Positions 1 to 64,000 of a stretch of 64,000 nucleotides of DNA are shown one piece after another; position 1 is the stretch's first letter, and every line of letters begins with the position of its first letter. Under the pieces are notes generated by a model. The model was given only the letters and a program-made list of their open reading frames with translations. It had not been told where the DNA came from and did not search any database. The translations under genes were made by a program, and so were the position numbers. This stretch comes from Formosa sp. L2A11 (GTDB lineage Bacteria; Bacteroidota; Bacteroidia; Flavobacteriales; Flavobacteriaceae): contig NZ_CP047028.1 of NCBI RefSeq assembly GCF_009796865.1, positions 3,224,001 through 3,288,000 on the forward strand. The letters run 5' to 3'.

Positions 1-169
1 TTGTAAAAGTGAACGGGCTCTTCTTATCCTTCCAACCCTTTTTGTTTATGGAAACTTCTGTGGCCTGACCAGGGATGAAGACGTAATTTTGAGGTTTTAC
101 TGTCACAATCTTAAATACATCATGAGTGACCTTATCTATTGATTCTATTTTTACAATATGTTGTTTCAT
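1..169 (-). CDS. FAD-binding oxidoreductase (flavodoxin/ferredoxin reductase-like), N-terminal part
   Basis: Partial gene running off the left edge of the window. It starts at the ATG whose complement is at 167-169 and reads MKQHIVKIESIDKVTHDVFK, then a segment with FIPGQATEVSI and a later KSPFTFT. The pattern PGQ-x-x-E-V-S followed by R/K-x-PFT-F-T is the FAD-binding beta-barrel of ferredoxin-NADP reductase-like flavodoxin reductases. The NAD-binding domain would lie outside the window. It probably moves electrons between NAD(P)H and a small redox carrier, but the partner cannot be seen. Whether the gene is intact is unknown; several neighbours are broken. Confidence 0.75.
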   Translation of the reverse strand, partial: MKQHIVKIESIDKVTHDVFKIVTVKPQNYVFIPGQATEVSINKKGWKDKKSPFTFT

Positions 170-492
170 CTTATTTTTATTTTGACTACTATTTTGCTAA
201 ATAATTGAGTTTTGTTCTTCTCAGTAAGTATTTGTTCAAAATGGATTAGCTTATTCATAATTCTTCGAGGCATTTAAGGTTTATAACTCAAATTTCAGGG
301 TATGCATGAGTTGTTTTATTGATTTTACAATTAAAACGAATCATGTAGCTCACATACCCAAATCAATCTTTTTTTCACAAACCCATGAATTCCTAAATTC
401 TAAGAGTTCACGACCAAAGTCTGAACGCTTTGTTCTTCCACAAAAAAAAAGATAGACTTACGGTTGTTTTGTAAGTATGATGAACATCTTAT
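170..492. other. Gene-free stretch, nothing recognised
   Basis: About 320 bases between the reductase start and the SDR remnant. I translated the reverse strand and found only short open runs with many stops and no family I recognise. No convincing hairpin or promoter stands out. In the context of the surrounding decayed genes it may be further unrecognisable gene debris. Confidence 0.4.
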
Positions 493-713
493 TTATATCT
501 GCGCGTTGGTTAGGGCATAATAAATCACCTCCACAATACCTTCTGGTTCTACACTACCATAGTCATTTTCTGCAAGCCGCAATATCTTATCTAAAACATC
601 TTTGTCTGTTATAGTATCTATTAAATATGTTGCTACAGCTCCGGGCTCAATGAAACTAACGCGTATACCATAGGTTGAAGCTAACTCCTGTGGTAGGCAG
701 GCCGTCGGAAAAC
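493..713 (-). pseudogene. Short-chain dehydrogenase (SDR) C-terminal remnant
   Basis: The reverse strand reads LPQELASTYGIRVSFIEPGA, then a V-A-T segment, DVLDKI and a closing VIYYALTNAQI before a TAA stop at 493-495. LRQEL-x-x-GIRV-x-x-IEPG is the signature of the strand and loop after the catalytic YxxxK in classical SDRs that modify hydroxyl/keto groups with NAD(P)H. The Rossmann nucleotide-binding half and the YxxxK site are absent; upstream sequence in the frame is not SDR-like and no start is available. Only the last 70 or so codons survive, so it cannot be functional. It is the first of a series of broken oxidoreductase genes in this island. Confidence 0.7.
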
Positions 714-846
714 ATTTTTACCGCTACCTTCGCTGTCCTCTTTGGGCTTTTTAAGAAAGTGAATTATATTTTCAATGCTACCCGTTTATTTGAATTTAAG
801 TTTTCTTTTACATTTCTTCCCCACCTTTAAAAGCAACAGGCTGGTA

Positions 847-1194
847 CTACTCCTCCAAAACCTTTTGCAGTACAACGGCCTGATTATGTTCGGTGTCCTT
901 CGCCCCGTACAGAAGCGTAACCGAGTTTTGCTTTGCTTGTTTACGGATTTCATCAAGATCTTCCGTTTTATACTCAAGTTCTTTACGATACTTTTTGGCA
1001 AAATCGACAAACTTAGAAGGATCGTGATCGAACCATTTTCTTAGCTTTTTCGAAGGCGTAACCTCCTTTTTCCAATCGTCGAGATTTGCATCTTCCTTGC
1101 TCATGCCCCGAGGCCATAGGCGATCAATCAAAACACGGTAGCCGTCATCGTCAGACGGGTCTTCGTAAATCCGTTTTATCTTTATTGTTTTCAT
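847..1194 (-). CDS. DUF488 family protein (YeaO-like)
   Basis: A 115-residue protein starting MKTIKIKRIYEDPSDDDGYR. The motifs VLIDRLWPRG near residue 25, a central KxVTPSxxLRKWFDHDPxKF block and the late VTLLYGAKDTEHNQAVVL block define the short DUF488/YeaO family. Length is normal for the family and the frame is intact. The function is not established; members are small cytosolic proteins often found in stress gene clusters. Base composition looks richer in G and C than the core genes after 17.6 kb, as for the neighbouring acnA. It stands alone between remnants, with no obvious operon. Confidence 0.85.
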   Translation of the reverse strand: MKTIKIKRIYEDPSDDDGYRVLIDRLWPRGMSKEDANLDDWKKEVTPSKKLRKWFDHDPSKFVDFAKKYRKELEYKTEDLDEIRKQAKQNSVTLLYGAKDTEHNQAVVLQKVLEE

Positions 1195-1219
1195 TTTTAT
1201 AACTTTATTATTGTGGCGG

Positions 1220-1560
1220 TTATGTATTCAAAAGCGACATTGTAATTTCATTGATTAGCAAACTTATAGGCGTTTCCAGAATATGGCCGATCACATCTTC
1301 CAAAGATTTGGGTTGGTGTCTATTTCTCCATAAGCCAAGCTTTATGTCATCTTTTATTACTTTTAACTGTTTTTCCATCTCTTCCATCGTAAGGGTCGCA
1401 AGCGAAAATAGAGCACTATAATCTCCTCCTTCCTTGCGCCCTTGCACATAGTCAACGCCACGACGATCAGTTGTTTTGTCTTTTCGTCCAAAGCACATTC
1501 CTTGAAAACAGTTCTGCTTAAATTTCGCCAAGCTTCTACCTGCTTAAGGACTAAGTCCAC
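1220..1560 (-). pseudogene. Carboxymuconolactone decarboxylase/AhpD-like gene, frameshifted
   Basis: Two overlapping reverse-strand frames (1363-1560 and 1220-1531) appear to be pieces of one gene. The upstream piece contains FKECALDEKTKQLIVVALTM, the start of the alpha-helical core of AhpD/CMD proteins, but passes straight into KGARKEEI without the CxxC-x-x-H motif that should lie between, so an internal deletion is likely. After this the upstream frame becomes nonsense while the other frame continues with a helical ending (SLEDVIGHILETP, LLINEITMSLLNT). I do not recognise that tail, so it could instead belong to a second gene fragment. Loss of the redox cysteines means no peroxidase-type activity. 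Confidence 0.6.
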
Positions 1561-1571
1561 TTTTTTCTTTG

Positions 1572-1750
1572 CTATTTTTTATTTTCAATGAATTTGATTT
1601 TATTTGTTTTATGATTCTCATCAAGTTCCGCGTTCAAAGTAATCTCTAGGCCCAGCACCTTGCCCTGTGTTATTATCTTTCCTTCTCCTTCTTTTAGAGA
1701 GTCGTTCCAGACGGCATTTGCTGTACCTTTTATGTCTTTTGTTCTTGTGG
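1572..1750 (-). pseudogene. OsmC-like N-terminal fragment joined to foreign tail
   Basis: Immediately after the acnA stop, a reverse-strand frame reads KGTANAVWNDSLKEGEGKII and ends LEITLNAELDENHKTNKIKF before a TAG at 1572-1574. A-x-A-x-WNGxLKEGxGxI is typical of the first strands of OsmC/Ohr peroxidase-like proteins. The tail is not OsmC-like and vaguely resembles the last strand of YceI-like barrels. No start codon precedes the fragment and the two catalytic cysteines of OsmC are absent. I read it as a chimeric remnant produced by a deletion that fused two genes. Confidence 0.45.
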
Positions 1751-1765
1751 AGTTATAAAATATTC

Positions 1766-4573
1766 CTAATTGACTCCCTGGTTTTCCTTTTCTAAAAACT
1801 GACGGAGTACATATTGCAAAATCCCCCCGTTTCTGTAATATTCGATTTCAATCAGGGAATCGAGGCGTGCAATAGCGCCAAATTTAATTTCTTTGCCAGA
1901 TACGGTCTTGGCCATGACCTGTACTTCCTTTAAAGGCGTAATAGCTTCGGAAATGCCAGTAATCGTAAATATTTCTGCTCCGTCGATTCCCAATTTTTCG
2001 GCACTGTCTCCATCCTTGTATTGGAGTGGAAGTACCCCAAGCCCTACTAGGTTGCTACGGTGAATACGCTCATAGCTTTCTGCAAGCACACATTTAATTC
2101 CTAGGAGAAATGTACCCTTTGCGGCCCAATCCCGGGACGATCCACTTCCGTATTCTTTTCCGGCAAGCACGACCAATGGGGTTTCGTCACTACGGTATTT
2201 TACGGATGCATCAAAGACAGACATCTCCTCTCCCGTAGGCAAATATCGAGTATTGCCTCCCTCTTTATCCGCGAGTTTGTTCTTGATCCGTACATTAGCA
2301 AAAGTACCGCGGACCATAACTTCATCATTGCCTCGACGGCTACCGTAGGAATTGAAATTTTCCTTTTTCACACCTTGTTCAATCAAATATTTTCCAGCCG
2401 AAGAATGTTCATTAAAAGATCCTGCCGGCGAAATGTGATCGGTAGTTATGCTATCGCCCAGAACCAATAAGGCGCGGGCATTTTTTATATTTTCCAAATC
2501 GGGTGCCGTGGCAGAAATATCCCGAAAAAATGGAATTTCCTTGATATATGTGGAATTTTTGTCCCAATGGTATAAATCCCCCTTCGGAACCTCTAGGTTC
2601 CGCCAGATCTCATTACCATCAAATATCTCGTCGTAATTCTTTTGAAAATCTTTGGGAGAAAGTACTCGGCCCAAAATTTCATTAATTTCATCGTCGGTCG
2701 GCCAGATATCCTTAAGGTAAACGGGCAGGAGGTTTTTGTCGTAGCTAATAGGATCATTGATCAGGTCGATATCCACCCTTCCTGCAATCGCGTAGGCTAC
2801 AACTAACATTGGCGACATTAAGAAATTCATCTTTACCTGTGGATGCACGCGAGCCTCAAAATTCCGGTTTCCCGAGAGCACCGAGGCAACCACAAGTTCA
2901 TACTCGTCCACCGCCTTGGCAATAGCACGGGGCAGTGGACCCGAATTCCCTATACATGAAGTACAACCATAACCTACTAAATGGAACTGTAGGGCTTCAA
3001 GGTCTTTCATCAAATCAGCCTTTTCCAGATAATCCGTTACGACTTTGGAGCCCGGGGCAAGAGAGGTCTTTACCCAAGGTTTCACATCGATACCGTGTTC
3101 ACGCGCTTTTCTTGCTACCAGTCCAGCCCCTATCATCACAAACGGATTGGATGTATTGGTACAAGAGGTAATTGCGGCTATGGCTACCGCCCCATCACAG
3201 AGCATAAACTTATCATCCCCACGATCTATCCAAACGGTTTTAAGGCCATCTTTTTCCTTTATTTCTATATTTCTTCCCTTATTGACCGGTTTTGGTAACT
3301 CATGTGCCGGTTGATTTCCGCCCTCATCCTTAAAGCGAGCTAACGATTGCAATGTTTCGCGGTTCTTGGGTTCGATATAGTCTCGTCCGAAAGAGTCTCG
3401 CAACAATTCGATAAACTTTGGTTTGAACTCCCTTAAAAGTATTTTGTCCTGCGGCCGTTTAGGACCAGCCACGGTAGGTTCAATAGTCGAAAGGTCCAGT
3501 TCCACGATCGTGGTGTATTGGATTTTTTCCTCGTTTTCCCGCCATAACATATTGGTCTTGCAATACGACTCCACCAAAGCGACTTGCTCCTCGGAACGAT
3601 TGCTTTGATGCATATATTCCAGCGTCTTGTCATCAATTGGGAAATAGGTAATCGTACACCCAAATTCAGGAGACATATTTCCGATGGTCGCCCTGTCCGG
3701 CACCGAAAGATGGTTGCAGCCCGGGCCAAATACCTCTACGAATTTCCCCACCACTCCTTGTTTCCGTAACAGATTGGCAATCGTTAGCACTAGGTCAGTG
3801 GCCGTGGAGCCCACGGGAAGTTTCCCTGTAAGTTTAAGTCCTATTACCTCGGGCATTATGAAATAGAGCGGTTGCCCCAAAATGGCCGCTTCGGCCTCGA
3901 TACCCCCAACTCCCCAAGCCACTACGCCAATACCGTTTACCATAGGTGTATGGCTATCCGTGCCTACCAAGGTATCTGGAAAGAGCTCTCCATTTCTTTC
4001 TATGACCCCTTTTGAAAAATATTCCAGATTTATTTGGTGACAAATACCCATCCCCGGAGGGACTACTCTAAAATTATCAAAGGATTTCTGCGCCCATTTC
4101 AAAAATTGGTACCGTTCTTTGTTGCGTTTGTATTCCTCGTCCATATTGCGGCCATAGGAATAGGCCGTTCCAAAATAATCGACCTGTACGGAATGATCGA
4201 TGACCAGATCGACCGGAACCAGCGGATTTATAGTATTGGGATCTTTTCCTTTTCGGGCTACTTCTGCGCGAAGCGCAGCAATGTCCACTACGGCAGGTAC
4301 TCCTGTAAAATCCTGCATCAACACCCGAGCAGGTTTAAAGGGAATATCCTTGTCCGATGCCTCAGGTTCCCAATGAAGCAAGGTCTCTATGTTTTCCTTG
4401 GTAACGGCAAAACCGTCATAGTTGCGCAGCGCATTTTCCAATAGGATACGAATTGAAAATGGAAGTTTACTTATTTCATATCCTTGTTCTTCAAGCTCTG
4501 AAAGACTGTAATAATCAAAACTCTTTCCTGACAGCGATAATTTTTTCTTGATATTAAAGGGATCCTTGTCCAT
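1766..4573 (-). CDS. acnA: Aconitate hydratase, AcnA/IRP1 type
   Basis: A 935-residue protein, full length for the AcnA branch. It interconverts citrate and isocitrate in the TCA and glyoxylate cycles through a [4Fe-4S] cluster in the cytosol. The cluster ligands are visible as AITSCTNTSNP and GYGCTSCIGNSGP. The substrate-binding region GTDSHTPMVNGIGV is present, and the C-terminal swivel domain carries LGDSITTDHISPAG and AGKEYGSGSSRDWAAKG. Codon and base use are richer in G and C than in the core genes after 17.6 kb, which suggests a different source genome. The upstream leader contains a large nested inverted repeat. No frameshift was seen. Confidence 0.95.
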   Translation of the reverse strand: MDKDPFNIKKKLSLSGKSFDYYSLSELEEQGYEISKLPFSIRILLENALRNYDGFAVTKENIETLLHWEPEASDKDIPFKPARVLMQDFTGVPAVVDIAALRAEVARKGKDPNTINPLVPVDLVIDHSVQVDYFGTAYSYGRNMDEEYKRNKERYQFLKWAQKSFDNFRVVPPGMGICHQINLEYFSKGVIERNGELFPDTLVGTDSHTPMVNGIGVVAWGVGGIEAEAAILGQPLYFIMPEVIGLKLTGKLPVGSTATDLVLTIANLLRKQGVVGKFVEVFGPGCNHLSVPDRATIGNMSPEFGCTITYFPIDDKTLEYMHQSNRSEEQVALVESYCKTNMLWRENEEKIQYTTIVELDLSTIEPTVAGPKRPQDKILLREFKPKFIELLRDSFGRDYIEPKNRETLQSLARFKDEGGNQPAHELPKPVNKGRNIEIKEKDGLKTVWIDRGDDKFMLCDGAVAIAAITSCTNTSNPFVMIGAGLVARKAREHGIDVKPWVKTSLAPGSKVVTDYLEKADLMKDLEALQFHLVGYGCTSCIGNSGPLPRAIAKAVDEYELVVASVLSGNRNFEARVHPQVKMNFLMSPMLVVAYAIAGRVDIDLINDPISYDKNLLPVYLKDIWPTDDEINEILGRVLSPKDFQKNYDEIFDGNEIWRNLEVPKGDLYHWDKNSTYIKEIPFFRDISATAPDLENIKNARALLVLGDSITTDHISPAGSFNEHSSAGKYLIEQGVKKENFNSYGSRRGNDEVMVRGTFANVRIKNKLADKEGGNTRYLPTGEEMSVFDASVKYRSDETPLVVLAGKEYGSGSSRDWAAKGTFLLGIKCVLAESYERIHRSNLVGLGVLPLQYKDGDSAEKLGIDGAEIFTITGISEAITPLKEVQVMAKTVSGKEIKFGAIARLDSLIEIEYYRNGGILQYVLRQFLEKENQGVN

Positions 4574-4600
4574 AGTATTTATTTTTATTTTTTTTAATTC

Positions 4601-4645
4601 ACAAGACTTGTCGCTCTTTGGTCATTGACCAAGTGTTTGTCTTGT
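4601..4645 (-). promoter_or_regulatory. Nested inverted repeat in acnA leader
   Basis: A near-perfect 15-bp palindrome, TTGGTCATTGACCAA at 4618-4632, is embedded in an outer inverted repeat formed by ACAAGAC (from 4601) and a matching GTCTTGT about 35 bp further on. It lies 45-70 bp upstream of the acnA start. It could be a regulator operator or an mRNA hairpin that includes the 5' leader. No Fur- or Crp-type consensus matches it. It is not of the TGA-N6-TCA class found elsewhere in the island. Confidence 0.45.
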
Positions 4646-4741
4646 TTTATTAATTTCTTATTCAATTCAACTAGATTATAATCTCGAATAATTGTTTACA
4701 ACATTCACAAAATGAACACGTAAAACCCATTCGTAGTACCA

Positions 4742-5018
4742 CTATTCTTCCCGTTTAGGGCAAGCACTTTTAATGGCTTCTTTTAAATATGGAGTTGTTT
4801 TATAATTTATGGCGTGATTAAAATTGATCTTTGATGTAAGGTCTAATTTTTACCTGAACCATTAGCCTCCAGAACTTTACAAACTATAGGTTTACAAATC
4901 TGACGCACAACTACTCCAATTACTCCGCCCACCCCAGACATAACAATTGTTTCACTTTTTTTTGGCAAAGTGCCGTTTTTACGCTTGGACGTTTGTTCAG
5001 AATAATTACTTTATTCAT
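4742..5018 (-). pseudogene. CurA-like NADP-dependent reductase remnant (MDR family)
   Basis: The reverse strand begins with MNKVIILNKRPSVK (complement of the ATG at 5016-5018), the hallmark N-terminus of CurA/leukotriene B4 dehydrogenase-like reductases. It then jumps to SETIVMSGVGGVIGVVVRQI, equivalent to the ETV-x-VSGAAGAVGS nucleotide-binding loop. After a further frame change it shows INFNHAINYKTTPYLKEAIK and stops at 4742-4744. About 130 residues between the N-terminus and the nucleotide loop are missing, the G-x-x-G loop is eroded, and the C-terminal third is absent. The parent enzyme reduced alkenal/one double bonds with NADPH. Confidence 0.8.
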
Positions 5019-5094
5019 GCTTTAAAATTTTTATAGATTATTTCATCCCATATAAAAAGTTAATTGTTGCTTTTGTGTTTTCCTGCACTTAAGT

Positions 5095-5409
5095 TTAATG
5101 ATTCTTTAAGCGCCCTTCTATGGTTTCTAATGAAGCTTTTAATTTTTCAAGCGCATTATTCACCGCTGCTTCTATGGTATTTGCATTACTGGTAACAGCA
5201 ATAGGTTTCCTGTTTTCAAGCCTTGCTTCAATCATACAACGTTTGTCGTTCTCTCCATTTTTTAGACTATTTTCATCTGATAGATGAACTTCAATTCTTG
5301 TTATATTATCGCTAAAATTTGATAGTTCCTCCTTTATTATTGTATTCAAATAACTTTCAAGTCTTTCGTCTCCAGCTATATTTTTATCGGTATTTAATTG
5401 AATTATCAA
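5095..5409 (-). CDS. HPF/RaiA-like ribosome-associated protein, island paralog
   Basis: A 104-residue protein with the beta-alpha-beta-beta-beta-alpha plan of the ribosome hibernation factor family. It opens MIIQLNTDKNIAGDERLESY, has a central RIEVHLSDEN strand and ends with the conserved helix AVNNALEKLKASLE. Family members sit in the 30S decoding region and shut down or protect idle ribosomes. A second, clearly different HPF lies at 39520-39819, and this copy belongs to the stress island. A Crp/Fnr-type promoter reads toward it from about 5800, with a long and partly degenerate leader between. Divergence from the core copy suggests an acquired or specialised role. Confidence 0.85.
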   Translation of the reverse strand: MIIQLNTDKNIAGDERLESYLNTIIKEELSNFSDNITRIEVHLSDENSLKNGENDKRCMIEARLENRKPIAVTSNANTIEAAVNNALEKLKASLETIEGRLKNH

Positions 5410-5424
5410 GATTTTTTGTTTTAA

Positions 5425-5565
5425 AGATTATTTTTAAAATATGTGTTTCATATTTTTTTAATTAATTCGTAAATATCACTTTCAGGGCTTTTTATTTGGC
5501 TATATCGGTATGAAAGCTGTTGAATAATCCGAATAAGCTATCCTCTTTTTTTAAATAAATTCCCA
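5425..5565 (-). pseudogene. Tiny frameshifted ORF upstream of the HPF paralog
   Basis: The reverse strand has ATG GGA ATT... giving MGIYLKKEDSLFGLFNSFHT and DIAK then a stop. The next frame continues in a plausible way with KSPESDIYELIKKI and a stop. Together they resemble one short protein of roughly 40 residues broken by a frameshift, or two micro-ORFs in the leader of the HPF paralog. I do not recognise a family. Its position between a strong-looking promoter (5796-5838) and the HPF gene means it would be on the same transcript. Confidence 0.25.
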
Positions 5566-5795
5566 TACCGTTGACTTAAAATGTAAGGGTGATTTTTTTA
5601 ACTATGTAGCTTTCAATTGCAATCTCTTAGTGCTATATACTAAGAAACGCCTAACTGAACTGAAACAAATCATCTGTCTTGCTCTGCTCTTTTTTATTTC
5701 TTTTCCTCCACAACTAATTAATAAGACTAAGAGAAATATAAATTTCATTATTCTTGTCTTGTCATTGTCTGAAAGTGTTATTCGCTTTAATACTA

Positions 5796-5803
5796 CAAAA
5801 GTA
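5796..5803 (-). promoter_or_regulatory. -7 element TACTTTTG, leftward
   Basis: Reverse-strand TACTTTTG is a perfect match to the Bacteroidetes TAnnTTTG -7 element. Its last base is 36.5 bp from the centre of the TGA-N6-TCA palindrome at 5827-5838, the same spacing as at four other promoters in the window. It directs transcription toward the HPF paralog. Confidence 0.6.
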
Positions 5804-5826
5804 AGTGAGCAATAAGAAAGGTAAAA

Positions 5827-5838
5827 TGACCTGGATCA
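5827..5838. promoter_or_regulatory. Crp/Fnr-type site TGACCTGGATCA
   Basis: A TGA-N6-TCA palindrome, the core spacing of Crp/Fnr operators, extended by flanking A/T symmetry (ATGACCTGGATCAT). With the -7 element at 5796-5803 it would lie near -41.5, the class II activator position. The likely target is leftward transcription into the small ORF and the HPF paralog. Confidence 0.6.
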
Positions 5839-5883
5839 TCCATATAGAAAAATGAACTACGCCGTTGCATCCCAGACGGGGTA

Positions 5884-6275
5884 TTAAAATAATTTAGGTT
5901 GTCCACAATGGATCTTCTTGTACTCTACTTCCTTTCCCTGATTCTGAACATATTTTTGAATGACTTCTTTTCCAACATACAAGCCAATAGTATTTACATA
6001 CTATACACTTGTCCAAAAATCACCACTCTATATTCATATTTTTATTTCAGGTTGTAGGCGAAACATCTCCCTTACAGTTGAGCTTTTTATTGACCAATTA
6101 AATTATTGATAATTTAGGTACACTTTGAATTAGAAAACTAACAATATTTGACTCGTATACTATTTATATAAATTCAATTTTATAAATCTCAGAAATCGCT
6201 CTACATATATTTATTAAGGTATTTCCTGAATCATCAGTGATAATTCTTTTTCTATACTTCAATGGAAAAAAAAGT
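5884..6275 (-). pseudogene. IS200/IS605-family TnpA transposase remnant
   Basis: Reverse-strand frames give, in order, LKYRKRIITDDSGNTLINIC, AISEIYKIEFI, FLIQSVPKLS, EMFRLQPEI and finally DFWTSVYSVNTIGL followed by YVGKEVIQKYVQNQGKEVEY before a stop at 5884-5886. This follows the order of IS200-type Y1 transposases (PKYR near the start, HVHFLIQSVP, then FW-x-x-x-Y-x-VNT-x-G). The HUH motif is destroyed and there are several stops and frameshifts. The element is a fossil single-strand transposon with no accompanying TnpB in view. Confidence 0.75.
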
Positions 6276-6434
6276 AATACATTAATAAAGCTAAGGATGT
6301 TTTAATATCCCAAAATAATAGAACAATACTTACTGCGCTCGTGTTTTGGAGCATTAATACAACAATAAATATAAGTGGACAATTGTTAATATAGTATAAG
6401 TTGTTTGTTTCTTTTTAAGTAAATTATAGCTTTA
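6276..6434. other. Gene-free stretch, nothing recognised
   Basis: A short A+T-rich gap between the IS200 remnant and the peroxiredoxin remnant. I saw no reading frame with family resemblance and no hairpin worth naming. The subterminal hairpins of the IS200 element might once have lain here, but I could not identify them. Confidence 0.35.
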
Positions 6435-6635
6435 GACTTGGTCTTTCTATAATTTTTTAGTGCAGAAAAAACAGTCTTCAGAGTCTAATTCATCAGTAAA
6501 TCATTCTTTCTTCTGAGACACCATAAGATTCACATTGACAAACAATTACATCATCACTAGGATTTCAATCTGCTGGTGTAGCTATGTTATATACATCGGC
6601 AGTTTGTATGGCAATAAGTGCGCAATAAATCTCAT
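6435..6635 (-). pseudogene. Peroxiredoxin (AhpC/TSA, 1-Cys type) C-terminal remnant
   Basis: The reverse strand reads EIYCALIAIQTADVYNIATP, then AD-stop-NPSDDVIV, a VSEERMI stretch and a final CFFCTKKL. This follows the C-terminal part of Prx6-like peroxiredoxins (R-x-x-x-ALQ-x-x-D-x-x-x-x-ATPANW-x-PGDDVIV...). A TGA replaces the expected Trp codon (TGG) after ATPAD, further stops follow, and the N-terminal peroxidatic domain is missing. It once reduced hydroperoxides, in keeping with the oxidative stress theme of the island. Confidence 0.7.
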
Positions 6636-6766
6636 CAAATTAAGGGAATAAATTAGGCCTTAAAACGACTTAGATTATGCTTTTTAAATAATTAAAAATC
6701 TAATAAAAATAGGACTTATACCATTTGAAATAGTTTACCTTATAAGACACATAAGTTTATATAATA

Positions 6767-8404
6767 ATGGATAAAGGATTACAAGGTCTAGCATTTTTTC
6801 AAGGCATTTTTCAATCATCTGTAGAAGGAATTTTAGTTGTTGATGCAGATGGCATCATCATTAAAGCCAACCCAGCCAGTGAAGAACTCTTTGGTTATAT
6901 TGAAGGTGGACTCTTAGCCCATAATATAGAAAGTCTTATCCCAAATAAATTCAAAATAAATCATAAAAGCCATAGAGAAGGATACATCGTAAAACCAAAA
7001 GCACAACGAATGGGTCAGAATCTAGAGTTATGGGGACTAAAAAAAGATGGCTCTCAATTCCCTTTAGAAATAAGTTTAACTCCTACAATAGTAAAGCAGA
7101 AACACGTTGTAATAGCTTTCATAATTGATATTTCGAAGCGGGAAGAAACAGAAAAAAAACTAAACATTAGTCAAACTAAATTAAAAAGCTATGCTGAAGA
7201 ATTAGAGAAAGAAGTAGCTAGTAGAACTAGAGAACTAACCACTACTGTTCAAAAATTAGTAGCCTCAAATTTAAGTCTTGAGGATCAAATACAAGAAACA
7301 CTAAAGGCTGAAAAAAGAGCCCTTGTTAATAAATCCTTATCCGCAGCAATTGCTAAGAATTTCCCTAATGGATTCATCATTGTTTTTAACCCAAATTTTG
7401 AAATACTACTTTTAGAAGGTGAAGCTATTATAGAATTAGGATTAGATAAAATGATTGTTGAAGATACAACCGCTGATGACATCCCCATCTTTTCCGAAAA
7501 ACAAAAAACAAAGCTAAAAAAAGATATTTTAAAAACGATTGTTGGTGAGCACCTTAGTTTCGAAATAACATACAAAAACAAATGCTTTTCTGTAAATACC
7601 ATACCTTTATTTGATGAGCATACCATTATTTCAAGTGCCTTATTTGTATATAACGATATTACAACACATAAGAAAATTGAACGAGATGCTAAAATTGCTT
7701 TAAAAAAAGAACAGGAACTCAACGAATTAAAATCACGATTTGTATCTATGGCATCACACGAATTTAGAACGCCTTTAAGTGCCATACAGACTTCAGCTAT
7801 ACTTATTGGAAGACAAAATGAAGCCGGTAAAGAAACAAAGCGTGAGAAATATGTGGCTCAAATCAAGAAAAATGTAAAAATTATGATTGTTATTTTGAAT
7901 GATTTCTTGTCCTTGAGTAAGTTGGAAGAAGGAAAGGTTCAAGCCAACAAGGAGCTTTTTGATTTTATTGACTTTTCTAAAACGCTTATTGCAGACGTAT
8001 CGACAACTAAAAAAACAGGAAAAAATATTATTTTAGTAGCACCAGATTATCCGCTTTTACTAAATCTTGATCCAAAACTAATGCGTACTATCTTGATGAA
8101 TTTAATATCTAATGCCCTTAAATACTCTCCTAGAAATACAGATGTTCGTATTACAATAGAAGAAAGTGACGTGTTTGTCACGCTTCAAGTTCAAGACCAA
8201 GGTATTGGCATTCCAGAGGACGAACAAAAGAAACTATTCGAACGTTTCTTTAGAGCAGAAAACGCACAGAATATTGAAGGCACAGGTCTTGGTCTTAACA
8301 TCGTAAAACAATACGTAGACCTTATGGATGGTACTATTGATTTTAAGAGTGAAATCAATACAGGCACTACTTTTTTAATCACGTGGCCAAAACCTACTAA
8401 ATAA
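6767..8404 (+). CDS. Soluble PAS-domain sensor histidine kinase
   Basis: A 545-residue kinase without membrane segments, so it senses an internal signal. An N-terminal PAS domain (about residues 10-125, with GILVVDADGIIIKANPASEE) is followed by a coiled coil (about 125-180) and a second PAS-like segment. The DHp H-box SMASHEFRTPL has phospho-acceptor His331. The ATPase domain has N-box LMNLISNALKYSP, G1 DQGIGIP and G2 GTGLGLNIV. The response regulator starts 7 bases after its stop, so they form one operon and an obvious cognate pair. No cysteine or haem motif in the PAS domain reveals the ligand. No Crp-type site with the island spacing was found upstream. Confidence 0.93.
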   Translation: MDKGLQGLAFFQGIFQSSVEGILVVDADGIIIKANPASEELFGYIEGGLLAHNIESLIPNKFKINHKSHREGYIVKPKAQRMGQNLELWGLKKDGSQFPLEISLTPTIVKQKHVVIAFIIDISKREETEKKLNISQTKLKSYAEELEKEVASRTRELTTTVQKLVASNLSLEDQIQETLKAEKRALVNKSLSAAIAKNFPNGFIIVFNPNFEILLLEGEAIIELGLDKMIVEDTTADDIPIFSEKQKTKLKKDILKTIVGEHLSFEITYKNKCFSVNTIPLFDEHTIISSALFVYNDITTHKKIERDAKIALKKEQELNELKSRFVSMASHEFRTPLSAIQTSAILIGRQNEAGKETKREKYVAQIKKNVKIMIVILNDFLSLSKLEEGKVQANKELFDFIDFSKTLIADVSTTKKTGKNIILVAPDYPLLLNLDPKLMRTILMNLISNALKYSPRNTDVRITIEESDVFVTLQVQDQGIGIPEDEQKKLFERFFRAENAQNIEGTGLGLNIVKQYVDLMDGTIDFKSEINTGTTFLITWPKPTK

Positions 8405-8410
8405 AAAATA

Positions 8411-9481
8411 ATGACAAAAATACTTTTAATAGAAGACAATCAAGATGTAAGAGAAAATACAGCAGAAATCTTGGAATTAGCAAACTACGAGGTTAATACT
8501 GCAGAAGATGGTAAGAAAGGTCTTGAAGTTGCAATGCGCATTCAACCAGACATTATTATCTGTGACATTATGATGCCAGAAATGAATGGATACGATGTAT
8601 TACTACATTTAAGTAAAGATAAAACAATGGCCAGTACACCTTTTATTTTCCTAACCGCTAAAACAGAAAGAATAGATGTAAGAAAAGGAATGAACTTAGG
8701 CGCCGATGATTATCTCACAAAACCTTTTGAAGAAAGTGAATTATTAGATGCCGTTGCCTCAAGGCTTAACAAACATAGCTTCCTTAAAAAAGAATTCTCT
8801 AAGGATATTGAAGGTGTTAATCAATTTTTTAATGATGTCTCGGTACACGAAGGTATGGAAAGCCTTTCTGAAGGTCGTGAGCTCGAAACATTAAATAAAA
8901 AAGACTTTATTTTTATGGAGGGTGATGTAGCAAATACACTATATTTTATCCAGAAAGGCACTATAAAAACATATAAAACTACAGAATCTGGTAAATGTTT
9001 AGTAACAGGTATATTTGGACCCGGACAATTTATTGGGCAATTATCTCTACTAACAAATAAAGGTACTTATAGAGATACTGCAACAGTTCTGGAACAAGCA
9101 GAAGTTTTTAAGATTCCTAAAGCTGATTTTACAACTTTACTATTTGGTGATAAGTTGATTTCAAATAAATTTATAACCATGATTTCTAACGATTTAATTG
9201 ATCTTCAAGAACAACTAATAAGTATGGCCTTTGCCACAGTGAGACAACGTTTAGCAAAAGCACTAATGGATTTATCTAAGATTGAAACACTTAATAACAC
9301 TAAAAATAAAGGCATCAATATATCAAGAGAAGATTTAGCAAGTCTAATGGGGACAGCTACTGAGACTGCTATTAGAATGTTAACTGATTTTAAAGATGAA
9401 GCATTAATAAGTTTTGGTTCTCATAGAGAAATCATTATTGAAGACAAAAAAACCTTAAAAGATATTGTCCTTTTTGGATAA
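8411..9481 (+). CDS. Response regulator fused to Crp/Fnr regulator (REC-cNMP-HTH_Crp)
   Basis: A 356-residue protein joining two signalling families. Residues 1-120 form a receiver domain with acidic pocket EDN, phospho-acceptor Asp52 in IIICDIMMPEMNGYD and a conserved Lys in YLTKPFE. Residues about 150-265 form a cyclic-nucleotide-binding-like jelly roll (FIFMEGDVANTLYFIQKGTI), and the C-terminus is a Crp winged helix with SREDLASLMGTATETAIRML. Phosphorylation by the adjacent kinase thus probably controls a Crp-type DNA-binding domain. Its recognition helix is very close to that of the Fnr-like protein at 62766-63443, so both may read TGA-N6-TCA sites. Confidence 0.92.
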   Translation: MTKILLIEDNQDVRENTAEILELANYEVNTAEDGKKGLEVAMRIQPDIIICDIMMPEMNGYDVLLHLSKDKTMASTPFIFLTAKTERIDVRKGMNLGADDYLTKPFEESELLDAVASRLNKHSFLKKEFSKDIEGVNQFFNDVSVHEGMESLSEGRELETLNKKDFIFMEGDVANTLYFIQKGTIKTYKTTESGKCLVTGIFGPGQFIGQLSLLTNKGTYRDTATVLEQAEVFKIPKADFTTLLFGDKLISNKFITMISNDLIDLQEQLISMAFATVRQRLAKALMDLSKIETLNNTKNKGINISREDLASLMGTATETAIRMLTDFKDEALISFGSHREIIIEDKKTLKDIVLFG

Positions 9482-9494
9482 AATATAGACAGGC

Positions 9495-9506
9495 TGACCC
9501 TCGTCA
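9495..9506. promoter_or_regulatory. Crp/Fnr-type site TGACCCTCGTCA
   Basis: A TGA-N6-TCA element located 14 bp after the REC-Crp stop codon and 64 bp before the next ATG. Its centre is 36.5 bp from the last base of a -7-like TAATTTAG at 9530-9537. The placement fits activation of the 163-aa gene, possibly by the product of the gene just upstream. Confidence 0.55.
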
Positions 9507-9529
9507 TTGAAGAAAAGAATTGTTACGGT

Positions 9530-9537
9530 TAATTTAG
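9530..9537 (+). promoter_or_regulatory. -7-like element TAATTTAG
   Basis: Matches TAnnTTTG at all but one fixed position (A for T before the final G). An imperfect -7 element is usual for a promoter that depends on an activator, here the site at 9495-9506. Confidence 0.4.
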
Positions 9538-9569
9538 CGAAACGTTGAAACTAAATTAATATTTGTACA

Positions 9570-10061
9570 ATGTCTGCTAAAAAACATAACACACCACAAA
9601 AATTATTTGTTATAAGAACATATAAAAGCTTATCCCAAATAGAGACGGTATTGCGCCATATTGCACAGAAAAGTAATATGCCACTTCAGTTATCTATCCT
9701 AGGTCAGCTTACTACCAATAAAGCAATTACTAAAAAAGAACTTAAAAAAATAATAGACGATAAAAAACAGCAATTAAGCGCTTTATTAGGCAAGCAATTT
9801 CAATTTGGTTATTTCTATAACCCTGAAATTGGCACCTTATTTATTGCTGGTCATTTAACCCCAACATTCATTAATAAGATTGATGAAAGAGAGCTCGCGT
9901 CTTTACCCACAGGTCTTATAGGAATATTTAGGGGGATGGGTATTAATACCGAAGAGATTAACACCTATTTAACGGAGTTGAAAAATGAAAATTATTGCTT
10001 AATAATTCGAGGGGAAAGTAGTGTTTTAGACACTCTAGAACCTATGTTAAATGTATACTAG
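9570..10061 (+). CDS. Unknown 163-aa protein of the Crp-type stress regulon
   Basis: No family can be named with confidence. The protein is soluble and basic, starting MSAKKHNTPQKLFVIRTYKS, with a lysine-rich middle (KAITKKELKKIIDDKKQQL) and a C-terminal half containing LPTGLIGIFRGMGI, then EEINTYLTEL and YCLIIRGES. That last pattern (small Gly-rich turn, 'G-I-x-x-E-x-x-x-Y', then a hydrophobic strand ending in G) recalls the ending of DUF1269/GsiB-type general stress proteins, but the usual Gly-zipper membrane stretch is not evident. A Crp/Fnr-type promoter at 9495-9537 stands directly upstream, so it is probably induced with dps and uspA. The frame is intact in a region where most genes are broken, suggesting selection. 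Confidence 0.75.
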   Translation: MSAKKHNTPQKLFVIRTYKSLSQIETVLRHIAQKSNMPLQLSILGQLTTNKAITKKELKKIIDDKKQQLSALLGKQFQFGYFYNPEIGTLFIAGHLTPTFINKIDERELASLPTGLIGIFRGMGINTEEINTYLTELKNENYCLIIRGESSVLDTLEPMLNVY

Positions 10062-10175
10062 TTAAAGTAAGGAAGCCTTTAATTATTTTAAATTCTTCTA
10101 GTATCTCTATAAATATCTATTAACATTCATTTTTCATAGAAGCATAGTATTTAAAATATATAACCCGTTGTGCAT

Positions 10176-10680
10176 TTAAGCAATATTTACTTTTAAGTTA
10201 TTTATATTTCTATTGAATTCCAATTTATTTAAATACTGTATTATGGTCTTCGCAGTTATTTTGGTTAAGATTCTTGTTTTAAAAACTTGAAGAGATTTGG
10301 CATAATTTGTACAAATCATAAATTGGCCACAACGTTATGAGTATAGAGTTTCAATACGTTTTCTTGATTTTCTGAAGATGTAAGATTGCCTCTTGTAATT
10401 ATGCTGATTTTCACGCACAGGAACTTTTATTTTTATGTTGCTATATGCGAATAAATCAAGTTTATATATGGTAGACAAATACCCTTTATCGGCAAGTAAA
10501 ACACTGCCTATCATTTGATTTTGTATGTCATTAAAATAATGATAAAGCTTGTGTCAAATCAAAGGGTAAATCTCTAAACGATTGACATTGCTATCAATAC
10601 TCATATATTTAGAAGTTAACCCATACAAAACAGAACTTTCCCCAACAGTCTTGGTTTACGAATTTGATGTCTAAATGAAT
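10176..10680 (-). pseudogene. IS982-family transposase remnant
   Basis: The reverse strand reads LTSKYMSIDSNVNRLEIYPL, then a frame change, HYFNDIQNQMIGSVLLADKG and YLSTIYKLDLFAYSNIKIKV, later RKSRKRIETLYS, an in-frame TAA, and QFMICTNYAKSLQVFKTRIL with a closing TIIQYLNKLEF. LLADKGY...K-R-IET-x-FS...QF-x-x-x-x-N-Y-AKS-x-x-x-F-x-T-RIL-x-KI-x-A is the DDE domain of IS982 transposases. The ORF ends at 10176-10178, followed outward by GCACAACGGGTTA, probably the old element end. Stops and frameshifts make it inactive. Confidence 0.8.
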
Positions 10681-11023
10681 TTTTAGTACCTAGAATACTT
10701 AAATACATAACTTTTATTAAGTGATGGAGTAATCACTTTTATGCATTGAAAATATAGAATGATTAAATAACATTATCCATTTCAGAAAACGAAAGACATT
10801 TAAAATAATTTTGATACCGTTCATATTATTTGCATTAGCACAAAAAAAGACCCTAAGAGTTCAGTACTATTGGAGCCTAACTAAATACAGTTAGCTTAAC
10901 AATGTTTTAACTCATGCATGTGTTCGTTAGTTGTGGTAATTGCGACTAAACAAGAGTACAGAGTAAAAACATCATTTAAAGCAAAGTGCTTTCTAAAACT
11001 TAAAACAATTTATACTTAATATT
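10681..11023. other. Gene-free leader region before gap
   Basis: About 340 A+T-rich bases with no coding resemblance. It contains one compact palindrome, AAGTGAT-GGAGTA-ATCACTT near 10719-10738, and weak dyads before gap. No perfect TAnnTTTG element or TGA-N6-TCA site was found, so the gap promoter remains unplaced. Confidence 0.4.
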
Positions 11024-12013
11024 ATGAAGAAAATAGCAATAAACGGAATGGGCCGAATTGGTCGTACCGCATTAAAAGTAATACTAGATACACCGGATTT
11101 AGAAGTAGTAGCTGTGAACGATATTGCAAGTATCGAAAACATTGCCTATTTATTAGAGTTTGACAGTGTGCACGGAAAATTTGAAAAGTCAGTTGAATTT
11201 AAAGTTGGTAAACTGATTGTAGATGGTAAAACCATCAAATTTTTTAACGAAAGAAACCCAGAAGACCTTCCTTGGAAAGCGTTGGATATAGACGTTGTCA
11301 TTGAAAGTACTGGAATTTTTACCAAATATGATGATGCGGACAGACATATAAAAGCGGGAGCTAAAACCGTAGTTCTTTCGGGACCAGCCAAGAGTCCAGA
11401 AATCCCTACCGTTGTACACGGGGTAAATACCGAAGACGGTAAAACAAGTATTTTTTCTTGTGCAAGTTGTACCACGAACAACATCAGCCCGATTATAGAA
11501 ATTATCGGCCGTCGTGTTGGAATCAAAAAGGCTATTATGACCACCATACATGCAGACACAAGTTCTAATGCCATGGTAGATTCGCCCAACAAAGGAAACT
11601 TTAGAATGGGACGTTCAGGTATAAACAACCTTATCCCTACTACAACTGGAGCTGCAGTAGCTACAACTAAGGCGTTACCTCAATATGCAGGCAAATTTGA
11701 TGGTATGGCAATACGTGTTCCTGTTGCGGTTGGATCCATTTCGGACATCACTATTGTTACTGAAAAAACGGTAACCTCAGAAGAAATAAATAAAATATTA
11801 GAGGAAGAAGCACAAACGGATCGTTATAAAAAGGTACTGCAAACCACTTATAAACCATTAGTTTCTAGTGACATTATAAAAAGCCCTTATGGCTCTATTG
11901 CTGATCTTTCATTAACCAAAGTTGTTGACGGAGATCTTTTAAAAGTATTGGCGTGGTATGATAACGAATGGGGATTCACGAACCAAATGATCCGTCAGAT
12001 TCAAAGTTTATAA
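11024..12013 (+). CDS. gap: Type I glyceraldehyde-3-phosphate dehydrogenase, divergent form
   Basis: A 329-residue enzyme that oxidises glyceraldehyde 3-phosphate to 1,3-bisphosphoglycerate. The dinucleotide fold INGMGRIGR opens the protein; catalytic Cys149 lies in SCASCTTNNISP and His176 in TTIHADT. Several usually constant positions differ from the housekeeping form: SCASC instead of SNASC, HADTSSNAMVDSPN instead of the HAYT-x-DQ-x-LLD-x-PH loop, and NDIAS after the second strand. Changes at those two sites govern NAD/NADP preference, so NADP use is possible (inference). It is flanked by stress genes rather than glycolytic ones and has its own terminator. Confidence 0.93.
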   Translation: MKKIAINGMGRIGRTALKVILDTPDLEVVAVNDIASIENIAYLLEFDSVHGKFEKSVEFKVGKLIVDGKTIKFFNERNPEDLPWKALDIDVVIESTGIFTKYDDADRHIKAGAKTVVLSGPAKSPEIPTVVHGVNTEDGKTSIFSCASCTTNNISPIIEIIGRRVGIKKAIMTTIHADTSSNAMVDSPNKGNFRMGRSGINNLIPTTTGAAVATTKALPQYAGKFDGMAIRVPVAVGSISDITIVTEKTVTSEEINKILEEEAQTDRYKKVLQTTYKPLVSSDIIKSPYGSIADLSLTKVVDGDLLKVLAWYDNEWGFTNQMIRQIQSL

Positions 12014-12056
12014 CACATTTAAAACGGATGGATTACTCATAATTCATAAAAAAAAA

Positions 12057-12091
12057 ACAGGTCAAGCTTTTATAGTTTGACCTGTTTTTTA
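12057..12091 (+). terminator. Terminator after gap
   Basis: A perfect 9-bp stem, ACAGGTCAA with TTGACCTGT around a 10-11 base loop, preceded by a run of A and followed by a run of T. It can end transcripts from both sides: gap from the left and the AhpD-like gene from the right. Confidence 0.85.
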
Positions 12092-12147
12092 CTTTATTCT
12101 CCTTTTTTCTTATTGGTATACATTTTTAAGTGCGCACGTGCTATTAT

Positions 12148-12711
12148 TTAGTCTTCTATTTCTTTCCCCATTGCAAACGGCTGCATATCTTCAGAAATAA
12201 TATTTTCTGTAACGTGATTGATGTAATTGCTCATTACTTTAAGAGAAACACCAACAATAACATCCATTACCTGCTCAGGTGAAAAACCAGCATTGTAAAA
12301 AGATTCTAAATCTGATGCTTCAAGATGACCTCTATTTACAGTGATTTTTTCAGTAAGTGTTACCAGTGCATTCAATTTTTTATCTGTAACAGGCAATTGT
12401 TTACGAATCTCATTGATGGTTTTAGACGGTATTCCATTTTGCTTTGCTCCTCTTGTATGCGCTGCTATGCAGTACTGACATTGGTTGACCACACTTGAAG
12501 ACAACAAAATTAAATTTTGCTCGCCCGTAGTGAATGCTGTTTTGGTGAAAAAGGTTTTGCTTAGATTACTATACCCTTCCAACGCAGCAGAAGAACCCGC
12601 CATGTATTTAAATAAATTGGAAATAACTCCATTTTGTTCCTTCACCTTGGTGAGTATTTCTTTAGAAGCCTCAGGTGCCGTTTCAATAGTATGTTTTGTG
12701 AATTGTTTCAT
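12148..12711 (-). CDS. Carboxymuconolactone decarboxylase/AhpD-like protein
   Basis: A 187-residue helical protein with the AhpD/CMD core. The redox motif NQCQYCIAAHTRGAKQNGI contains the CxxC-x-x-x-H arrangement that gives alkylhydroperoxidase-like thiol chemistry; a second helix pair carries GFSPEQVMDVIVGVSLKVMS. The start MKQFTKHTIETAPEASKEIL is normal for the peroxidase-related branch. The reading frame is intact, whereas a damaged near-identical copy lies at 16221-16606. Just upstream in the same direction is a remnant of pyruvate oxidase, repeated in front of the second copy. The reducing partner is unknown. Confidence 0.9.
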   Translation of the reverse strand: MKQFTKHTIETAPEASKEILTKVKEQNGVISNLFKYMAGSSAALEGYSNLSKTFFTKTAFTTGEQNLILLSSSVVNQCQYCIAAHTRGAKQNGIPSKTINEIRKQLPVTDKKLNALVTLTEKITVNRGHLEASDLESFYNAGFSPEQVMDVIVGVSLKVMSNYINHVTENIISEDMQPFAMGKEIED

Positions 12712-12759
12712 GTTTTATTTTTTATTATGATTATTTATGAAAAATCAAATCTTACAAGA

Positions 12760-12945
12760 CCTCTTTCATGTGTTTATAATTGGTTTTTATCATCGTGTGC
12801 AAAAGATTCTTCCATGGATTGTTTTACATCAGTAAGTTATCTAGCCGGAACTCCTCTGAATCCAATGGCTTCTGCTATCATTGCAAAATTGGGGTTCACC
12901 ATATGTATTACCTCGAAATACGCTTTTTTAAGAAGGAACTGAATT
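12760..12945 (-). pseudogene. Pyruvate oxidase/dehydrogenase (PoxB-like) C-terminal remnant
   Basis: The reverse strand reads KKAYFEVIHMVNPNFAMIAE, then AIGFRGVPAR, a stop, and LTDVKQSMEESFAHDDKNQL. This follows the C-terminal ThDP domain of PoxB (L-x-NPNFA-x-MA-x-A-x-G-x-RG...V-x-x-x-x-EL-x-x-A-x-x-EA-x-A-HDGPVL). Nearly all of the enzyme, including the thiamine and FAD regions, is gone. A second scrap (SMEDAFAHDDKIQL) precedes the damaged AhpD copy near 16640-16690, so the two genes were duplicated together. Confidence 0.65.
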
Positions 12946-13150
12946 TTGTCCCAAACATAAATTTAGTAATGACTTGGGAGGACTGAGAAGCGGTATATTC
13001 ATTGCCTTGGCCTTGGGCTTAACAGAATCCATGGATAAGTATCTATTTCTATTTATTACTTATGTTGTAGTGGTGTTTTCAATCTTAGTGCAAGGACTTA
13101 TTGTAGATAATTTAGTTAAAAAACTATTCAAAACCAAAACTAATTATTGA
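12942..13150 (+). pseudogene. CPA1 (NhaP-type) Na+/H+ antiporter C-terminal remnant
   Basis: The forward strand reads NFVPNINLVMTW, then after a one-base loss GLRSGIFIALALGLTESMDK and YLFLFITYVVVVFSILVQGL ending KTKTNY. T-W-GGLRG-x-I-x-IALAL-x-LP...I-x-x-x-TY-x-VVVFSI-x-VQG is the last transmembrane part of CPA1 sodium/proton antiporters. The frameshift falls in the GG of the motif, and the preceding ten or so membrane helices are absent. It overlaps end to end with the pyruvate oxidase remnant, marking a deletion junction. Confidence 0.75.
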
Positions 13151-13207
13151 ATTGGACCTTTTCAAGTTCTTGTACGACTTATCATAAATTATATAAACTC
13201 TAGTAAA

Positions 13208-13219
13208 TGACCTAGGTCA
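13208..13219. promoter_or_regulatory. Crp/Fnr-type site TGACCTAGGTCA
   Basis: A perfect 12-bp palindrome, extended to AAATGACCTAGGTCATTT. It lies 47 bp before the uspA start, and its centre is 36.5 bp from the end of CACCTTTA (13243-13250), the aligned -7-like element. It is the most symmetrical of the five sites and can serve as the reference for the motif. Confidence 0.65.
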
Positions 13220-13266
13220 TTTCATTTAGCCTCATCTATACCCACCTTTATAAAAAATTATAAAAA

Positions 13267-13943
13267 ATGAAAAACATAATTATACTAGTAGATTTTTCAA
13301 AACATTCTGAGTTTGCCTTAAAGGCTGGTGCCATTTTAGCAAAGAAACATCATGCCGTACTTCATGTGCTGCATATGTTAGAATTATCTGATAGTATTTT
13401 TACACATTCAGTATCGGATAATAAAAAGGAAATGCAGTTTACGCTCGCTTTAGTCAAGAAAAAATTTGAATCTTTTTTAGAAAAAAATTATCTAAAAGAG
13501 GTTAAAGTTGTTCCTATAATAAAACACCAGTATTAATTATAAAGTCTGAACCTAAGAATTTTGACTTAAAAAATGTGGTAATGGCTACAGATTTGAACCC
13601 AGAAAATAATTCGGTATTTTCTCAGAAATCAGCACTATTTTCTACTTTAGGAAGTACTGTCCATCTGGTTTATGTCAATCTACCTTATAAACATTTTATT
13701 AGCTCCAGAGAATTTAATGAAAAGGTAAAAGTATTTGCAAAATCAGGCGGATCGGATAACATAGAATTCATCGCTGGATATACGGTAGAAGATGGATTAA
13801 CTCAATATGCAGAAAAAATAAATGCAGATCTCATTGTTGTAAATACGAATGCTAGAAAAGGCTTGAGTCATTTTCTAGGAGAAAGTATTTCTGAAGATCT
13901 TGCCAACCACGCAAAACTACCGGTGATGACCTTTAAGTTATAG
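13267..13943 (+). pseudogene. Tandem UspA universal stress protein, internal deletion with frameshift
   Basis: The first frame (13267-13536) begins MKNIIILVDFSKHSEFALKA, a normal UspA start, and runs to KVVPIIK. The sequence then jumps to TPVLIIKSEPKNFDLKNVVM in another frame (up to 13943), which is the end of the first Usp domain and the whole second domain (TDLNPENNSVF, VNTNARKGLSHFLGESISED). The nucleotide-binding end of domain one (G-x2-G-x9-G-S/T) has been deleted and the frames do not join. The promoter site upstream remains perfect, so the loss is probably recent. The second domain might be translated from the ATG at 13575. Confidence 0.75.
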
Positions 13944-13980
13944 ATCGTTCAATATATAATCAAGTAAAAAAACTAAAGCC

Positions 13981-14751
13981 ATGAAAAATCAGACTACGTA
14001 TTATAAGATTCGGAAAGAACTTCTCATCTCCATAAAACAAACAATTCCCGAATTAATTAAATTTAAGAAGGACGAAAACAAAATTGCATTCAATAAACTA
14101 CTCCAAGATGTGGTACCCGACATACGGAGCTACATCATCAAAAGAGTTAAAACTGCCATACAGAAAAATCATTTTCCGAAGAACAAATATGTTCCTAATG
14201 ATTTTATTGATCAGTTATATATTGAAACCTACGACAATATCGAGAATTTATCTAATGAAGATGAGTTCTATGTCTGGCTCTATAAAAAGACCAACGAACT
14301 ACTAGATGATGCCATCACTGAAGAAGAATTTGACGATTTATTCTTTACGAATATAGATAACTATTCTAAACAAGAATGGGATCAGATGGAAGAAAATTTT
14401 ACAGTTGAAAGTGATGGAGATCTCATTATGAACGAAGAACTAACCGATATTTCATACCACCAAAATCCCTACACAATAAAAGATGTATTTTTAGAAAATA
14501 CAGAAAGTGACCTTATAAAAAAAATAGATAAGGCCTTAAATCAAGAACAAGTAAATAAACACGTACAATTTATTTTGCACAATTTACCATTGCAAACTCA
14601 AAATGTATTTGAGCTTTTAACAAAACATCATCTTACTCTAGAAGAAATTGCCGAAGTAAGTAACATAAGCATTACTGAGACAAAAAAATATTTAGATGAT
14701 GGTAGAAAATTATTAAAAACTAGTTTATTAAATAGATATAATATCTACTAA
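13981..14751 (+). CDS. Sigma-70-like protein with C-terminal region 4 HTH
   Basis: A 256-residue acidic protein. The C-terminal 60 residues (LPLQTQNVFELLTKHHLTLE then EIAEVSNISITETKKYLDDG) resemble the region 4 helix-turn-helix of sigma-70/ECF factors, which contacts the -35 element. The N-terminal half, with FNKLLQDVVPDIRSYIIKRV and NDFIDQLYIETYDNI, fits a region 2-like helical fold, but the aromatic melting residues are not obvious. It follows uspA by 37 bases and may have been cotranscribed. It could be an ECF-type sigma factor or a sigma-related regulator lacking core function. No anti-sigma gene is adjacent. Confidence 0.7.
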   Translation: MKNQTTYYKIRKELLISIKQTIPELIKFKKDENKIAFNKLLQDVVPDIRSYIIKRVKTAIQKNHFPKNKYVPNDFIDQLYIETYDNIENLSNEDEFYVWLYKKTNELLDDAITEEEFDDLFFTNIDNYSKQEWDQMEENFTVESDGDLIMNEELTDISYHQNPYTIKDVFLENTESDLIKKIDKALNQEQVNKHVQFILHNLPLQTQNVFELLTKHHLTLEEIAEVSNISITETKKYLDDGRKLLKTSLLNRYNIY

Positions 14752-14973
14752 AAGATGTTTTATGAATGGACTATTAGTATTATAAAAATAATAAGAGAAA
14801 GCAAAAATGCAGCAGGAATAACACTTAGGCTTGTCAATATGTAGCAAGCCTTCACAATAAAGAGATTTATTGGTAAAACTAAACGTGAATTCACCAAAAG
14901 ACATCACAAAAGGACATGAAGAATTATTTAAAAAAATATAAAATTTACGAAAAATAAACACTGTAGCCACAAA
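14752..14973. other. Short spacer without recognised gene
   Basis: About 220 bases of A+T-rich sequence between the sigma-like gene and the dehydrogenase remnant. Open frames exist on both strands but none resembles a protein family I know, and none has a good start. Confidence 0.35.
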
Positions 14974-15560
14974 CTAAAACAAACTATTTATAAACCTATT
15001 GAGCGAGACTATTACACCAGGAAACCATGGAAAAGTATTTGTCATCAATAAAGAATTAAGAATATATCTTGGTTGCTCCTTAAATAAGTGTAAAGTCAAC
15101 ATCCCTATAGCTTTTGGGTCAGTTTTGGGATGCCTCATAATTTCAGCGGTGTTATGAATCCAAATTGTATTATCAAAATGTAATGCTAAAAATTTATCAG
15201 ACCTACCAGCTGCTTTAGCAAACAGACTAAGTAAAAACATTGAAGAATTGGTAGCAAAAACAGTCTTTTCAGAGGCAAATTTCGCCAACTGCTTGTGAAA
15301 TTTAGTCTTTATTCTTAGATTTTTAGGTATGGCCTCAATCAATAAACCCACATTTTTGACAAATTCAGGCGAATCTGAAGTATAGCTGGTATTTTGCCTT
15401 GTTTTGTCCGGTTGTTGCTGTGTTTTTAAATGTGTTTTAAACACTTCACTTAAACACTTAACTTTAATTTACCTTTATCTAAAACGTCCTCATTGATATC
15501 ATAAACAATTACATTAAACCTTAAAATATCATTAGATACTGTTTTTTTTAGACACAGCAG
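14974..15560 (-). pseudogene. 3-hydroxyacyl-CoA dehydrogenase remnant
   Basis: An upstream frame contains FNVIVYDINEDVLDKGKLKL, the end of the Rossmann dinucleotide fold. After a frame change near 15445 the 14974-15444 frame reads LLIEAIPKNLRIKTKFHKQL, KTVFATNSSMFLLSLFA, FLALHFDNTIWIHNTAEIMR and HPKTDP, then jumps to KEQPRYILNSLL. This is the order of 3-hydroxybutyryl-CoA dehydrogenases. The GxGxxG loop is unrecognisable, about 25 residues are deleted after DPKA, and the C-terminal dimerisation domain is missing. An intact HCDH/ECH protein is encoded in the core fad operon at 46091. Confidence 0.8.
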
Positions 15561-15641
15561 ATGAGTTAGGTCATTGCAAAAAAATACCCTAAACCATTTT
15601 GTAGGTTTAGAGCAATTTTCTAAAAGAAGCATATTTATTAT

Positions 15642-16118
15642 TTAATTTAAATGTGAGCGCAACATCCAAGCGGTTTTCTCGTGCTGTTCCATCAACCCTG
15701 TAATATAATCACTAATACCATCAGCCTTCCATTTGTTTGCTATAGGCTGTATTTCTTCCCGAATAAAAACAATAATACTTTCGTGATCTTCTAATAATTC
15801 GGCAAATATACCTTGGCTATCATTTTTACCTTTTGTTTTTTCAGTAAGATGAGTCAATTGGGAATAGTCTTGTAAAGTTGCGGGTACATAATGCCCTATT
15901 GCGCGTATTTTTTCTGCCACAGTATCAACAACTTTTTGTTGCTCTTCATATAAGGTTTCAAGATAAAGATGTACCGCATGAAAATCGGGACCTTCAATGT
16001 TCCAATGAAAATTCAAGGTTTTTGAATAAAGTACAAACTCATCCGCTAATATTTTTGATAATTGATCTGCGATTTCCCTTCTGTTTTCTGCAGAAATTCC
16101 TATGTTCGGTGTTCTCAT
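15642..16118 (-). CDS. dps: Dps/starvation-inducible DNA-protecting ferritin
   Basis: A 158-residue four-helix protein when started at the ATG complement of 16116-16118 (MRTPNIGISAENRREIADQL); an upstream in-frame extension to 16163 has no family support. Dps forms a 12-mer that oxidises Fe2+ with H2O2 and coats DNA. The ferroxidase residues lie in LNFHWNIEGPDFHAVH and YLETLYEEQQKVVDTVAEKI. A perfect -7 element (16148-16155) and a Crp/Fnr-type site (16179-16190) precede it, so the promoter is well defined and its expression is probably under Crp/Fnr or REC-Crp control. The gene is intact among decayed neighbours. Confidence 0.95.
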   Translation of the reverse strand: MRTPNIGISAENRREIADQLSKILADEFVLYSKTLNFHWNIEGPDFHAVHLYLETLYEEQQKVVDTVAEKIRAIGHYVPATLQDYSQLTHLTEKTKGKNDSQGIFAELLEDHESIIVFIREEIQPIANKWKADGISDYITGLMEQHEKTAWMLRSHLN

Positions 16119-16147
16119 TTTTTGAGGTGTTATAATTAATAATATAT

Positions 16148-16155
16148 CAAAGATA
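16148..16155 (-). promoter_or_regulatory. dps -7 element TATCTTTG
   Basis: The reverse strand reads TATCTTTG, a perfect TAnnTTTG. It ends 30 bp before the dps ATG and 36.5 bp from the centre of the Crp/Fnr-type site at 16179-16190. Confidence 0.7.
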
Positions 16156-16178
16156 GATTGCATTTAATGTGCTCACAC

Positions 16179-16190
16179 TGATCTATATCA
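16179..16190. promoter_or_regulatory. Crp/Fnr-type site TGATCTATATCA upstream of dps
   Basis: TGA-N6-TCA palindrome with the extended form TGAT-N4-ATCA, identical in its eight fixed bases to the core of the E. coli FNR box. It lies 61 bp upstream of the dps start at the class II activator distance. Confidence 0.65.
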
Positions 16191-16220
16191 TAATATCTAT
16201 TTTTTATAAACTTTAACAGG

Positions 16221-16606
16221 GGAATAATATTTTCTGTAACGTGCTTAATGTAATTACTCATTACTTTAAGAGAAACAATAACATCCATTACCTGCTCAGG
16301 TGAAAAATAAGCATTGAGAGTTTTAGACGGTATTCCATTTTGTTTTGCTCCTCTCGTATGTGCTACTATGCAGTACAGACATTGATTGACCACACTTGAA
16401 GACAATAAAATTAAATTTTGCTCGCCGCAGTGAATGCTGTTTTGGCGAAAAGGTTTAGCTTAGATTACTATAGCCTTCCAACGAAGCAGGAGAACCACCA
16501 TGTATTTAAATAAATTGGAAATTACCCCATTTTGTTCCTTTAATTTGGTGGGTATTTCCTTAGAAGCCTTAGAAACCGTTTCTATAGTTAGTTTTCTGAA
16601 TTTTTT
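16221..16606 (-). pseudogene. Damaged duplicate of the AhpD-like gene
   Basis: Reverse-strand frames reproduce the intact protein at 12148-12711: SKASKEIPTKLKEQNG, ISNLFKYM, then out of frame through the next 35 codons, EQNLILLSSSVVNQCLYCIV, AHTRGAKQNGIPSKTLNAYF and SPEQVMDVIVSLKVMSNYIK. About 40 codons after SKT are deleted, codons are missing at G-V-S, the tail after HVTENII is lost and two further indels break the N-terminal third. Nucleotide similarity continues upstream into the pyruvate oxidase scrap, so this is a segmental duplicate of 12.2-12.8 kb. Confidence 0.85.
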
Positions 16607-16705
16607 ATTTTTTATAAAAATCAAATCTTACAAGATCTCTCATGTGTTTATAATTGGATTTTATCATCGTGAGCAAAAGCGTCTTCCATAGATCTCTGAT
16701 AACCA

Positions 16706-16987
16706 TAAGTCGTTACGTCCTAGATTTAAACATACTATTGAAGAACATCTACGGAAAAGCAGATTGAAAGCTACCGTTTTACATCTTACTACTTTTATGG
16801 AGATTTTTTTGATGCTAAGTTCGGGAATCAAAGTAGAAAAATCTTATAACTTTATGCCACAAGGAAAAAAGTTCTCTATATCACTACAGAAGATATTGGA
16901 ATATTTGCTAAAGTTATTTTTCAAAATTCAGAAGATTATGTTGGTAAAACAATAGAATTGGCAGGTGATAAAATTGATGAAATCTAA
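16706..16987 (+). pseudogene. NmrA-like NAD(P)-binding protein, C-terminal remnant
   Basis: The forward strand reads RPRFKHTIEEHLRKSRLKAT, VLHLTTFMEIF, then after frame changes FFDAKFGN, ITTEDIGIFAKVIFQNSEDY and VGKTIELAGDKIDEI with a TAA at 16985-16987. The order (ESK-x-x-IE-x-x-L-x-x-S-x-L-x-x-T-x-LRP-x-x-FM-x-N...T-x-EDIG-x-x-A-x-x-x-x...G-x-x-IELAGD) is that of NmrA-like/SDR-a5 proteins. The N-terminal Rossmann fold is absent and at least two frameshifts are present. The fragment meets the integrase remnant tail to tail with a three-base overlap. Confidence 0.7.
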
Positions 16988-17529
16988 ATTTTAAATGCAT
17001 TAAAATCAAGTTTAGGAATAAATTTAGAATTACCCCAACTCTCTTTATAAGATTTAACCGCACAAAATCCTTTATTTTGTAAATTAATTGAAATGTTTAC
17101 ATATAAACCATTTCCAACTATAGATATGGATCCCTTAATGGTATTCGTAGAAATACAACGCTCCAAATGAATGAATGCAGCAGTCCAATTACCATAATTT
17201 TTAGGACTTTCAAACCGCTCTTCTGCCTTCTCTTTAAAGAAGTCCAAAAATCGTCTTTTACCCTTTGTTGTATTTTTTAAATCAAACTTACCTTGGTAGT
17301 ATTCTGCCTGCCTAATAGTAAGATTTTTTTTTGCCAACAACTTGGCTTCTTTATTCTACTTTCTTTCGGTAGCATAATTAGGTGAATTATGTAAATACAA
17401 TTTTAAATTTTCGCGATCTCTTAAGTGTTTCCTTTTTCCTTCTGGAGATATTTCCGAACCTTTATAGTATTCTATAATTAAGCTAATTTTGCCACTTGGC
17501 AGTTTTCGTTCTATAAGTGATATTTTCAT
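16984..17529 (-). pseudogene. Tyrosine integrase, N-terminal half only
   Basis: The reading starts at the ATG complement of 17527-17529: MKISLIERKLPSGKISLIIE, a Bacteroidetes integrase Arm-binding domain, with YYKGSEISPEGKRKHLRDRE following. A TAG at 17356-17358 interrupts the frame, which continues with LTIRQAEYYQGKFDLKNTTK and FLDFFKEKAEERFESPKNYG, the start of the SAM-like core-binding domain. The catalytic domain with the R-H-R-Y residues is missing. It lies about 120 bp beyond the 3' end of mnmE, which in other bacteria is a classical integration site for tyrosine-integrase islands. It is probably the fossil of the enzyme that delivered the accessory region to its left. Confidence 0.8.
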
Positions 17530-17612
17530 AATGTGGTACAGAATGTAGTACCAAATATAAAAATAAAGGAAATATTAAGAAATAAATTTAACACCTAATC
17601 CATTGACTATCA

Positions 17613-17632
17613 AAAAAAAAAAAAAAAAAAAA
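17613..17632. repeat. A20 homopolymer
   Basis: Twenty consecutive A on the + strand, 17 bp beyond the mnmE stop codon. On the mnmE-sense strand it is a T20 tract and could help end transcription, but no stem precedes it. Its length makes it a candidate for slippage or for an assembly error. Confidence 0.8.
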
Positions 17633-17639
17633 CTATAAG

Positions 17640-17665
17640 AAAAGTAATTTACTTCCCAATACAAA
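17640..17665. other. Candidate attachment site at mnmE 3' end
   Basis: The last codons of mnmE, encoding F-C-I-G-K-stop, read TTTTGTATTGGGAAGTAA on the gene strand. From memory of SGI1-type islands, their attB at the same codons is TTCTGTATTGGTAAGTAA, which would differ at two of 18 positions. An integrase remnant follows directly. I saw no second copy between 1 and 17 kb, so the distal end of the island, if it exists, lies left of the window. Confidence 0.4.
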
Positions 17666-19043
17666 AGTTAGCAAATATATTACCAAGTAATTCATCGTTA
17701 GTTACTTGACCTGTAATTACTCCAAAATGATATAAAGCTTCACGAATATCTATTGCCATTAAATCGCTAGATAAATCGGTATCTAAACCATATTGTACTT
17801 TTTTAATTTCCTCTAAGGCTTTTAATAACGCATCGTAATGTCTAGTATTTGTAATAATTGTTTCGTTATTTCTTAACGCTCCTGTGTTTACAAAATGTAA
17901 TAGCTTTGTTTTTAATTCCTCTACGCCTGTCCCTGTTTTTGCAGATAATAAATGAAGATCTGGAAGTACTGCTTTTAAATGTGATATAGATGCGTCAGAT
18001 AATTGATCGACTTTATTCACGATAATTACCATTGGCTTTAATGGATATTTATTTTTTACTTTTTCAATTTCAATTTTAAATGCATTTATAGCCAATTCAG
18101 AATCTAGCTTAATACCATCTGCTAAAAAGACAACCACCTGAGATTGTTCTATTTTCTCGAAAGTTTTCTTAATTCCTAAACCTTCAACGTGATCTGTAGT
18201 TTCACGAATTCCTGCCGTATCTATAAAACGAAAACCAATACCACCAATACTTAATTCGTCTTCAATAGTATCTCTAGTTGTTCCTGCAACATCACTTACA
18301 ATGGCACGTTCTTCGTTTAACAAAGCATTTAATAATGTAGATTTTCCAACATTTGGCTCTCCTACTATGGCTACTGGAATTCCGTTTTTAATTACGTTTC
18401 CTACAGCAAAAGAATCTATTAAACGTTTTAATACAAACGTAATTCGCGTAATTAATTCTCGAAATTGTGTGCGATCTGCAAAAGCCACATCTTCTTCAGC
18501 AAAATCTAATTCTAATTCTATTAACGATGCAAAATTTAAAAGTTCTTCACGAAGTTCAGCAATTTCAGAAGAAAATCCGCCACGCATTTGTTGCATCGCT
18601 ATTTGGTGAGAGGCTTCATTATCACTAGAAATTAAATCGGCTACAGCTTCTGCCTGGCTTAAATCTAATTTTCCGTTTAAAAAAGCACGTAATGTAAATT
18701 CTCCTGGATCTGCCATACGACAACCTTTTCTAAGAAATAATTGTATAATTTCTTGTTGAATATATTGCGAACCATGACATGAAATTTCGATAACATTTTC
18801 ACCTGTATACGATTTAGGATTCTTAAAAACAGATACTAAAACCTCGTCTATAACACGTTTGTCGTCTAAAATATGACCTAAATGAATCGTGTGAGTCAAC
18901 TGGTTTTCTAATTTTTTTCCGCTAACAGATTTAAAGGCTTTACTCGCTAAACTGATGGCATCTGTACCAGATAAGCGAATAACCGCTATAGCTCCTGCTC
19001 CAGAAGCTGTTGCTAAAGCAATAATTGTATCGTTATAATTCAT
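17649..19043 (-). CDS. mnmE: tRNA modification GTPase MnmE (TrmE)
   Basis: A 464-residue protein of standard length. With MnmG it builds the cmnm5/nm5 modification at the wobble uridine of several tRNAs. The N-terminal folate-binding domain starts MNYNDTIIALATASGAGAIA; the inserted G domain has G1 GEPNVGKSTLLNALL, G3 DTAGIRE and G4 NKVDQ; the protein ends with the invariant C-I-G-K that holds the catalytic cysteine. A perfect -7 element TACTTTTG (reverse strand, 19048-19055) ends only four bases before the ATG, so the transcript may have almost no leader. It marks the start of core chromosome. Confidence 0.97.
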   Translation of the reverse strand: MNYNDTIIALATASGAGAIAVIRLSGTDAISLASKAFKSVSGKKLENQLTHTIHLGHILDDKRVIDEVLVSVFKNPKSYTGENVIEISCHGSQYIQQEIIQLFLRKGCRMADPGEFTLRAFLNGKLDLSQAEAVADLISSDNEASHQIAMQQMRGGFSSEIAELREELLNFASLIELELDFAEEDVAFADRTQFRELITRITFVLKRLIDSFAVGNVIKNGIPVAIVGEPNVGKSTLLNALLNEERAIVSDVAGTTRDTIEDELSIGGIGFRFIDTAGIRETTDHVEGLGIKKTFEKIEQSQVVVFLADGIKLDSELAINAFKIEIEKVKNKYPLKPMVIIVNKVDQLSDASISHLKAVLPDLHLLSAKTGTGVEELKTKLLHFVNTGALRNNETIITNTRHYDALLKALEEIKKVQYGLDTDLSSDLMAIDIREALYHFGVITGQVTNDELLGNIFANFCIGK

Positions 19044-19125
19044 GATGCAAAAGTAAACATAATCCTTAAAAAAATATCGTTATAGTCTTATCTAAATCTT
19101 AACAGAAATTCAACATTTATTCTAT

Positions 19126-19133
19126 TATATTTG
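19126..19133 (+). promoter_or_regulatory. -7 element TATATTTG for the TlpA lipoprotein
   Basis: Perfect TAnnTTTG located 26 bp before the ATG at 19159 and divergent from the mnmE promoter at 19048-19055. An A/T-rich spacer lies upstream; a clear -33 TTG was not chosen. Confidence 0.6.
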
Positions 19134-19158
19134 TGCAAATTATAAAAACAACTTTAAC

Positions 19159-20280
19159 ATGTTTAAAAAGATTGCACTACTAAGTTTAGTAGCTTTAGCA
19201 TTTTCTTGTGCTAAGGAAAAAGATGGTTTTTCACTTGATGCATCACTTAACGATGCCGTTAACGGTAAATCCATAAAGTTAATTAAAGCTGAAGGGCAAA
19301 AACAAGTCGTTATCGACTCTACAGTTATTGCAGATGGCAAAGCACATTTTGAAGGTGCGGTTACTGCTCCAGATTTATATTTTATTGAAATTGAATCTGT
19401 TCGTGGAAATATTCCTGTAATACTTGAAAACGAAGACATGACGGTTGCAATTAATACAGATAGTATTTTTAACACACGTGTTCAAGGTAGTAAAGAAAAC
19501 GATGCCTTTAACACATACCAGTCTTACATGCTTGATTTACAGAAAAAAAATCAAACATTAAGTAAAGAGTTTAGAACAGCACAACAAACTAAAGATTCTT
19601 TACTTGCTTTAGATGTTCAGAATCGTTACAAAGCTATGGTTGATGAAAATTTAGCTCACGATCTTGATTTTATGAAATCTAATAACGATGCTTTTGTATC
19701 TGCTTTAGTTTTACAACGTCATTTAGGAAATCAGAAAGTAACTTTCGATCAAAAAAAATCTATCTACGATAATTTTACTCCAAGTTTAAAAGAAACTACT
19801 TTAGGAAAAACTATAGGTGAAGCTATTGAGGCTGAAGCTGCAACAACTACAGGAAGTGTTGTAAAAGATTTTTCTGCTCCTAATCCAGAAGGAAAAACAA
19901 TTTCTTTAAACGAGATTAAAGGAAAAGTAACTATTATCGATTTTTGGGCTGCTTGGTGTGGACCATGTAGAAAAGAAAACCCAAATTTAGTTAAGGTTTA
20001 CAATACATATCACGAAAAAGGTTTAGAAATTTTAGGTGTGTCTTTAGACGGAACACCAAGACAAAAAGATGCTAAAGCTGAATGGATTGCTGCAATTAAA
20101 AAAGATGGTTTAGCATGGCACCAAATGTCTAACCTAGATTATTTTAACGATCCAATCGCAAAACAATTTAATATTCAAGCTATTCCTGCAACATATATTT
20201 TAGATGCTGAAGGTAAAATTGTTGCTTCAGGTTTAAGAGGACAAGCTTTAGAAGATAAAATTGCTGAATTATTGAACTAA
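19159..20280 (+). CDS. TlpA-type thioredoxin lipoprotein with DUF4369 domain
   Basis: A 373-residue envelope protein. The signal peptide MFKKIALLSLVALAFSCAKE has a lipobox with Cys17. Residues about 25-120 fit the DUF4369 beta domain common in Bacteroidetes, a helical linker follows, and a TlpA/thioredoxin domain occupies about 235-373 with DFWAAWCGPCRKENP holding the CxxC active site and a cis-proline in IQAIPATYI. It probably keeps thiols of exported proteins or haem-binding cytochromes reduced in the periplasm. It is a single transcription unit with its own promoter and terminator. Confidence 0.93.
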   Translation: MFKKIALLSLVALAFSCAKEKDGFSLDASLNDAVNGKSIKLIKAEGQKQVVIDSTVIADGKAHFEGAVTAPDLYFIEIESVRGNIPVILENEDMTVAINTDSIFNTRVQGSKENDAFNTYQSYMLDLQKKNQTLSKEFRTAQQTKDSLLALDVQNRYKAMVDENLAHDLDFMKSNNDAFVSALVLQRHLGNQKVTFDQKKSIYDNFTPSLKETTLGKTIGEAIEAEAATTTGSVVKDFSAPNPEGKTISLNEIKGKVTIIDFWAAWCGPCRKENPNLVKVYNTYHEKGLEILGVSLDGTPRQKDAKAEWIAAIKKDGLAWHQMSNLDYFNDPIAKQFNIQAIPATYILDAEGKIVASGLRGQALEDKIAELLN

Positions 20281-20304
20281 GTTTATAATTCAATTTAAAT
20301 ACAC

Positions 20305-20341
20305 AAAAAGCCTTCATACTATATAATATGAAGGCTTTTTT
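20305..20341 (+). terminator. Terminator after the TlpA lipoprotein
   Basis: Stem AAAAAGCCTTCATA with TATGAAGGCTTTTT around an eight-base A/T loop, ending in T. It is symmetrical enough to work in both directions. Confidence 0.85.
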
Positions 20342-20456
20342 ATGTTTTAATATCTTTCAGAATGTAAAAAACCTATTAACGACTTACCGTATTTAGATTC
20401 TTCCTTTTCTCTATATGACAGTATATTTTACTTATAAAATCATAAAAACAACTAAA

Positions 20457-21110
20457 CTAATTAAGCTTACCCATTTTATGCATTACAAACAAGATTATAA
20501 TAGGAATTGCTAATAAGCCAATCATTAATAAATCAGTTTTAAACAAAGCTGGTAGCAATATTAAGGTTGTAACATAACCGCCTATTGCACCTCCAAAATG
20601 TGCATCGTGACCAATATTTCCAACTCTATTCTTCATACCATAAATAGAATATAACAAATACCCAATACCAAACACATAAGCAGGAATTGGAATAGGAATA
20701 AAGTACATATATAAACTCATATTAGGCTCTAATAATATTGCAGAATATAAGATTCCGGTTACGGCTCCACTCGCTCCTACTGCACTGTATTCATATTCAT
20801 TTTTATGAAAGTATAACGATAATAAACTTCCTAAAACTAAACTTACAAGATACACCACTATAAAATTAAAATTTCCTAAATACGACACCACAACATCAGA
20901 AAAGAAATAAAGTGTAAACATATTAAAAAACAAGTGAGACATATCTACATGTAAAAAACCAGAACTAAACATTCTAATTTTTTCACCGCTATTAATAGCG
21001 CCAACTTGGAATTTATATTTCTCAAAAAAACCAAAATCATTAAACCCTTTTAAGGAGATAATCACATTGGCCGCAATAATTACAATAGTTACTAAACTCA
21101 AATTACCCAT
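20457..21110 (-). CDS. Rhomboid family intramembrane serine protease
   Basis: A 217-residue protein with six predicted membrane segments. The catalytic serine lies in GASGAVTGILYSA and the partner histidine in HDAHFGGAIGGY, both in the correct order. The oxyanion-side motif HLFFNMFTLYFF (rhomboid HxxxN) is also present. Rhomboids cut membrane-anchored substrates within the bilayer; the substrate here is unknown. It is divergent from the acyltransferase gene with a 62-bp shared promoter region. Confidence 0.92.
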   Translation of the reverse strand: MGNLSLVTIVIIAANVIISLKGFNDFGFFEKYKFQVGAINSGEKIRMFSSGFLHVDMSHLFFNMFTLYFFSDVVVSYLGNFNFIVVYLVSLVLGSLLSLYFHKNEYEYSAVGASGAVTGILYSAILLEPNMSLYMYFIPIPIPAYVFGIGYLLYSIYGMKNRVGNIGHDAHFGGAIGGYVTTLILLPALFKTDLLMIGLLAIPIIILFVMHKMGKLN

Positions 21111-21140
21111 AAACTATAATCTTATCATTCAAATATACTA

Positions 21141-21148
21141 TATATTTG
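21141..21148 (+). promoter_or_regulatory. -7 element TATATTTG for the acyltransferase
   Basis: Perfect TAnnTTTG 25 bp upstream of the ATG at 21173, in the divergent spacer shared with the rhomboid gene. Confidence 0.55.
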
Positions 21149-21172
21149 TTTCCGCAAAACTAAAACTAAATA

Positions 21173-22063
21173 ATGCAATTCCTCGCTTATATTCTTATTT
21201 ATCCTATAATTTGGCTAATTTCTATACTTCCTTTTAGATTGCTATACGCCTTCTCAGACTGCTTATATGTTTTACTTTACCATATTATTGGATACAGAAA
21301 AAGTACAGTTAAGGAAAATTTAGATTTAGTATTCCCCAATAAATCTGAAATTGAAAAAAAACGCATCACTAAAGCTTTTTATCATCACTTATGCGATATG
21401 ACTGTCGAGGCCATGAAATCGTTAACCATTTCTGAAGCAGAAATGAAAAAGCGTTTCCAATTTAAAGACTTAGATATTATTCATGATTTGGTTGCTAAAA
21501 ATAAAAGTATCGCATTAATGTGCGCGCATTACGGAAGTTGGGAATGGATTTTTGTGCTACAATCTTACGTAGATGTTAAAGCTTACGCTGTATATAAAAA
21601 ATTAAAGAATCCGTACTTCGATAAATTGGTTAAAAGAATACGTGCACGATACAATAGTTATTTAATTACCACTAAAGAAACGGTACCAACACTAATGCAT
21701 GCAAAGGTTAACAATAATCTAATGATATGTGGTTTTGTCTCTGATCAATCTCCTAAAATAAACAGCGCCCATTATTGGACCAATTTTATGGGAATAAAAG
21801 TACCGGTATACACTGGAGCAGAAATGCTCTCTAAACGTATAGATATGTCTGTGGTATTCTTTAGAGTGAAACGTTTAAAACGTGGACATTACGAAACTAC
21901 ATTCGAGTTATTAGCAGATCAGGCCAAAGACTATGAAAACTACGAGATTACCGATGCCTTTTTAAGAAAGGTTGAAAAACAAATAGAAGAAGCACCTCAG
22001 TATTATTTATGGACACATAAACGCTGGAAACATATGGACAAAGTACCTACTGAATTTCAGTAA
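21173..22063 (+). CDS. Lysophospholipid/lipid A acyltransferase family protein (LpxL-like)
   Basis: A 296-residue protein with an N-terminal membrane anchor (MQFLAYILIYPIIWLISILP) and the LpxL/HtrB fold. The catalytic motif HYGSWEW at about residue 121 is the H-x4-E active site, and the later DQSPKINSAHYWTNFMGIKV carries the family D-Q motif. It is likely to add a secondary acyl chain to lipid A or an aminolipid at the inner membrane. Length and frame are normal. A strong terminator follows at 22081. Confidence 0.88.
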   Translation: MQFLAYILIYPIIWLISILPFRLLYAFSDCLYVLLYHIIGYRKSTVKENLDLVFPNKSEIEKKRITKAFYHHLCDMTVEAMKSLTISEAEMKKRFQFKDLDIIHDLVAKNKSIALMCAHYGSWEWIFVLQSYVDVKAYAVYKKLKNPYFDKLVKRIRARYNSYLITTKETVPTLMHAKVNNNLMICGFVSDQSPKINSAHYWTNFMGIKVPVYTGAEMLSKRIDMSVVFFRVKRLKRGHYETTFELLADQAKDYENYEITDAFLRKVEKQIEEAPQYYLWTHKRWKHMDKVPTEFQ

Positions 22064-22080
22064 ACTCTAATTACGTAAAC

Positions 22081-22111
22081 AAAAAAGACACCTCATTTGG
22101 GTGTCTTTTTT
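22081..22111 (+). terminator. Terminator after the acyltransferase
   Basis: Stem AAAAAAGACACC with GGGTGTCTTTTTT around a six-base loop; the T tract follows directly. Bidirectional by symmetry. Confidence 0.85.
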
Positions 22112-22149
22112 GTTTTTAGTCTTTGACTGAATTACTCTATGAATTGGCT

Positions 22150-22370
22150 AATTATAAGTTACTGAAACGAATTCAGTATGACGAAAGACTAATATACAAC
22201 CGTTACCCTGAATTCAGTTCAGGGTCTCACCTAAATTAGTTACCAAATCCTTCATATAAACTTAGGACTATCTGCTTCACTAAAACCTGAACTTGATTCA
22301 GGTTCTCATGTTTATTAGCTATCAATGTAATGAGATTGGGAAATAAATTCAGAATGACTCCCATGTGAAA
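22150..22370. repeat. Cluster of REP-like palindromic repeats
   Basis: Two hairpins of the same design lie about 80 bp apart: ACCCTGAA-TTCAG-TTCAGGGT at 22205-22225 and AACCTGAA-CTTGA-TTCAGGTT at 22284-22304, both with 5-base loops and both followed by tctcac/ctcatg. Flanking phrases TTCAGTATGACG and TTCAGAATGACT recur at the outer ends. This is a small family of intergenic repeats, similar in wording to repeats known from other Flavobacteriaceae. It occupies most of the 320-bp gap between two convergent terminators. Confidence 0.7.
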
Positions 22371-22371
22371 T

Positions 22372-22408
22372 AAAAAAGACCTTACAAGTTTCAAAAACTT
22401 ATAAGGTC
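22372..22408 (-). terminator. Terminator after glmM
   Basis: A 14-bp stem GACCTTACAAGTTT with AAACTTATAAGGTC (one mismatch) at 22378-22408. On the glmM strand it is followed by a T tract. It lies about 25 bp beyond the glmM stop. Confidence 0.8.
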
Positions 22409-22432
22409 AATATTATCTACTATTCAAAAAAA

Positions 22433-23821
22433 TTACAATCCTGCAACCTCAGAAATTTCAGCAATAAAACGATCTGCTAACTCATCGGCTTCTGTTTGCG
22501 ATCCAGCTTCTGTATACACACGAATAATTGGTTCTGTATTACTTTTACGTAAATGCACCCAGTTGGTAGGAAAATCTATTTTCACACCATCTATAGTTGT
22601 AATGTTTTCCGATGCATATTTAGCTTCCATCGCTTTTAAAATACTATCTACATCTAATTGAGGTGTTAATGCTATTTTCTTTTTACTCATATAATATTGA
22701 GGATACGAAGCTTTTAAAGCACTAACTGCCATTTTTTTCTCAGCTAATAAACTCAAAAACAAAGCTACACCAACAAAAGCATCTCGTCCGTAATGTAATT
22801 CTGGATATATAATTCCGCCGTTACCTTCACCACCAATAACCACATTATTCTTTTTCATTAAGGTTACCACATTTACTTCACCTACAGCACTTGCTTCGTA
22901 AGTTCCGCCATGTTTTTCGGTAACATCTCGCAATGCACGAGTAGAACTCATGTTACTTACAGTATTTCCTGGTTTTTTACTTAACACATAATCTGCACAA
23001 GCAACAAGGGTGTATTCTTCTCCAAACATTTCACCCGTTTCATCCATAAAGGCTAAACGGTCTACATCAGGATCTACAACAATTCCAAAATCTGCATGTT
23101 CTTTAACAACAGCCTTAGACAAATCTGTTAAGTGTTCTTTTAAAGGTTCTGGATTATGAGGAAATTGTCCGTTTGGCTCACAGAATAATTTTACAGCTTC
23201 AACACCTAAACGTTCTAAAAGTAACGGAATAGCTAATCCTCCTGTAGAGTTTACGCCATCTACCACAACTTTAAAGTTTGCCTCTTTTATAGCGTCTAAA
23301 TTCACTAATGGTAAATCTAAAACTTCATCTATATGTATATCAATATATGCATCGTTTATAGAGATTTCTCCCAAACTATCTACATCAGAAAATTGAACCG
23401 TATCTGCTTCAGCAAATTCTAAAATTTTAGCACCTTCTTCAGCTTTTAAAAACTCGCCTTTAGCATCTAACAACTTTAAAGCATTCCACTGTTTTGGGTT
23501 ATGGCTAGCTGTTAAAATAATTCCTCCATCTGCATGTTCTAAAGGCACAGCAATCTCTACCGTTGGTGTTGTAGATAATCCAAGATCTATAACATGAATT
23601 CCCATACCAACAAGCGTATTCATTACTAAACTCTGTATCATTTCTCCCGAAATTCTTGCATCACGACCAACAACTACACGGTAGTCTTCTTTATTACGTT
23701 GTTTCTTTATCCAAGTTCCATAAGCTGCAGCAAATTTAACAGCATCTATTGGAGTTAAATTATCTCCTACAGCACCACCAATGGTACCTCGTATTCCTGA
23801 AATTGATTTAATTAATGTCAT
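22433..23821 (-). CDS. glmM: Phosphoglucosamine mutase
   Basis: A 462-residue alpha-phosphohexomutase, converting glucosamine 6-phosphate to glucosamine 1-phosphate for UDP-GlcNAc and cell wall synthesis. The start used is the ATG complement of 23819-23821 (MTLIKSISGIRGTIGGAVGD); an in-frame extension to 23938 would overlap the divergent gene and its promoter. The phosphoserine loop is ILTASHNPKQWNALK, the metal loop is VDPDVDRLAF, the sugar-binding loop GEGNGGIIYPE and the phosphate-binding end LRKSNTEPIIRVY. Phosphomannomutase activity cannot be excluded. Reverse-strand TATATTTG at 23841-23848 is its -7 element. Confidence 0.92.
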   Translation of the reverse strand: MTLIKSISGIRGTIGGAVGDNLTPIDAVKFAAAYGTWIKKQRNKEDYRVVVGRDARISGEMIQSLVMNTLVGMGIHVIDLGLSTTPTVEIAVPLEHADGGIILTASHNPKQWNALKLLDAKGEFLKAEEGAKILEFAEADTVQFSDVDSLGEISINDAYIDIHIDEVLDLPLVNLDAIKEANFKVVVDGVNSTGGLAIPLLLERLGVEAVKLFCEPNGQFPHNPEPLKEHLTDLSKAVVKEHADFGIVVDPDVDRLAFMDETGEMFGEEYTLVACADYVLSKKPGNTVSNMSSTRALRDVTEKHGGTYEASAVGEVNVVTLMKKNNVVIGGEGNGGIIYPELHYGRDAFVGVALFLSLLAEKKMAVSALKASYPQYYMSKKKIALTPQLDVDSILKAMEAKYASENITTIDGVKIDFPTNWVHLRKSNTEPIIRVYTEAGSQTEADELADRFIAEISEVAGL

Positions 23822-23840
23822 AAAATAATTTAAGTTTCGA

Positions 23841-23848
23841 CAAATATA
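23841..23848 (-). promoter_or_regulatory. -7 element TATATTTG for glmM
   Basis: Perfect reverse-strand TAnnTTTG, ending 20 bp before the glmM start. It supports the shorter start at 23821. Confidence 0.6.
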
Positions 23849-23895
23849 ATATTTCATTATGGTAATCTTATATTTTGAATTTGTAAATTCCCCAA

Positions 23896-24498
23896 ATGAA
23901 TTATTTAGCGCACATCTATCTTTCGGAAAACCTACCAAAAGTAACTATCGGAAATTTTATTGCAGATGGTAATGGGATTAGAGGAAAATCGTATCAAAAA
24001 TTCCCTAAAGACATTCAAGTTGGTATTTTATTACATCGCCAGATTGATACGTTTACAGATGCACACCCTACAGTAAGACTAAGCACTAAGCGATTACACG
24101 AAAATTATGGTCATTATTCAGGAATTATAATCGATATTTTTTACGATCATTTTTTAGCTAAAAATTGGAAAACGTATTCTAACGTCCCTTTACATGAATA
24201 TGCACACTCGTTTTACAAATTATTAGACGATAATTTTGATGATTTGCCAGCATACACCCAACACATTTTACCCTACATGAAAAAAGGCGATTGGTTAACA
24301 AGTTATGCCTCCATAAAAGGTATTGAAAGTGTTCTTAGAGGTATGGATAAGCGTACCAAAAATAAATCGGAAATGCATTTATCTATAACAGAATTAGAAG
24401 CCCATTACACTGAATTCGAATCTGAATTCACTACTTTTTTTGAAGAATTACGCCAATTTTCTCACACAAAGTTAAACTCCATTCTAGACACAATATGA
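23896..24498 (+). CDS. Acyl carrier protein phosphodiesterase-like protein (AcpH family)
   Basis: A 200-residue HD-like metallo-hydrolase. MNYLAHIYLSENLPKVTIGN followed by FIADGNGIRG, then GILLHRQIDTFTDAHP and DIFYDHFLAKNW are the conserved blocks of the AcpH/DUF479 family, with His and Asp metal ligands. E. coli AcpH removes phosphopantetheine from ACP; the function in Bacteroidetes is assumed to be the same. The stop overlaps the start of ggt (ATGA), so the two genes are translationally coupled. Confidence 0.88.
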   Translation: MNYLAHIYLSENLPKVTIGNFIADGNGIRGKSYQKFPKDIQVGILLHRQIDTFTDAHPTVRLSTKRLHENYGHYSGIIIDIFYDHFLAKNWKTYSNVPLHEYAHSFYKLLDDNFDDLPAYTQHILPYMKKGDWLTSYASIKGIESVLRGMDKRTKNKSEMHLSITELEAHYTEFESEFTTFFEELRQFSHTKLNSILDTI

Positions 24499-26195
24499 AG
24501 ACTATTTACTACACATTACTCTTATTCTTAATCTTATCATCTTGTAAAGATGCGCCAACTAAAATTGTCCCTGAAAAAACAACGGGAGTCATCGCAGAAA
24601 AAGCGATGGTTGTTTCTGCTAGAGAAGAAGCCTCTAAAATAGGAACCTCTATTTTAAAAAAAGGTGGTAATGCTTTTGATGCTATGATGGCAACAGAATT
24701 ATCGCTTGCCGTAGCTTACCCATATGCCGGAAATTTAGGAGGTGGCGGTTTTATGGTTTACCGTTTAAATAATGGAGATATTGGAGCCTTAGACTATCGT
24801 GAAAAAGCACCAATGGCTGCGACAAAAAACATGTATTTGGATCAAGACGGAAATGTAATTCCAGACAAAAGTACACTTGGCGGTATGGCTATTGGTGTTC
24901 CCGGAACAGTTGCTGGTGTATTTGCAGCACACAAAAAATTTGGATCTTTACCAATCGCTACTATTTTAGAACCCGTTATTGCATTAGCCAAACGCGGTGT
25001 TATTGTGACAGAAAAACAAGCTAAACGTATTCAGGCCAAACGCAAGTTATTTCAAGAAGTAAATAAAGACACCATTATTTTTGATGCCGATTGGAAAACT
25101 AACGACACCATTAAATATCCTGTTTTAGCAAACACTTTAGAACGGATTTTAAAAACAGGTAAAGACGGATTTTATAAAGGTGAAGTCGCAAAAACGTTAG
25201 CCACATTTATTCAAGATAACGGTGGAATTGTTACCGAAGAAGATTTAGCAAATTACGAGGCGAAATGGAGAACGCCTGTGGTTTTTAATTACCACGATTT
25301 AAAAGTTATTTCTATGTCACCGCCTTCTAGTGGAGGAATTTGTTTAGGACAAATTATGAATATGATAGAGCCATACAATCTTACAAGTTATGGACATAAC
25401 AGCACCAAAGCTATTCAGATTATTACCGAAGCAGAACGTCGTGCCTACGCAGATAGAAGTTACTATTTAGGCGATCCTGATTTTGTTGAAATACCAAGTA
25501 AAAAATTATTAAGCGATGCTTATCTAAAAGACAGAATAGCAAATGTATCTTTCGATAAAGCCACCTTATCATCGTCTTTAAAACATGGTAATGTAGAACT
25601 TGTAGAAAGCGACGAAACCACACACTACTCTATTGTAGATCAATTTGGAAATGCTATTGCTGTAACCACTACTTTAAATGGCGCTTACGGATCTAAATTA
25701 TATTGTTCTGAATTAGGTTTCTTTTTAAATAACGAAATGGACGATTTTAGTAGTAAACCAGGAGAACCTAATATGTTTGGCTTAATTGGCGCAGAAGCCA
25801 ATAGTATTGCACCACAAAAACGTATGCTAAGTTCTATGACTCCAACTATTGTTGAAAAAAATGGCGAGTTATACATGACGGTTGGTACACCTGGAGGCTC
25901 TACAATAATTACTTGTGTATTACAAACCATATTAAATGTACACGATTATAATATGGGGATGCAAGAAGCTGTAAATGCGCCGCGTTTTCACCATCAATGG
26001 TTACCAGACGAAATACTTATGGAACCTTCAAAATTTAGTACTGAAACCATATCAGAATTAGAACAAAAAGGCTATCATATTAATGAAAAAGATGCTCCTG
26101 TTATTGGTCGTGTAGATGGTATTTTAAAGTTACCTAACGGAACTTTAGAGGCTGGTGCAGATTATCGTGGAGATGATACTGCAATTGGATTTTAA
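24495..26195 (+). CDS. ggt: Gamma-glutamyltransferase, lipoprotein form
   Basis: A 566-residue Ntn-hydrolase precursor. The N-terminus MKTIYYTLLLFLILSSCKDA is a lipoprotein signal with Cys17, so the enzyme is anchored in the envelope. Self-cleavage should occur before the first Thr of TTHYSIVDQFGNAIAVTT, the nucleophile of the small subunit. The large subunit has NLGGGGFMVYR and DYREKAP, and the small subunit SSMTPTIVEKNG and VGTPGGSTI. It hydrolyses glutathione and other gamma-glutamyl compounds. It overlaps the AcpH-like gene by four bases, and a small membrane protein gene follows after 31 bases. Confidence 0.95.
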   Translation: MKTIYYTLLLFLILSSCKDAPTKIVPEKTTGVIAEKAMVVSAREEASKIGTSILKKGGNAFDAMMATELSLAVAYPYAGNLGGGGFMVYRLNNGDIGALDYREKAPMAATKNMYLDQDGNVIPDKSTLGGMAIGVPGTVAGVFAAHKKFGSLPIATILEPVIALAKRGVIVTEKQAKRIQAKRKLFQEVNKDTIIFDADWKTNDTIKYPVLANTLERILKTGKDGFYKGEVAKTLATFIQDNGGIVTEEDLANYEAKWRTPVVFNYHDLKVISMSPPSSGGICLGQIMNMIEPYNLTSYGHNSTKAIQIITEAERRAYADRSYYLGDPDFVEIPSKKLLSDAYLKDRIANVSFDKATLSSSLKHGNVELVESDETTHYSIVDQFGNAIAVTTTLNGAYGSKLYCSELGFFLNNEMDDFSSKPGEPNMFGLIGAEANSIAPQKRMLSSMTPTIVEKNGELYMTVGTPGGSTIITCVLQTILNVHDYNMGMQEAVNAPRFHHQWLPDEILMEPSKFSTETISELEQKGYHINEKDAPVIGRVDGILKLPNGTLEAGADYRGDDTAIGF

Positions 26196-26226
26196 ATCCA
26201 TAATTTTGTAACACTAAATCATAACT

Positions 26227-26943
26227 ATGTCTACAAAGAAGATTCTTAAAATCTGTGGTGGAATTATTGTATTCCTAACACTACCTACATTATTATTTTT
26301 CGGGTATTTATATGTTAGATATGATGAAGATTTACCTCAAGGCACTCCTACCAAAGAAGCCGATATTGTAGCGAAAAAGATGCTTGATGCATTAGATTAT
26401 AAGGCCTACCAAAAGACAAGTTATATAGAATGGACCTTTAATAAACGTCATCATTTTAAATGGACCAAGAATGCCGATTTTTGTGAAGTGTATTGGAAAA
26501 ACGTGAGAGTAGATCTACAATTAAATGCACCAAACACAAGTAAAGTACTTGTTAATGACGCTCACATAACTGGTGAAGAAGCTCAGGAATATATAGACAA
26601 AGCGGTAGAATATTTTAATAACGATTCGTTTTGGATTGTTGCTCCTTATAAAGTATTTGACGCTGGTACGACACGTAGTTTAATTCCTTTAGAAGATAAT
26701 AAAGAAGGTCTTTTAATTACGTATGCTTCAGGCGGAAGCACGCCAGGCGACTCTTACATGTGGCTACTAGATAAAGATTATAAACCAACAGCTTTTAAAA
26801 TGTGGGTCTCTATTTTACCATTAGACGGACTAGAAGCCTCTTGGAGCAACTGGACCACAACCGAAACGGGATTACAACTTCCTCAATCCCATCAATTAAT
26901 CTTTATGGGCTTAGAGATTACAGATATAAAAACGGGATTCTAG
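26227..26943 (+). CDS. Uncharacterised membrane-anchored protein
   Basis: A 238-residue protein not assigned to a family. One N-terminal membrane helix (GGIIVFLTLPTLLFFGYLYV) is followed by a soluble domain of about 200 residues outside the cytoplasmic membrane. Its features are a repeated aromatic pattern (SYIEWTFNKRHHFKWTKNAD) and FWIVAPYKVFDAGT, with a final WSNWTTTETGLQLPQSHQ. The overall impression is of a beta-rich lipid- or lipoprotein-handling fold, but this is inference. It is close behind ggt and likely in the same transcript. Confidence 0.8.
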   Translation: MSTKKILKICGGIIVFLTLPTLLFFGYLYVRYDEDLPQGTPTKEADIVAKKMLDALDYKAYQKTSYIEWTFNKRHHFKWTKNADFCEVYWKNVRVDLQLNAPNTSKVLVNDAHITGEEAQEYIDKAVEYFNNDSFWIVAPYKVFDAGTTRSLIPLEDNKEGLLITYASGGSTPGDSYMWLLDKDYKPTAFKMWVSILPLDGLEASWSNWTTTETGLQLPQSHQLIFMGLEITDIKTGF

Positions 26944-27234
26944 TTACTTATCTTATTTGCTTTTATTCTATAACTTATTCAATTTAAATATTGAATAGCC
27001 ATTATAGTAATCAAGGTAAAGTTCGCATCGGTTTTTAAATCAAGTTGATAATAATTAAATTTAACGATACAAAAAACTATTTTAAATAATAAATTCACAA
27101 AATATTGATGTGTTTTTTATTCTTTTAAGAATCAATATAAAATATCAATCCTTTTTATTTTTTCAAAAACACTATTGAAATTAAAATTTTGAAGATATAA
27201 TTTATTAATTTTGATAACAACTATTTAAAAAGGC
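26944..27234. other. A/T-rich spacer
   Basis: About 290 bases without a recognised gene, strong hairpin or terminator. It presumably contains the promoter of the DUF937-OmpA gene; the last 40 bases include TTTTGATAACAACT, but no perfect TAnnTTTG. Confidence 0.35.
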
Positions 27235-28425
27235 ATGGATAACCATTTATTAAAACCTTTAAGTAATTATATCACTCCAGACTTAATTACTGAAGCTGCT
27301 GACATTTTAGATGAATCGGAAACGAGTATCTACAAAGCAATGTCTGCAGCTATTCCTACACTTTTAACCGGCTTATTACACCATGTAAACGACACAGCTT
27401 TAATCGATAAGATTATGGCACTTGTTAACCATAAAGAATTAAATGCTTCTAATACCCTTTCAGACTTACCTTCTTTACTAACAGACCAAGGACATAAATT
27501 CACTTTAGATGCTGGGACAAACACCCTAAATATGCTATTTGATGCTAAACAGTCTAGTTTGTTCGATATTTTAGGAAATTCGTCTGGCTTAAAAAAACCA
27601 TCTGTTTTTAGATTGTTACACATGGCTGCACCAATGATATTGGCATTTATAAAGCAATCTGGTTATAACACAGATCTTTTAATTAAAACATTATTATCTG
27701 AAAAAGATGATATTTTAATGGCTGCTCCCGTAGGTTTACAAGCCTTACTAAGTACCGATTCGTCTGTAAGACCAGAGGCAGAAACAAAAATTAAAAAACA
27801 AATAACTAAAGAATCTGAAGCTATAAAACACAGATGGATTATACCATTCTTAATTTTAGTAGCCTCAATACTAAGCTTTGTTATATTAAGAAAAAACGAA
27901 GAAGTAACTAATGTACCAATTACAGTCCCAGAAACATTAAATAAACCCATAACTCCGTTAAAAAAGGATATAAAAATAGATATTACGTTACCAAACGGAC
28001 ATACTTTAAAAGCTTACAAATTAGGATTAGAAAGTGAATTATCTACTTGGTTAGCAAAAAACGATACAATTACAGATAATGAGATTTGGTTCGATTTCGA
28101 TAAATTATTATTCCCTACAGCAAAAGCGAATCTATTACCAGAATCTAATCTTCAGCTTAAAAATTTAGTTGAAATTTTAAATGCCTATCCAAATATTTCT
28201 ATTAAAATTGGAGGTTACACAGACAATACTGGAGATGCTAATGCTAATTTAAAATTATCTGGAGCCCGAGCTCAAAATGTAGTTAACAAACTAATTTCTA
28301 TGGGAATTGATTCAAAACGACTAACATCAGAAGGTTATGGAAATCAGCATCCTATAGCTTCAAACGAGACAGAAATTGGACGTGCTAAAAACAGAAGAAT
28401 TGCACTACGTATTACAAGTAAATAA
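27235..28425 (+). CDS. DUF937 domain protein with C-terminal OmpA peptidoglycan-binding domain
   Basis: A 396-residue protein in three parts. Residues 1-190 form the helical, repeated DUF937 region (MDNHLLKPLSNYITPDLITE). One membrane helix lies at about 202-220 (WIIPFLILVASILSFVIL). The C-terminal 120 residues are an OmpA-like domain, with IWFDFDKLLFPTAKANLLPE, then GGYTDNTGDANANLKLSGAR and the basic end GRAKNRRIALRI. The OmpA part binds diaminopimelate in peptidoglycan. With no signal peptide, the DUF937 part is probably cytosolic and the OmpA part periplasmic, linking the inner membrane to the wall. Confidence 0.88.
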   Translation: MDNHLLKPLSNYITPDLITEAADILDESETSIYKAMSAAIPTLLTGLLHHVNDTALIDKIMALVNHKELNASNTLSDLPSLLTDQGHKFTLDAGTNTLNMLFDAKQSSLFDILGNSSGLKKPSVFRLLHMAAPMILAFIKQSGYNTDLLIKTLLSEKDDILMAAPVGLQALLSTDSSVRPEAETKIKKQITKESEAIKHRWIIPFLILVASILSFVILRKNEEVTNVPITVPETLNKPITPLKKDIKIDITLPNGHTLKAYKLGLESELSTWLAKNDTITDNEIWFDFDKLLFPTAKANLLPESNLQLKNLVEILNAYPNISIKIGGYTDNTGDANANLKLSGARAQNVVNKLISMGIDSKRLTSEGYGNQHPIASNETEIGRAKNRRIALRITSK

Positions 28426-28450
28426 TTCTTTATTTATAAAAATATTTTAA

Positions 28451-28480
28451 AGTTGATGCGTAATACATCAGCTTTTTTTT
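28451..28480 (+). terminator. Terminator after the DUF937-OmpA gene
   Basis: Stem AGTTGATG with CATCAGCT (one G-U pair) around a seven-base loop, then eight T. It is weaker than the other terminators in the window but well placed. Confidence 0.6.
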
Positions 28481-28595
28481 GCTGTTAATTCAGACAAATA
28501 AACGGACTGTTTTTCAGAATAAAATCCTAGAATACAACTTCATTTTTAATAATTTACTAAGACTGCAGGCGTTTCCTTTTTTATCATAAAATCTG

Positions 28596-28603
28596 TATCT
28601 TTG
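28596..28603 (+). promoter_or_regulatory. -7 element TATCTTTG for uvrA
   Basis: Perfect TAnnTTTG whose final bases TTG would be the start codon of a longer uvrA frame. This makes the longer start impossible from this promoter and supports the ATG at 28619. Confidence 0.65.
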
Positions 28604-28618
28604 AGACTTTGCATTTCT

Positions 28619-31450
28619 ATGAGCAAGTTCGAAGAATATATTGAAGTTAAAGGTGCACGAGTGCACAACTTAAAAAACATTGACGTTTCTATACCTAGAG
28701 ACAAACTCGTTGTAATTACGGGTTTATCGGGAAGTGGAAAATCGTCTTTAGCTTTCGACACCATTTATGCCGAAGGCCAACGCCGTTATATTGAAACGTT
28801 TTCTGCTTATGCGCGTCAGTTTTTAGGCGGATTAGAGCGTCCAGATGTCGATAAAATTGATGGTTTATCTCCTGTTATAGCTATAGAACAAAAAACGACA
28901 AGTAAATCGCCACGTTCTACAGTAGGAACAATTACAGAAATTTACGATTTTTTACGTCTGTTATACGCTAGAGCTAGTGATGCTTATAGTTATAACACTG
29001 GCGAGCAAATGGTAAGTTATAGCGACGAGCAAATTAAAAATTTAATTATTGAAGACTATAAAGGGAAACGTATAAATATTCTCGCTCCCGTTATACGATC
29101 TAGAAAAGGACATTACCGCGAATTATTCGAACAAATTGCAAAACAAGGTTTTGTAAAAGTAAGAACAGACGGTGAAATTCGAGACCTTGTTAAAGGCATG
29201 AAATTAGATCGTTATAAAATGCATGATATAGAAATTGTTATCGATCGTTTAAAAATTGATAGCAATGCAGATAACGATAAACGCCTTTCCGAAACCATAA
29301 ATACAGCAATGTATCATGGAGACGATGTTTTAATGGTTATAGATCAAGACACTAACGAAGCACGCTACTTTAGCCGTTTATTAATGTGTCCGTCTACAGG
29401 TATATCATATCCAAACCCAGAACCTAATAATTTTTCTTTCAATTCTCCAAAAGGAGCGTGTCCGAAATGTAATGGGATTGGCGAATTGTATCGCGTTAAT
29501 GAATCTAAAATAATTCCGGATCCTAGCTTGTCTATAAAAGCAGGAGCATTAGCACCACACGGTCCAGAAAAAAATAGTTGGATTTTTAAACAACTAGAGC
29601 TTATCGCTCAGCATTACAATTTTAAATTAACAGATCCGTACAAGGATATTCCAGAAGCTGCCAAACAAATGATTTTATACGGCGGAAAAGAAAAGTTTTC
29701 TGTTGAAAGTAAAACATTAGGCATCACTAGAGATTATAAAATAGATTTTGAAGGTGTTGCTAATTTTATTGAAAACCAATACGAGAATGCACAAACTACA
29801 ACTTTAAAACGTTGGGCCAAGGAATACATGGACAAGGTAGATTGTGAAGTTTGTCATGGTACTCGTCTTAGAAAAGAATCGCTATATTTTAAAGTTAATG
29901 GATTAAATATAGCCGAATTAGCAAATAAAGATATTAGTGATTTATCGGTTTGGTTTAAAGAGATAAACAGTCATTTATCGTCTAAACAACTTAAAATTGG
30001 TGAAGAAATTATAAAAGAAATCAGTACGCGTCTTCAGTTTTTATTAGATGTTGGTTTAGACTATTTATCGTTAAACAGAAGCTCTAAATCACTTTCTGGA
30101 GGAGAAGCTCAACGTATAAGACTAGCAACTCAAATTGGATCGCAACTGGTTGGAGTACTTTATATTCTGGACGAACCAAGTATTGGATTACACCAACGTG
30201 ATAACGAAAAATTAATTAATTCGTTAATTTCACTTCGCGATGTAGGAAACTCTGTTATTGTGGTAGAACACGATAAAGATATGATAGAACGTGCAGACTA
30301 TGTTATAGATATCGGACCAAAAGCAGGACGTTACGGTGGTGAAATAATTAGTGAAGGCACACCAAAAGAATTACTAACACAACACACTTTAACTGCCGAA
30401 TATATAAACGGTACTAAAAGCATAGAAATTCCTAAAAAACGTCGTGAAGGAAATGGCCATGTATTAACCTTAAAAGGGTGTACTGGAAATAACCTAAAGA
30501 ATGTAAGTGTATCTTTTCCTTTAGGAAAAATGATTGGAGTTACAGGTGTTTCAGGAAGTGGAAAATCGACTTTAATTAACGAAACCCTCTACCCTATTTT
30601 AAATGCTTATTATTTTAATGGCATTAAAAAACCAATGCCATATAAAAGCATTAAAGGTTTAGAACATTTAGACAAGGTTATCGATATTAATCAGTCGCCT
30701 ATTGGTCGTACTCCAAGAAGTAATCCTGCAACTTACACAGGTGTTTTTAGCGAAATTAGAAGTTTGTTTGCTAAAATCCCAGAAGCTATGATTCGTGGTT
30801 ACAAACCTGGACGTTTTAGTTTTAATGTAAAGGGCGGACGTTGCGAAACTTGCCAAGGTGGAGGTTTACGTGTTATTGAAATGAATTTTCTGCCGGATGT
30901 TTATGTAGAATGTGAAACCTGCCACGGAAAACGTTTTAACAGAGAAACACTAGAGATTAGGTATAAAGGGAAATCTATTAGCGATGTATTAAACATGACT
31001 ATAGATGAAGCCGTTCCGTTTTTCGAGAATATTCCTAAAATTCATAAAAAAGTAAAAACAATTCAAGATGTTGGATTGGGATATATTACACTCGGACAGC
31101 AAAGTACAACACTTTCTGGAGGAGAAGCACAACGTATAAAATTAGCGACAGAATTAAGTAAACGCGATACAGGAAACACATTCTATATTTTAGATGAACC
31201 CACAACGGGACTTCATTTTGAAGATATTCGTGTACTTATGATTGTCCTTAACAAATTAGCAGACAAAGGGAACACTGTACTTATAATTGAACACAATTTA
31301 GACGTTATAAAAACCGTAGATCATATTATAGATATTGGTTACGAAGGTGGTAAAGGCGGTGGTAAAGTTATCGTAGAAGGGACACCCGAAGACGTCGCAA
31401 AACACAAAAAAAGTTACACCGCTAAATTTCTTAGAAAAGAATTAAATTAG
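28619..31450 (+). CDS. uvrA: Excinuclease ABC subunit A
   Basis: A 943-residue DNA damage recognition ATPase of nucleotide excision repair, acting with UvrB. The two ABC modules have Walker [15 protein letters not shown] and [14 protein letters not shown], signatures [13 protein letters not shown] and [13 protein letters not shown], and Walker [11 protein letters not shown] and [10 protein letters not shown]. Zinc modules are CPKCNGIG and the CETCQGGG...CETCHGKR pair. The start is the ATG at 28619 ([20 protein letters not shown]); a TTG at 28601 is in frame but lies inside the -7 element. A LOG-family gene follows after 15 bases, probably in one operon. Confidence 0.97.
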
Positions 31451-31465
31451 CAATAGAAGAGAAAA

Positions 31466-32161
31466 ATGATTATGACAAAAGAACAACATCCAAAAGGTTG
31501 GAATGAAATAAAAACAAACGATTCATGGGCTATTTTTAAAATCATGGGCGAGTTTGTTAATGGTTTTGAAAAAATGAGTACCGTAGGTCCTTGTATCTCT
31601 ATTTTTGGATCTGCAAGAACTAAACCAGAAGATCCTTATTATAAATTAGCAGAACGCGTTGCACATAAAATTGTAGATGAAGGTTATGGCGTTATTACCG
31701 GCGGCGGACCCGGAATTATGGAAGCAGGAAATAAAGGCGCACATTTAGGAGGCGGAACATCTGTAGGTTTAAACATAAAATTACCTTTCGAACAACACGA
31801 CAATCCTTATATTAATCCTGATAAAAGCTTAGATTTCGATTACTTTTTTGTTAGAAAATTAATGTTTGTAAAGTACTCTCAAGGATTTGTAGTACTTCCA
31901 GGAGGTTTTGGAACTTTAGATGAATTATTTGAATCTATTACCTTAATACAGACCGGAAAAATAGAACAATTCCCGATAATATTAGTTGGTAAAGATTACT
32001 GGTCAGGCTTATTCGAATGGATAAAATCTACTATGTTAGCTAAACATAACACAATTAGCCCAAAAGACCTAGATCTAATACATATTGTAGATTCTGAGGA
32101 TGAGGTAATTAAAATTCTTAATGAGTTTTATAATGAATCTAATTTTAGTCTAAACTTTTAA
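31466..32161 (+). CDS. LOG/TIGR00730 family Rossmann protein
   Basis: A 231-residue protein of the LOG family, which releases free cytokinin-type bases from nucleoside monophosphates or acts on other 5'-monophosphates. ISIFGSARTKPED opens the Rossmann fold, GVITGGGPGIMEAGNKGAHL holds the nucleotide loop, and PGGFGTLDELFE is the signature PGGxGTxxE active site. The start may be the first ATG or the second, two codons later. It is separated from uvrA by 15 bases. The physiological substrate in this phylum is unknown. Confidence 0.88.
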   Translation: MIMTKEQHPKGWNEIKTNDSWAIFKIMGEFVNGFEKMSTVGPCISIFGSARTKPEDPYYKLAERVAHKIVDEGYGVITGGGPGIMEAGNKGAHLGGGTSVGLNIKLPFEQHDNPYINPDKSLDFDYFFVRKLMFVKYSQGFVVLPGGFGTLDELFESITLIQTGKIEQFPIILVGKDYWSGLFEWIKSTMLAKHNTISPKDLDLIHIVDSEDEVIKILNEFYNESNFSLNF

Positions 32162-32303
32162 CATTAATTAAAAGTTTAAATTCCTTTAAAAATATACCTT
32201 TCCAATTATATATTTATGGTAATGCTTTAGTTAACTAAGACCAACTAAAGCATTACCGTAAACATTTAAGACAATTGTAAAATTAAAATTTTAAAAAAGT
32301 AAC

Positions 32304-35135
32304 TTGAGATTACGAAGTATTTGCGTTACCCTATTTATTTTTATAAACACGGTTGCTTTCTGTCAAAATAAAATTGACGTAAAAGCTACATTCGACGTGT
32401 CTACAAAACAGATTCGTATTTCTCAAACTATTCAATACAAAAACACCACACAAGATACACTGCATGCCATATATTTAAACGATTGGGCGAACAGTTATTC
32501 TACTAAAAGCACACCTTTAGCAAAGCGTTTTGCTGAGGAATACAAAACCAATTTTCACTTTGCAAAAAGTAAAGATCGTGGGTTTACTGCCATAACTAGT
32601 ATTACAGAAAATAATCAGGCTCTTATTTTTTATCGGCTTAAAAATCATCCAGATATTTTAAAAGTTAAACTCCCCGAACCTTTACAAGGCGGAGAAACTT
32701 ATAGCTTAAAACTAGAATATGTTGTTCAAGTACCTAACGATAATTTTACAAGGTATGGTTGGACAAATACTAACGATTTTAACTTACGTTATTGGTATAT
32801 AACACCTGCCGTTTATAATGGAACTTGGAATTATTACAGCAATAAAGATTTAGATGATTTATTTATTCCCTCGGCAGATTTAAATATAGAAGTCGGGTTT
32901 CCAAGCTATTACACTTTAACTTCTGAATTAAAAAAAGTAAACACACAAGTCTCACAAGGTAATACAGTAGTTACTTTAACAGGAAAAAACAGTGTAGATT
33001 CTAAATTATTTTTAAAAAAGATTTCAGATTTCAATACTACCGGAAACGATGCCTTTTCTATTGTTACCAATATTAACGACGAGAATTTAAATGATATTGA
33101 CCGCATTGTAATTACAGATAAAATTATCACGTTTATTACAAAAAATTTTGGTGCTTATCCAAATGATAAATTATTACTTTCTGAAATAGACTACAAAAAG
33201 AATCCTATTTATGGGCTTAATCAGTTACCCAATTTTATAAGACCATTTCCTAATCATTTTCAATATGAACTTAAACTGATAAAAACAGCTTTAAATAATT
33301 ATTTTGAAAATATGTTATTTGTTAATCCTAGAAAAGATTATTGGTTAAACGACGGATTACAAGTCTATTATTTAATGAAATATGTAGATGAATATTATCC
33401 GAATATGAAACTTTTTGGGACACTTTCTAAAGTTTGGGGTATTCGTTCTTTTCATGCTACACAGCTTCAGTTTAATAATCAGTACAATTTTCTATACATG
33501 CACATGGCGCGTTCTAACTTAGACCAGCCACTAACAATGCCAAAAGATTCTTTATTAAAATTCAATTCTAATATTGCAAATAAGTACAAGGCTGGAGTTG
33601 GTTTAAAATACCTAGAAGACTATCTAAATCACGATATTATTCAGAACACGATAGATAGTTACATGTCCTTATACAAGCAAAAACAAACGTCTTCTAAAGA
33701 CTTTGAAACACTTTTACGCTGTAATACAGATAAGGATGTAGATTGGTTTTTTAACAACTACATTGCTACAAGACAAAAAATAGATTATAAAATTAAAGGC
33801 TACAATATTGTTGGAGATTCTTTAGAAGTTACCATAAAGAATAAGCGTAAAAACAATATGCCAATTTCGTTATTCGGACTTAAAAACGATAGTATTGTTT
33901 ACAAAACTTGGATTAACAATATTTCTGAAACAGAAAAAGTAACCATACCAAAAGACAGCATAGATAAATTAGTTTTAAACTACGATATGGTTGTGCCTGA
34001 ATTTAATTTAAGAGACGATTGGAAATCTTTAAAAGGCATCTTATTCAACAATAAACCGCTACAGTTTAGGCTATTTAAAGATATTGAAGACCCTTATTAT
34101 AATCAGGTCTTTTTTATGCCCGATTTCACTTATAATTATTACGATGGTTTGGCGCCAGGGTTACGTTTATACAACAAAACAGTACTATCTAAACCGTTTG
34201 CTTATAGTTTGAGTCCGCGTTATGCATTAAAAAGCAAACAACTTGTAGGAAATGTAAGCTTGAGTTACACGCACAGATTAGAAGACAGAAGCCTCTACTA
34301 TATTAGATACGGTTTTTCTGGAGAGTACTCTAATTACGCCCCTAATTTATCTTACACATCTTACACGCCTTATGTACAGTTTAGTTTTAGAAATAAGAAT
34401 AATCTTAGAGACAATAAGAAGCAAAGCTTAACGCTTAGGTACATAAGTATTTCTAGAGAAGACGATCCTACACTTCAGTTTACAAATGAAGATCAGCCAG
34501 ATTACGATGTGTTTAATATGCGTTACGGAAATACAAATCCTAATCTTAAAAACCACGTTAGCGGATTTACAGATTTACAATTAGCTAAAAATTTCGGAAA
34601 AATTGCTATGAATTTTGAATATAGAAAGCTCACAGAAAGCAATAGAAATTTTAATTTACGCTTTTTTGCAGGAACCTTCTTGTACAATAACACATACAAA
34701 ACATCAGATTATTTTAGCTTTGCCCTAGATCGCCCAACCGATTATTTATTCGATTATAATTACTTGGGAAGATCTGAAGAGACCGGAATATTAAGTCAGG
34801 AATTAGTTATTGCAGAAGGAGGCTTTAAATCTAAATTAGAGACATCATATGCAAACCAATGGATTACAACCTTAAACGGAGGAACCACAATTTGGAAATA
34901 TTTAGAGCTTTATGGAGATGTTGGTCTAGTAAAAAATCACAATCAATCTGCTAAATTTGTCTACGACACAGGGTTTCGTTTAAATTTAATTACAGATTAT
35001 TTTGAGTTATATTTCCCTGTTTACTCCAATCTAGGATGGGAAGTTTCTCAACCACATTACAAAGATAAAATTAGATTTATTGTAACCTTATCTCCTAAAA
35101 CTTTACTAGGATTATTCACAAGACGTTGGTATTAA
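32304..35135 (+). CDS. M1-aminopeptidase-like envelope protein lacking the zinc motif
   Basis: A 943-residue protein with a TTG start and signal peptide (ICVTLFIFINTVAFCQ). Residues about 25-220 follow the M1 peptidase N-terminal saddle domain (FDVSTKQIRISQTIQYKNTT, LRYWYITPAVYNGTWNYYSN). The region that should hold HExxH-x18-E instead reads HFQYELKLIKTALNNYFENM and later DYWLNDGLQVYY, so both His ligands and the distal Glu are lost. The C-terminal 300 residues alternate in a way typical of an outer membrane beta-barrel (SLSPRYALKSKQLVG, GKIAMNFEYRK) and end with an aromatic residue. It is likely a catalytically dead scaffold or receptor at the outer membrane. An active M1 relative occurs at 57644. 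Confidence 0.8.
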   Translation: MRLRSICVTLFIFINTVAFCQNKIDVKATFDVSTKQIRISQTIQYKNTTQDTLHAIYLNDWANSYSTKSTPLAKRFAEEYKTNFHFAKSKDRGFTAITSITENNQALIFYRLKNHPDILKVKLPEPLQGGETYSLKLEYVVQVPNDNFTRYGWTNTNDFNLRYWYITPAVYNGTWNYYSNKDLDDLFIPSADLNIEVGFPSYYTLTSELKKVNTQVSQGNTVVTLTGKNSVDSKLFLKKISDFNTTGNDAFSIVTNINDENLNDIDRIVITDKIITFITKNFGAYPNDKLLLSEIDYKKNPIYGLNQLPNFIRPFPNHFQYELKLIKTALNNYFENMLFVNPRKDYWLNDGLQVYYLMKYVDEYYPNMKLFGTLSKVWGIRSFHATQLQFNNQYNFLYMHMARSNLDQPLTMPKDSLLKFNSNIANKYKAGVGLKYLEDYLNHDIIQNTIDSYMSLYKQKQTSSKDFETLLRCNTDKDVDWFFNNYIATRQKIDYKIKGYNIVGDSLEVTIKNKRKNNMPISLFGLKNDSIVYKTWINNISETEKVTIPKDSIDKLVLNYDMVVPEFNLRDDWKSLKGILFNNKPLQFRLFKDIEDPYYNQVFFMPDFTYNYYDGLAPGLRLYNKTVLSKPFAYSLSPRYALKSKQLVGNVSLSYTHRLEDRSLYYIRYGFSGEYSNYAPNLSYTSYTPYVQFSFRNKNNLRDNKKQSLTLRYISISREDDPTLQFTNEDQPDYDVFNMRYGNTNPNLKNHVSGFTDLQLAKNFGKIAMNFEYRKLTESNRNFNLRFFAGTFLYNNTYKTSDYFSFALDRPTDYLFDYNYLGRSEETGILSQELVIAEGGFKSKLETSYANQWITTLNGGTTIWKYLELYGDVGLVKNHNQSAKFVYDTGFRLNLITDYFELYFPVYSNLGWEVSQPHYKDKIRFIVTLSPKTLLGLFTRRWY

Positions 35136-35279
35136 ATTTCATAATTTAATTAACAATTTATCACTAAAAACACAATACATTAATAATTCTTCATAATAAC
35201 ATAGACAAATCAGATATTTACTACAAAATTCACATCATACTTATGTCTCTTTTGAATTGTTAAACCCATTTAATTTACA

Positions 35280-35287
35280 TAAATTTG
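35280..35287 (+). promoter_or_regulatory. -7 element TAAATTTG for the E1 fusion gene
   Basis: Perfect TAnnTTTG, with a TTG at 35257-35259 giving a 20-bp spacing that fits the Bacteroidetes -33 element. It lies 25 bp before the ATG. Confidence 0.6.
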
Positions 35288-35312
35288 TATTCATTCCAAT
35301 CCAAATTAAAAC

Positions 35313-37724
35313 ATGCAAACAGAACCCAAAACAATGACAGATCTTTCTTTTGAAGATTTTAAAGCCGAAGTTTTAAATGATTATAAAATTGCAGTTACCT
35401 CTCGAGAGTGTAGTTTACTTGGTAGACGAGAAGTACTTACAGGTAAAGCTAAATTCGGAATATTTGGGGATGGTAAAGAAGTGGCGCAGTTAGCCATGGC
35501 CAAAGCGTTTAAAAATGGAGATTTCCGTTCTGGTTATTACCGTGACCAAACCTTTATGATGGCTATAGGCCAACTTACTATCGAGCAATTTTTCTCGGGG
35601 TTATATGCCAATACCGATTTAGAAATAGAACCTATGTCTGCAGGAAGACAAATGGGAGGACATTTTGCAACACATAGTTTAGACGAAAACGGGAATTGGA
35701 AAAACTTAACTAAACAAAAAAATTCAAGTGCAGACATCTCTCCTACTGCAGGGCAAATGCCTCGTCTTTTAGGACTAGCACAAGCCTCTAAAATTTACAG
35801 AAATGTAAAGGGAATATACACTAAAAACTTTTCAGAAAACGGGAACGAAGTCGCTTGGGGAACCATCGGGAATGCAAGTACTAGTGAAGGTGTGTTTTTT
35901 GAAACCATAAATGCTGCTGGAGTACTTCAAGTACCTATGGTAATTAGTGTTTGGGATGATGAATATGGTATTTCTGTACATGCAAAATACCAAACAACAA
36001 AAGAAAATATTTCAGAAATCTTAAAAGGATTTCAACGTGAAGAAGGAACTAATGGATATGAAATTATACGTGTAAAAGGTTGGGACTACCCTGCTCTTGT
36101 ATCTGCTTATCAAAAAGCAAGTAAAATTTCAAGAACCGAGCATGTTCCCGTTTTAATTCACGTAAACGAATTAACACAGCCACAAGGACACTCTACATCT
36201 GGATCTCACGAACGTTATAAAAGTTCGGAGCGTTTAGCTTGGGAAGCAGCCAACGATTGTAATTTAAAAATGCGAGAATGGTTAATTGCTAACGGATTTA
36301 CTACAGACGAAGAAATAACAGAATTAGAGAAAGGTGTTAAAAGAGAAGTTCGTAAAGGAAAAAAAACATCATGGAATCAATTTGTTGAGCCAATAAATAA
36401 AGACAAAATTGAAATTATAAACTTATTAAAGCTAGTTGCTAATATTAGTGCTAATAAAGTTTTTATACATAAGATTGTTAAAGATCTAGAAAATACAGAA
36501 GAGCCAATTAAACGCGATATTATTGTTGCTGCGCGTAAAACATTACGCTATATAATTGACGATGTTGCTCCAGAAAAAGATAGACTCTTACTTTGGATTG
36601 ATAAATATTTTGAAAAAGTACAACCTCAATACAGTTCTCATTTATACAGTGAAGGAAACAAATCTGTAAAATACATTACAGAAGTTAAACCTATATATGC
36701 ACCAGACGCAGAAAACGTTGATGGGCGTTTAATTATTAGAGATAACTTTGATGCTATTTTTAGTAAATATCCTGAAGCTTTAATTTTTGGTGAAGATTCT
36801 GGAAATATCGGAGACGTAAACCAAGGTCTTGAAGGTATGCAAGAAAAGTATGGTGAATTACGTGTTGCAGATGTTGGTATTCGTGAAACTACAATACTTG
36901 GTCAAGGTATTGGTATGGCTATGCGTGGACTTCGTCCTATTGCAGAGATTCAGTATTTAGATTATTTATTATATTGTATTCAGATTATTAGTGACGACTT
37001 AGCAACCTTACAATACAGAACAAAAGGACGACAAAAAGCGCCATTAATTATACGTACACGTGGCCATAGATTGGAAGGAATCTGGCATTCAGGATCTCCA
37101 ATGGGAGGTATTATTAATTTAGTACGTGGTATACATGTTTTAGTACCAAGAAACATGACTAAAGCTGCTGGATTTTACAACACCTTATTAGAGTCTGACG
37201 AGCCTGCTCTAGTTATAGAATGTTTAAACGGATATCGTTTAAAAGAGAAAAAACCATCTAACTTTGGACTGTTTAAAACACCAATTGGTGTTACAGAAAC
37301 CATTAGAGAAGGAAACCACATTACTTTAGTTTCTTACGGTTCTACACTACGAATTGTAGAACAAGCTGCAAAAGAATTAAATGTAGTTGGTATTCAGGCA
37401 GAAGTAATTGATGTGCAATCACTATTGCCTTTCGATTTAAATCATGACATTGTAAAAAGTATTAAGAAAACCAATCGTTTATTAATTATAGATGAAGATG
37501 TTCCAGGAGGTGCTTCTGCATATATTTTAAATGAAGTTTTAAATACTCAGAACGCGTATGAATATTTAGATAGTAAGCCAAAAACATTAACAGCTAAACC
37601 ACACCGTCCTGCTTATGGAACAGATGGGGATTATTTCTCTAAACCATCTTTAGAAGATATATTCGAAACAATTTACCAAATAATGCACGAAGCAAACCCA
37701 AGTAAATATCACAAATTAAGATAG
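35313..37724 (+). CDS. Fused 2-oxoacid dehydrogenase E1 alpha-beta subunit (branched-chain type)
   Basis: An 803-residue ThDP enzyme joining E1 alpha (about 1-340) and E1 beta (about 460-803) in one chain. The ThDP motif is GNASTSEGVFFETINAAGVL...WDDEYGIS, and the beta part carries FGEDSGNIGDVNQG, GLRPIAEIQYLDYLLY and DEDVPGGASAY. It decarboxylates a 2-oxoacid, most likely from branched-chain amino acids, and transfers the acyl group to a lipoyl E2. E2 and E3 are not in the window. Such fusions are usual in Bacteroidetes. Substrate choice is inferred from overall likeness, not from a residue test. Confidence 0.88.
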   Translation: MQTEPKTMTDLSFEDFKAEVLNDYKIAVTSRECSLLGRREVLTGKAKFGIFGDGKEVAQLAMAKAFKNGDFRSGYYRDQTFMMAIGQLTIEQFFSGLYANTDLEIEPMSAGRQMGGHFATHSLDENGNWKNLTKQKNSSADISPTAGQMPRLLGLAQASKIYRNVKGIYTKNFSENGNEVAWGTIGNASTSEGVFFETINAAGVLQVPMVISVWDDEYGISVHAKYQTTKENISEILKGFQREEGTNGYEIIRVKGWDYPALVSAYQKASKISRTEHVPVLIHVNELTQPQGHSTSGSHERYKSSERLAWEAANDCNLKMREWLIANGFTTDEEITELEKGVKREVRKGKKTSWNQFVEPINKDKIEIINLLKLVANISANKVFIHKIVKDLENTEEPIKRDIIVAARKTLRYIIDDVAPEKDRLLLWIDKYFEKVQPQYSSHLYSEGNKSVKYITEVKPIYAPDAENVDGRLIIRDNFDAIFSKYPEALIFGEDSGNIGDVNQGLEGMQEKYGELRVADVGIRETTILGQGIGMAMRGLRPIAEIQYLDYLLYCIQIISDDLATLQYRTKGRQKAPLIIRTRGHRLEGIWHSGSPMGGIINLVRGIHVLVPRNMTKAAGFYNTLLESDEPALVIECLNGYRLKEKKPSNFGLFKTPIGVTETIREGNHITLVSYGSTLRIVEQAAKELNVVGIQAEVIDVQSLLPFDLNHDIVKSIKKTNRLLIIDEDVPGGASAYILNEVLNTQNAYEYLDSKPKTLTAKPHRPAYGTDGDYFSKPSLEDIFETIYQIMHEANPSKYHKLR

Positions 37725-37773
37725 GTTTTTAGCCTTTTAGCAACTATTAATTAAACTCACTTTTTTTTAAATT

Positions 37774-38247
37774 ATGACCATAAAATTATTGGCCATTGGT
37801 AAAACAGACAACAAACTTTTACAAGGCTTAATAGACGATTACCAAAAACGTCTTGGATTCTACATCAAATTTGAATTTGAAATTATTCCTGATCTAAAAA
37901 AAGTTAAAAACTTAAGCGAAGAACAGCAAAAGCAAAAAGAAGGTGAGCTTATTTTAGGAAAATTAAATCCTACAGATGCACTTATTCTCTTAGATGAAAA
38001 TGGAAAGCAAATGGATTCTGTTGGTTTATCTAACTACCTTCAAAAACACATGAATTCAGGTATAAAGCAATTGGTATTTGTTATTGGAGGACCTTATGGG
38101 TTCTCTCAAGACGTATATTCGAAAGCTTTAGGAAAAATATCACTCTCTAAAATGACATTCTCACATCAAATGATTCGTTTATTTATTATTGAGCAGTTAT
38201 ATCGCGGCTTTACCATTCTTAAAAATGAGCCTTATCACCATCGTTAA
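37774..38247 (+). CDS. rlmH: 23S rRNA pseudouridine-1915 N3-methyltransferase
   Basis: A 157-residue SPOUT methyltransferase of standard length. It methylates pseudouridine 1915 in helix 69 of 23S rRNA on assembled 70S ribosomes, using SAM. The knot and SAM loop read VFVIGGPYGFSQDVYSKALG and KMTFSHQMIRLFIIEQLYRG; the invariant C-terminus NEPYHHR is present. The start MTIKLLAIGKTDNKLL is typical. It follows the E1 gene by 49 bases. Confidence 0.96.
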   Translation: MTIKLLAIGKTDNKLLQGLIDDYQKRLGFYIKFEFEIIPDLKKVKNLSEEQQKQKEGELILGKLNPTDALILLDENGKQMDSVGLSNYLQKHMNSGIKQLVFVIGGPYGFSQDVYSKALGKISLSKMTFSHQMIRLFIIEQLYRGFTILKNEPYHHR

Positions 38248-38275
38248 TTAATATACAAGATTAAACGATTACAGA

Positions 38276-39283
38276 TTAACGATAGTGATACGTTTTCTTA
38301 CCAGAACCTAATTTATAACCTATTGCTAACTTGGCCTTAGTTAAATTAAAACGATAATCATTATCGAAGTTTAAATCTGTAGAATACACACCTCCGCCGT
38401 AAATTAAACTAACATAATAACGCTCTACATTATATCCTACAGCAAAAGTATAATCTAATTTTAGTAATATAGGTTTGGAAGGTCTATAAGTACCATCATC
38501 AGACAATACATGTTTATACATTATACCAACTCCAGGCATAATATTACAAGAAGCTGTAAAATCCCCTGGTAATCTAAACACAGACATTAAACCTCCTAAC
38601 ACACCTAAAGACATACTATTATAACGTTTAATATGTGCTTCTTCGTTAAAATAATCTTCAGAATTAGTTGTTAATATATTACCACTTGCACTAAAATAAT
38701 CGTAAAAACCAAAAACACCAAAACCTCCAGTAATATATACTTTCCGGTCTAATTTATCTATTCCAGCTTTTAACATAGAATAAGAAAATTCTATATCTGG
38801 AATGGTACGTAAATAGTTAAATCCTATGGTTACAGATCTTATATCGTCTCTAAAAACAGAAGGTTCGTTATAATTATTTTTCACATTAAACCCTCTATAA
38901 GTCTGAGCATAAAAATTGACATAATTTTTCTTTCCAATAATAGTTGTGCCTTGCATATCAAATCTATGTGTAATATCGTCTGTATTAGACTTCACATTAA
39001 AAGCAATATCTATTAATAGCTTACTACTAGCCACACCAAAACCAATTCCGAATTTATTATTAGGCACATAACGAACCTTAAAATCATCTTCATTATGTAT
39101 TCTAAATTGCTTGAATTTATAATTTGTAAAGAGGCGTAGCGAGTAATTATTTATATCATGATCTATAAGAAGTTTATCTAAAATCTTAACAAGTTTCGAA
39201 GCATCTAAATCTTTAAAAACCTGAGCTTGTATCGAAAAAGAACTCGATAATAATAGTAATAAAATGGTGATTTTTTTAATCAT
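38276..39283 (-). CDS. DUF4421 family outer membrane protein
   Basis: A 335-residue protein with signal peptide MIKKITILLLLLSSSFSIQA. The body is an array of short amphipathic strands (NYSLRLFTNYKFKQFRI, FGIGFGVASSKLLIDIAF, IGKKNYVNFYAQTYRGFNV) and ends with the YNVERYYVSLIYGGGVYSTD hairpin and FNLTKAKLAIGYKLGSG. These are the marks of DUF4421, a Bacteroidetes beta-barrel family of unknown function. It is convergent with rlmH; only 28 bases separate the stops, with no clear terminator. Confidence 0.88.
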   Translation of the reverse strand: MIKKITILLLLLSSSFSIQAQVFKDLDASKLVKILDKLLIDHDINNYSLRLFTNYKFKQFRIHNEDDFKVRYVPNNKFGIGFGVASSKLLIDIAFNVKSNTDDITHRFDMQGTTIIGKKNYVNFYAQTYRGFNVKNNYNEPSVFRDDIRSVTIGFNYLRTIPDIEFSYSMLKAGIDKLDRKVYITGGFGVFGFYDYFSASGNILTTNSEDYFNEEAHIKRYNSMSLGVLGGLMSVFRLPGDFTASCNIMPGVGIMYKHVLSDDGTYRPSKPILLKLDYTFAVGYNVERYYVSLIYGGGVYSTDLNFDNDYRFNLTKAKLAIGYKLGSGKKTYHYR

Positions 39284-39424
39284 GTAGATCTTTAACTAAA
39301 CTAATATCGTTTTTATTAAACGGTTTTGGTCAAGCGTTAAAAATACATTATTTCTGTATAATGACAATTACTGAATGGATTAATCTATTTAATTAAAAAG
39401 AAATTTAAATACACACAAAAACAA

Positions 39425-39497
39425 AGGTGACTTTTAAAATCTTTGAGTAGTAACACTTGTAAAGTAATTAATTCTCAATTCTTTTTAAAAGTCACCT
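39425..39497. repeat. Long inverted repeat downstream of hpf
   Basis: A perfect 15-bp stem, AGGTGACTTTTAAAA (39425-39439) with TTTTAAAAGTCACCT (39483-39497), encloses 43 bases with a small inner stem (TTGAG with CTCAA). It lies 22 bp past the hpf stop on the minus strand. The A/T end of the stem could supply a T tract for termination, but the large loop is unusual. Confidence 0.6.
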
Positions 39498-39519
39498 CTT
39501 AAATTATATTTCTAATTAG

Positions 39520-39819
39520 TTATGAATTCACGTACGAATGTTTTCGTTTTTTAAGCTGAACGTCTAAATCATTTATCGTGTTTTTAACCGCCAATTCATA
39601 AGTACGCTCTTGCGATGACGCAAAAATTCGTGGTCCAGGTGCACTTAATTCAATTTTACAAATTTTACCATCTTCTTTTTCCTTCTGAATAGTATCGAAG
39701 ATTACTTCTGCAGAAATAACCCAGTCATATTTTAAAGCTAATTTATTCAGTTTCGCAGTTACATGTTCATTCATTGCCTCGCTAGTAGACATATGGATGT
39801 ATTGAATGTTAATTGTCAT
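39520..39819 (-). CDS. hpf: Ribosome hibernation promoting factor, core copy
   Basis: A 99-residue HPF/RaiA-family protein. It starts MTINIQYIHMSTSEAMNEHV and continues TAKLNKLALKYDWVISAEV with the conserved first helix; a central KICKIELSAPGPRIFASSQE strand pair and final helix AVKNTINDLDVQLKKRKH complete the fold. It binds the 30S decoding site in resting cells. It differs strongly from the island paralog at 5095-5409, which has other residues in most helix positions. It is monocistronic with the inverted repeat at 39425-39497 downstream. Confidence 0.92.
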   Translation of the reverse strand: MTINIQYIHMSTSEAMNEHVTAKLNKLALKYDWVISAEVIFDTIQKEKEDGKICKIELSAPGPRIFASSQERTYELAVKNTINDLDVQLKKRKHSYVNS

Positions 39820-40076
39820 AGATTAGTATTTTAATCTTCTACATAAATTTAAAGAAAAACAGCATCATTTCATACGTTTTTATCATAAAAAATTATGAAA
39901 TAATCAAAATATATTACATATAAAAAGAATTCATCAATGTATTGTGCTATAAATCAATTTACTAATTACATTTTATTTCAAAAAAAATAGATCATTAAAT
40001 TGTACTTCAAATTAAAAATCGATTCAAACTCATAATAAAAAAGTATTTTAGCATTTATAACGTTATAACTAGAAGA

Positions 40077-40664
40077 ATGAAACTTGTATTTGCCACCAAT
40101 AACAACAATAAAATAAAAGAAGTTCAGTCTTTAATTCCAGACCATATTACTCTTTTAAGTTTAGCAGATATTAAGTGTTTTGAAGATATTCCTGAAACAC
40201 AGCCAACCATAGAAGGCAATGCCATACAAAAAGCAAATTACGTAAAAGACAACTATGGTTTTGACTGTTTTGCAGACGACACAGGCTTAGAAGTAGATGC
40301 TTTAAATGGCGCTCCAGGCGTATACTCTGCACGTTTTGCAGGACCACAGCGCGACGACAAAGACAATATGGATAAACTTCTAGACAACCTAAAAACAGCT
40401 TCTAATAGAAATGCTAATTTTAAAACCGTAATAGCATTATCTCTTCAAAATAAAATAGAAACGTTTACAGGAATTTGTAAAGGCGAAATTACCAAAACTA
40501 AACATGGTGATTCCGGTTTTGGATACGACCCAATATTTAGACCTCAAGACCAGAATGAAACCTTTGCAGAGATGCCGCTTAGTGAAAAAAATAAGATTAG
40601 TCATCGCGGAAAAGCGGTTTCATTATTAATCGATTATTTAAACACCTTAGACTCTGAAAATTAA
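40077..40664 (+). CDS. rdgB: Non-canonical purine NTP pyrophosphatase (RdgB/HAM1)
   Basis: A 195-residue enzyme that cleaves ITP, dITP and XTP to monophosphates and keeps deaminated purines out of nucleic acids. FATNNNNKIKEVQSLIP is the substrate loop, FADDTGLEVDALNGAPGVYS the metal-binding motif, and SGFGYDPIFRP with SHRGKA the specificity loops. Length and frame are normal. It is upstream of the DEAD-box helicase but separated from it by a promoter and a structured leader. Confidence 0.95.
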   Translation: MKLVFATNNNNKIKEVQSLIPDHITLLSLADIKCFEDIPETQPTIEGNAIQKANYVKDNYGFDCFADDTGLEVDALNGAPGVYSARFAGPQRDDKDNMDKLLDNLKTASNRNANFKTVIALSLQNKIETFTGICKGEITKTKHGDSGFGYDPIFRPQDQNETFAEMPLSEKNKISHRGKAVSLLIDYLNTLDSEN

Positions 40665-40716
40665 TTAACTGATTTGCAATAAATTAATCAAAATTAGTTT
40701 ATATTAAATAAATCAC

Positions 40717-40724
40717 TACCTTTG
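40717..40724 (+). promoter_or_regulatory. -7 element TACCTTTG for the DEAD-box helicase
   Basis: Perfect TAnnTTTG 112 bp before the helicase ATG. It predicts a long 5' leader from about 40730, unusual for this genome where most -7 elements lie 20-35 bp from the ATG. Confidence 0.65.
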
Positions 40725-40751
40725 CAGCTTGAAATTCCTCAGAGAGAGGAT

Positions 40752-40814
40752 GTGTTACTTGGAAGTTTTAGGTTAAGTATGTCGATTCCCTTCTTGTGTA
40801 ACACTTACATACTT
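40752..40814 (+). promoter_or_regulatory. Structured 5' leader of the DEAD-box helicase with two competing stems
   Basis: Stem A pairs GTGTTAC (40752-40758) with GTAACAC (40798-40804). Stem B pairs AAGTATGT (40775-40782) with ACATACTT (40807-40814). The left arm of B lies inside the loop of A and its right arm lies just outside, so the two exclude each other or form a pseudoknot. A further GAAG/CTTC pair (40762-40765 with 40790-40793) supports A. The leader may act as a cold- or helicase-sensing switch. Confidence 0.5.
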
Positions 40815-40836
40815 TAATCGAATACTTATTACAAGA

Positions 40837-42669
40837 ATGAATACATTCCAAGATTTAGGTCTTAATGACGACCTATTGCGTGCTATTACAGATATGGGCT
40901 TTGAAACCCCAAGTGAAGTACAAGACAAAGCCATTCCCCTATTATTAGAAAGTGAAACAGATTTAGTTGCATTAGCACAAACAGGAACAGGTAAAACTGC
41001 TGCGTTTGGTTTCCCAATGCTTCAAAAAATTGATATAAGCAGTAGAACAACTCAAGGATTAATCTTATCTCCTACTCGTGAACTTTGTTTACAAATTACT
41101 AACGAAATTAAAGCTTACGGTAAATACTGTAAAGGTTTAAATGTTGTTGCAATTTACGGAGGATCTAGCATCCAAGACCAAGCAAGAGACGTAAAACGTG
41201 GCGCTCAAATTATTGTTGCGACTCCAGGTAGAATGAAAGATATGATTAGCCGTAGAATGGTTGATATTTCTAAAATTACTTACAGTGTACTTGATGAAGC
41301 AGATGAAATGCTTAACATGGGTTTCAAAGAAGATATTACTGAAATCTTATCTCATACACCTTCAGACAAAAATACATGGTTATTTTCTGCAACAATGCCA
41401 AAAGAAGTTGCAACTATAGCTAAAAAATTCATGGATAATCCTAAAGAAATTACTGTAGGAAATAAAAATGAAGGAAGTACTCAAGTATCTCACGAATATT
41501 ATTTAGTAAACTCTAGAGACCGTTACCAAGCATTAAAACGTTTAGCAGATGCTAATCCAGATATTTTCTCTGTGATTTTCTGTAGAACAAAACGTGACAC
41601 TCAAAAAGTTGCAGAACAACTTATAGAAGATGGTTATAACGCAGGAGCACTTCACGGTGATTTAAGCCAAAACCAACGTGATTTAGTAATGAAATCGTTT
41701 AGAAATAAACAAATCCAAATGTTAGTTGCTACAGATGTTGCAGCTCGTGGAATTGATGTAGACGATATTACTCACGTAATTAACTACCAATTACCTGACG
41801 AAATTGAAACGTATAACCACCGTAGTGGTCGTACAGGACGTGCTGGTAAAACAGGTATTTCTATGGTAATTGTTTCTAAAAGTGAAGTTAGAAAAATTAA
41901 AAGCATAGAGCGTATCATTAAAAAAGATTTCATTAAAAAGGAAATTCCTGACGGAATGGAAATTTGTGAAGTACAATTAATGTCTCTAGCAAACAAAATA
42001 CATAGCACAGAAATAAATCCTGAAATTGATAAGCATTTAGATAGCATCAATACGTTATTTGAAAACACGTCTAAAGACGAATTAATTCAGAAATTTTTCT
42101 CTGTAGAATTCTCACGCTTCTTTAACTACTACCAAAAATCTAAAGATTTAAACGTAGCTGAAAACTCTAGAGATAGAGAAAGCAGAGAACATGTAAGCAA
42201 TGATAATGCTGCGCGTTTCTTTATTAATGTTGGTACTCGTGATGGTTTTGACTGGATGAAATTAAAAGATTTCTTAAAAGAAGTTTTAGAATTAGGTCGT
42301 GACGATGTATTTAAAGTAGATGTTAAAGAAAGTTTTTCTTTCTTTAATACAGAAAAAGAAATTAAAGATAAAGTCTTAGCTTTCTTTACAGATTACAAAC
42401 ACGATGGGCGTTTTGTTAATGTTGAAGAAACAGAAAACAAAGGTGGCGGAAGTCGCGGAGGTAATAGAAGTCGCGGAGGCGGTGGAGGTCGTAGAGACAG
42501 AAAAGATAACGGATTTAGAGGCGATAAACGTTCAAAATCTGGAGGAGAAGGAAGAAGAAGAAGTTCTGATTCAGATTCTAAACCAAGACGTTCAAGTTCA
42601 TCTAGTTATAGTTCTGATAGAAAAAGTGATTCTTCATCTTCATCAAGACCAAGACGTTCAAGACGCTAA
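40837..42669 (+). CDS. DEAD-box ATP-dependent RNA helicase (DeaD/CsdA type)
   Basis: A 610-residue RNA helicase. Q motif LGLNDDLLRAITDMGFETPS, motif I AQTGTGKTAAFG, motif II VLDEADEML, motif III FSATMP, motif V ATDVAARGIDVDDI and motif VI HRSGRTGRAGKTG are all present. An RNA-binding DbpA-like domain follows at about residue 460-530 (ARFFINVGTRDGFDWMKLKD). The C-terminal 70 residues are a low-complexity Gly-Arg then Ser-Arg tail, typical of DeaD homologues. It remodels rRNA during ribosome assembly and in the cold. The long leader suggests post-transcriptional autocontrol. Confidence 0.94.
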   Translation: MNTFQDLGLNDDLLRAITDMGFETPSEVQDKAIPLLLESETDLVALAQTGTGKTAAFGFPMLQKIDISSRTTQGLILSPTRELCLQITNEIKAYGKYCKGLNVVAIYGGSSIQDQARDVKRGAQIIVATPGRMKDMISRRMVDISKITYSVLDEADEMLNMGFKEDITEILSHTPSDKNTWLFSATMPKEVATIAKKFMDNPKEITVGNKNEGSTQVSHEYYLVNSRDRYQALKRLADANPDIFSVIFCRTKRDTQKVAEQLIEDGYNAGALHGDLSQNQRDLVMKSFRNKQIQMLVATDVAARGIDVDDITHVINYQLPDEIETYNHRSGRTGRAGKTGISMVIVSKSEVRKIKSIERIIKKDFIKKEIPDGMEICEVQLMSLANKIHSTEINPEIDKHLDSINTLFENTSKDELIQKFFSVEFSRFFNYYQKSKDLNVAENSRDRESREHVSNDNAARFFINVGTRDGFDWMKLKDFLKEVLELGRDDVFKVDVKESFSFFNTEKEIKDKVLAFFTDYKHDGRFVNVEETENKGGGSRGGNRSRGGGGGRRDRKDNGFRGDKRSKSGGEGRRRSSDSDSKPRRSSSSSYSSDRKSDSSSSSRPRRSRR

Positions 42670-42754
42670 ACTATCTGTTAATATTTAGACAAAATAACAT
42701 TACTTTTTCCTAAATATTATTTAGTTTGCTACTTTTATGCCTAACAAGATTATA

Positions 42755-43525
42755 ATGAAATATATATTTATACTATTCATACTATTAATATCCTCGACAA
42801 AGGTCTTTTCACAAGACAGTAATGTTGTCTTAGGAGTGATTATTAATGGTTCTAATGATGAACCTCTAGAAGGTGTAAATATTGTAAATATTAATCAAGT
42901 AAAAGGTAGTACCACCAATAGTAAAGGTGAATTTAAGATCTCTGCGAAAGCTAATGATACACTTCACCTCTCCTATTTAGGTTTTAAATCTATTAAGGTT
43001 AAAGTTACTAACGACTGGATAAAATTTGGTAGCTCTACAATTGAGTTAACAGAACTAGCTTTAGCTTTAGAAGAAGTTGTTGTTAATCAATTTAGACTAA
43101 CAGGTTACCTAGAACTAGATATAAAACAAGTACCTATTAACAATAATTACCAATACAGCATATCTGGCTTACAAAATGGGTATGAAGCAGGTAATGGTAC
43201 TTATAGTGTAAATAAAATTTTAAGCGCCATTTTTAATCCAGCAGATTTCTTATATAATATCTTTGGGAACAAGCCTAAAGAAATGAAAAAGCTGAAACAA
43301 ATGAAACAAGATGATGAAATAAGAAATTTATTATCATCGCGTTTTGATCGGGAAATGTTAACAGTCTTATTACAAGTAGATCGTTTAGATTTAGATGAAA
43401 TAGTAAGACAATGCGACTATTCTAAAGATTTTATAAACTCTGCTAACGATCTTCAAATACTTGATGCCATTAGTGGCTGTTATGAAGAATACAAGGTGTT
43501 AAGCCGAGGCAGAAAAAAAATATAA
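42755..43525 (+). CDS. CarboxypepD_reg-like domain protein, secreted
   Basis: A protein of 256 residues if started at the ATG at 42755 (MKYIFILFILLISSTKVFSQ); a start six codons earlier is possible. The signal peptide is followed by one carboxypeptidase-regulatory-like domain (VLGVIINGSNDEPLEGVNIV, NSKGEFKISAKANDTLHLSY, LGFKS), which occurs at the N-terminus of SusC-like and other surface proteins. The rest is unrecognised, with a charged helical C-terminus. There is no TonB-dependent barrel, so it is a stand-alone periplasmic protein. A strong terminator follows. Confidence 0.85.
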   Translation: MKYIFILFILLISSTKVFSQDSNVVLGVIINGSNDEPLEGVNIVNINQVKGSTTNSKGEFKISAKANDTLHLSYLGFKSIKVKVTNDWIKFGSSTIELTELALALEEVVVNQFRLTGYLELDIKQVPINNNYQYSISGLQNGYEAGNGTYSVNKILSAIFNPADFLYNIFGNKPKEMKKLKQMKQDDEIRNLLSSRFDREMLTVLLQVDRLDLDEIVRQCDYSKDFINSANDLQILDAISGCYEEYKVLSRGRKKI

Positions 43526-43540
43526 TACATCACATCACTT

Positions 43541-43572
43541 AAAACTGCCTCTAAAAAGGCAGTTTTTTTTTG
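43541..43572 (+). terminator. Terminator after the CarboxypepD_reg-like gene
   Basis: Stem AAAACTGCCT with AGGCAGTTTT around a six-base loop, followed by further T. Isolated and strong. Confidence 0.85.
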
Positions 43573-43747
43573 TTTTCTTTTAAAAGATATATAAATTTAC
43601 ACTCTCATCCAAAATATAAAATTCTTAATATTTTATATATTAAAAAATATATTCGATAATTTGCAGCCACAATAATTAAAGAAAATATATTATTTGCAAT
43701 ATCTTTATTATTTTTATACTTTGCATGACCGACTCATATAACGATTC

Positions 43748-45517
43748 ATGATAAACATAACACGAATATTTGACTTTCCGTATTATCAATTAGAAAAGTA
43801 TAATTTAAGTAAATCTTTAACAACTAAATACGAAGGTGTTTGGGTGTCTACATCTACTCAAGATTATATAGACAAAGCAAATGCAATAAGTCGTGGGTTA
43901 CTACGCTTAGGAGTAAAACCGAACGATAAAATTGCAATAATTTCTTCTACTAACAGAACAGAATGGAACATTATGGATATAGGTGTACTTCAAATTGGAG
44001 CACAAAACATTCCTATATATCCAACTATTTCTGAAACTGACTACGAATATATCTTAAATCATTCTGAAGCTACATATTGTATTGTTTCTGATAAAGTAGT
44101 TTTAGACAAATTAAATGCAATTAAAGGAAACACCTTATTAAAACAGGTTTATACTTTTGATGACATTGAAAATGAAAGCAACTGGAAAGAGATATTGGCT
44201 TTAGGTGAAGATACCTCTAATCAAGATCAAGTTGAAACATGTAAAGCTAATGTTGGCACAGATGATTTAGCTACTATTATATATACTTCAGGAACAACAG
44301 GTACACCAAAGGGTGTTATGTTGTCTCACAAAAACATAGTTTCAGATGTATTAGGTAGTGAAAAACGTGTACCATTTAATCATGGATCATCAAGAGCTTT
44401 AAGTTTCTTACCCGTTTGCCATGTTTTCGAACGTATGCTTTTATATCTATATCAATATTGTGGTGTAGAAATTTATTTTGCAGAGTCTATAGATAAGATG
44501 AGCGACAATTTAAAAGAAGTACATCCGCATGTTATGGCCGCTGTTCCTAGATTATACGAAAAAGTATATGATAAGATTGTTGCTAAAGGAGGAGAATTAA
44601 CAGGAATTAAGAAAGCCTTATTCTTCTGGGCTATAGACCTAGGACTTAAATACGAACCTTATGGCAAAAATGGCTGGTGGTACGAAAAACAACTTAGCAT
44701 AGCTAGAAAATTAATTTTCAGCAAATGGAAAGAAGCATTAGGAGGACATATAGAAATTATGGTTTCTGGAAGCGCGCCTTTACAAAATCGTTTAACTAGA
44801 ACATTTGCAGCTGCAGGTATACCAATAATGGAAGGTTATGGATTAACAGAAACCTCTCCTGTAATATCGGTAAACGATCAAAGAGATTTCGGATTTAGAA
44901 TAGGCACAATAGGAAAGCTTATAGATAAGGTTGAAGTAAAAATTGCCAAAGACGGAGAAATTCTTGTTAAAGGCCCGAATGTAATGCTAGGTTATTATAA
45001 AGATCCTGAAAAAACAGCCTCTGTTATGACCGGAGATTATTTTCATACAGGAGATATTGGAGAAATTTCTGAAGATGGATTTTTAAAAATTACAGATCGT
45101 AAAAAAGAAATTTTTAAAACCAGTGGTGGTAAATATGTCGCACCAGCTATAATAGAAAACAAACTGAAACAATCTCGTTTTATAGAACAAGTAATGGTGA
45201 TTGGAGAAGGCGAAAAAATGCCAGCAGCTTTAATTCAACCAAATTTCGATTTTATTGAAGAGTGGGCAAAGCGTCATAATATAGATTTTAAGGATGTCAC
45301 TGCACTTTGTAAAGACCAACGTTTATTAGATCGTATTCAAAAAGAAATCGATTTTTCTAACAAAGATTTCGGTAAATGGGAACAAATTAAAGTGTTTAAA
45401 ATCACCCCAGAAGTCTGGTCTATCGAAAAAGGACACCTCACTCCGACTTTGAAGTTAAAGCGAAAAATCATCAAGAAAATCTACAAATCCTCAATAGAAT
45501 CTATATATAGATCTTAA
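43748..45517 (+). CDS. fadD: Long-chain fatty acid-CoA ligase
   Basis: A 589-residue AMP-forming ligase that activates fatty acids to acyl-CoA on the inner face of the membrane, the first step of the beta-oxidation genes that follow. The P-loop motif is TIIYTSGTTGTPKGVMLSHK, the linker EGYGLTETSPVISVN, and the hinge FHTGDIGEISEDGFLKITDR with a late catalytic Lys in IEKGHLTPTLKLKRK. Length is typical for the FAA1-like branch of Bacteroidetes. It has its own terminator and is separated from the MarR-led operon. Confidence 0.92.
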   Translation: MINITRIFDFPYYQLEKYNLSKSLTTKYEGVWVSTSTQDYIDKANAISRGLLRLGVKPNDKIAIISSTNRTEWNIMDIGVLQIGAQNIPIYPTISETDYEYILNHSEATYCIVSDKVVLDKLNAIKGNTLLKQVYTFDDIENESNWKEILALGEDTSNQDQVETCKANVGTDDLATIIYTSGTTGTPKGVMLSHKNIVSDVLGSEKRVPFNHGSSRALSFLPVCHVFERMLLYLYQYCGVEIYFAESIDKMSDNLKEVHPHVMAAVPRLYEKVYDKIVAKGGELTGIKKALFFWAIDLGLKYEPYGKNGWWYEKQLSIARKLIFSKWKEALGGHIEIMVSGSAPLQNRLTRTFAAAGIPIMEGYGLTETSPVISVNDQRDFGFRIGTIGKLIDKVEVKIAKDGEILVKGPNVMLGYYKDPEKTASVMTGDYFHTGDIGEISEDGFLKITDRKKEIFKTSGGKYVAPAIIENKLKQSRFIEQVMVIGEGEKMPAALIQPNFDFIEEWAKRHNIDFKDVTALCKDQRLLDRIQKEIDFSNKDFGKWEQIKVFKITPEVWSIEKGHLTPTLKLKRKIIKKIYKSSIESIYRS

Positions 45518-45523
45518 ATTATC

Positions 45524-45554
45524 AAACTCCTTAGCTTTTAAGGAGTTTTTTTTT
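45524..45554 (+). terminator. Terminator after fadD
   Basis: Stem AAACTCCTT with AAGGAGTTT around a seven-base loop, followed by a run of T. Confidence 0.85.
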
Positions 45555-45585
45555 ATTCTTATTTTTAGTTAAATTTTTACTATTT

Positions 45586-45601
45586 ATTATGCATGCATAA
45601 T
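45586..45601. promoter_or_regulatory. Perfect 16-bp palindrome, candidate MarR operator
   Basis: ATTATGCATGCATAAT is a perfect palindrome ending 9 bp before the -7 element at 45611-45618, so it covers the expected -33 region. A MarR dimer bound here would block the polymerase. It is the obvious autorepression operator of the MarR gene and its fad operon. Confidence 0.6.
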
Positions 45602-45610
45602 ATTTTTTAT

Positions 45611-45618
45611 TATATTTG
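45611..45618 (+). promoter_or_regulatory. -7 element TATATTTG for the marR-fad operon
   Basis: Perfect TAnnTTTG 20 bp before the chosen MarR start at 45638. A longer frame from 45593 would begin upstream of this promoter and is rejected. Confidence 0.65.
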
Positions 45619-45637
45619 GTTGAGACAAAAAATAAAG

Positions 45638-46090
45638 ATGAAAGACAAAACAATCGACTATGTTTTGCGAACCACTTGGTTAGCTGTTACAAAAATGTAC
45701 AACGAACAAGGCCATAAATTCGAAAGTACTATGGCTACAGGTTTTGCTTTACTTAGTATCGATCCTGAAAAGGGAACACCTTCAACTTCATTAGGCCCAA
45801 AAATGGGTATGGAAGCAACTAGTTTATCTAGAATTATAAAAAACATAGAAAACCAAGGTTTAATAGAACGCAAACCAAACCCAAATGATGGTCGTGGTGT
45901 TTTAATTTACTTGACCGAATTAGGTAAAGAAAAACGAAATTTTTCTAAAGATCGCGTTTTAATATTTAACGAAGCTATTAGAAAAAATATTTCTGCCGAA
46001 AAAATTGAACATTTTTACGAAGTGGCAGAAGTCATCAATGATTTAATTTCAAACAAAAAGATATATAATAACGAAAGCCTTTTAAAATAA
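45638..46090 (+). CDS. MarR family transcriptional regulator of the fad operon
   Basis: A 150-residue winged-helix protein when started at MKDKTIDYVLRTTWLAVTKM. The DNA-binding part is GPKMGMEATSLSRIIKNIEN followed by GLIERKPNPNDGRGVLIYLT, the recognition helix and wing of MarR proteins. The next gene begins directly after its stop, so it is the first gene of a beta-oxidation operon and probably senses acyl-CoA. The 16-bp palindrome at 45586-45601 is its likely operator. No redox cysteine pair is present, which favours a small-ligand sensor. Confidence 0.9.
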   Translation: MKDKTIDYVLRTTWLAVTKMYNEQGHKFESTMATGFALLSIDPEKGTPSTSLGPKMGMEATSLSRIIKNIENQGLIERKPNPNDGRGVLIYLTELGKEKRNFSKDRVLIFNEAIRKNISAEKIEHFYEVAEVINDLISNKKIYNNESLLK

Positions 46091-48499
46091 ATGAGTACAC
46101 GTAGAATAAAAAAAGTAGCTGTTATAGGTTCTGGTATTATGGGAAGTGGTATTGCATGTCATTTCGCCAATATTGGTGTAGACGTACTATTACTAGATAT
46201 TGTACCACGCGAACTTAATCCCGCAGAACAAGCAAAGGGACTAACTTTACAAGATAAAGTAGTTAGAAACCGAATGGTAAACGATTCGCTTAAAGCAGCT
46301 TTAAAATCAAAGCCCTCTCCTATTTATCATCAAAAATTTGCCAGTCGTATTCAGACAGGTAATCTAGACGATGATATTGCAAAGGTAAAAGATGTAGATT
46401 GGATTATTGAAGTGGTTGTAGAACGTTTAGATATTAAGAAACTTGTTTTCGAAAATCTAGAAAAACACAGAACTCCAGGAACTTTAATTACATCAAATAC
46501 TTCTGGTATTCCTATTCATTTTATGAGTGAAGGGCGTTCAGAAGATTTTCAAAAACACTTTTGCGGTACCCACTTTTTTAACCCAGCTCGTTACTTAAAA
46601 TTATTCGAAATTATTCCTGGACCTCAAACGTCTCCAGAAGTTTTAGAGTTTTTAAATGGATATGGTGAACAGTTTTTAGGCAAAACATCTGTGATGGCTA
46701 AAGATACACCTGCTTTTATAGGAAACCGTGTTGGAATTTTTAGTATTATGAGTTTATTCCACGCTGTAAAAGACATGGATTTAACCATAGAAGAAGTCGA
46801 TAAATTAACAGGTCCTGTTATTGGTCGTCCAAAATCGGCAACCTTCCGTACCGTAGATGTTGTAGGTTTAGATACTTTGGTACATGTTGCCAACGGAATT
46901 TATGATAATGTTCCTACAGACGAACGTCACGATTTATTTAAGCTACCTGATTTCATTACTACCATGATGGAAAATAAATGGTTAGGAAGCAAAACAAAAC
47001 AAGGATTCTATAAATTAGAACGCCATAAAGACGGTACTAAAGATATTTTATCATTAGATCTAGATACTTTAGAATATCGTGCAAACAAAAAAGCAAAATT
47101 TGCAACTTTAGAATTAACGAAATCGATTGATAAAGTCGTAGACCGTTTTAAAGTCTTAGTTGCAGGAAAAGATAAAGCGGGAGAATTTTACCGTAAAAAC
47201 TTTGCCGCACTATTTGCTTATGTAGCAAATAGAATTCCAGAAATATCAAACGAATTATATAAAATTGACGATGCCATGAAAGCGGGTTTTGGATGGGAAC
47301 ACGGCCCTTTTCAAATTTGGGATGCTATTGGTGTTGAAAAAGGAATAAAAATCATGGAAGCCGAAGGTTTAAAACCTGCTGCTTGGGTTAGCGACATGTT
47401 AGCTTCTGGAGTAACGTCTTTCTATGCAATAAAAGAAGGAGCTTCTTACTTTTACGATATTCCGTCTAAAAAACAAGAAAAAATACCTGGACAAGATGCC
47501 TTCATTATTCTAAATAATATTAGAAAATCTAAAGAAGTATTTAAAAATTCTGGTGTTGTTATTGAAGATTTAGGAGATGGAATCCTGAATTGCGAATTCC
47601 AATCTAAAATGAATACTATTGGTGGCGATGTTTTAGCTGGACTTAATAAAGCGATAGATTTAGCCGAAAAAGATTTCCAAGGTTTAGTTGTAGGAAATCA
47701 AGGTGCAAACTTCTCTGTTGGAGCAAACATTGGAATGATTTTTATGATGGCTGCCGAACAGGAATACGACGAATTAAACATGGCCATTAAGTATTTTCAA
47801 GACACTGTAATGCGTATGCGTTATTCATCTATCCCTACAGTTTCTGCTCCTCATGGGATGACCTTTGGTGGAGGTTGCGAATTATCACTTCACGCAGATA
47901 AAGTAGTTGCTGCCGCAGAAACCTATATGGGACTTGTAGAATTTGGAGTTGGCGTAATCCCTGGTGGTGGTGGTTCTAAAGAACTTACATTAAGAGCACA
48001 AGACACCTTTAAAAAAGGCGATGTAGAACTTAATACACTTCAAGAGTACTTCTTAACTATTGGAATGGCAAAAGTATCAACCTCAGCGTACGAAGGTTTT
48101 GATTTAGGGTTACTTCAAGAAGGTAAAGATATTGTCGTAGTCAATAAAGACAGACAAATCGCTACAGCAAAAGCACATGCGAAACTAATGGCTGAAGCAG
48201 GTTATACACAACCTATAAAACGTACAGATATTAAAGTGCTAGGAAAACAAGCTTTAGGGATGTTCTTAGTAGGAACAGATGCTATGGAAGCTAGCCGATA
48301 TATTAGTGCACACGATCAGAAAATTGCAAACAAATTGGCTTACGTTATGGCTGGAGGTGATTTATCTGAACCCACTTTAGTTAACGAACAATACTTATTA
48401 GATTTAGAACGCGAAGCCTTTTTAAGTCTATGTACAGAACGTAAAACATTAGAGCGTATTCAGCATATGTTGAAAACAGGAAAACCGTTAAGAAACTAG
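46091..48499 (+). CDS. 3-hydroxyacyl-CoA dehydrogenase/enoyl-CoA hydratase fusion
   Basis: An 802-residue bifunctional beta-oxidation protein with the dehydrogenase first and the hydratase second (FadN-like order, opposite to E. coli FadB). VAVIGSGIMGSGIACHFANI is the NAD fold; SNTSGIPI, HFFNPARYLKLFEIIP and KDTPAFIGNRVGIF follow. The hydratase half carries GANFSVGANIGMI and HGMTFGGGCELSLHADKVVA with its oxyanion loop. It converts enoyl-CoA to 3-ketoacyl-CoA. The start ATG abuts the marR stop, and the thiolase follows after a spacer with a purine-rich repeat. Confidence 0.93.
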   Translation: MSTRRIKKVAVIGSGIMGSGIACHFANIGVDVLLLDIVPRELNPAEQAKGLTLQDKVVRNRMVNDSLKAALKSKPSPIYHQKFASRIQTGNLDDDIAKVKDVDWIIEVVVERLDIKKLVFENLEKHRTPGTLITSNTSGIPIHFMSEGRSEDFQKHFCGTHFFNPARYLKLFEIIPGPQTSPEVLEFLNGYGEQFLGKTSVMAKDTPAFIGNRVGIFSIMSLFHAVKDMDLTIEEVDKLTGPVIGRPKSATFRTVDVVGLDTLVHVANGIYDNVPTDERHDLFKLPDFITTMMENKWLGSKTKQGFYKLERHKDGTKDILSLDLDTLEYRANKKAKFATLELTKSIDKVVDRFKVLVAGKDKAGEFYRKNFAALFAYVANRIPEISNELYKIDDAMKAGFGWEHGPFQIWDAIGVEKGIKIMEAEGLKPAAWVSDMLASGVTSFYAIKEGASYFYDIPSKKQEKIPGQDAFIILNNIRKSKEVFKNSGVVIEDLGDGILNCEFQSKMNTIGGDVLAGLNKAIDLAEKDFQGLVVGNQGANFSVGANIGMIFMMAAEQEYDELNMAIKYFQDTVMRMRYSSIPTVSAPHGMTFGGGCELSLHADKVVAAAETYMGLVEFGVGVIPGGGGSKELTLRAQDTFKKGDVELNTLQEYFLTIGMAKVSTSAYEGFDLGLLQEGKDIVVVNKDRQIATAKAHAKLMAEAGYTQPIKRTDIKVLGKQALGMFLVGTDAMEASRYISAHDQKIANKLAYVMAGGDLSEPTLVNEQYLLDLEREAFLSLCTERKTLERIQHMLKTGKPLRN

Positions 48500-48600
48500 A
48501 AAAAAGAGAAAAGAGAAAAGAAACTAAGAGGTCATTTTAAATAAGGTAGATTTTAAAATCTTTATTCTCTGCTCTATATTCTCTTATCTCATTTTCAAAA
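48498..48600. repeat. Purine-rich inverted repeat, solo copy
   Basis: The spacer begins with a run of AGAGAAAAG units and ends with the pyrimidine counterpart (CTTTATTCTCTGCTCTATAT, TTCTCTTATCTC). Its wording matches the repeats that flank the four-helix-bundle gene at 49806-50250, but no gene lies between the arms here. Confidence 0.55.
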
Positions 48601-48613
48601 CACACATTAAACT

Positions 48614-49804
48614 ATGAAAACCGCATATATAGTAAAAGCATACAGAACCGCTGTTGGTAAAGCACCTAAAGGCGTGTTCAGATTTAAAAGATCGGATGAG
48701 TTGGCTGCAGAAACCATCAAGTATATGATGAAGGAACTACCAAGTTTAGATCCAAAACGTATAGACGATGTTATTGTTGGTAACGCCATGCCAGAAGGCT
48801 CACAAGGTCTTAATATGGCACGTTTAATCTCGTTAATGGGATTAGATATAGTAGATGTTCCAGGTGTAACCGTAAATCGTTTTTGTTCTTCAGGAATAGA
48901 AACTATTGGTATGGCAACAGCTAAAATACAATCTGGAATGGCCGATTGTATTATCGCTGGTGGAGCAGAAAGCATGAGTGCTGTACCCATGACAGGATAT
49001 AAACCTGAATTGAACTACGATGTTGTAAAAGCAGGTCATGAAGATTACTATTGGGGTATGGGAAATACCGCTGAAGCTGTAGCAAATCAGTTTAAAGTCT
49101 CCCGCGAAGACCAAGATGAATTTGCTTACAATTCACATGTAAAAGCCTTAAAAGCACAGGCAGAAAACCGTTTTCAAGATCAGATTGTGCCTATAGATAT
49201 TAATGAAACGTATATAGATGCTAATGGAAAAAAAGCAACAAAAACATATACGATTACAAAAGATGAAGGTCCGCGTGCAGGTACAAGCATTGAAGCTTTA
49301 TCGAAACTAAGAGCTGTATTTGCTGCAGGAGGAAGTGTAACAGCAGGAAATTCGTCTCAGACTAGTGATGGTGCAGCTTTTGTAATGGTTATGAGTGAAG
49401 ACATGGTAAAAGAATTAGGACTTGAACCAATTGCACGATTAGTTAACTACGCTGCTGCAGGTGTTGAGCCTCGTATTATGGGAATTGGCCCTGTAAAAGC
49501 CATTCCAAAAGCATTAAAACAAGCCGGTTTAAAACAAAGTGATTTAGAACTTATAGAATTGAATGAAGCATTCGCATCTCAATCTATAGCTGTAATTCGA
49601 GAATTGGGATTAAACTCAGATATCGTAAACGTAAACGGAGGAGCGATAGCTTTAGGTCACCCACTAGGATGTACAGGAGCAAAACTATCCGTGCAACTCT
49701 TTGACGAAATGCGTAAGCGTGATATGAAAGGTAAATACGGAGCTGTAACCATGTGCGTAGGTACTGGACAAGGTGCTTGTGGAGTATTTGAGTTTCTGAA
49801 TTAG
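48614..49804 (+). CDS. fadA: Acetyl-CoA C-acyltransferase (3-ketoacyl-CoA thiolase)
   Basis: A 396-residue thiolase for the last step of beta-oxidation, releasing acetyl-CoA. The nucleophile is Cys in VTVNRFCSSGIETIGMA, the acid-base pair is His in NVNGGAIALGHPLGCTGAK and Cys in TMCVGTGQGACGVFE; GGAESMSAVPM is the family loop. It forms the usual complex with the HCDH/ECH protein encoded upstream. Sequence and length are standard for FadA. Confidence 0.95.
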   Translation: MKTAYIVKAYRTAVGKAPKGVFRFKRSDELAAETIKYMMKELPSLDPKRIDDVIVGNAMPEGSQGLNMARLISLMGLDIVDVPGVTVNRFCSSGIETIGMATAKIQSGMADCIIAGGAESMSAVPMTGYKPELNYDVVKAGHEDYYWGMGNTAEAVANQFKVSREDQDEFAYNSHVKALKAQAENRFQDQIVPIDINETYIDANGKKATKTYTITKDEGPRAGTSIEALSKLRAVFAAGGSVTAGNSSQTSDGAAFVMVMSEDMVKELGLEPIARLVNYAAAGVEPRIMGIGPVKAIPKALKQAGLKQSDLELIELNEAFASQSIAVIRELGLNSDIVNVNGGAIALGHPLGCTGAKLSVQLFDEMRKRDMKGKYGAVTMCVGTGQGACGVFEFLN

Positions 49805-49805
49805 A

Positions 49806-49852
49806 GATTAGGAAAATAGAGCAAAGAACAGAGAAAATAGACCCGATAGATG
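49806..49852. repeat. Left arm of inverted repeat around the four-helix-bundle gene
   Basis: Purine-rich sequence containing ATAGAGCAAAGAACAGAGAA and then AATAGAC. Its reverse complement (GTCTATTTTCTCTGTTC...) aligns with the right arm at 50208-50243 (GTCTATATTCTTTATTC...), matching at most positions over about 34 bases. Confidence 0.6.
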
Positions 49853-50209
49853 AGTACACGTCATAATTATAAGAATTTAAAAATCTGGAAACTAGGATTG
49901 GAAATTGCTAATAATATTTCTGACGTATTGTTAAGTTTTCCAAAGCATGAAAGATATGATTTAAGCTCTCAACTAAGCAGATGTTCAATTTCATTGCCTA
50001 GTAATATAGCTGAAGGCTCATCTAGAACAAATAAATCTTTCAGTCATTTTTTAAACATTTCTTTAGGCTCATCATTTGAATTGGGAACTCAACTTTTAAT
50101 AGCACATCACAGACAATATATAAACCAAGAGACATTAACACAATTAGAAAATAAATTAGAAGAATTTCAGAGAATGACTATGAGTTTTCAAAACAACTTA
50201 AATCAATAA
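49850..50209 (+). CDS. Four-helix-bundle protein (23S rRNA intervening sequence family)
   Basis: A 119-residue all-helical protein. It starts MSTRHNYKNLKIWKLGLEIA and carries the family signature YDLSSQLSRCSISLPSNIAE followed by GSSRTNKSFSHFLNISLGSS and FELGTQLLIA. The family was first seen as ORFs in intervening sequences of 23S rRNA and is related to the Avd accessory proteins of diversity-generating retroelements. Its function is unknown. Here it sits between fadA and the acyl-CoA dehydrogenase, framed by inverted purine-rich repeats, and is not needed for beta-oxidation. It looks like a mobile cassette inserted in the operon. Confidence 0.88.
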   Translation: MSTRHNYKNLKIWKLGLEIANNISDVLLSFPKHERYDLSSQLSRCSISLPSNIAEGSSRTNKSFSHFLNISLGSSFELGTQLLIAHHRQYINQETLTQLENKLEEFQRMTMSFQNNLNQ

Positions 50210-50245
50210 GTCTATATTCTTTATTCTATTATCTATTTTCTCTAA
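50208..50245. repeat. Right arm of inverted repeat around the four-helix-bundle gene
   Basis: Pyrimidine-rich sequence (GTCTATATTCTTTATTCTAT, TATCTATTTTCTCT) complementary to the left arm at 49806-49852 and similar to the solo copy at 48498-48600. It begins at the stop codon of the four-helix-bundle gene. Confidence 0.6.
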
Positions 50246-50261
50246 AACAAACTACTAAAAC

Positions 50262-52070
50262 ATGGAAACTACACAAAAAGATATCATTAGAGGCGGGCAA
50301 TTTCTTATTAAAAAAACCCCGTGTGAAGACATATTTACTCCAGAAGATTTTTCTGAAGAGCAAATCATGATGAAAGAAGCCGTTATGGAATTTAACGAGC
50401 GTGAAATCATTCCTCATAAAGCAAAATTCGAAGCTAAAGACTATGCACTTACTGAAGAGGTCATGCGTAAAGCAGCTGAACTTGGATTCCTTGGTGTTTC
50501 GGTTCCTGAAGCTTATGGCGGACTCGGAATGGGATTCGTTTCGACTATGTTAACGTGTGATTATATTTCTAGCGGAACAGGATCTTTTAGTACCGCCTTT
50601 GGTGCGCATACTGGAATTGGAACTATGCCAATTACTCTTTATGGTACTGAAGAACAGAAACAAAAATATGTTTCTAAACTAGCTACAGGAGAATGGTTCG
50701 GAGCTTATGCTTTAACAGAACCTGGAGCTGGTAGTGATGCTAATTCAGGTAAAACAACTGCTAAAGTTTCTGAAGACGGAAAATCATATGTCATTAACGG
50801 ACAAAAAATGTGGATTTCAAATGCAGGTTTTTGTAGTTTAATGATTGTGTTTGCACGTATTGAAGATGATAAAAATATTACAGGTTTCATTGTAGAATAT
50901 GATAAAGACAATGCAAATGGTATTACTTTAGGTGAAGAAGAACACAAATTAGGAATTCGTGCATCGTCTACTCGACAAGTCTTTTTTAACGATACTGTTG
51001 TCCCTACAGAAAACATGTTAGCTGGTCGTGGTGAAGGTTTTAAAATTGCGATGAATGCCTTAAATATTGGTCGTATTAAGCTTGCTGCTGCCTGTTTAGA
51101 TTCGCAACGACGTATTACAACAACTGCGGTTCAGTATGCAAACGAACGTAAACAATTTAAAACACCAATTGCAGATTTTGGTGCTATAAAAGTTAAACTA
51201 GCAGAAATGGCTACAAACGCATATGTTGGAGAATCTGCTTCATATAGAGCTGCAAAAAATATTGAAGATCGCATTGCTATGCGACAAGCTGCAGGAAACA
51301 CACATCAAGAAGCTGAATTAAAAGGTGTTGAAGAATATGCTATTGAATGTTCTATCTTGAAAGTAGCTGTATCTGAAGATGTACAACATTGTGCAGATGA
51401 AGGAATTCAAATTTTTGGTGGTATGGGATTCTCTGAAGACACGCCTATGGAAGCTGCTTGGAGAGATGCTCGTATTGCTAGAATTTACGAAGGTACAAAC
51501 GAAATTAACCGTATGCTTTGCGTAGGGATGTTAGTGAAGAAAGCCATGAAAGGCCATGTAGACTTATTAGGTCCTGCAATGAAAGTTCAAGAAGATTTAA
51601 TGGGCATTCCTTCTTTCGAAACTCCAGATTTCTCTGAATTATTTTCAGAAGAAAAATCAATGATTGCTAAACTTAAAAAAGTATTTTTAATGGTTGCTGG
51701 TGCTGCTGTTCAGAAATTTGGACCTGCTTTAGAAGAGCATCAACAATTATTAATGGCGGCTTCAGATATATTAATTGAAATTTATATGGCAGAATCTGCT
51801 ATATTAAGAACAGAAAAGAATGCCAAACGTTTTGGTGAAGAATCGCAGAAAGTACAAATCGCCATGTCTAAATTATATTTATATCAGGCTGTAGATATTG
51901 TTGAGAAAAATGGAAAAGAAAGTATTATTTCTTTTGCTGAAGGAGACGAACAACGTATGATGCTAATGGGACTTAAACGTTTTACAAAATATGTAAACTA
52001 TCCAGATATTGTAGACTTAAGAAATGAAATCGCAGAAAAAGTAAAATCTGAAAACAAGTATTGTTTCTAA
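50262..52070 (+). CDS. Acyl-CoA dehydrogenase, long form
   Basis: A 602-residue flavoenzyme for the first oxidation of beta-oxidation. YALTEPGAGSDANSGKTTAK binds FAD and substrate; KMWISNAGFCSLMIVFARI, LGIRASSTRQVFFNDTVVP and AVQYANERKQFKTPIADFGA follow in order; the catalytic Glu is expected in ARIYEGTNEINRML. The C-terminal 180 residues form the extra helical domain of the VLCAD-like branch. It completes the fad operon and is followed by a strong terminator. Electrons should go to ETF, not encoded here. Confidence 0.93.
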   Translation: METTQKDIIRGGQFLIKKTPCEDIFTPEDFSEEQIMMKEAVMEFNEREIIPHKAKFEAKDYALTEEVMRKAAELGFLGVSVPEAYGGLGMGFVSTMLTCDYISSGTGSFSTAFGAHTGIGTMPITLYGTEEQKQKYVSKLATGEWFGAYALTEPGAGSDANSGKTTAKVSEDGKSYVINGQKMWISNAGFCSLMIVFARIEDDKNITGFIVEYDKDNANGITLGEEEHKLGIRASSTRQVFFNDTVVPTENMLAGRGEGFKIAMNALNIGRIKLAAACLDSQRRITTTAVQYANERKQFKTPIADFGAIKVKLAEMATNAYVGESASYRAAKNIEDRIAMRQAAGNTHQEAELKGVEEYAIECSILKVAVSEDVQHCADEGIQIFGGMGFSEDTPMEAAWRDARIARIYEGTNEINRMLCVGMLVKKAMKGHVDLLGPAMKVQEDLMGIPSFETPDFSELFSEEKSMIAKLKKVFLMVAGAAVQKFGPALEEHQQLLMAASDILIEIYMAESAILRTEKNAKRFGEESQKVQIAMSKLYLYQAVDIVEKNGKESIISFAEGDEQRMMLMGLKRFTKYVNYPDIVDLRNEIAEKVKSENKYCF

Positions 52071-52102
52071 AAATAATGTGTGACTAATTCTATTTTTATT
52101 AT

Positions 52103-52139
52103 AAAAAAGGCCAATTCTAAGTTTAGAATTGGCCTTTTA
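52103..52139. terminator. Bidirectional terminator between acyl-CoA dehydrogenase and GH15 genes
   Basis: A 16-bp stem AAAAAGGCCAATTCTA with TAGAATTGGCCTTTT around a four-base loop. T tracts on both strands serve the two convergent genes. Confidence 0.88.
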
Positions 52140-52158
52140 AATTTTAACTTATTTTATA

Positions 52159-53973
52159 CTATTGATTTTGTTTTTCACGCATACATTCAATAACTTTTTC
52201 TTCTTCAGTAACATTAGATAAATTAATTGCGGTTTCAATTAAAGCCAAATGTGAATATGCTTGTGGGAAATTCCCTAACAAACGTTTTGTTTCAAAATCT
52301 ACATCTTCACTAAACAACCCTAAGTGATTGCTGTAAGTTAATAATTGATCGAACAATGCTTTTGCTTTTTGCTCCTCTCCTATCTTATACAAACTATTTA
52401 TAAACCAGAATGTACAAATGGTAAATGATGATGAAGGCAATCCAAAATCATCTTTATTTTTATAACGGTATAATAAACCATCATTACTTAAATCACGCTC
52501 AATCCCTTTTACAGTATTTACGTATTTAGGATTCTTAGCATCAATAAAACCGTAAGGTTCCATTAATAAAACCGAAGCATCTAAATCGTCTGAACCATAA
52601 GATTGTGTAAAGGCTTGTACTTTTTCATTCCAAGCATTCGTCATGATATCTGCTTTAATCTCTTGCTCAAGCGGTCTCCATTTCTCTGCCTTAGCTGTTT
52701 TTCCTAAAATTTCTGCAACCTTAATTGCTTTATCAATAGCAACCCAACATAACACTTTTGAAAAAGTAAAATGACGTTCTTCTGTTCTAAACTCCCAAAT
52801 TCCTTTATCTGCTTCTTTCCAGTGTTTGTTAACCACCCAAACAATACCTTTAGTTATTGTCCAAATTTCTTCACCGTTTTCTATGTCTGTACTAAAATTA
52901 ACTAATTGTTGGTGGATAACATCCATCAAAATACCATAGATATCATTTTGTCGTTGCTCGTAAGCAGCATTCCCAACACGAACTGGTTTAGAGCCTTTAT
53001 AACCACTTAAATGATCTAAAGTTTCCTCTGTTAATTTTTTCTCTTTATTAATTCCGTACATGATTTGGAGCTTCTCATCTTTATCAGGAATTAAATCAAT
53101 AATAAATTTTAAATAACGCTTGGCAATATTTTTATGTCCTAAATGCGATACCACTTTCACAACCATTGATGCATCTCTAATCCAACAAAAACGATAATCC
53201 CAGTTACGCACTTCTCCAATTGTTTCTGGTAAAGATGTTGTTGCTGCAGCTAAAACCGCTCCTGTTTTATCGTAAGTTAAAAGTTTTAATGTAATGGCAC
53301 TTCTAGCAATTTCCGCATTATAACGCTCATAAGAAGGCGTACTATCCATCCAATTTAACCAGTATACTTTGGTACGTTCATACTCTATATATGCTTTGTG
53401 AACGTCTGGTTTAAAGATCTTTTCATTGTACCCGATTAAGAAATAAGCATCTTTAGTAAGTTCTATTTCTGTTCCATTTACAACAGCATCTTTATCTAAA
53501 TCTGTGTACATAAATAGTGTATCAAACTTTTCTTTATTAGTTAAACTAACAATAAAATCTGATTTCACATAGGTATTCGTTTCTCCTAAAGCATATTCTA
53601 ATTTTGGATTATAATCTGCTATAAATTTTGGAGTCCCTGTTTTATATTTTATAAATCGAATAATTTCTGGAGGCGACTGATAACCTCCTGACGTCTTGTG
53701 ATATCTAGGCATAAAATCCATAATATCGAAGGCATCTGTTCCATTACTAAATGAAGTTACTAAAATCGCTGTTTTATTCAAATAACTTTGTGTAACAGTA
53801 TAACTTTCGTCTACTTTAATACCAAAATGACCTCCAATATTTTCATCTAATATTTTTGCAAAAACCGAACTAGAATCGAATTCTGGTAAACAGCACCATT
53901 CTATAGTTCCTATTTTTGAGATAAGTGCAGCGCTTCGGCAATTCCCTATAATTCCATAATCTAAATTATTCAT
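52159..53973 (-). CDS. Glycoside hydrolase family 15 protein, probable trehalase/glucoamylase
   Basis: A 604-residue cytosolic GH15 enzyme. MNNLDYGIIGNCRSAALISK with GTIEWCCLPEFDSSSVFAKI is the N-terminal beta-sandwich start of bacterial GH15; VRNWDYRFCWIRDASMVV and DKGIWEFR are (alpha/alpha)6-barrel catalytic motifs, the latter with the likely general acid Glu. GH15 members cut alpha-glucosides by inversion, and many bacterial ones are trehalases. Divergence from the OtsA-OtsB fusion 71 bases away favours trehalose breakdown. No signal peptide is seen. Confidence 0.88.
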   Translation of the reverse strand: MNNLDYGIIGNCRSAALISKIGTIEWCCLPEFDSSSVFAKILDENIGGHFGIKVDESYTVTQSYLNKTAILVTSFSNGTDAFDIMDFMPRYHKTSGGYQSPPEIIRFIKYKTGTPKFIADYNPKLEYALGETNTYVKSDFIVSLTNKEKFDTLFMYTDLDKDAVVNGTEIELTKDAYFLIGYNEKIFKPDVHKAYIEYERTKVYWLNWMDSTPSYERYNAEIARSAITLKLLTYDKTGAVLAAATTSLPETIGEVRNWDYRFCWIRDASMVVKVVSHLGHKNIAKRYLKFIIDLIPDKDEKLQIMYGINKEKKLTEETLDHLSGYKGSKPVRVGNAAYEQRQNDIYGILMDVIHQQLVNFSTDIENGEEIWTITKGIVWVVNKHWKEADKGIWEFRTEERHFTFSKVLCWVAIDKAIKVAEILGKTAKAEKWRPLEQEIKADIMTNAWNEKVQAFTQSYGSDDLDASVLLMEPYGFIDAKNPKYVNTVKGIERDLSNDGLLYRYKNKDDFGLPSSSFTICTFWFINSLYKIGEEQKAKALFDQLLTYSNHLGLFSEDVDFETKRLLGNFPQAYSHLALIETAINLSNVTEEEKVIECMREKQNQ

Positions 53974-54044
53974 TAAATCTTCATTTTATATGGTTAACAA
54001 CCAATTTTTCTTTAAATTAACGAAAAACTTATTGCTAATCAAAA

Positions 54045-56264
54045 TTGAACTCCATGAATAAGACTATTATAGTCTCAAATAGACTCCCTTTACAAGTAAA
54101 ATTAGAAAATTCTAAACTAGAAATTAAACCAAGTATTGGAGGTTTAGCCACAGGAATGAAATCTGTACACGCCGAAGGTAATGGTATCTGGGTGGGTTGG
54201 TCTGGATTAACAGAAGATGAACTAACTCCAGAATTAGAAAAAGAAGTAAAAGAAGCTGTAACTAAAGAAAAATGTGTCACAGTACCTTTAACGACCGAAG
54301 ATGTAGATAATTTCTATCTTGGTTTTAGTAACAAAACACTCTGGCCTTTGTTCCATTATTTTATGGAATACACCTCATTTGAACGCTCTGAATGGGAATC
54401 ATACAAAGAGGTTAATCAGAAATTTGCCGATGTTATTCTAGAAAATGTTAATGATGGAGACACAGTTTGGGTACACGATTATCAGTTACTATTATTACCA
54501 AAATTAATTCGCGATAAAAAACCAAATATTTCTATAGGATTCTTTCTACATATTCCTTTTCCTTCGTTCGAAATTTTTAGAACATTCCCTTGGCGTGAAG
54601 AATTATTAGAAGGAATGCTTGGAGCCGATTTAATTGGATTCCATACTTACGATTATGAGCGTCATTTCTTAAGCTCAATAAAACGAATTTTAAGACTTGA
54701 AGTGAGTTTTAATAATATAGATTATTTAGACCGTACGGTTACTGTAGATTCTTTTCCTATGGGAATTGATTATAATAAATTCTATAATGCAGCCCTAGTT
54801 AACGATACACAACAAAAAAAAGAACGTTCAGAATTACAACGCCGTTTAGACGAACATATAAAATCGGATTCCGATGCTAAAATTATACTTTCAATAGATC
54901 GCTTAGATTATACAAAAGGAATTCCTAATCGCTTAAAAGCTTTCGAATATTTCTTAAACAAGTACCCAGAATTTAAGGAAAAAGTAAGATTAATTTTATT
55001 AGCTGTGCCTTCACGTTCTAACGTACCTCAATACCAGAAATTAAAACGCGACACAGATGAATTGGTCGGACGAATAAACGGAGAGTTTTCAACCGTAAGT
55101 TGGACACCAATTTGGTATTTTTATCGTTCTATGCCGTTCGAAAATCTAATCGATTTATACACCACTTCAGACATCGCATTAATTACTCCAATACGCGATG
55201 GGATGAATTTAGTAGCGAAAGAATATGTTGCAACACGTACCAATCAAGACGGTGTACTTATTTTAAGTGAAATGACTGGTGCTTCTAAAGAAATGAATGA
55301 AGCACTATTAATAAACCCTAATAATTTTGACCAAATAGCAGACACCATTAAGCAAGCTATTGAAATGCCAATTGAAGAACAACAAACACGAATTAAAATT
55401 CTTCAAGAACGCTTAGAACGCTATAGTGTTGAAAAATGGGCCAAAGAATTTTTAAAAGCATTAGAATCTACTAAAGAGAAGGAAGATGTATTTATCTCTA
55501 AACGCTTAAATAAAACATTAAAAAATAATATTTCTGAAGCTTTTAGCAGTGCGAAAAAGAAACTTGTTTTATTAGATTTTGATGGGACACTTGTTGGTTT
55601 TAAAGATAACCCGAAAGATTGTAGACCAGATGCAGAGTTATTTGAGTTATTAGATAAAATAAACGCTGTAGAAGGTGTAAAACTTGTTATTATTAGCGGA
55701 AGAGATCGCGAAACATTCGAAGATTGGTTTGCCGGAAAAGACTATACTTTAGTTACAGACCACGGTGTTTGGCTAAAAGAACAAGGCAAAGATTGGATGA
55801 TGCTAGAACACCTTAAAAACGACTGGATGGAAAATATACTTCCTGTTCTAGAAACATTTGTAGACAGAACGCCTGGTACTTTTATTGAAAAGAAAAAATA
55901 TTCTCTTGCTTGGCATTATAGAAAAACCGATCCCGAATTAGCGCAAACCAGAACAATAGAACTCAATACCGTTTTAAATAGTTTAATAGAAAACCATGGT
56001 CTTACTGTTTTAAAAGGAAACAAAGTCACCGAAATAAAAAGTAGTAATGTAAATAAAGGTCGTGCAGCGTCTCGTCTATTAACACAAGATAATTACGATT
56101 TTATGTTTGCTATTGGAGACGATTGGACAGACGAATATATGTTTGAAGAATTACCAGATTCTGCATATACTGTAAAAGTTGGATTTAAGAAAACAAGTGC
56201 AAAATATCATGTTAAAAACACTGCAGAAGTCCGCGAATTATTAAATACTTTTACTAAATCTTAA
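54045..56264 (+). CDS. Fused trehalose-6-phosphate synthase/phosphatase (OtsA-OtsB)
   Basis: A 739-residue two-step enzyme. Residues 1-480 are a GT20 synthase: SNRLPL and GGLATGMKSV hold the UDP-glucose loop, then WVHDYQLLLLPKLI, IGFFLHIPFPS and SIDRLDYTKGIPNRL. Residues about 500-739 are a HAD phosphatase with VLLDFDGTLVGF (nucleophile Asp), LVIISGRDRETFE and a late GDDWTDEYMF metal motif. It makes trehalose from UDP-glucose and glucose 6-phosphate, an osmolyte and stress protectant. The first ATG or one three codons on may be used. It is divergent from the GH15 gene. Confidence 0.94.
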   Translation: MNSMNKTIIVSNRLPLQVKLENSKLEIKPSIGGLATGMKSVHAEGNGIWVGWSGLTEDELTPELEKEVKEAVTKEKCVTVPLTTEDVDNFYLGFSNKTLWPLFHYFMEYTSFERSEWESYKEVNQKFADVILENVNDGDTVWVHDYQLLLLPKLIRDKKPNISIGFFLHIPFPSFEIFRTFPWREELLEGMLGADLIGFHTYDYERHFLSSIKRILRLEVSFNNIDYLDRTVTVDSFPMGIDYNKFYNAALVNDTQQKKERSELQRRLDEHIKSDSDAKIILSIDRLDYTKGIPNRLKAFEYFLNKYPEFKEKVRLILLAVPSRSNVPQYQKLKRDTDELVGRINGEFSTVSWTPIWYFYRSMPFENLIDLYTTSDIALITPIRDGMNLVAKEYVATRTNQDGVLILSEMTGASKEMNEALLINPNNFDQIADTIKQAIEMPIEEQQTRIKILQERLERYSVEKWAKEFLKALESTKEKEDVFISKRLNKTLKNNISEAFSSAKKKLVLLDFDGTLVGFKDNPKDCRPDAELFELLDKINAVEGVKLVIISGRDRETFEDWFAGKDYTLVTDHGVWLKEQGKDWMMLEHLKNDWMENILPVLETFVDRTPGTFIEKKKYSLAWHYRKTDPELAQTRTIELNTVLNSLIENHGLTVLKGNKVTEIKSSNVNKGRAASRLLTQDNYDFMFAIGDDWTDEYMFEELPDSAYTVKVGFKKTSAKYHVKNTAEVRELLNTFTKS

Positions 56265-56284
56265 ATTCAATTTCAAATTAATCT

Positions 56285-57625
56285 ATGAAGTATCGTTTAT
56301 ACTTATGTGTCTTTTTAGGCCTAAGCAGTTTTATGTTGTCTGCTCAAAATCATCAGCAAATTTATAATATTATAGATGCTGTATCTGCAAAACGCATCAA
56401 ACAAGATGTAAAAACACTTACCGAGTTTGGCACACGTAACACGTTTAGTGATACGGTTTCTAACACACGAGGTATTGGTGCTGCGAGACGTTGGATTAAA
56501 AATGAATTCAATGCTATTTCTAGCACGTGTAATTCTTGCCTTAACGTTTTTTATCAGAAAGATTTTGTAAAAAAAGAAGGAAATTCTAGAGTACCACACG
56601 ATGCTTGGGTTGTAAATGTAGTTGCGGTGCAAAAAGGGACAAAATATCCTAATCGTTATATTATTATGACTGGAGATATAGATTCTCGTGCTAGCGATAC
56701 TATGGATTTTACAACAGATGCTCCAGGAGCAAACGACAATGCTTCTGGTATGGCTGGAACTATTGAAGCTGCTCGTGTATTATCTCAATATCAATTTGAA
56801 AGTAGCATTGTCTATTTAGGACTTTCCGGAGAAGAACAAGGTTTATTTGGTGGTGCAGGCTTTGCGGCTTATGCCAAAGCCAATAATTGGGATATTGTAG
56901 GTGTGTTTAATAACGACATGATTGGTAATATTGAAGGTGTAGATGGTGTGATTGATAACAGATCATTTCGCATTTTTTCAGAACCTGTTCCGCCTACAGA
57001 AACAGAAAAACAACGTAAAATGCGTCGTTTTTATGGTGGTGAAGTCGATGGTGTATCTCGCCAGTTAGCCAGATACATTTACAAAACCACAAAAACATAT
57101 ATGCCAGAAATGAATCCTATGATGATTTACAGACTAGATCGTTTTGGAAGAGGCGGCCATCATCGTCCGTTTAACGATTTAGGTTTTGCAGGAATCCGTA
57201 TCATGGAAGCTCATGAAAACTACACACAACAACATCAAGATGTACGTATAGAAAATGGCATTACTTATGGAGACACTTTTGAACATGTAAATTTTGATTA
57301 CACAAAAAAGTTAACCTCTGTAAATGCTATTAACCTTGCATCTTTAGCAAATTCGGCCCCTGCTCCAACTACCGTTGCCATTGGAGGAATTGTTGAAGCC
57401 GCAGCAAAACTAAAATGGAATCCTGTTGATGGTGCCGTTGGTTACAAGATATATTGGAGAGATACAACTTCGCCTACTTGGGATTATAGCAGACCTGTAG
57501 GAAATGTTACAGAGTTCACATTAGATGGTATTGTAATTGACAATTTCTATTTTGGAGTCGCTTCAATAAATGAGAATGGTTTTGAAAGCCCTGTTGTTTT
57601 CCCAAATGCAATCATAAAAAAATAA
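56285..57625 (+). CDS. Secreted M28 family metallopeptidase with fibronectin-type III end
   Basis: A 446-residue exported aminopeptidase-like enzyme. Signal peptide MKYRLYLCVFLGLSSFMLSA; the M28 zinc ligands are seen in TDAPGANDNASGMAGTIEAA, SGEEQGLFGG and FNNDMIGN, with a late His in the EAHENYTQQHQD loop. Residues about 355-446 form an Fn3-like domain (AAAKLKWNPVDGAVGYKIYW). There is no type IX sorting tail. It follows OtsA-OtsB by 20 bases and precedes an M1 peptidase by 18, suggesting peptide digestion in the periplasm. Confidence 0.92.
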   Translation: MKYRLYLCVFLGLSSFMLSAQNHQQIYNIIDAVSAKRIKQDVKTLTEFGTRNTFSDTVSNTRGIGAARRWIKNEFNAISSTCNSCLNVFYQKDFVKKEGNSRVPHDAWVVNVVAVQKGTKYPNRYIIMTGDIDSRASDTMDFTTDAPGANDNASGMAGTIEAARVLSQYQFESSIVYLGLSGEEQGLFGGAGFAAYAKANNWDIVGVFNNDMIGNIEGVDGVIDNRSFRIFSEPVPPTETEKQRKMRRFYGGEVDGVSRQLARYIYKTTKTYMPEMNPMMIYRLDRFGRGGHHRPFNDLGFAGIRIMEAHENYTQQHQDVRIENGITYGDTFEHVNFDYTKKLTSVNAINLASLANSAPAPTTVAIGGIVEAAAKLKWNPVDGAVGYKIYWRDTTSPTWDYSRPVGNVTEFTLDGIVIDNFYFGVASINENGFESPVVFPNAIIKK

Positions 57626-57643
57626 ATTAATAAAATTTCAATT

Positions 57644-59281
57644 TTGAAAAAAAATAACATCCTAATTCTTATCCTTTTATGTTTGTCTACTTCTGCATTT
57701 AGTCAAATGTTATCAGACAAAAAGATTTTTACACATCAAGATACACTTCGTGGTAGCATTACTCCAGAACGTGCTTGGTGGGATTTAACCTATTATCATT
57801 TAAATATTGAGGTAAAACCCGAAAACAAATATATTTCAGGAAAAAACACCATTCAATATACCGTTTTAGAACCTAAAAATGTCTTACAAATAGATTTACA
57901 AGATTCTTTAAAAATCACTAAAGTAACCCAAGACGGTAAAATATTACAAGTAATTGATGACGGAAATGCACATTTTATAACACTTACTAAAACACAACGC
58001 AAAGGCGCTGTAAATGCAATAGACGTTTATTATGAAGGTAACCCCAAAGTTGCTATTAAAGCACCTTGGGACGGTGGTTTTTCTTGGAAAAAAGATGATA
58101 AAGGAAATGATTTTATAGCCACATCTTGTCAAGGTTTGGGTGCAAGCGTTTGGTGGCCTTGTAAAGACCACATGTACGACGAAGTAGACAGTATGGATAT
58201 TAGTGTAACGACTCCAAAAAATTTAATGGATGTTTCTAACGGAAGACTTACAGATACAAAAACGTTAAGTGATGGAAGAAAAACATATACTTGGTCGGTT
58301 AAAAACCCAATTAACAATTATGGTGTAAACGTAAATATTGGAGATTATGTTCATTTTTCTGAAGTTTATCCTGGAGAAAAAGGGCCTTTAGACATGAATT
58401 ACTATGTATTACGCGATAATCTTAAAAAAGCAAAAAAACAGTTTAAAGACGCTCCTAAAATGATGAAAGCTTTCGAACATTGGTTTGGGCCTTATCCCTT
58501 TTACGAAGATGGTTATAAACTGGTTGAAGTGCCTTATTTAGGTATGGAACACCAAAGTTCTGTAACGTATGGTAATAAATTTGAAAACGGATATTTAGGA
58601 CGTGATTTGTCTGGAACAGGTTGGGGATTAAAATTTGACTTTATTATTGTTCATGAATCTGGTCACGAATGGTTTGCCAATAATATTACAGATATTGACA
58701 TTGCAGATATGTGGATTCACGAAAGTTTTACAGCCTATTCTGAAAACTTATTTTTAGATTATTATTACGGTAAAGAAGCTGCCGCAGAGTACGTAATAGG
58801 AACACGTAAATCTATACTAAACAACAAACCAATTATTGGCGTTTATGGCGTAAATAGTGAAGGTTCTGGCGATATGTACTACAAGGGAGCAAACATGCTA
58901 CATACCCTACGCCAGTTAATACAAGATGATGAAAAATGGAGACAAATTTTACGTGGCATGAATAAAACATTCTATCATCAAACCGTAAACACAAAACAGA
59001 TTGAAGACTATTTAAGTGAATCAACTGGCATAGATTTAACTGCATTTTTTAATCAGTATTTAAGAGATATTCGAGTACCTACTTTAGAATATAAATTTGA
59101 AAAGGACAAGTTTAAATACCATTGGACAAATATTGTTTCGGGGTTTGAGATGCCAATTCAAATTACTTTAGATGGAAAAGAACAATGGATACATCCTACT
59201 ACAGCATGGAAAACACAAACTGTAGCCTCTAAAGCATTAGAGATAGATCCTGATTTTTATGTTGAATATAAAAAGTTGTAG
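57644..59281 (+). CDS. M1 family metallopeptidase (aminopeptidase)
   Basis: A 545-residue exported zinc peptidase with a TTG start that gives an ideal signal peptide (MKKNNILILILLCLSTSAFS); no ATG start fits. The M1 site is complete: HESGHEWFANNITDIDIADM then WIHESFTAYSEN gives HExxH-x18-E, and YLGMEHQSSVTYGN is the GxMEN-like substrate motif. The N-terminal saddle domain begins TYYHLNIEVKPENKYISGKN. The usual large C-terminal domain is reduced to about 100 residues, as in other short Bacteroidetes M1 enzymes. It contrasts with the zinc-less relative at 32304. Confidence 0.93.
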   Translation: MKKNNILILILLCLSTSAFSQMLSDKKIFTHQDTLRGSITPERAWWDLTYYHLNIEVKPENKYISGKNTIQYTVLEPKNVLQIDLQDSLKITKVTQDGKILQVIDDGNAHFITLTKTQRKGAVNAIDVYYEGNPKVAIKAPWDGGFSWKKDDKGNDFIATSCQGLGASVWWPCKDHMYDEVDSMDISVTTPKNLMDVSNGRLTDTKTLSDGRKTYTWSVKNPINNYGVNVNIGDYVHFSEVYPGEKGPLDMNYYVLRDNLKKAKKQFKDAPKMMKAFEHWFGPYPFYEDGYKLVEVPYLGMEHQSSVTYGNKFENGYLGRDLSGTGWGLKFDFIIVHESGHEWFANNITDIDIADMWIHESFTAYSENLFLDYYYGKEAAAEYVIGTRKSILNNKPIIGVYGVNSEGSGDMYYKGANMLHTLRQLIQDDEKWRQILRGMNKTFYHQTVNTKQIEDYLSESTGIDLTAFFNQYLRDIRVPTLEYKFEKDKFKYHWTNIVSGFEMPIQITLDGKEQWIHPTTAWKTQTVASKALEIDPDFYVEYKKL

Positions 59282-59291
59282 TAATTAAAAA

Positions 59292-59789
59292 ATGAAACTA
59301 AAAATCCGAGAAGCAGAAGAAAAAGACGTAAATGATATTTTAGATATTCTGAATTACGAAATCTTAAATTCAACAGTGCTTTATGATTACAAAGAAAGAA
59401 CTTTTGAGCAACAACTTAAATGGTTTAAACAAAAAGAGGCTGATAAAATGCCCGTTTTAATTGCTGAAAATGAAAATGGAGTAATCGGTTTCGGAACTTA
59501 TGGCATTTTTAGACCTTGGGATGCTTATCTATTTAGTATTGAACACTCTATTTATGTTAATAACAATTCAAGAGGAATTGGAATAGGAAAACAACTATTA
59601 TCTAAATTAATTGAATTAGCAAAAGAGCAGAAATATCACACCATGATAGCTGGAGTTGACAGTTCTAATGAGGGAAGTGTTGAGTTTCATAAAAAATTCG
59701 GATTTAAAGAAATTGGAACATTTAAAGAAGTTGGATTTAAATTTGACAAATGGTTAGATTTAAAGTTTCTTCAATTACTTCTGAAATAA
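59292..59789 (+). CDS. GNAT N-acetyltransferase, phosphinothricin-acetyltransferase-like
   Basis: A 165-residue GNAT enzyme. KIREAEEKDVNDILDILNYE starts the fold, HSIYVNNNSRGIGIGKQLLS carries the acetyl-CoA pyrophosphate loop (RGIGIG), and MIAGVDSSNEGSVEFHKKFG with FKEIGTFKEVGFKFDKWLDL matches the PAT/MSMEG-type branch that acetylates small amines such as methionine sulfoximine. The true substrate is unknown. It lies 10 bases after the M1 gene and is probably the last gene of that transcript. Confidence 0.9.
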   Translation: MKLKIREAEEKDVNDILDILNYEILNSTVLYDYKERTFEQQLKWFKQKEADKMPVLIAENENGVIGFGTYGIFRPWDAYLFSIEHSIYVNNNSRGIGIGKQLLSKLIELAKEQKYHTMIAGVDSSNEGSVEFHKKFGFKEIGTFKEVGFKFDKWLDLKFLQLLLK

Positions 59790-59903
59790 AAAAACAGATT
59801 CAATAACGGCTATAATTAATATAGGTTTATATATTTAATTGAAAGTTTAGTCTATTTATAGCTAAAAACGCAATGTTGCGTTTATGTGTTGAATCCTTCA
59901 AAC

Positions 59904-59938
59904 AAAAAACGCCACCTTAAAAAAGGTGGCATTTTTTT
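59904..59938. terminator. Bidirectional terminator between GNAT and MoxR-type genes
   Basis: Stem GCCACCTT with AAGGTGGC around a four-base loop, flanked by six A on one side and eight T on the other. It serves two convergent genes. Confidence 0.85.
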
Positions 59939-59963
59939 ATGTTTATACATCTGATTATTTTAT

Positions 59964-61430
59964 TTATAGCCCACTAATATAACTACCATAAGGATCTTTA
60001 AACTGAATACCTTCCGTAAAACGATATTTACTTAATTTATTAAATTGAACTAATCCCCAAAGCACAAACTCTTTTACTATATAGTGTTCATTCTCGTTTA
60101 AACCTGACTGATATGTATTGATTAAATCTTCTAATGGTGTAATAGCATCTAAGGTTGCTTTATATGTTTCTTCATCTAAATCGTCTAACAATTCAAAACC
60201 ATCAGAGTTATTAAAGAACCAAGACACAATATCATCATAAGGAGATTCTTCATCTTGTTTTACTAATTTTTCAATCTTCGGAAAAAACTTAGGGAATAAT
60301 GTTTGTATGGCATCACCAATTAAATTAAAAGCAACTACAGAAGCACCTTCTTGTTCACCTTCGTAAACCAATTCTACTTTTCCTGTAATTGCAGGAATAA
60401 TACCTACAAAATCACTTAATCTTATTGTCGTTTTATCATCACCAGAAATTAATGCTCTACGTTCTGCTGTACTTACTAAGTTCTCTAAAGCCGAAATTCC
60501 TAAACGTGCACTTACACCACTTTTCGCATCGATATATTCACTGTCTCTAGCTTCAAAAACAATTTGTTCTAAAATATCTTTTACTAATTCAGGAATGGCA
60601 ACACTTTCTGTTTGATGTGCATTTAACTTCGCTTCTTGGGCTGTTATTTTTTTAGCCGTTTCAATATCCATTGGATAATGCGTAATAATTTGCGATCCAA
60701 TTCTATCTTTTAACGGCGTTACAATACTACCACGGTTTGTGTAATCTTCTGGGTTTGCAGTAAACACAAACTGAATATCTAAAGGCAGTCTCAACTTAAA
60801 ACCACGAATTTGAATATCACCTTCTTGAAGAATATTAAAAAGTGCCACTTGAATTCTGGCTTGTAAATCTGGTAATTCGTTAATTACAAAAATACATCGG
60901 TTTGCCCTAGGAATCATCCCATAATGTATTACACGATCGTCTGCATAACTCAGTTTTAAATGCGCAGCTTTAATGGGGTCTACATCTCCTATAAGATCGG
61001 CTACTGTTACATCTGGAGTCGCTAATTTTTCTGCAAAACGTTCTTTTTTTGGCAACCAAGTAATTGGCGTATCATCTCCTTTTTCTGCAATTAATTCTGT
61101 TGCAAATCTAGAAATAGGTTGTAACGGATCATCATTAATTTCAGAACCTTCTACAACGGGAATATAATCGTCTAACAAATTTACCATTAAACGTGCTAAA
61201 CGTGTTTTTGCTTGTCCGCGTAATCCAAGTAAATTAATATTATGTCTAGATAAAATGGCGCGTTCTAACTCTGGAATTACAGTGTTTTCGTAACCATAAA
61301 CGCCTTCAAATGTAACTTCGCTATGCTTTAATCTTTTAATTAAATTATCTCGTAATTCATCTTTTATAGACTTACTCTTATATCCTGAAGCTTTTAAAGC
61401 GCCTAATGTTTTTATATTTTCAATTTTCAT
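59964..61430 (-). CDS. MoxR/ChlI-type AAA+ ATPase
   Basis: A 488-residue AAA+ ATPase. The Walker A is NLLGLRGQAKTRLARLMV (GxxGxxKT), Walker B is CIFVINELPDL with Asn-Glu in place of Asp-Glu, sensor 1 is FVFTANPEDYTNRGSIVTPL and the arginine finger lies in LKDRIGSQI. This is the magnesium-chelatase-like branch of MoxR ATPases, which pair with von Willebrand A proteins to insert metals or remodel clients. The vWA partner starts upstream in the same operon. The client is unknown and there is no nearby cofactor gene. The Walker B change suggests slow or altered hydrolysis. Confidence 0.88.
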   Translation of the reverse strand: MKIENIKTLGALKASGYKSKSIKDELRDNLIKRLKHSEVTFEGVYGYENTVIPELERAILSRHNINLLGLRGQAKTRLARLMVNLLDDYIPVVEGSEINDDPLQPISRFATELIAEKGDDTPITWLPKKERFAEKLATPDVTVADLIGDVDPIKAAHLKLSYADDRVIHYGMIPRANRCIFVINELPDLQARIQVALFNILQEGDIQIRGFKLRLPLDIQFVFTANPEDYTNRGSIVTPLKDRIGSQIITHYPMDIETAKKITAQEAKLNAHQTESVAIPELVKDILEQIVFEARDSEYIDAKSGVSARLGISALENLVSTAERRALISGDDKTTIRLSDFVGIIPAITGKVELVYEGEQEGASVVAFNLIGDAIQTLFPKFFPKIEKLVKQDEESPYDDIVSWFFNNSDGFELLDDLDEETYKATLDAITPLEDLINTYQSGLNENEHYIVKEFVLWGLVQFNKLSKYRFTEGIQFKDPYGSYISGL

Positions 61431-61510
61431 ATCTGCTTGTTTTTTAAAAAGTAATTAGAGATTCAAAAAATAATTTATTACTTTATCTTGTTTCTCTTTA
61501 TTTTAATGGT

Positions 61511-62635
61511 TTACCCTTTAATTCGTTTTTTTCTATTGGTTTCATAATCTTCAAAAATCATTTCTCCCAGACCTTTTAATCCTGTGTAAAATGCTTTCCC
61601 TTGATTTGCTTTTGTAAATTCGCGTACAAACTGAGTTAGATAGGGATCTTTTGCAATCATAAATGTGGTAATTGGAATGTGTAATCGCCTTGCCTGTTGT
61701 GCAGAATCGTAGCATTTATTTACAATAAATTCGTCTAAGCCCATACTATTTTTATAATACTGTCCGTCTGGCATACGCAAGCAACTTGGTTTACCGTCTG
61801 TAATCATGAAAATTTGTTTATTGGTATGTCGTTTTCTTCGTAACACATCCATAGCCAACTGCAATCCAGCTACTGTATTTGTATGATAGGGCCCTACTTT
61901 TAAATATGGTAAATCTTTAATCTCGATAAGCCAAGCATCGTTTCCGAAAACTAGAATATCTAACGTGTCTTTTGGATAGCGCGTCGTAATTAATTCGGCT
62001 AAAGCCATGGCTACTTTTTTAGCGGGTGTAATACGGTCTTCGCCATAGAGAATCATACTATGACTAATATCTATCATGAGTACTGTACTCATTTGTGATT
62101 TATGAAGTGTTTCTTCGACCACCAAATCATCTTCGGTAAGATTAAAATTTCCTATACCATGATTAATTTGTGCGTTTTTTAAGCTTTCTGTAATCGATAC
62201 TTTATCTAAAGCATCTCCAAATTGATAGCTTCTAAATTCTCCAGTATGCTCATCTCCTGTTCCCAGAGATTTACTTTTATGGCCTCCAGAACCGTTTCGT
62301 TTTAGTTTACCAAAAATATTGTTTAAAGCTTGTTGCCTGATAGCACGCTCTGTTTTTGCAGTAATTTTTGTTCCGCCGCTACCATCTTCATCAATTTCGT
62401 CTTTTATATACCCTTTCTTTTTAAGATCTTCAATAAAATCGTCTATAGTATATTCTGCGGTTGTTAACTTATATTCTTTATCTAGGTCACGCAGCCAACT
62501 TATGGCTTCGTCAAAATCTCCAGAAGTATGTGTAATTAGTTCTTTAAATATTTCAAAAAGGGTATCGAATGGCGATTTATTTTCCGCCTCAAAAACCTGA
62601 AATACAAAGCCTTTTTTGTGAATGTTCTTTTTCAT
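61511..62635 (-). CDS. von Willebrand factor A domain protein, partner of MoxR-type ATPase
   Basis: A 374-residue protein started at the ATG complement of 62633-62635 (MKKNIHKKGFVFQVFEAENK); a 32-codon extension upstream is poor in character. The C-terminal vWA domain has the MIDAS motif LMIDISHSMILYGED, then YHTNTVAGLQLAMDVLRRKR and MITDGKPSCLRM. The N-terminal half is helical with GSGGHKSKSLGTGDEHTGEF, a linker common in ChlD-like chaperone proteins. It should couple ATPase cycles to a client. It is 80 bases upstream of the ATPase in the same transcript. Confidence 0.88.
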   Translation of the reverse strand: MKKNIHKKGFVFQVFEAENKSPFDTLFEIFKELITHTSGDFDEAISWLRDLDKEYKLTTAEYTIDDFIEDLKKKGYIKDEIDEDGSGGTKITAKTERAIRQQALNNIFGKLKRNGSGGHKSKSLGTGDEHTGEFRSYQFGDALDKVSITESLKNAQINHGIGNFNLTEDDLVVEETLHKSQMSTVLMIDISHSMILYGEDRITPAKKVAMALAELITTRYPKDTLDILVFGNDAWLIEIKDLPYLKVGPYHTNTVAGLQLAMDVLRRKRHTNKQIFMITDGKPSCLRMPDGQYYKNSMGLDEFIVNKCYDSAQQARRLHIPITTFMIAKDPYLTQFVREFTKANQGKAFYTGLKGLGEMIFEDYETNRKKRIKG

Positions 62636-62765
62636 AGCGTTATAAAAATAGTAATTAAAGAGATAAATCTTTGCGCTTTCACATAACTTTATAACTAAAA
62701 AAAAGTTGAATAGCATTTTACAACCATTCAACTTTATCTTTTTAAAAAATTAGGACAAATTATAA

Positions 62766-63443
62766 TTACTCCATCAATTCCAATTCTTCGTATTTCATTA
62801 TTTCAATTTTCTTTCCTGAAGTTTTAATTAAACCTTCTTTTTTAAACTGAGATAGCGTTCTAATTACAGATTCTGTTGCTGTACCTACAATACTTGCAAA
62901 ATCGTCTCGAGATAAAGTTACCTTTAAATGTTTACTTTCATCTACACCAAAATTATCATATAAATACAAAATAATTTCTGCTAAACGTTTTCTAACAGAT
63001 TTCTGAGCCATATTTACAATAGTAATCTCTGCTTCTTTTAAATCTGTAGCCATACGCTTTAAGACGCTAAAAGAGAATTCGCTATTTTTTAATAAATCTT
63101 GTAAAATCTCCTGTTTCGGAATAAAACAAACGTCCATATCATTTAACGCTGTTGCTGTTAAATTAGCTGTTTGGTTAATAATTACGGAACGCTGCCCAAG
63201 AAGTTCTCCTTTTATAACGAGTTTAACAACTTGATCTTTACCTTTCTCTGTTAATTTAGTTAATTTACAAACCCCCGAACCTATACAATACACACCATTA
63301 AGCATATCTCCTTCTTTAAAAATAACTTCGCCTTTTTTAATTTGCTTAGTTACCTTACAACTAGAAATATTTTTAATCTCTTCTCCCTTCAACATTTTTA
63401 AAGCACTAAGCTTCCTCACCATGCATTGTTCGCAATCACTCAT
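62766..63443 (-). CDS. Crp/Fnr family transcriptional regulator
   Basis: A 225-residue regulator. The N-terminus MSDCEQCMVRKLSALKMLKG contains a CxxC, with further cysteines at about 29, 53, 59 and 106, which may form an iron-sulfur or thiol sensor as in FNR. The jelly roll shows IFKEGDMLNGVYCIGSGVCK, and the HTH has SRDDFASIVGTATESVIRTL. It is divergent from ccoI, a partner gene of cbb3 oxidase, so an oxygen role is likely. The intergenic TGA-N6-TCA site overlaps its own promoter, suggesting autorepression. The recognition helix is nearly that of the island REC-Crp protein. Confidence 0.92.
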   Translation of the reverse strand: MSDCEQCMVRKLSALKMLKGEEIKNISSCKVTKQIKKGEVIFKEGDMLNGVYCIGSGVCKLTKLTEKGKDQVVKLVIKGELLGQRSVIINQTANLTATALNDMDVCFIPKQEILQDLLKNSEFSFSVLKRMATDLKEAEITIVNMAQKSVRKRLAEIILYLYDNFGVDESKHLKVTLSRDDFASIVGTATESVIRTLSQFKKEGLIKTSGKKIEIMKYEELELME

Positions 63444-63465
63444 CCTTAAAAAATTTAATTAGTAA

Positions 63466-63473
63466 CAAAAGTA
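63466..63473 (-). promoter_or_regulatory. -7 element TACTTTTG for the Crp/Fnr gene
   Basis: Perfect reverse-strand TAnnTTTG, 23 bp from the regulator ATG. The palindrome at 63483-63494 begins 10 bp upstream and covers the -33 zone, so bound regulator would repress. Confidence 0.6.
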
Positions 63474-63482
63474 GTGAAACCA

Positions 63483-63494
63483 TGACAAATATCA
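63483..63494. promoter_or_regulatory. Crp/Fnr-type site TGACAAATATCA between fnr and ccoI
   Basis: TGA-N6-TCA palindrome (extended ATGACAAATATCAT) in the 95-bp divergent spacer. Relative to ccoI its centre is 36.5 bp from the end of AACCTTTG (63518-63525), the activator distance; relative to the regulator gene it covers the -33 region. Confidence 0.7.
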
Positions 63495-63517
63495 TATTTT
63501 TGTAAGCCCCTATTTTA

Positions 63518-63525
63518 AACCTTTG
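63518..63525 (+). promoter_or_regulatory. -7 element AACCTTTG for ccoI
   Basis: One mismatch to TAnnTTTG. It is 13 bp before the ATG, which gives a very short leader. Confidence 0.55.
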
Positions 63526-63538
63526 GACAATAAAAAAG

Positions 63539-64000
63539 ATGAGTGAAATTTCGGAAAACAAGATATGCTACCATTGCGGTAATAGCTGTGACGATACTGA
63601 GATTATCTTCGACGAAAAGTCTTTTTGCTGTAATGGTTGTAAAACGGTTTATGAAATTTTTTCTGAAAGCAATCTTACTGCATACTACGATCTTCAAAAA
63701 TCCCCTGGAGCCATCCCTAAAATTAATGAAGGGAAGTTCGATTTTTTAAAAGATGCTCAGATTCTAGAAAAACTTTTAGAGTTTAATGATGAATCTATAC
63801 AGATTGCTACGTTGTATATTCCGCATATTCACTGTAGTTCTTGTATTTGGATTTTAGAAAATTTACATAAATTAAATCCAGAAATTACAAGCTCTCAAGT
63901 TAATTTTAATAAAAAAACAGTTCGTATAACGTACCAATCTGAAACGACTTCTTTAAAAGATGTCGTACTGCTTTTAAGCACCATTGGTTATGAACCTTAT
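63539..64000 (+). CDS. ccoI: Cu+-exporting P-type ATPase for cbb3 oxidase assembly (CcoI/FixI), N-terminal part
   Basis: The first 154 codons of a gene running off the right edge. MSEISENKICYHCGNSCDDT then FDEKSFCCNGCKTVYEIF is the Cys-rich N-terminal domain typical of CcoI in Bacteroidetes, and IPHIHCSSCIWILENLHKLN is the heavy-metal-associated domain with CxxC. CcoI moves copper toward the cbb3 cytochrome oxidase, the high-affinity terminal oxidase used at low oxygen. A Crp/Fnr-type site at 63483 supports oxygen control. The membrane and ATPase parts lie beyond the window. Confidence 0.9.
   Translation, partial: MSEISENKICYHCGNSCDDTEIIFDEKSFCCNGCKTVYEIFSESNLTAYYDLQKSPGAIPKINEGKFDFLKDAQILEKLLEFNDESIQIATLYIPHIHCSSCIWILENLHKLNPEITSSQVNFNKKTVRITYQSETTSLKDVVLLLSTIGYEPY

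Follow-up and report, generated by a model that had tools for sequence, protein, structure and literature searches.

The window analysed here, a stretch of 64,000 nt from Formosa sp. L2A11, contains a fad operon in which a MarR regulator gene lies upstream of the genes for FadB/FadJ-like, thiolase and FadE-like proteins (Table 1). By eye, a hairpin followed by T's is seen at 52107-52138, 3' of the acyl-CoA dehydrogenase (ACAD) gene, and is probably the terminator of this operon. Between the thiolase and ACAD genes (junction B) lies a gene for a four-helix-bundle protein, as the initial annotation had proposed. We refer to this protein and its relatives as IVPs. It matches PF05635 (E 4.9e-31; 107.5 bits against a curated cut-off of 33.8) and the "four helix bundle protein" model TIGR02436 (E 2.2e-28; 98.7 bits against a cut-off of 24), is the only PF05635 match in its genome, has a pI of 8.9, and found no match at E 1e-5 among 50,697 phage records. 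A Pfam scan of the protein returned PF05635 and a weak match to bAvd and nothing else, with no match to a Y1 (HUH) transposase; the element thus encodes no transposase, as had been supposed. The scores for Avd (21.7 bits against a cut-off of 80) and bAvd (27.2 against 40) both fall below the cut-offs.

Table 1. Positions of the IVP gene, the four arms and the host genes in the window
Feature	Position	Strand	Evidence
IVP gene, PF05635 / TIGR02436 four-helix-bundle protein, 119 aa	49850..50209	+	profile match, predicted structure
Left arm, junction B, NNNNAGA heptamers, aligned core 49812-49842	49807..49845	+	lag 7 identity 0.53
Right arm, junction B, TCTNNNN heptamers, aligned core 50210-50240	50208..50246	+	lag 7 identity 0.66
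Left arm, gene-free element, junction A	48498..48530	+	lag 7 identity 0.73
Right arm, gene-free element, junction A	48557..48596	+	lag 7 identity 0.58
Host gene, 3-hydroxyacyl-CoA dehydrogenase / enoyl-CoA hydratase (FadB/FadJ-like)	46091..48499	+	
Host gene, acetyl-CoA C-acyltransferase (thiolase), between junctions A and B	48614..49804	+	
Host gene, acyl-CoA dehydrogenase (FadE-like), downstream of cassette	50262..52070	+	

The initial annotation had described flanks of the IVP gene that are reverse complements of each other over about 34 bp, and a version of the same repeat without a gene one gene upstream; both observations hold. The aligned arms at junction B are inverted, 31 nt long and 81% complementary, and 367 nt separate them; the match is perfect over a 12-nt core (49830-49841 / 50232-50243), and none of 5000 dinucleotide shuffles reached their local-alignment score of 19.3 (p 2e-4). 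At junction A, the inverted repeat that lacks a gene (48498-48605) scores 14.4 (p 0.003, dinucleotide shuffles), and its right arm resembles that of the gene-carrying element (p 0.006). Missed earlier was the repeat unit: each arm of both elements is an array of degenerate 7-mers, of the form NNNNAGA in left arms and TCTNNNN in right arms, with lag 7 the best of lags 4-11 in every case. Five TCTs at 7-nt spacing are found at only three places in the whole genome: two are the arms at junction A, and the third is the right arm at junction B. The hairpin at junction A is probably a gene-less derivative of the same cassette type.

Heptameric arms in the PF05635 family

PF05635 is present in 26 of the 39 genomes surveyed, that of the window included, with 0 to 16 matches per genome. 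From 112 matches, 90 loci were taken, about twenty weak or fragmentary places being omitted, and the 75 copies (the window's included) with an ORF of at least 100 aa, at least 60 bits and at least 200 nt of flank were kept as a first set. A second set, picked from wider genome contigs by similarity to eight IVPs, gave 73 usable loci of 80 (four with early stops and three at contig edges were dropped); it may overlap the genomes of the first, and by record title it is mostly from Bacteroidota, with Geobacter, Akkermansia, Fibrobacter, Clostridia and others. Because five of the eight query IVPs came from fad junctions, the fad share of the second set is inflated. Eight of 18 matching plasmid records, all cyanobacterial, form a plasmid set.

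Comparison of the upstream flank with the reverse complement of the downstream flank gave mean scores of 18.1 within copies and 9.8 for mismatched copies in the first set, 17.9 against 9.65 in the second, and 18.2 against 9.8 for the plasmids. A score of at least 14 was reached by 57 of 75 first-set copies versus 5.1% of mismatched pairs, and by 58 of 73 second-set copies versus 7.7%, leaving 18 and 15 copies, respectively, below the arm threshold used; five of the eight plasmid copies exceed the 95th percentile of mismatched pairs. Ordinary genes score at least 14 in 16 of 785 cases (2.0%). Flank identity at lag 7 is 0.395/0.405 in the first set, with further peaks at 14 and 21, whereas it is about 0.25 at a distance of 500 nt and 0.30-0.32 next to other genes. 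The corresponding values are 0.420/0.397 versus 0.257 in the second set and 0.495 in the cyanobacterial plasmid copies, whose units, such as GGAACAG and AGTAGGG, belong to the kind known as STRR. Exceptions are L350 and L053, with arrays in direct rather than inverted order, L043, with a 6-nt period upstream (by eye), and L353 and L355 of the plasmid set, which have no convincing arms. What the PF05635 copies share is thus the heptamer architecture and, in most, complementarity within the copy, but not the letters. A purine-rich end as one sequence common to the family, as first envisaged, was rejected because the letters of the arms differ from copy to copy.

The 7-nt spacing was set against other periods. 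Spaced at 8 nt, TCT arrays gave matches in 5 of 39 genomes, and spaced at 7 nt in 18 of 39; a reversed-pattern control was uninformative for TCT, which is identical read backwards. Among the 30 TCT-array loci listed, 26 had no inverted partner scoring at least 12, and two of the four that did were the window's own. A de novo period scan found seven 7-nt tracts in 400 kb of G012, four in 200 kb of G018, one in 200 kb of the window's own genome and two in the window, against none in 241 kb of two IVP-less genomes; every period other than 7 gave 0-2 tracts. One genome, G024, holds octamer arrays (TCTCACTC-like) with 27 matches; the 8-nt period was without a match in 34 of 39 genomes.

The arm type follows the protein lineage. 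Among pairs of copies that share no neighbours, arm similarity rises with IVP identity (permutation p 0.0005). Pairs below 30% identity have a mean arm similarity of 16.9, with 0.8% of 4343 pairs at 26 or more, whereas pairs above 70% have a mean of 30.3, with 9 of 14 pairs at 26 or more, four of these 14 involving L176, which lies at the MarR/fadJ junction of the fad operon while its relatives lie at fadJ/thiolase, and so differing in junction but not in region. Reversed sequences gave 0 of 14 in the top bin and 1.4% in the lowest. In a test fixed in advance, (ACTGNNN)x4 arrays were present in 5 of 5 genomes whose IVPs had been assigned by eye to the ACTG type versus 7 of 34 others (p 0.0014), and lay outside the IVP's own locus in all five carriers (6, 1, 305, 10 and 53 matches). 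G005, a non-carrier with array matches, holds the pattern once at the locus of its IVP L075. The same prediction failed for CTCA-type arrays, found in one of three expected genomes. With no cognate IVP recognised, G007 has 73 CTCA-type matches; long perfect CTCAACA arrays are seen in it.

Residence between operon genes, and empty sites

In 72 of 75 first-set and 66 of 71 second-set copies the IVP gene runs in the same direction as the ORFs on either side, against a background of 406 of 742 gene triples, and the median gaps to the neighbours in the co-directional cases are about 48-69 nt. Of the eight plasmid IVPs, four share the direction of both neighbours and three run antisense to both. Neighbours were identified by an NCBIfam scan for 15 of 148 copies, chosen partly for recurrence; some matches lie below the curated cut-off, and 3 of 30 neighbour proteins had no match at the limit used. 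The junctions found in this way are scoA/scoB (two copies), SdhA/SdhB, ErpA-like protein/SufB, AtpA/AtpG, CysD/CysN, NuoD/oxidoreductase, the two parts of MetH, HemL/HemE, PaaG/PaaH, QueA/RlmN and PanB/RluA. One plasmid IVP lies antisense between ribonucleotide reductase genes. On two other cyanobacterial plasmids an IVP is seen within a CRISPR operon, in the orders cas10/IVP/Cmr3-family gene (L357:1489-1845) and cas6/IVP/cas4 (L350:1495-1854), and a figure legend in a CRISPR-mining paper has "23S rRNA IVP" among its domain abbreviations (PMC10910872). IVP genes in such operons may be passengers.

The scoA/scoB junction holds unrelated IVP clades (AU p 7e-9), as does an ABC-transporter junction (AU p 2e-48), and for the five first-set fadJ/thiolase copies a single clade was not rejected (p 0.35), the groups in these tests having been named from neighbours after the IVP tree had been seen. 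On a quick, poorly resolved tree of 148 copies, the 26 that lie at fadJ/thiolase need a minimum of 15 changes and the 13 at thiolase/ACAD a minimum of 7.

The thiolase/ACAD IVPs of six genomes in five genera (G000, that of the window, G001, G010, G011, G012 and G018) form one clade (98/80), so that vertical inheritance, together with losses in other lineages, is the best reading of the window copy. The initial annotation had held that conserved synteny would speak against mobility; synteny is conserved in part, in 6 of 30 fad operons, and for this reason the window copy looks like an old resident rather than a recent hop. We conclude that it is probably an old, quiescent resident of the thiolase/ACAD junction. 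Despite this inheritance the arms of the lineage have changed in step: two relatives at the same junction have AAGATTC-like units on both sides (by eye).

A search for empty sites had been suggested earlier, and these were found in relatives at the fad, scoA/scoB and metH junctions. Of 39 genomes, 32 had a thiolase match, and the 30 loci examined all have the order fadJ-thiolase-ACAD. At fadJ/thiolase, 6 loci have an IVP, 14 a gap of at most 18 nt and 10 a longer spacer; at thiolase/ACAD, 6 have an IVP, 14 a gap of less than 45 nt and 10 other spacers. Seven of these 20 longer spacers are heptameric (lag 7 identity 0.38-0.59) with inverted arms that equal or exceed the best of 60 shuffles (L091, L097, L100, L101, L095, L096 and L119, of which L101 merely ties). 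Another three (L093, L099, L113) pass the shuffle test but have no strong period, and two (L092, L107) have the period and fail the shuffles. By eye, six of the seven heptameric spacers appear to have the unit of the IVP-bearing cassette at the other junction, L100 being the exception, and G002, which has no IVP match, retains arms and a scrap of an IVP gene. A different, G+C-richer inverted repeat is seen at the fadJ/thiolase junctions of L093 and L098, so this junction collects several kinds of repeat.

At scoA/scoB, 27 readable junctions hold an IVP in 9, at most 27 nt in 10 and other spacers in 8. In the window's own genome a 163-nt spacer at this junction (L297) ends in a TAATTATTACATT motif that resembles, by eye, the arms of relatives' IVPs at the same place; the spacer is probably a lost cassette. 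At metH, 29 loci hold an IVP in 4 (one truncated), 0 nt in 14 and other spacers in 10, and one is fused. Within a single genus, G003 and G004 carry the IVP and the site is empty in G000, G001 and G002. The sole empty/filled site that can be resolved, at metH, shows no visible target duplication, and about 40 nt of spacer are replaced.

In 28 of 29 loci (L321-L349) methionine synthase itself comes in two parts, with the break behind the homocysteine methyltransferase domain; G033 alone has a fused open frame of 1271 aa. IVP insertion as the cause of the split was rejected, since the first domain is an open frame of its own in the same 28 loci. By eye, the N-terminus of the second part seems to come from the cassette's right arm in G003 and G004.

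Nature of the cassette and its possible relatives

Several known systems bear comparison. Those of Leptospira are among the 23S rRNA IVSs with an S23/IVP ORF. In classical 23S IVSs a PF05635 ORF is flanked by complementary ends, and the IVS is cleaved by RNase III with no ligation to follow (PMC4990558, PMC11270868); IVP ORFs are also described in 16S and 23S inserts of CPR bacteria (PMC11270868). In the 23S IVS of Coxiella burnetii the S23p start is reported to be preceded by a tandem run of GACAGAT heptamers, whose number differs from strain to strain; the accessible part of that paper does not generalise the heptamers beyond its own IVS (PMC4990558). The window element resembles these IVSs in its PF05635 protein, its ORF between complementary ends, its sporadic distribution, and heptameric repeats before the ORF as reported for C. 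burnetii. It differs from them in lying between thiolase and ACAD genes rather than in rRNA, in arms that vary from copy to copy, and in the gene-free heptamer hairpin in the same operon.

RAYT/REPIN systems likewise consist of a single gene between inverted repeats, plus gene-free copies, the gene being that of a Y1 (HUH) transposase. The window cassette shares the arrangement of a single gene with inverted repeats and a gene-free version, but it has no such transposase, its units are 7 nt long, its protein belongs to another family and its arms are copy-specific. Insertion sequences and MITEs also differ from it, in that it has no fixed terminal inverted repeat and its arms differ between copies. 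The REP- or intron-like mobility in trans that the initial annotation had envisaged fares poorly, because the cassette has no REP/RAYT-like transposase and PF00078 (RVT_1) is absent from several IVP-rich genomes.

The predicted structure of the window IVP has four helices (pLDDT 96.2). Foldseek matches it to 2gsc (TM 0.91, E 7e-7) and 2rld (TM 0.80, E 7e-4), crystal entries with five chains each, and, with weak E, to DGR Avd (4dwl: TM 0.81, E 0.055; Avd matches overall: TM about 0.8, E 0.03-0.4). A published suggestion that Avd and PF05635 are homologous points the same way (PMC10053308). From the five-chain entries and the likeness to Avd, the IVP is probably pentameric and probably binds nucleic acid.

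We favour the reading, at a probability of about 0.58, that the window feature is an IVS-type selfish cassette outside rRNA, an IVP gene within self-complementary 7-nt arrays. The mobile cassette proposed at the outset is supported in part, by inverted ends of its own, the gene-free relative, the empty sites and the arms that track lineage; the window copy does not look like a recent hop. Against the selfish-cassette reading stand the lack of a G.U excess in the arms and of a transposase, the missing target duplication at metH, the failed CTCA prediction, heptamer arrays with no cognate recognised, the copies below the arm threshold, and the plasmid copies, of which only half are co-directional. 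Such a cassette would move as a DNA unit together with its arms, which slippage and template switching at the DNA level would keep alike. The IVP would be a candidate specificity or annealing factor that binds its own heptamer arms, with cutting and copying left to host enzymes. The cassette would persist where splitting or lengthening the transcript is harmless, that is, between cistrons; for classical IVSs, the helices of 23S rRNA would be the niche in which transcript splitting is tolerated.

The arms may instead act in RNA, pairing within the polycistronic mRNA to form a stem that is cleaved by RNase III, as happens in 23S IVSs, in which case the IVP and its hairpins would be a domesticated part of the operon that uncouples or tunes the expression of the two neighbouring cistrons. 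We consider this unlikely. It would fit the co-directionality of nearly all first- and second-set copies, their frequent place between subunit genes, the presence of an IVP at the fad junction in six genomes, and the RNase III excision reported for the Coxiella IVS (PMC4990558). However, arm mismatches show no excess of G.U over A.C (51 versus 72 in 46 copies, 53 versus 61 in 52 copies), and at a laxer threshold the pooled counts show an excess of A.C (115 versus 156, p 0.015). Pairing in sense RNA is thus not visibly selected, and complementarity is better explained at the DNA level; selection on the arms as an RNA stem was rejected on this test. Folding is also unexceptional, both for the window cassette (z -1.65; 8 of 100 shuffles equally good) and for the gene-free hairpin (z -2.17; 6 of 200), three of the eight plasmid copies are antisense to both neighbours, and losses, stops and empty sites are frequent.

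It is more doubtful still that the IVP is an ordinary, vertically inherited operon gene, with heptamer tracts that are passive slippage expansions beside a dispensable gene. The single clade at junction B, the heptamer tracts found away from IVP genes, and the slippage at 7 nt already proposed by others (as quoted in PMC4679880 and PMC4692102) agree with such an origin. Slippage alone, however, does not make two flanks reverse complements within a copy, and ordinary genes seldom show flank complementarity. Empty sites within one genus, two junctions each held by unrelated IVP clades, and an arm type that tracks the protein at different junctions likewise argue against it.

A retro-mobile cassette, in which an Avd-like IVP and an RT in trans copy the cassette RNA into intercistronic sites, is very improbable: the fold match to Avd and the DGR ribonucleoprotein speaks for it, and sense-strand, intra-operon residence in two sets would fit an RNA intermediate, but the Avd and bAvd models stay below their cut-offs, antisense copies exist, and RVT_1, present in 13 of 39 genomes, is missing from IVP-rich G012 (16 IVP matches), G011 (11), G023 (8) and G007 (6) and from G024, G005 and G029 (5 each). 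It is present in IVP-rich G015 (8) and G018 (7). Since several IVP-rich genomes lack it, the two richest included, an RT in trans is not required everywhere today and was set aside as the general mover. The window differs from a DGR also in that none of the 10 RVT_1 matches of its own genome falls within the window range. Some of these 10 are fragmentary or broken, and five genus mates have 0 or 1; the surplus may reflect the recent spread of an RT element.

The selfish-cassette reading also touches on bacterial heptanucleotide repeats, a puzzle open since about 1990. Published accounts place such repeats (STRR, TAACTGA, GGGAATC) in cyanobacteria, Beggiatoaceae, Xanthomonas and some Bacteroidetes, and describe them, as we find for the window arms, as degenerate 7-nt units, mostly intergenic and in part paired as inverted repeats, with an erratic spread and an origin left unexplained (PMC4679880, PMC4692102). 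The IVP arrays differ from those descriptions in that they bracket IVP genes and their type tracks the IVP lineage. The terms "S23" and "four helix" are absent from the main texts of both papers, and among the literature matches listed, with subscription journals mostly outside, no general link between heptamer repeats and the PF05635 family was found. By our reading of the letters, tandem TAACTGA taken in another phase would be an ACTGNNN array, the type of one IVP clade. It is possible, if somewhat doubtful, that PF05635 cassettes with heptamer arms are transposase-free mobile elements spanning phyla, whose protein recognises its own arms, with IVSs as one niche and the heptanucleotide repeats of cyanobacteria, Beggiatoaceae, Xanthomonas and Bacteroidota as gene-less debris.

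If so, protein clade should be predictable from arm type, and binding to its own heptamers would be expected of purified IVP. IVP genes inside operons, those of CRISPR included, may be passengers rather than functional partners, and caution is needed when function is read from their neighbours. The functionless "four helix bundle protein / 23S rRNA IVP" family would gain a biology, 23S rRNA IVSs would be joined to the intercistronic cassettes, and bacterial heptanucleotide repeats would have a cognate gene.
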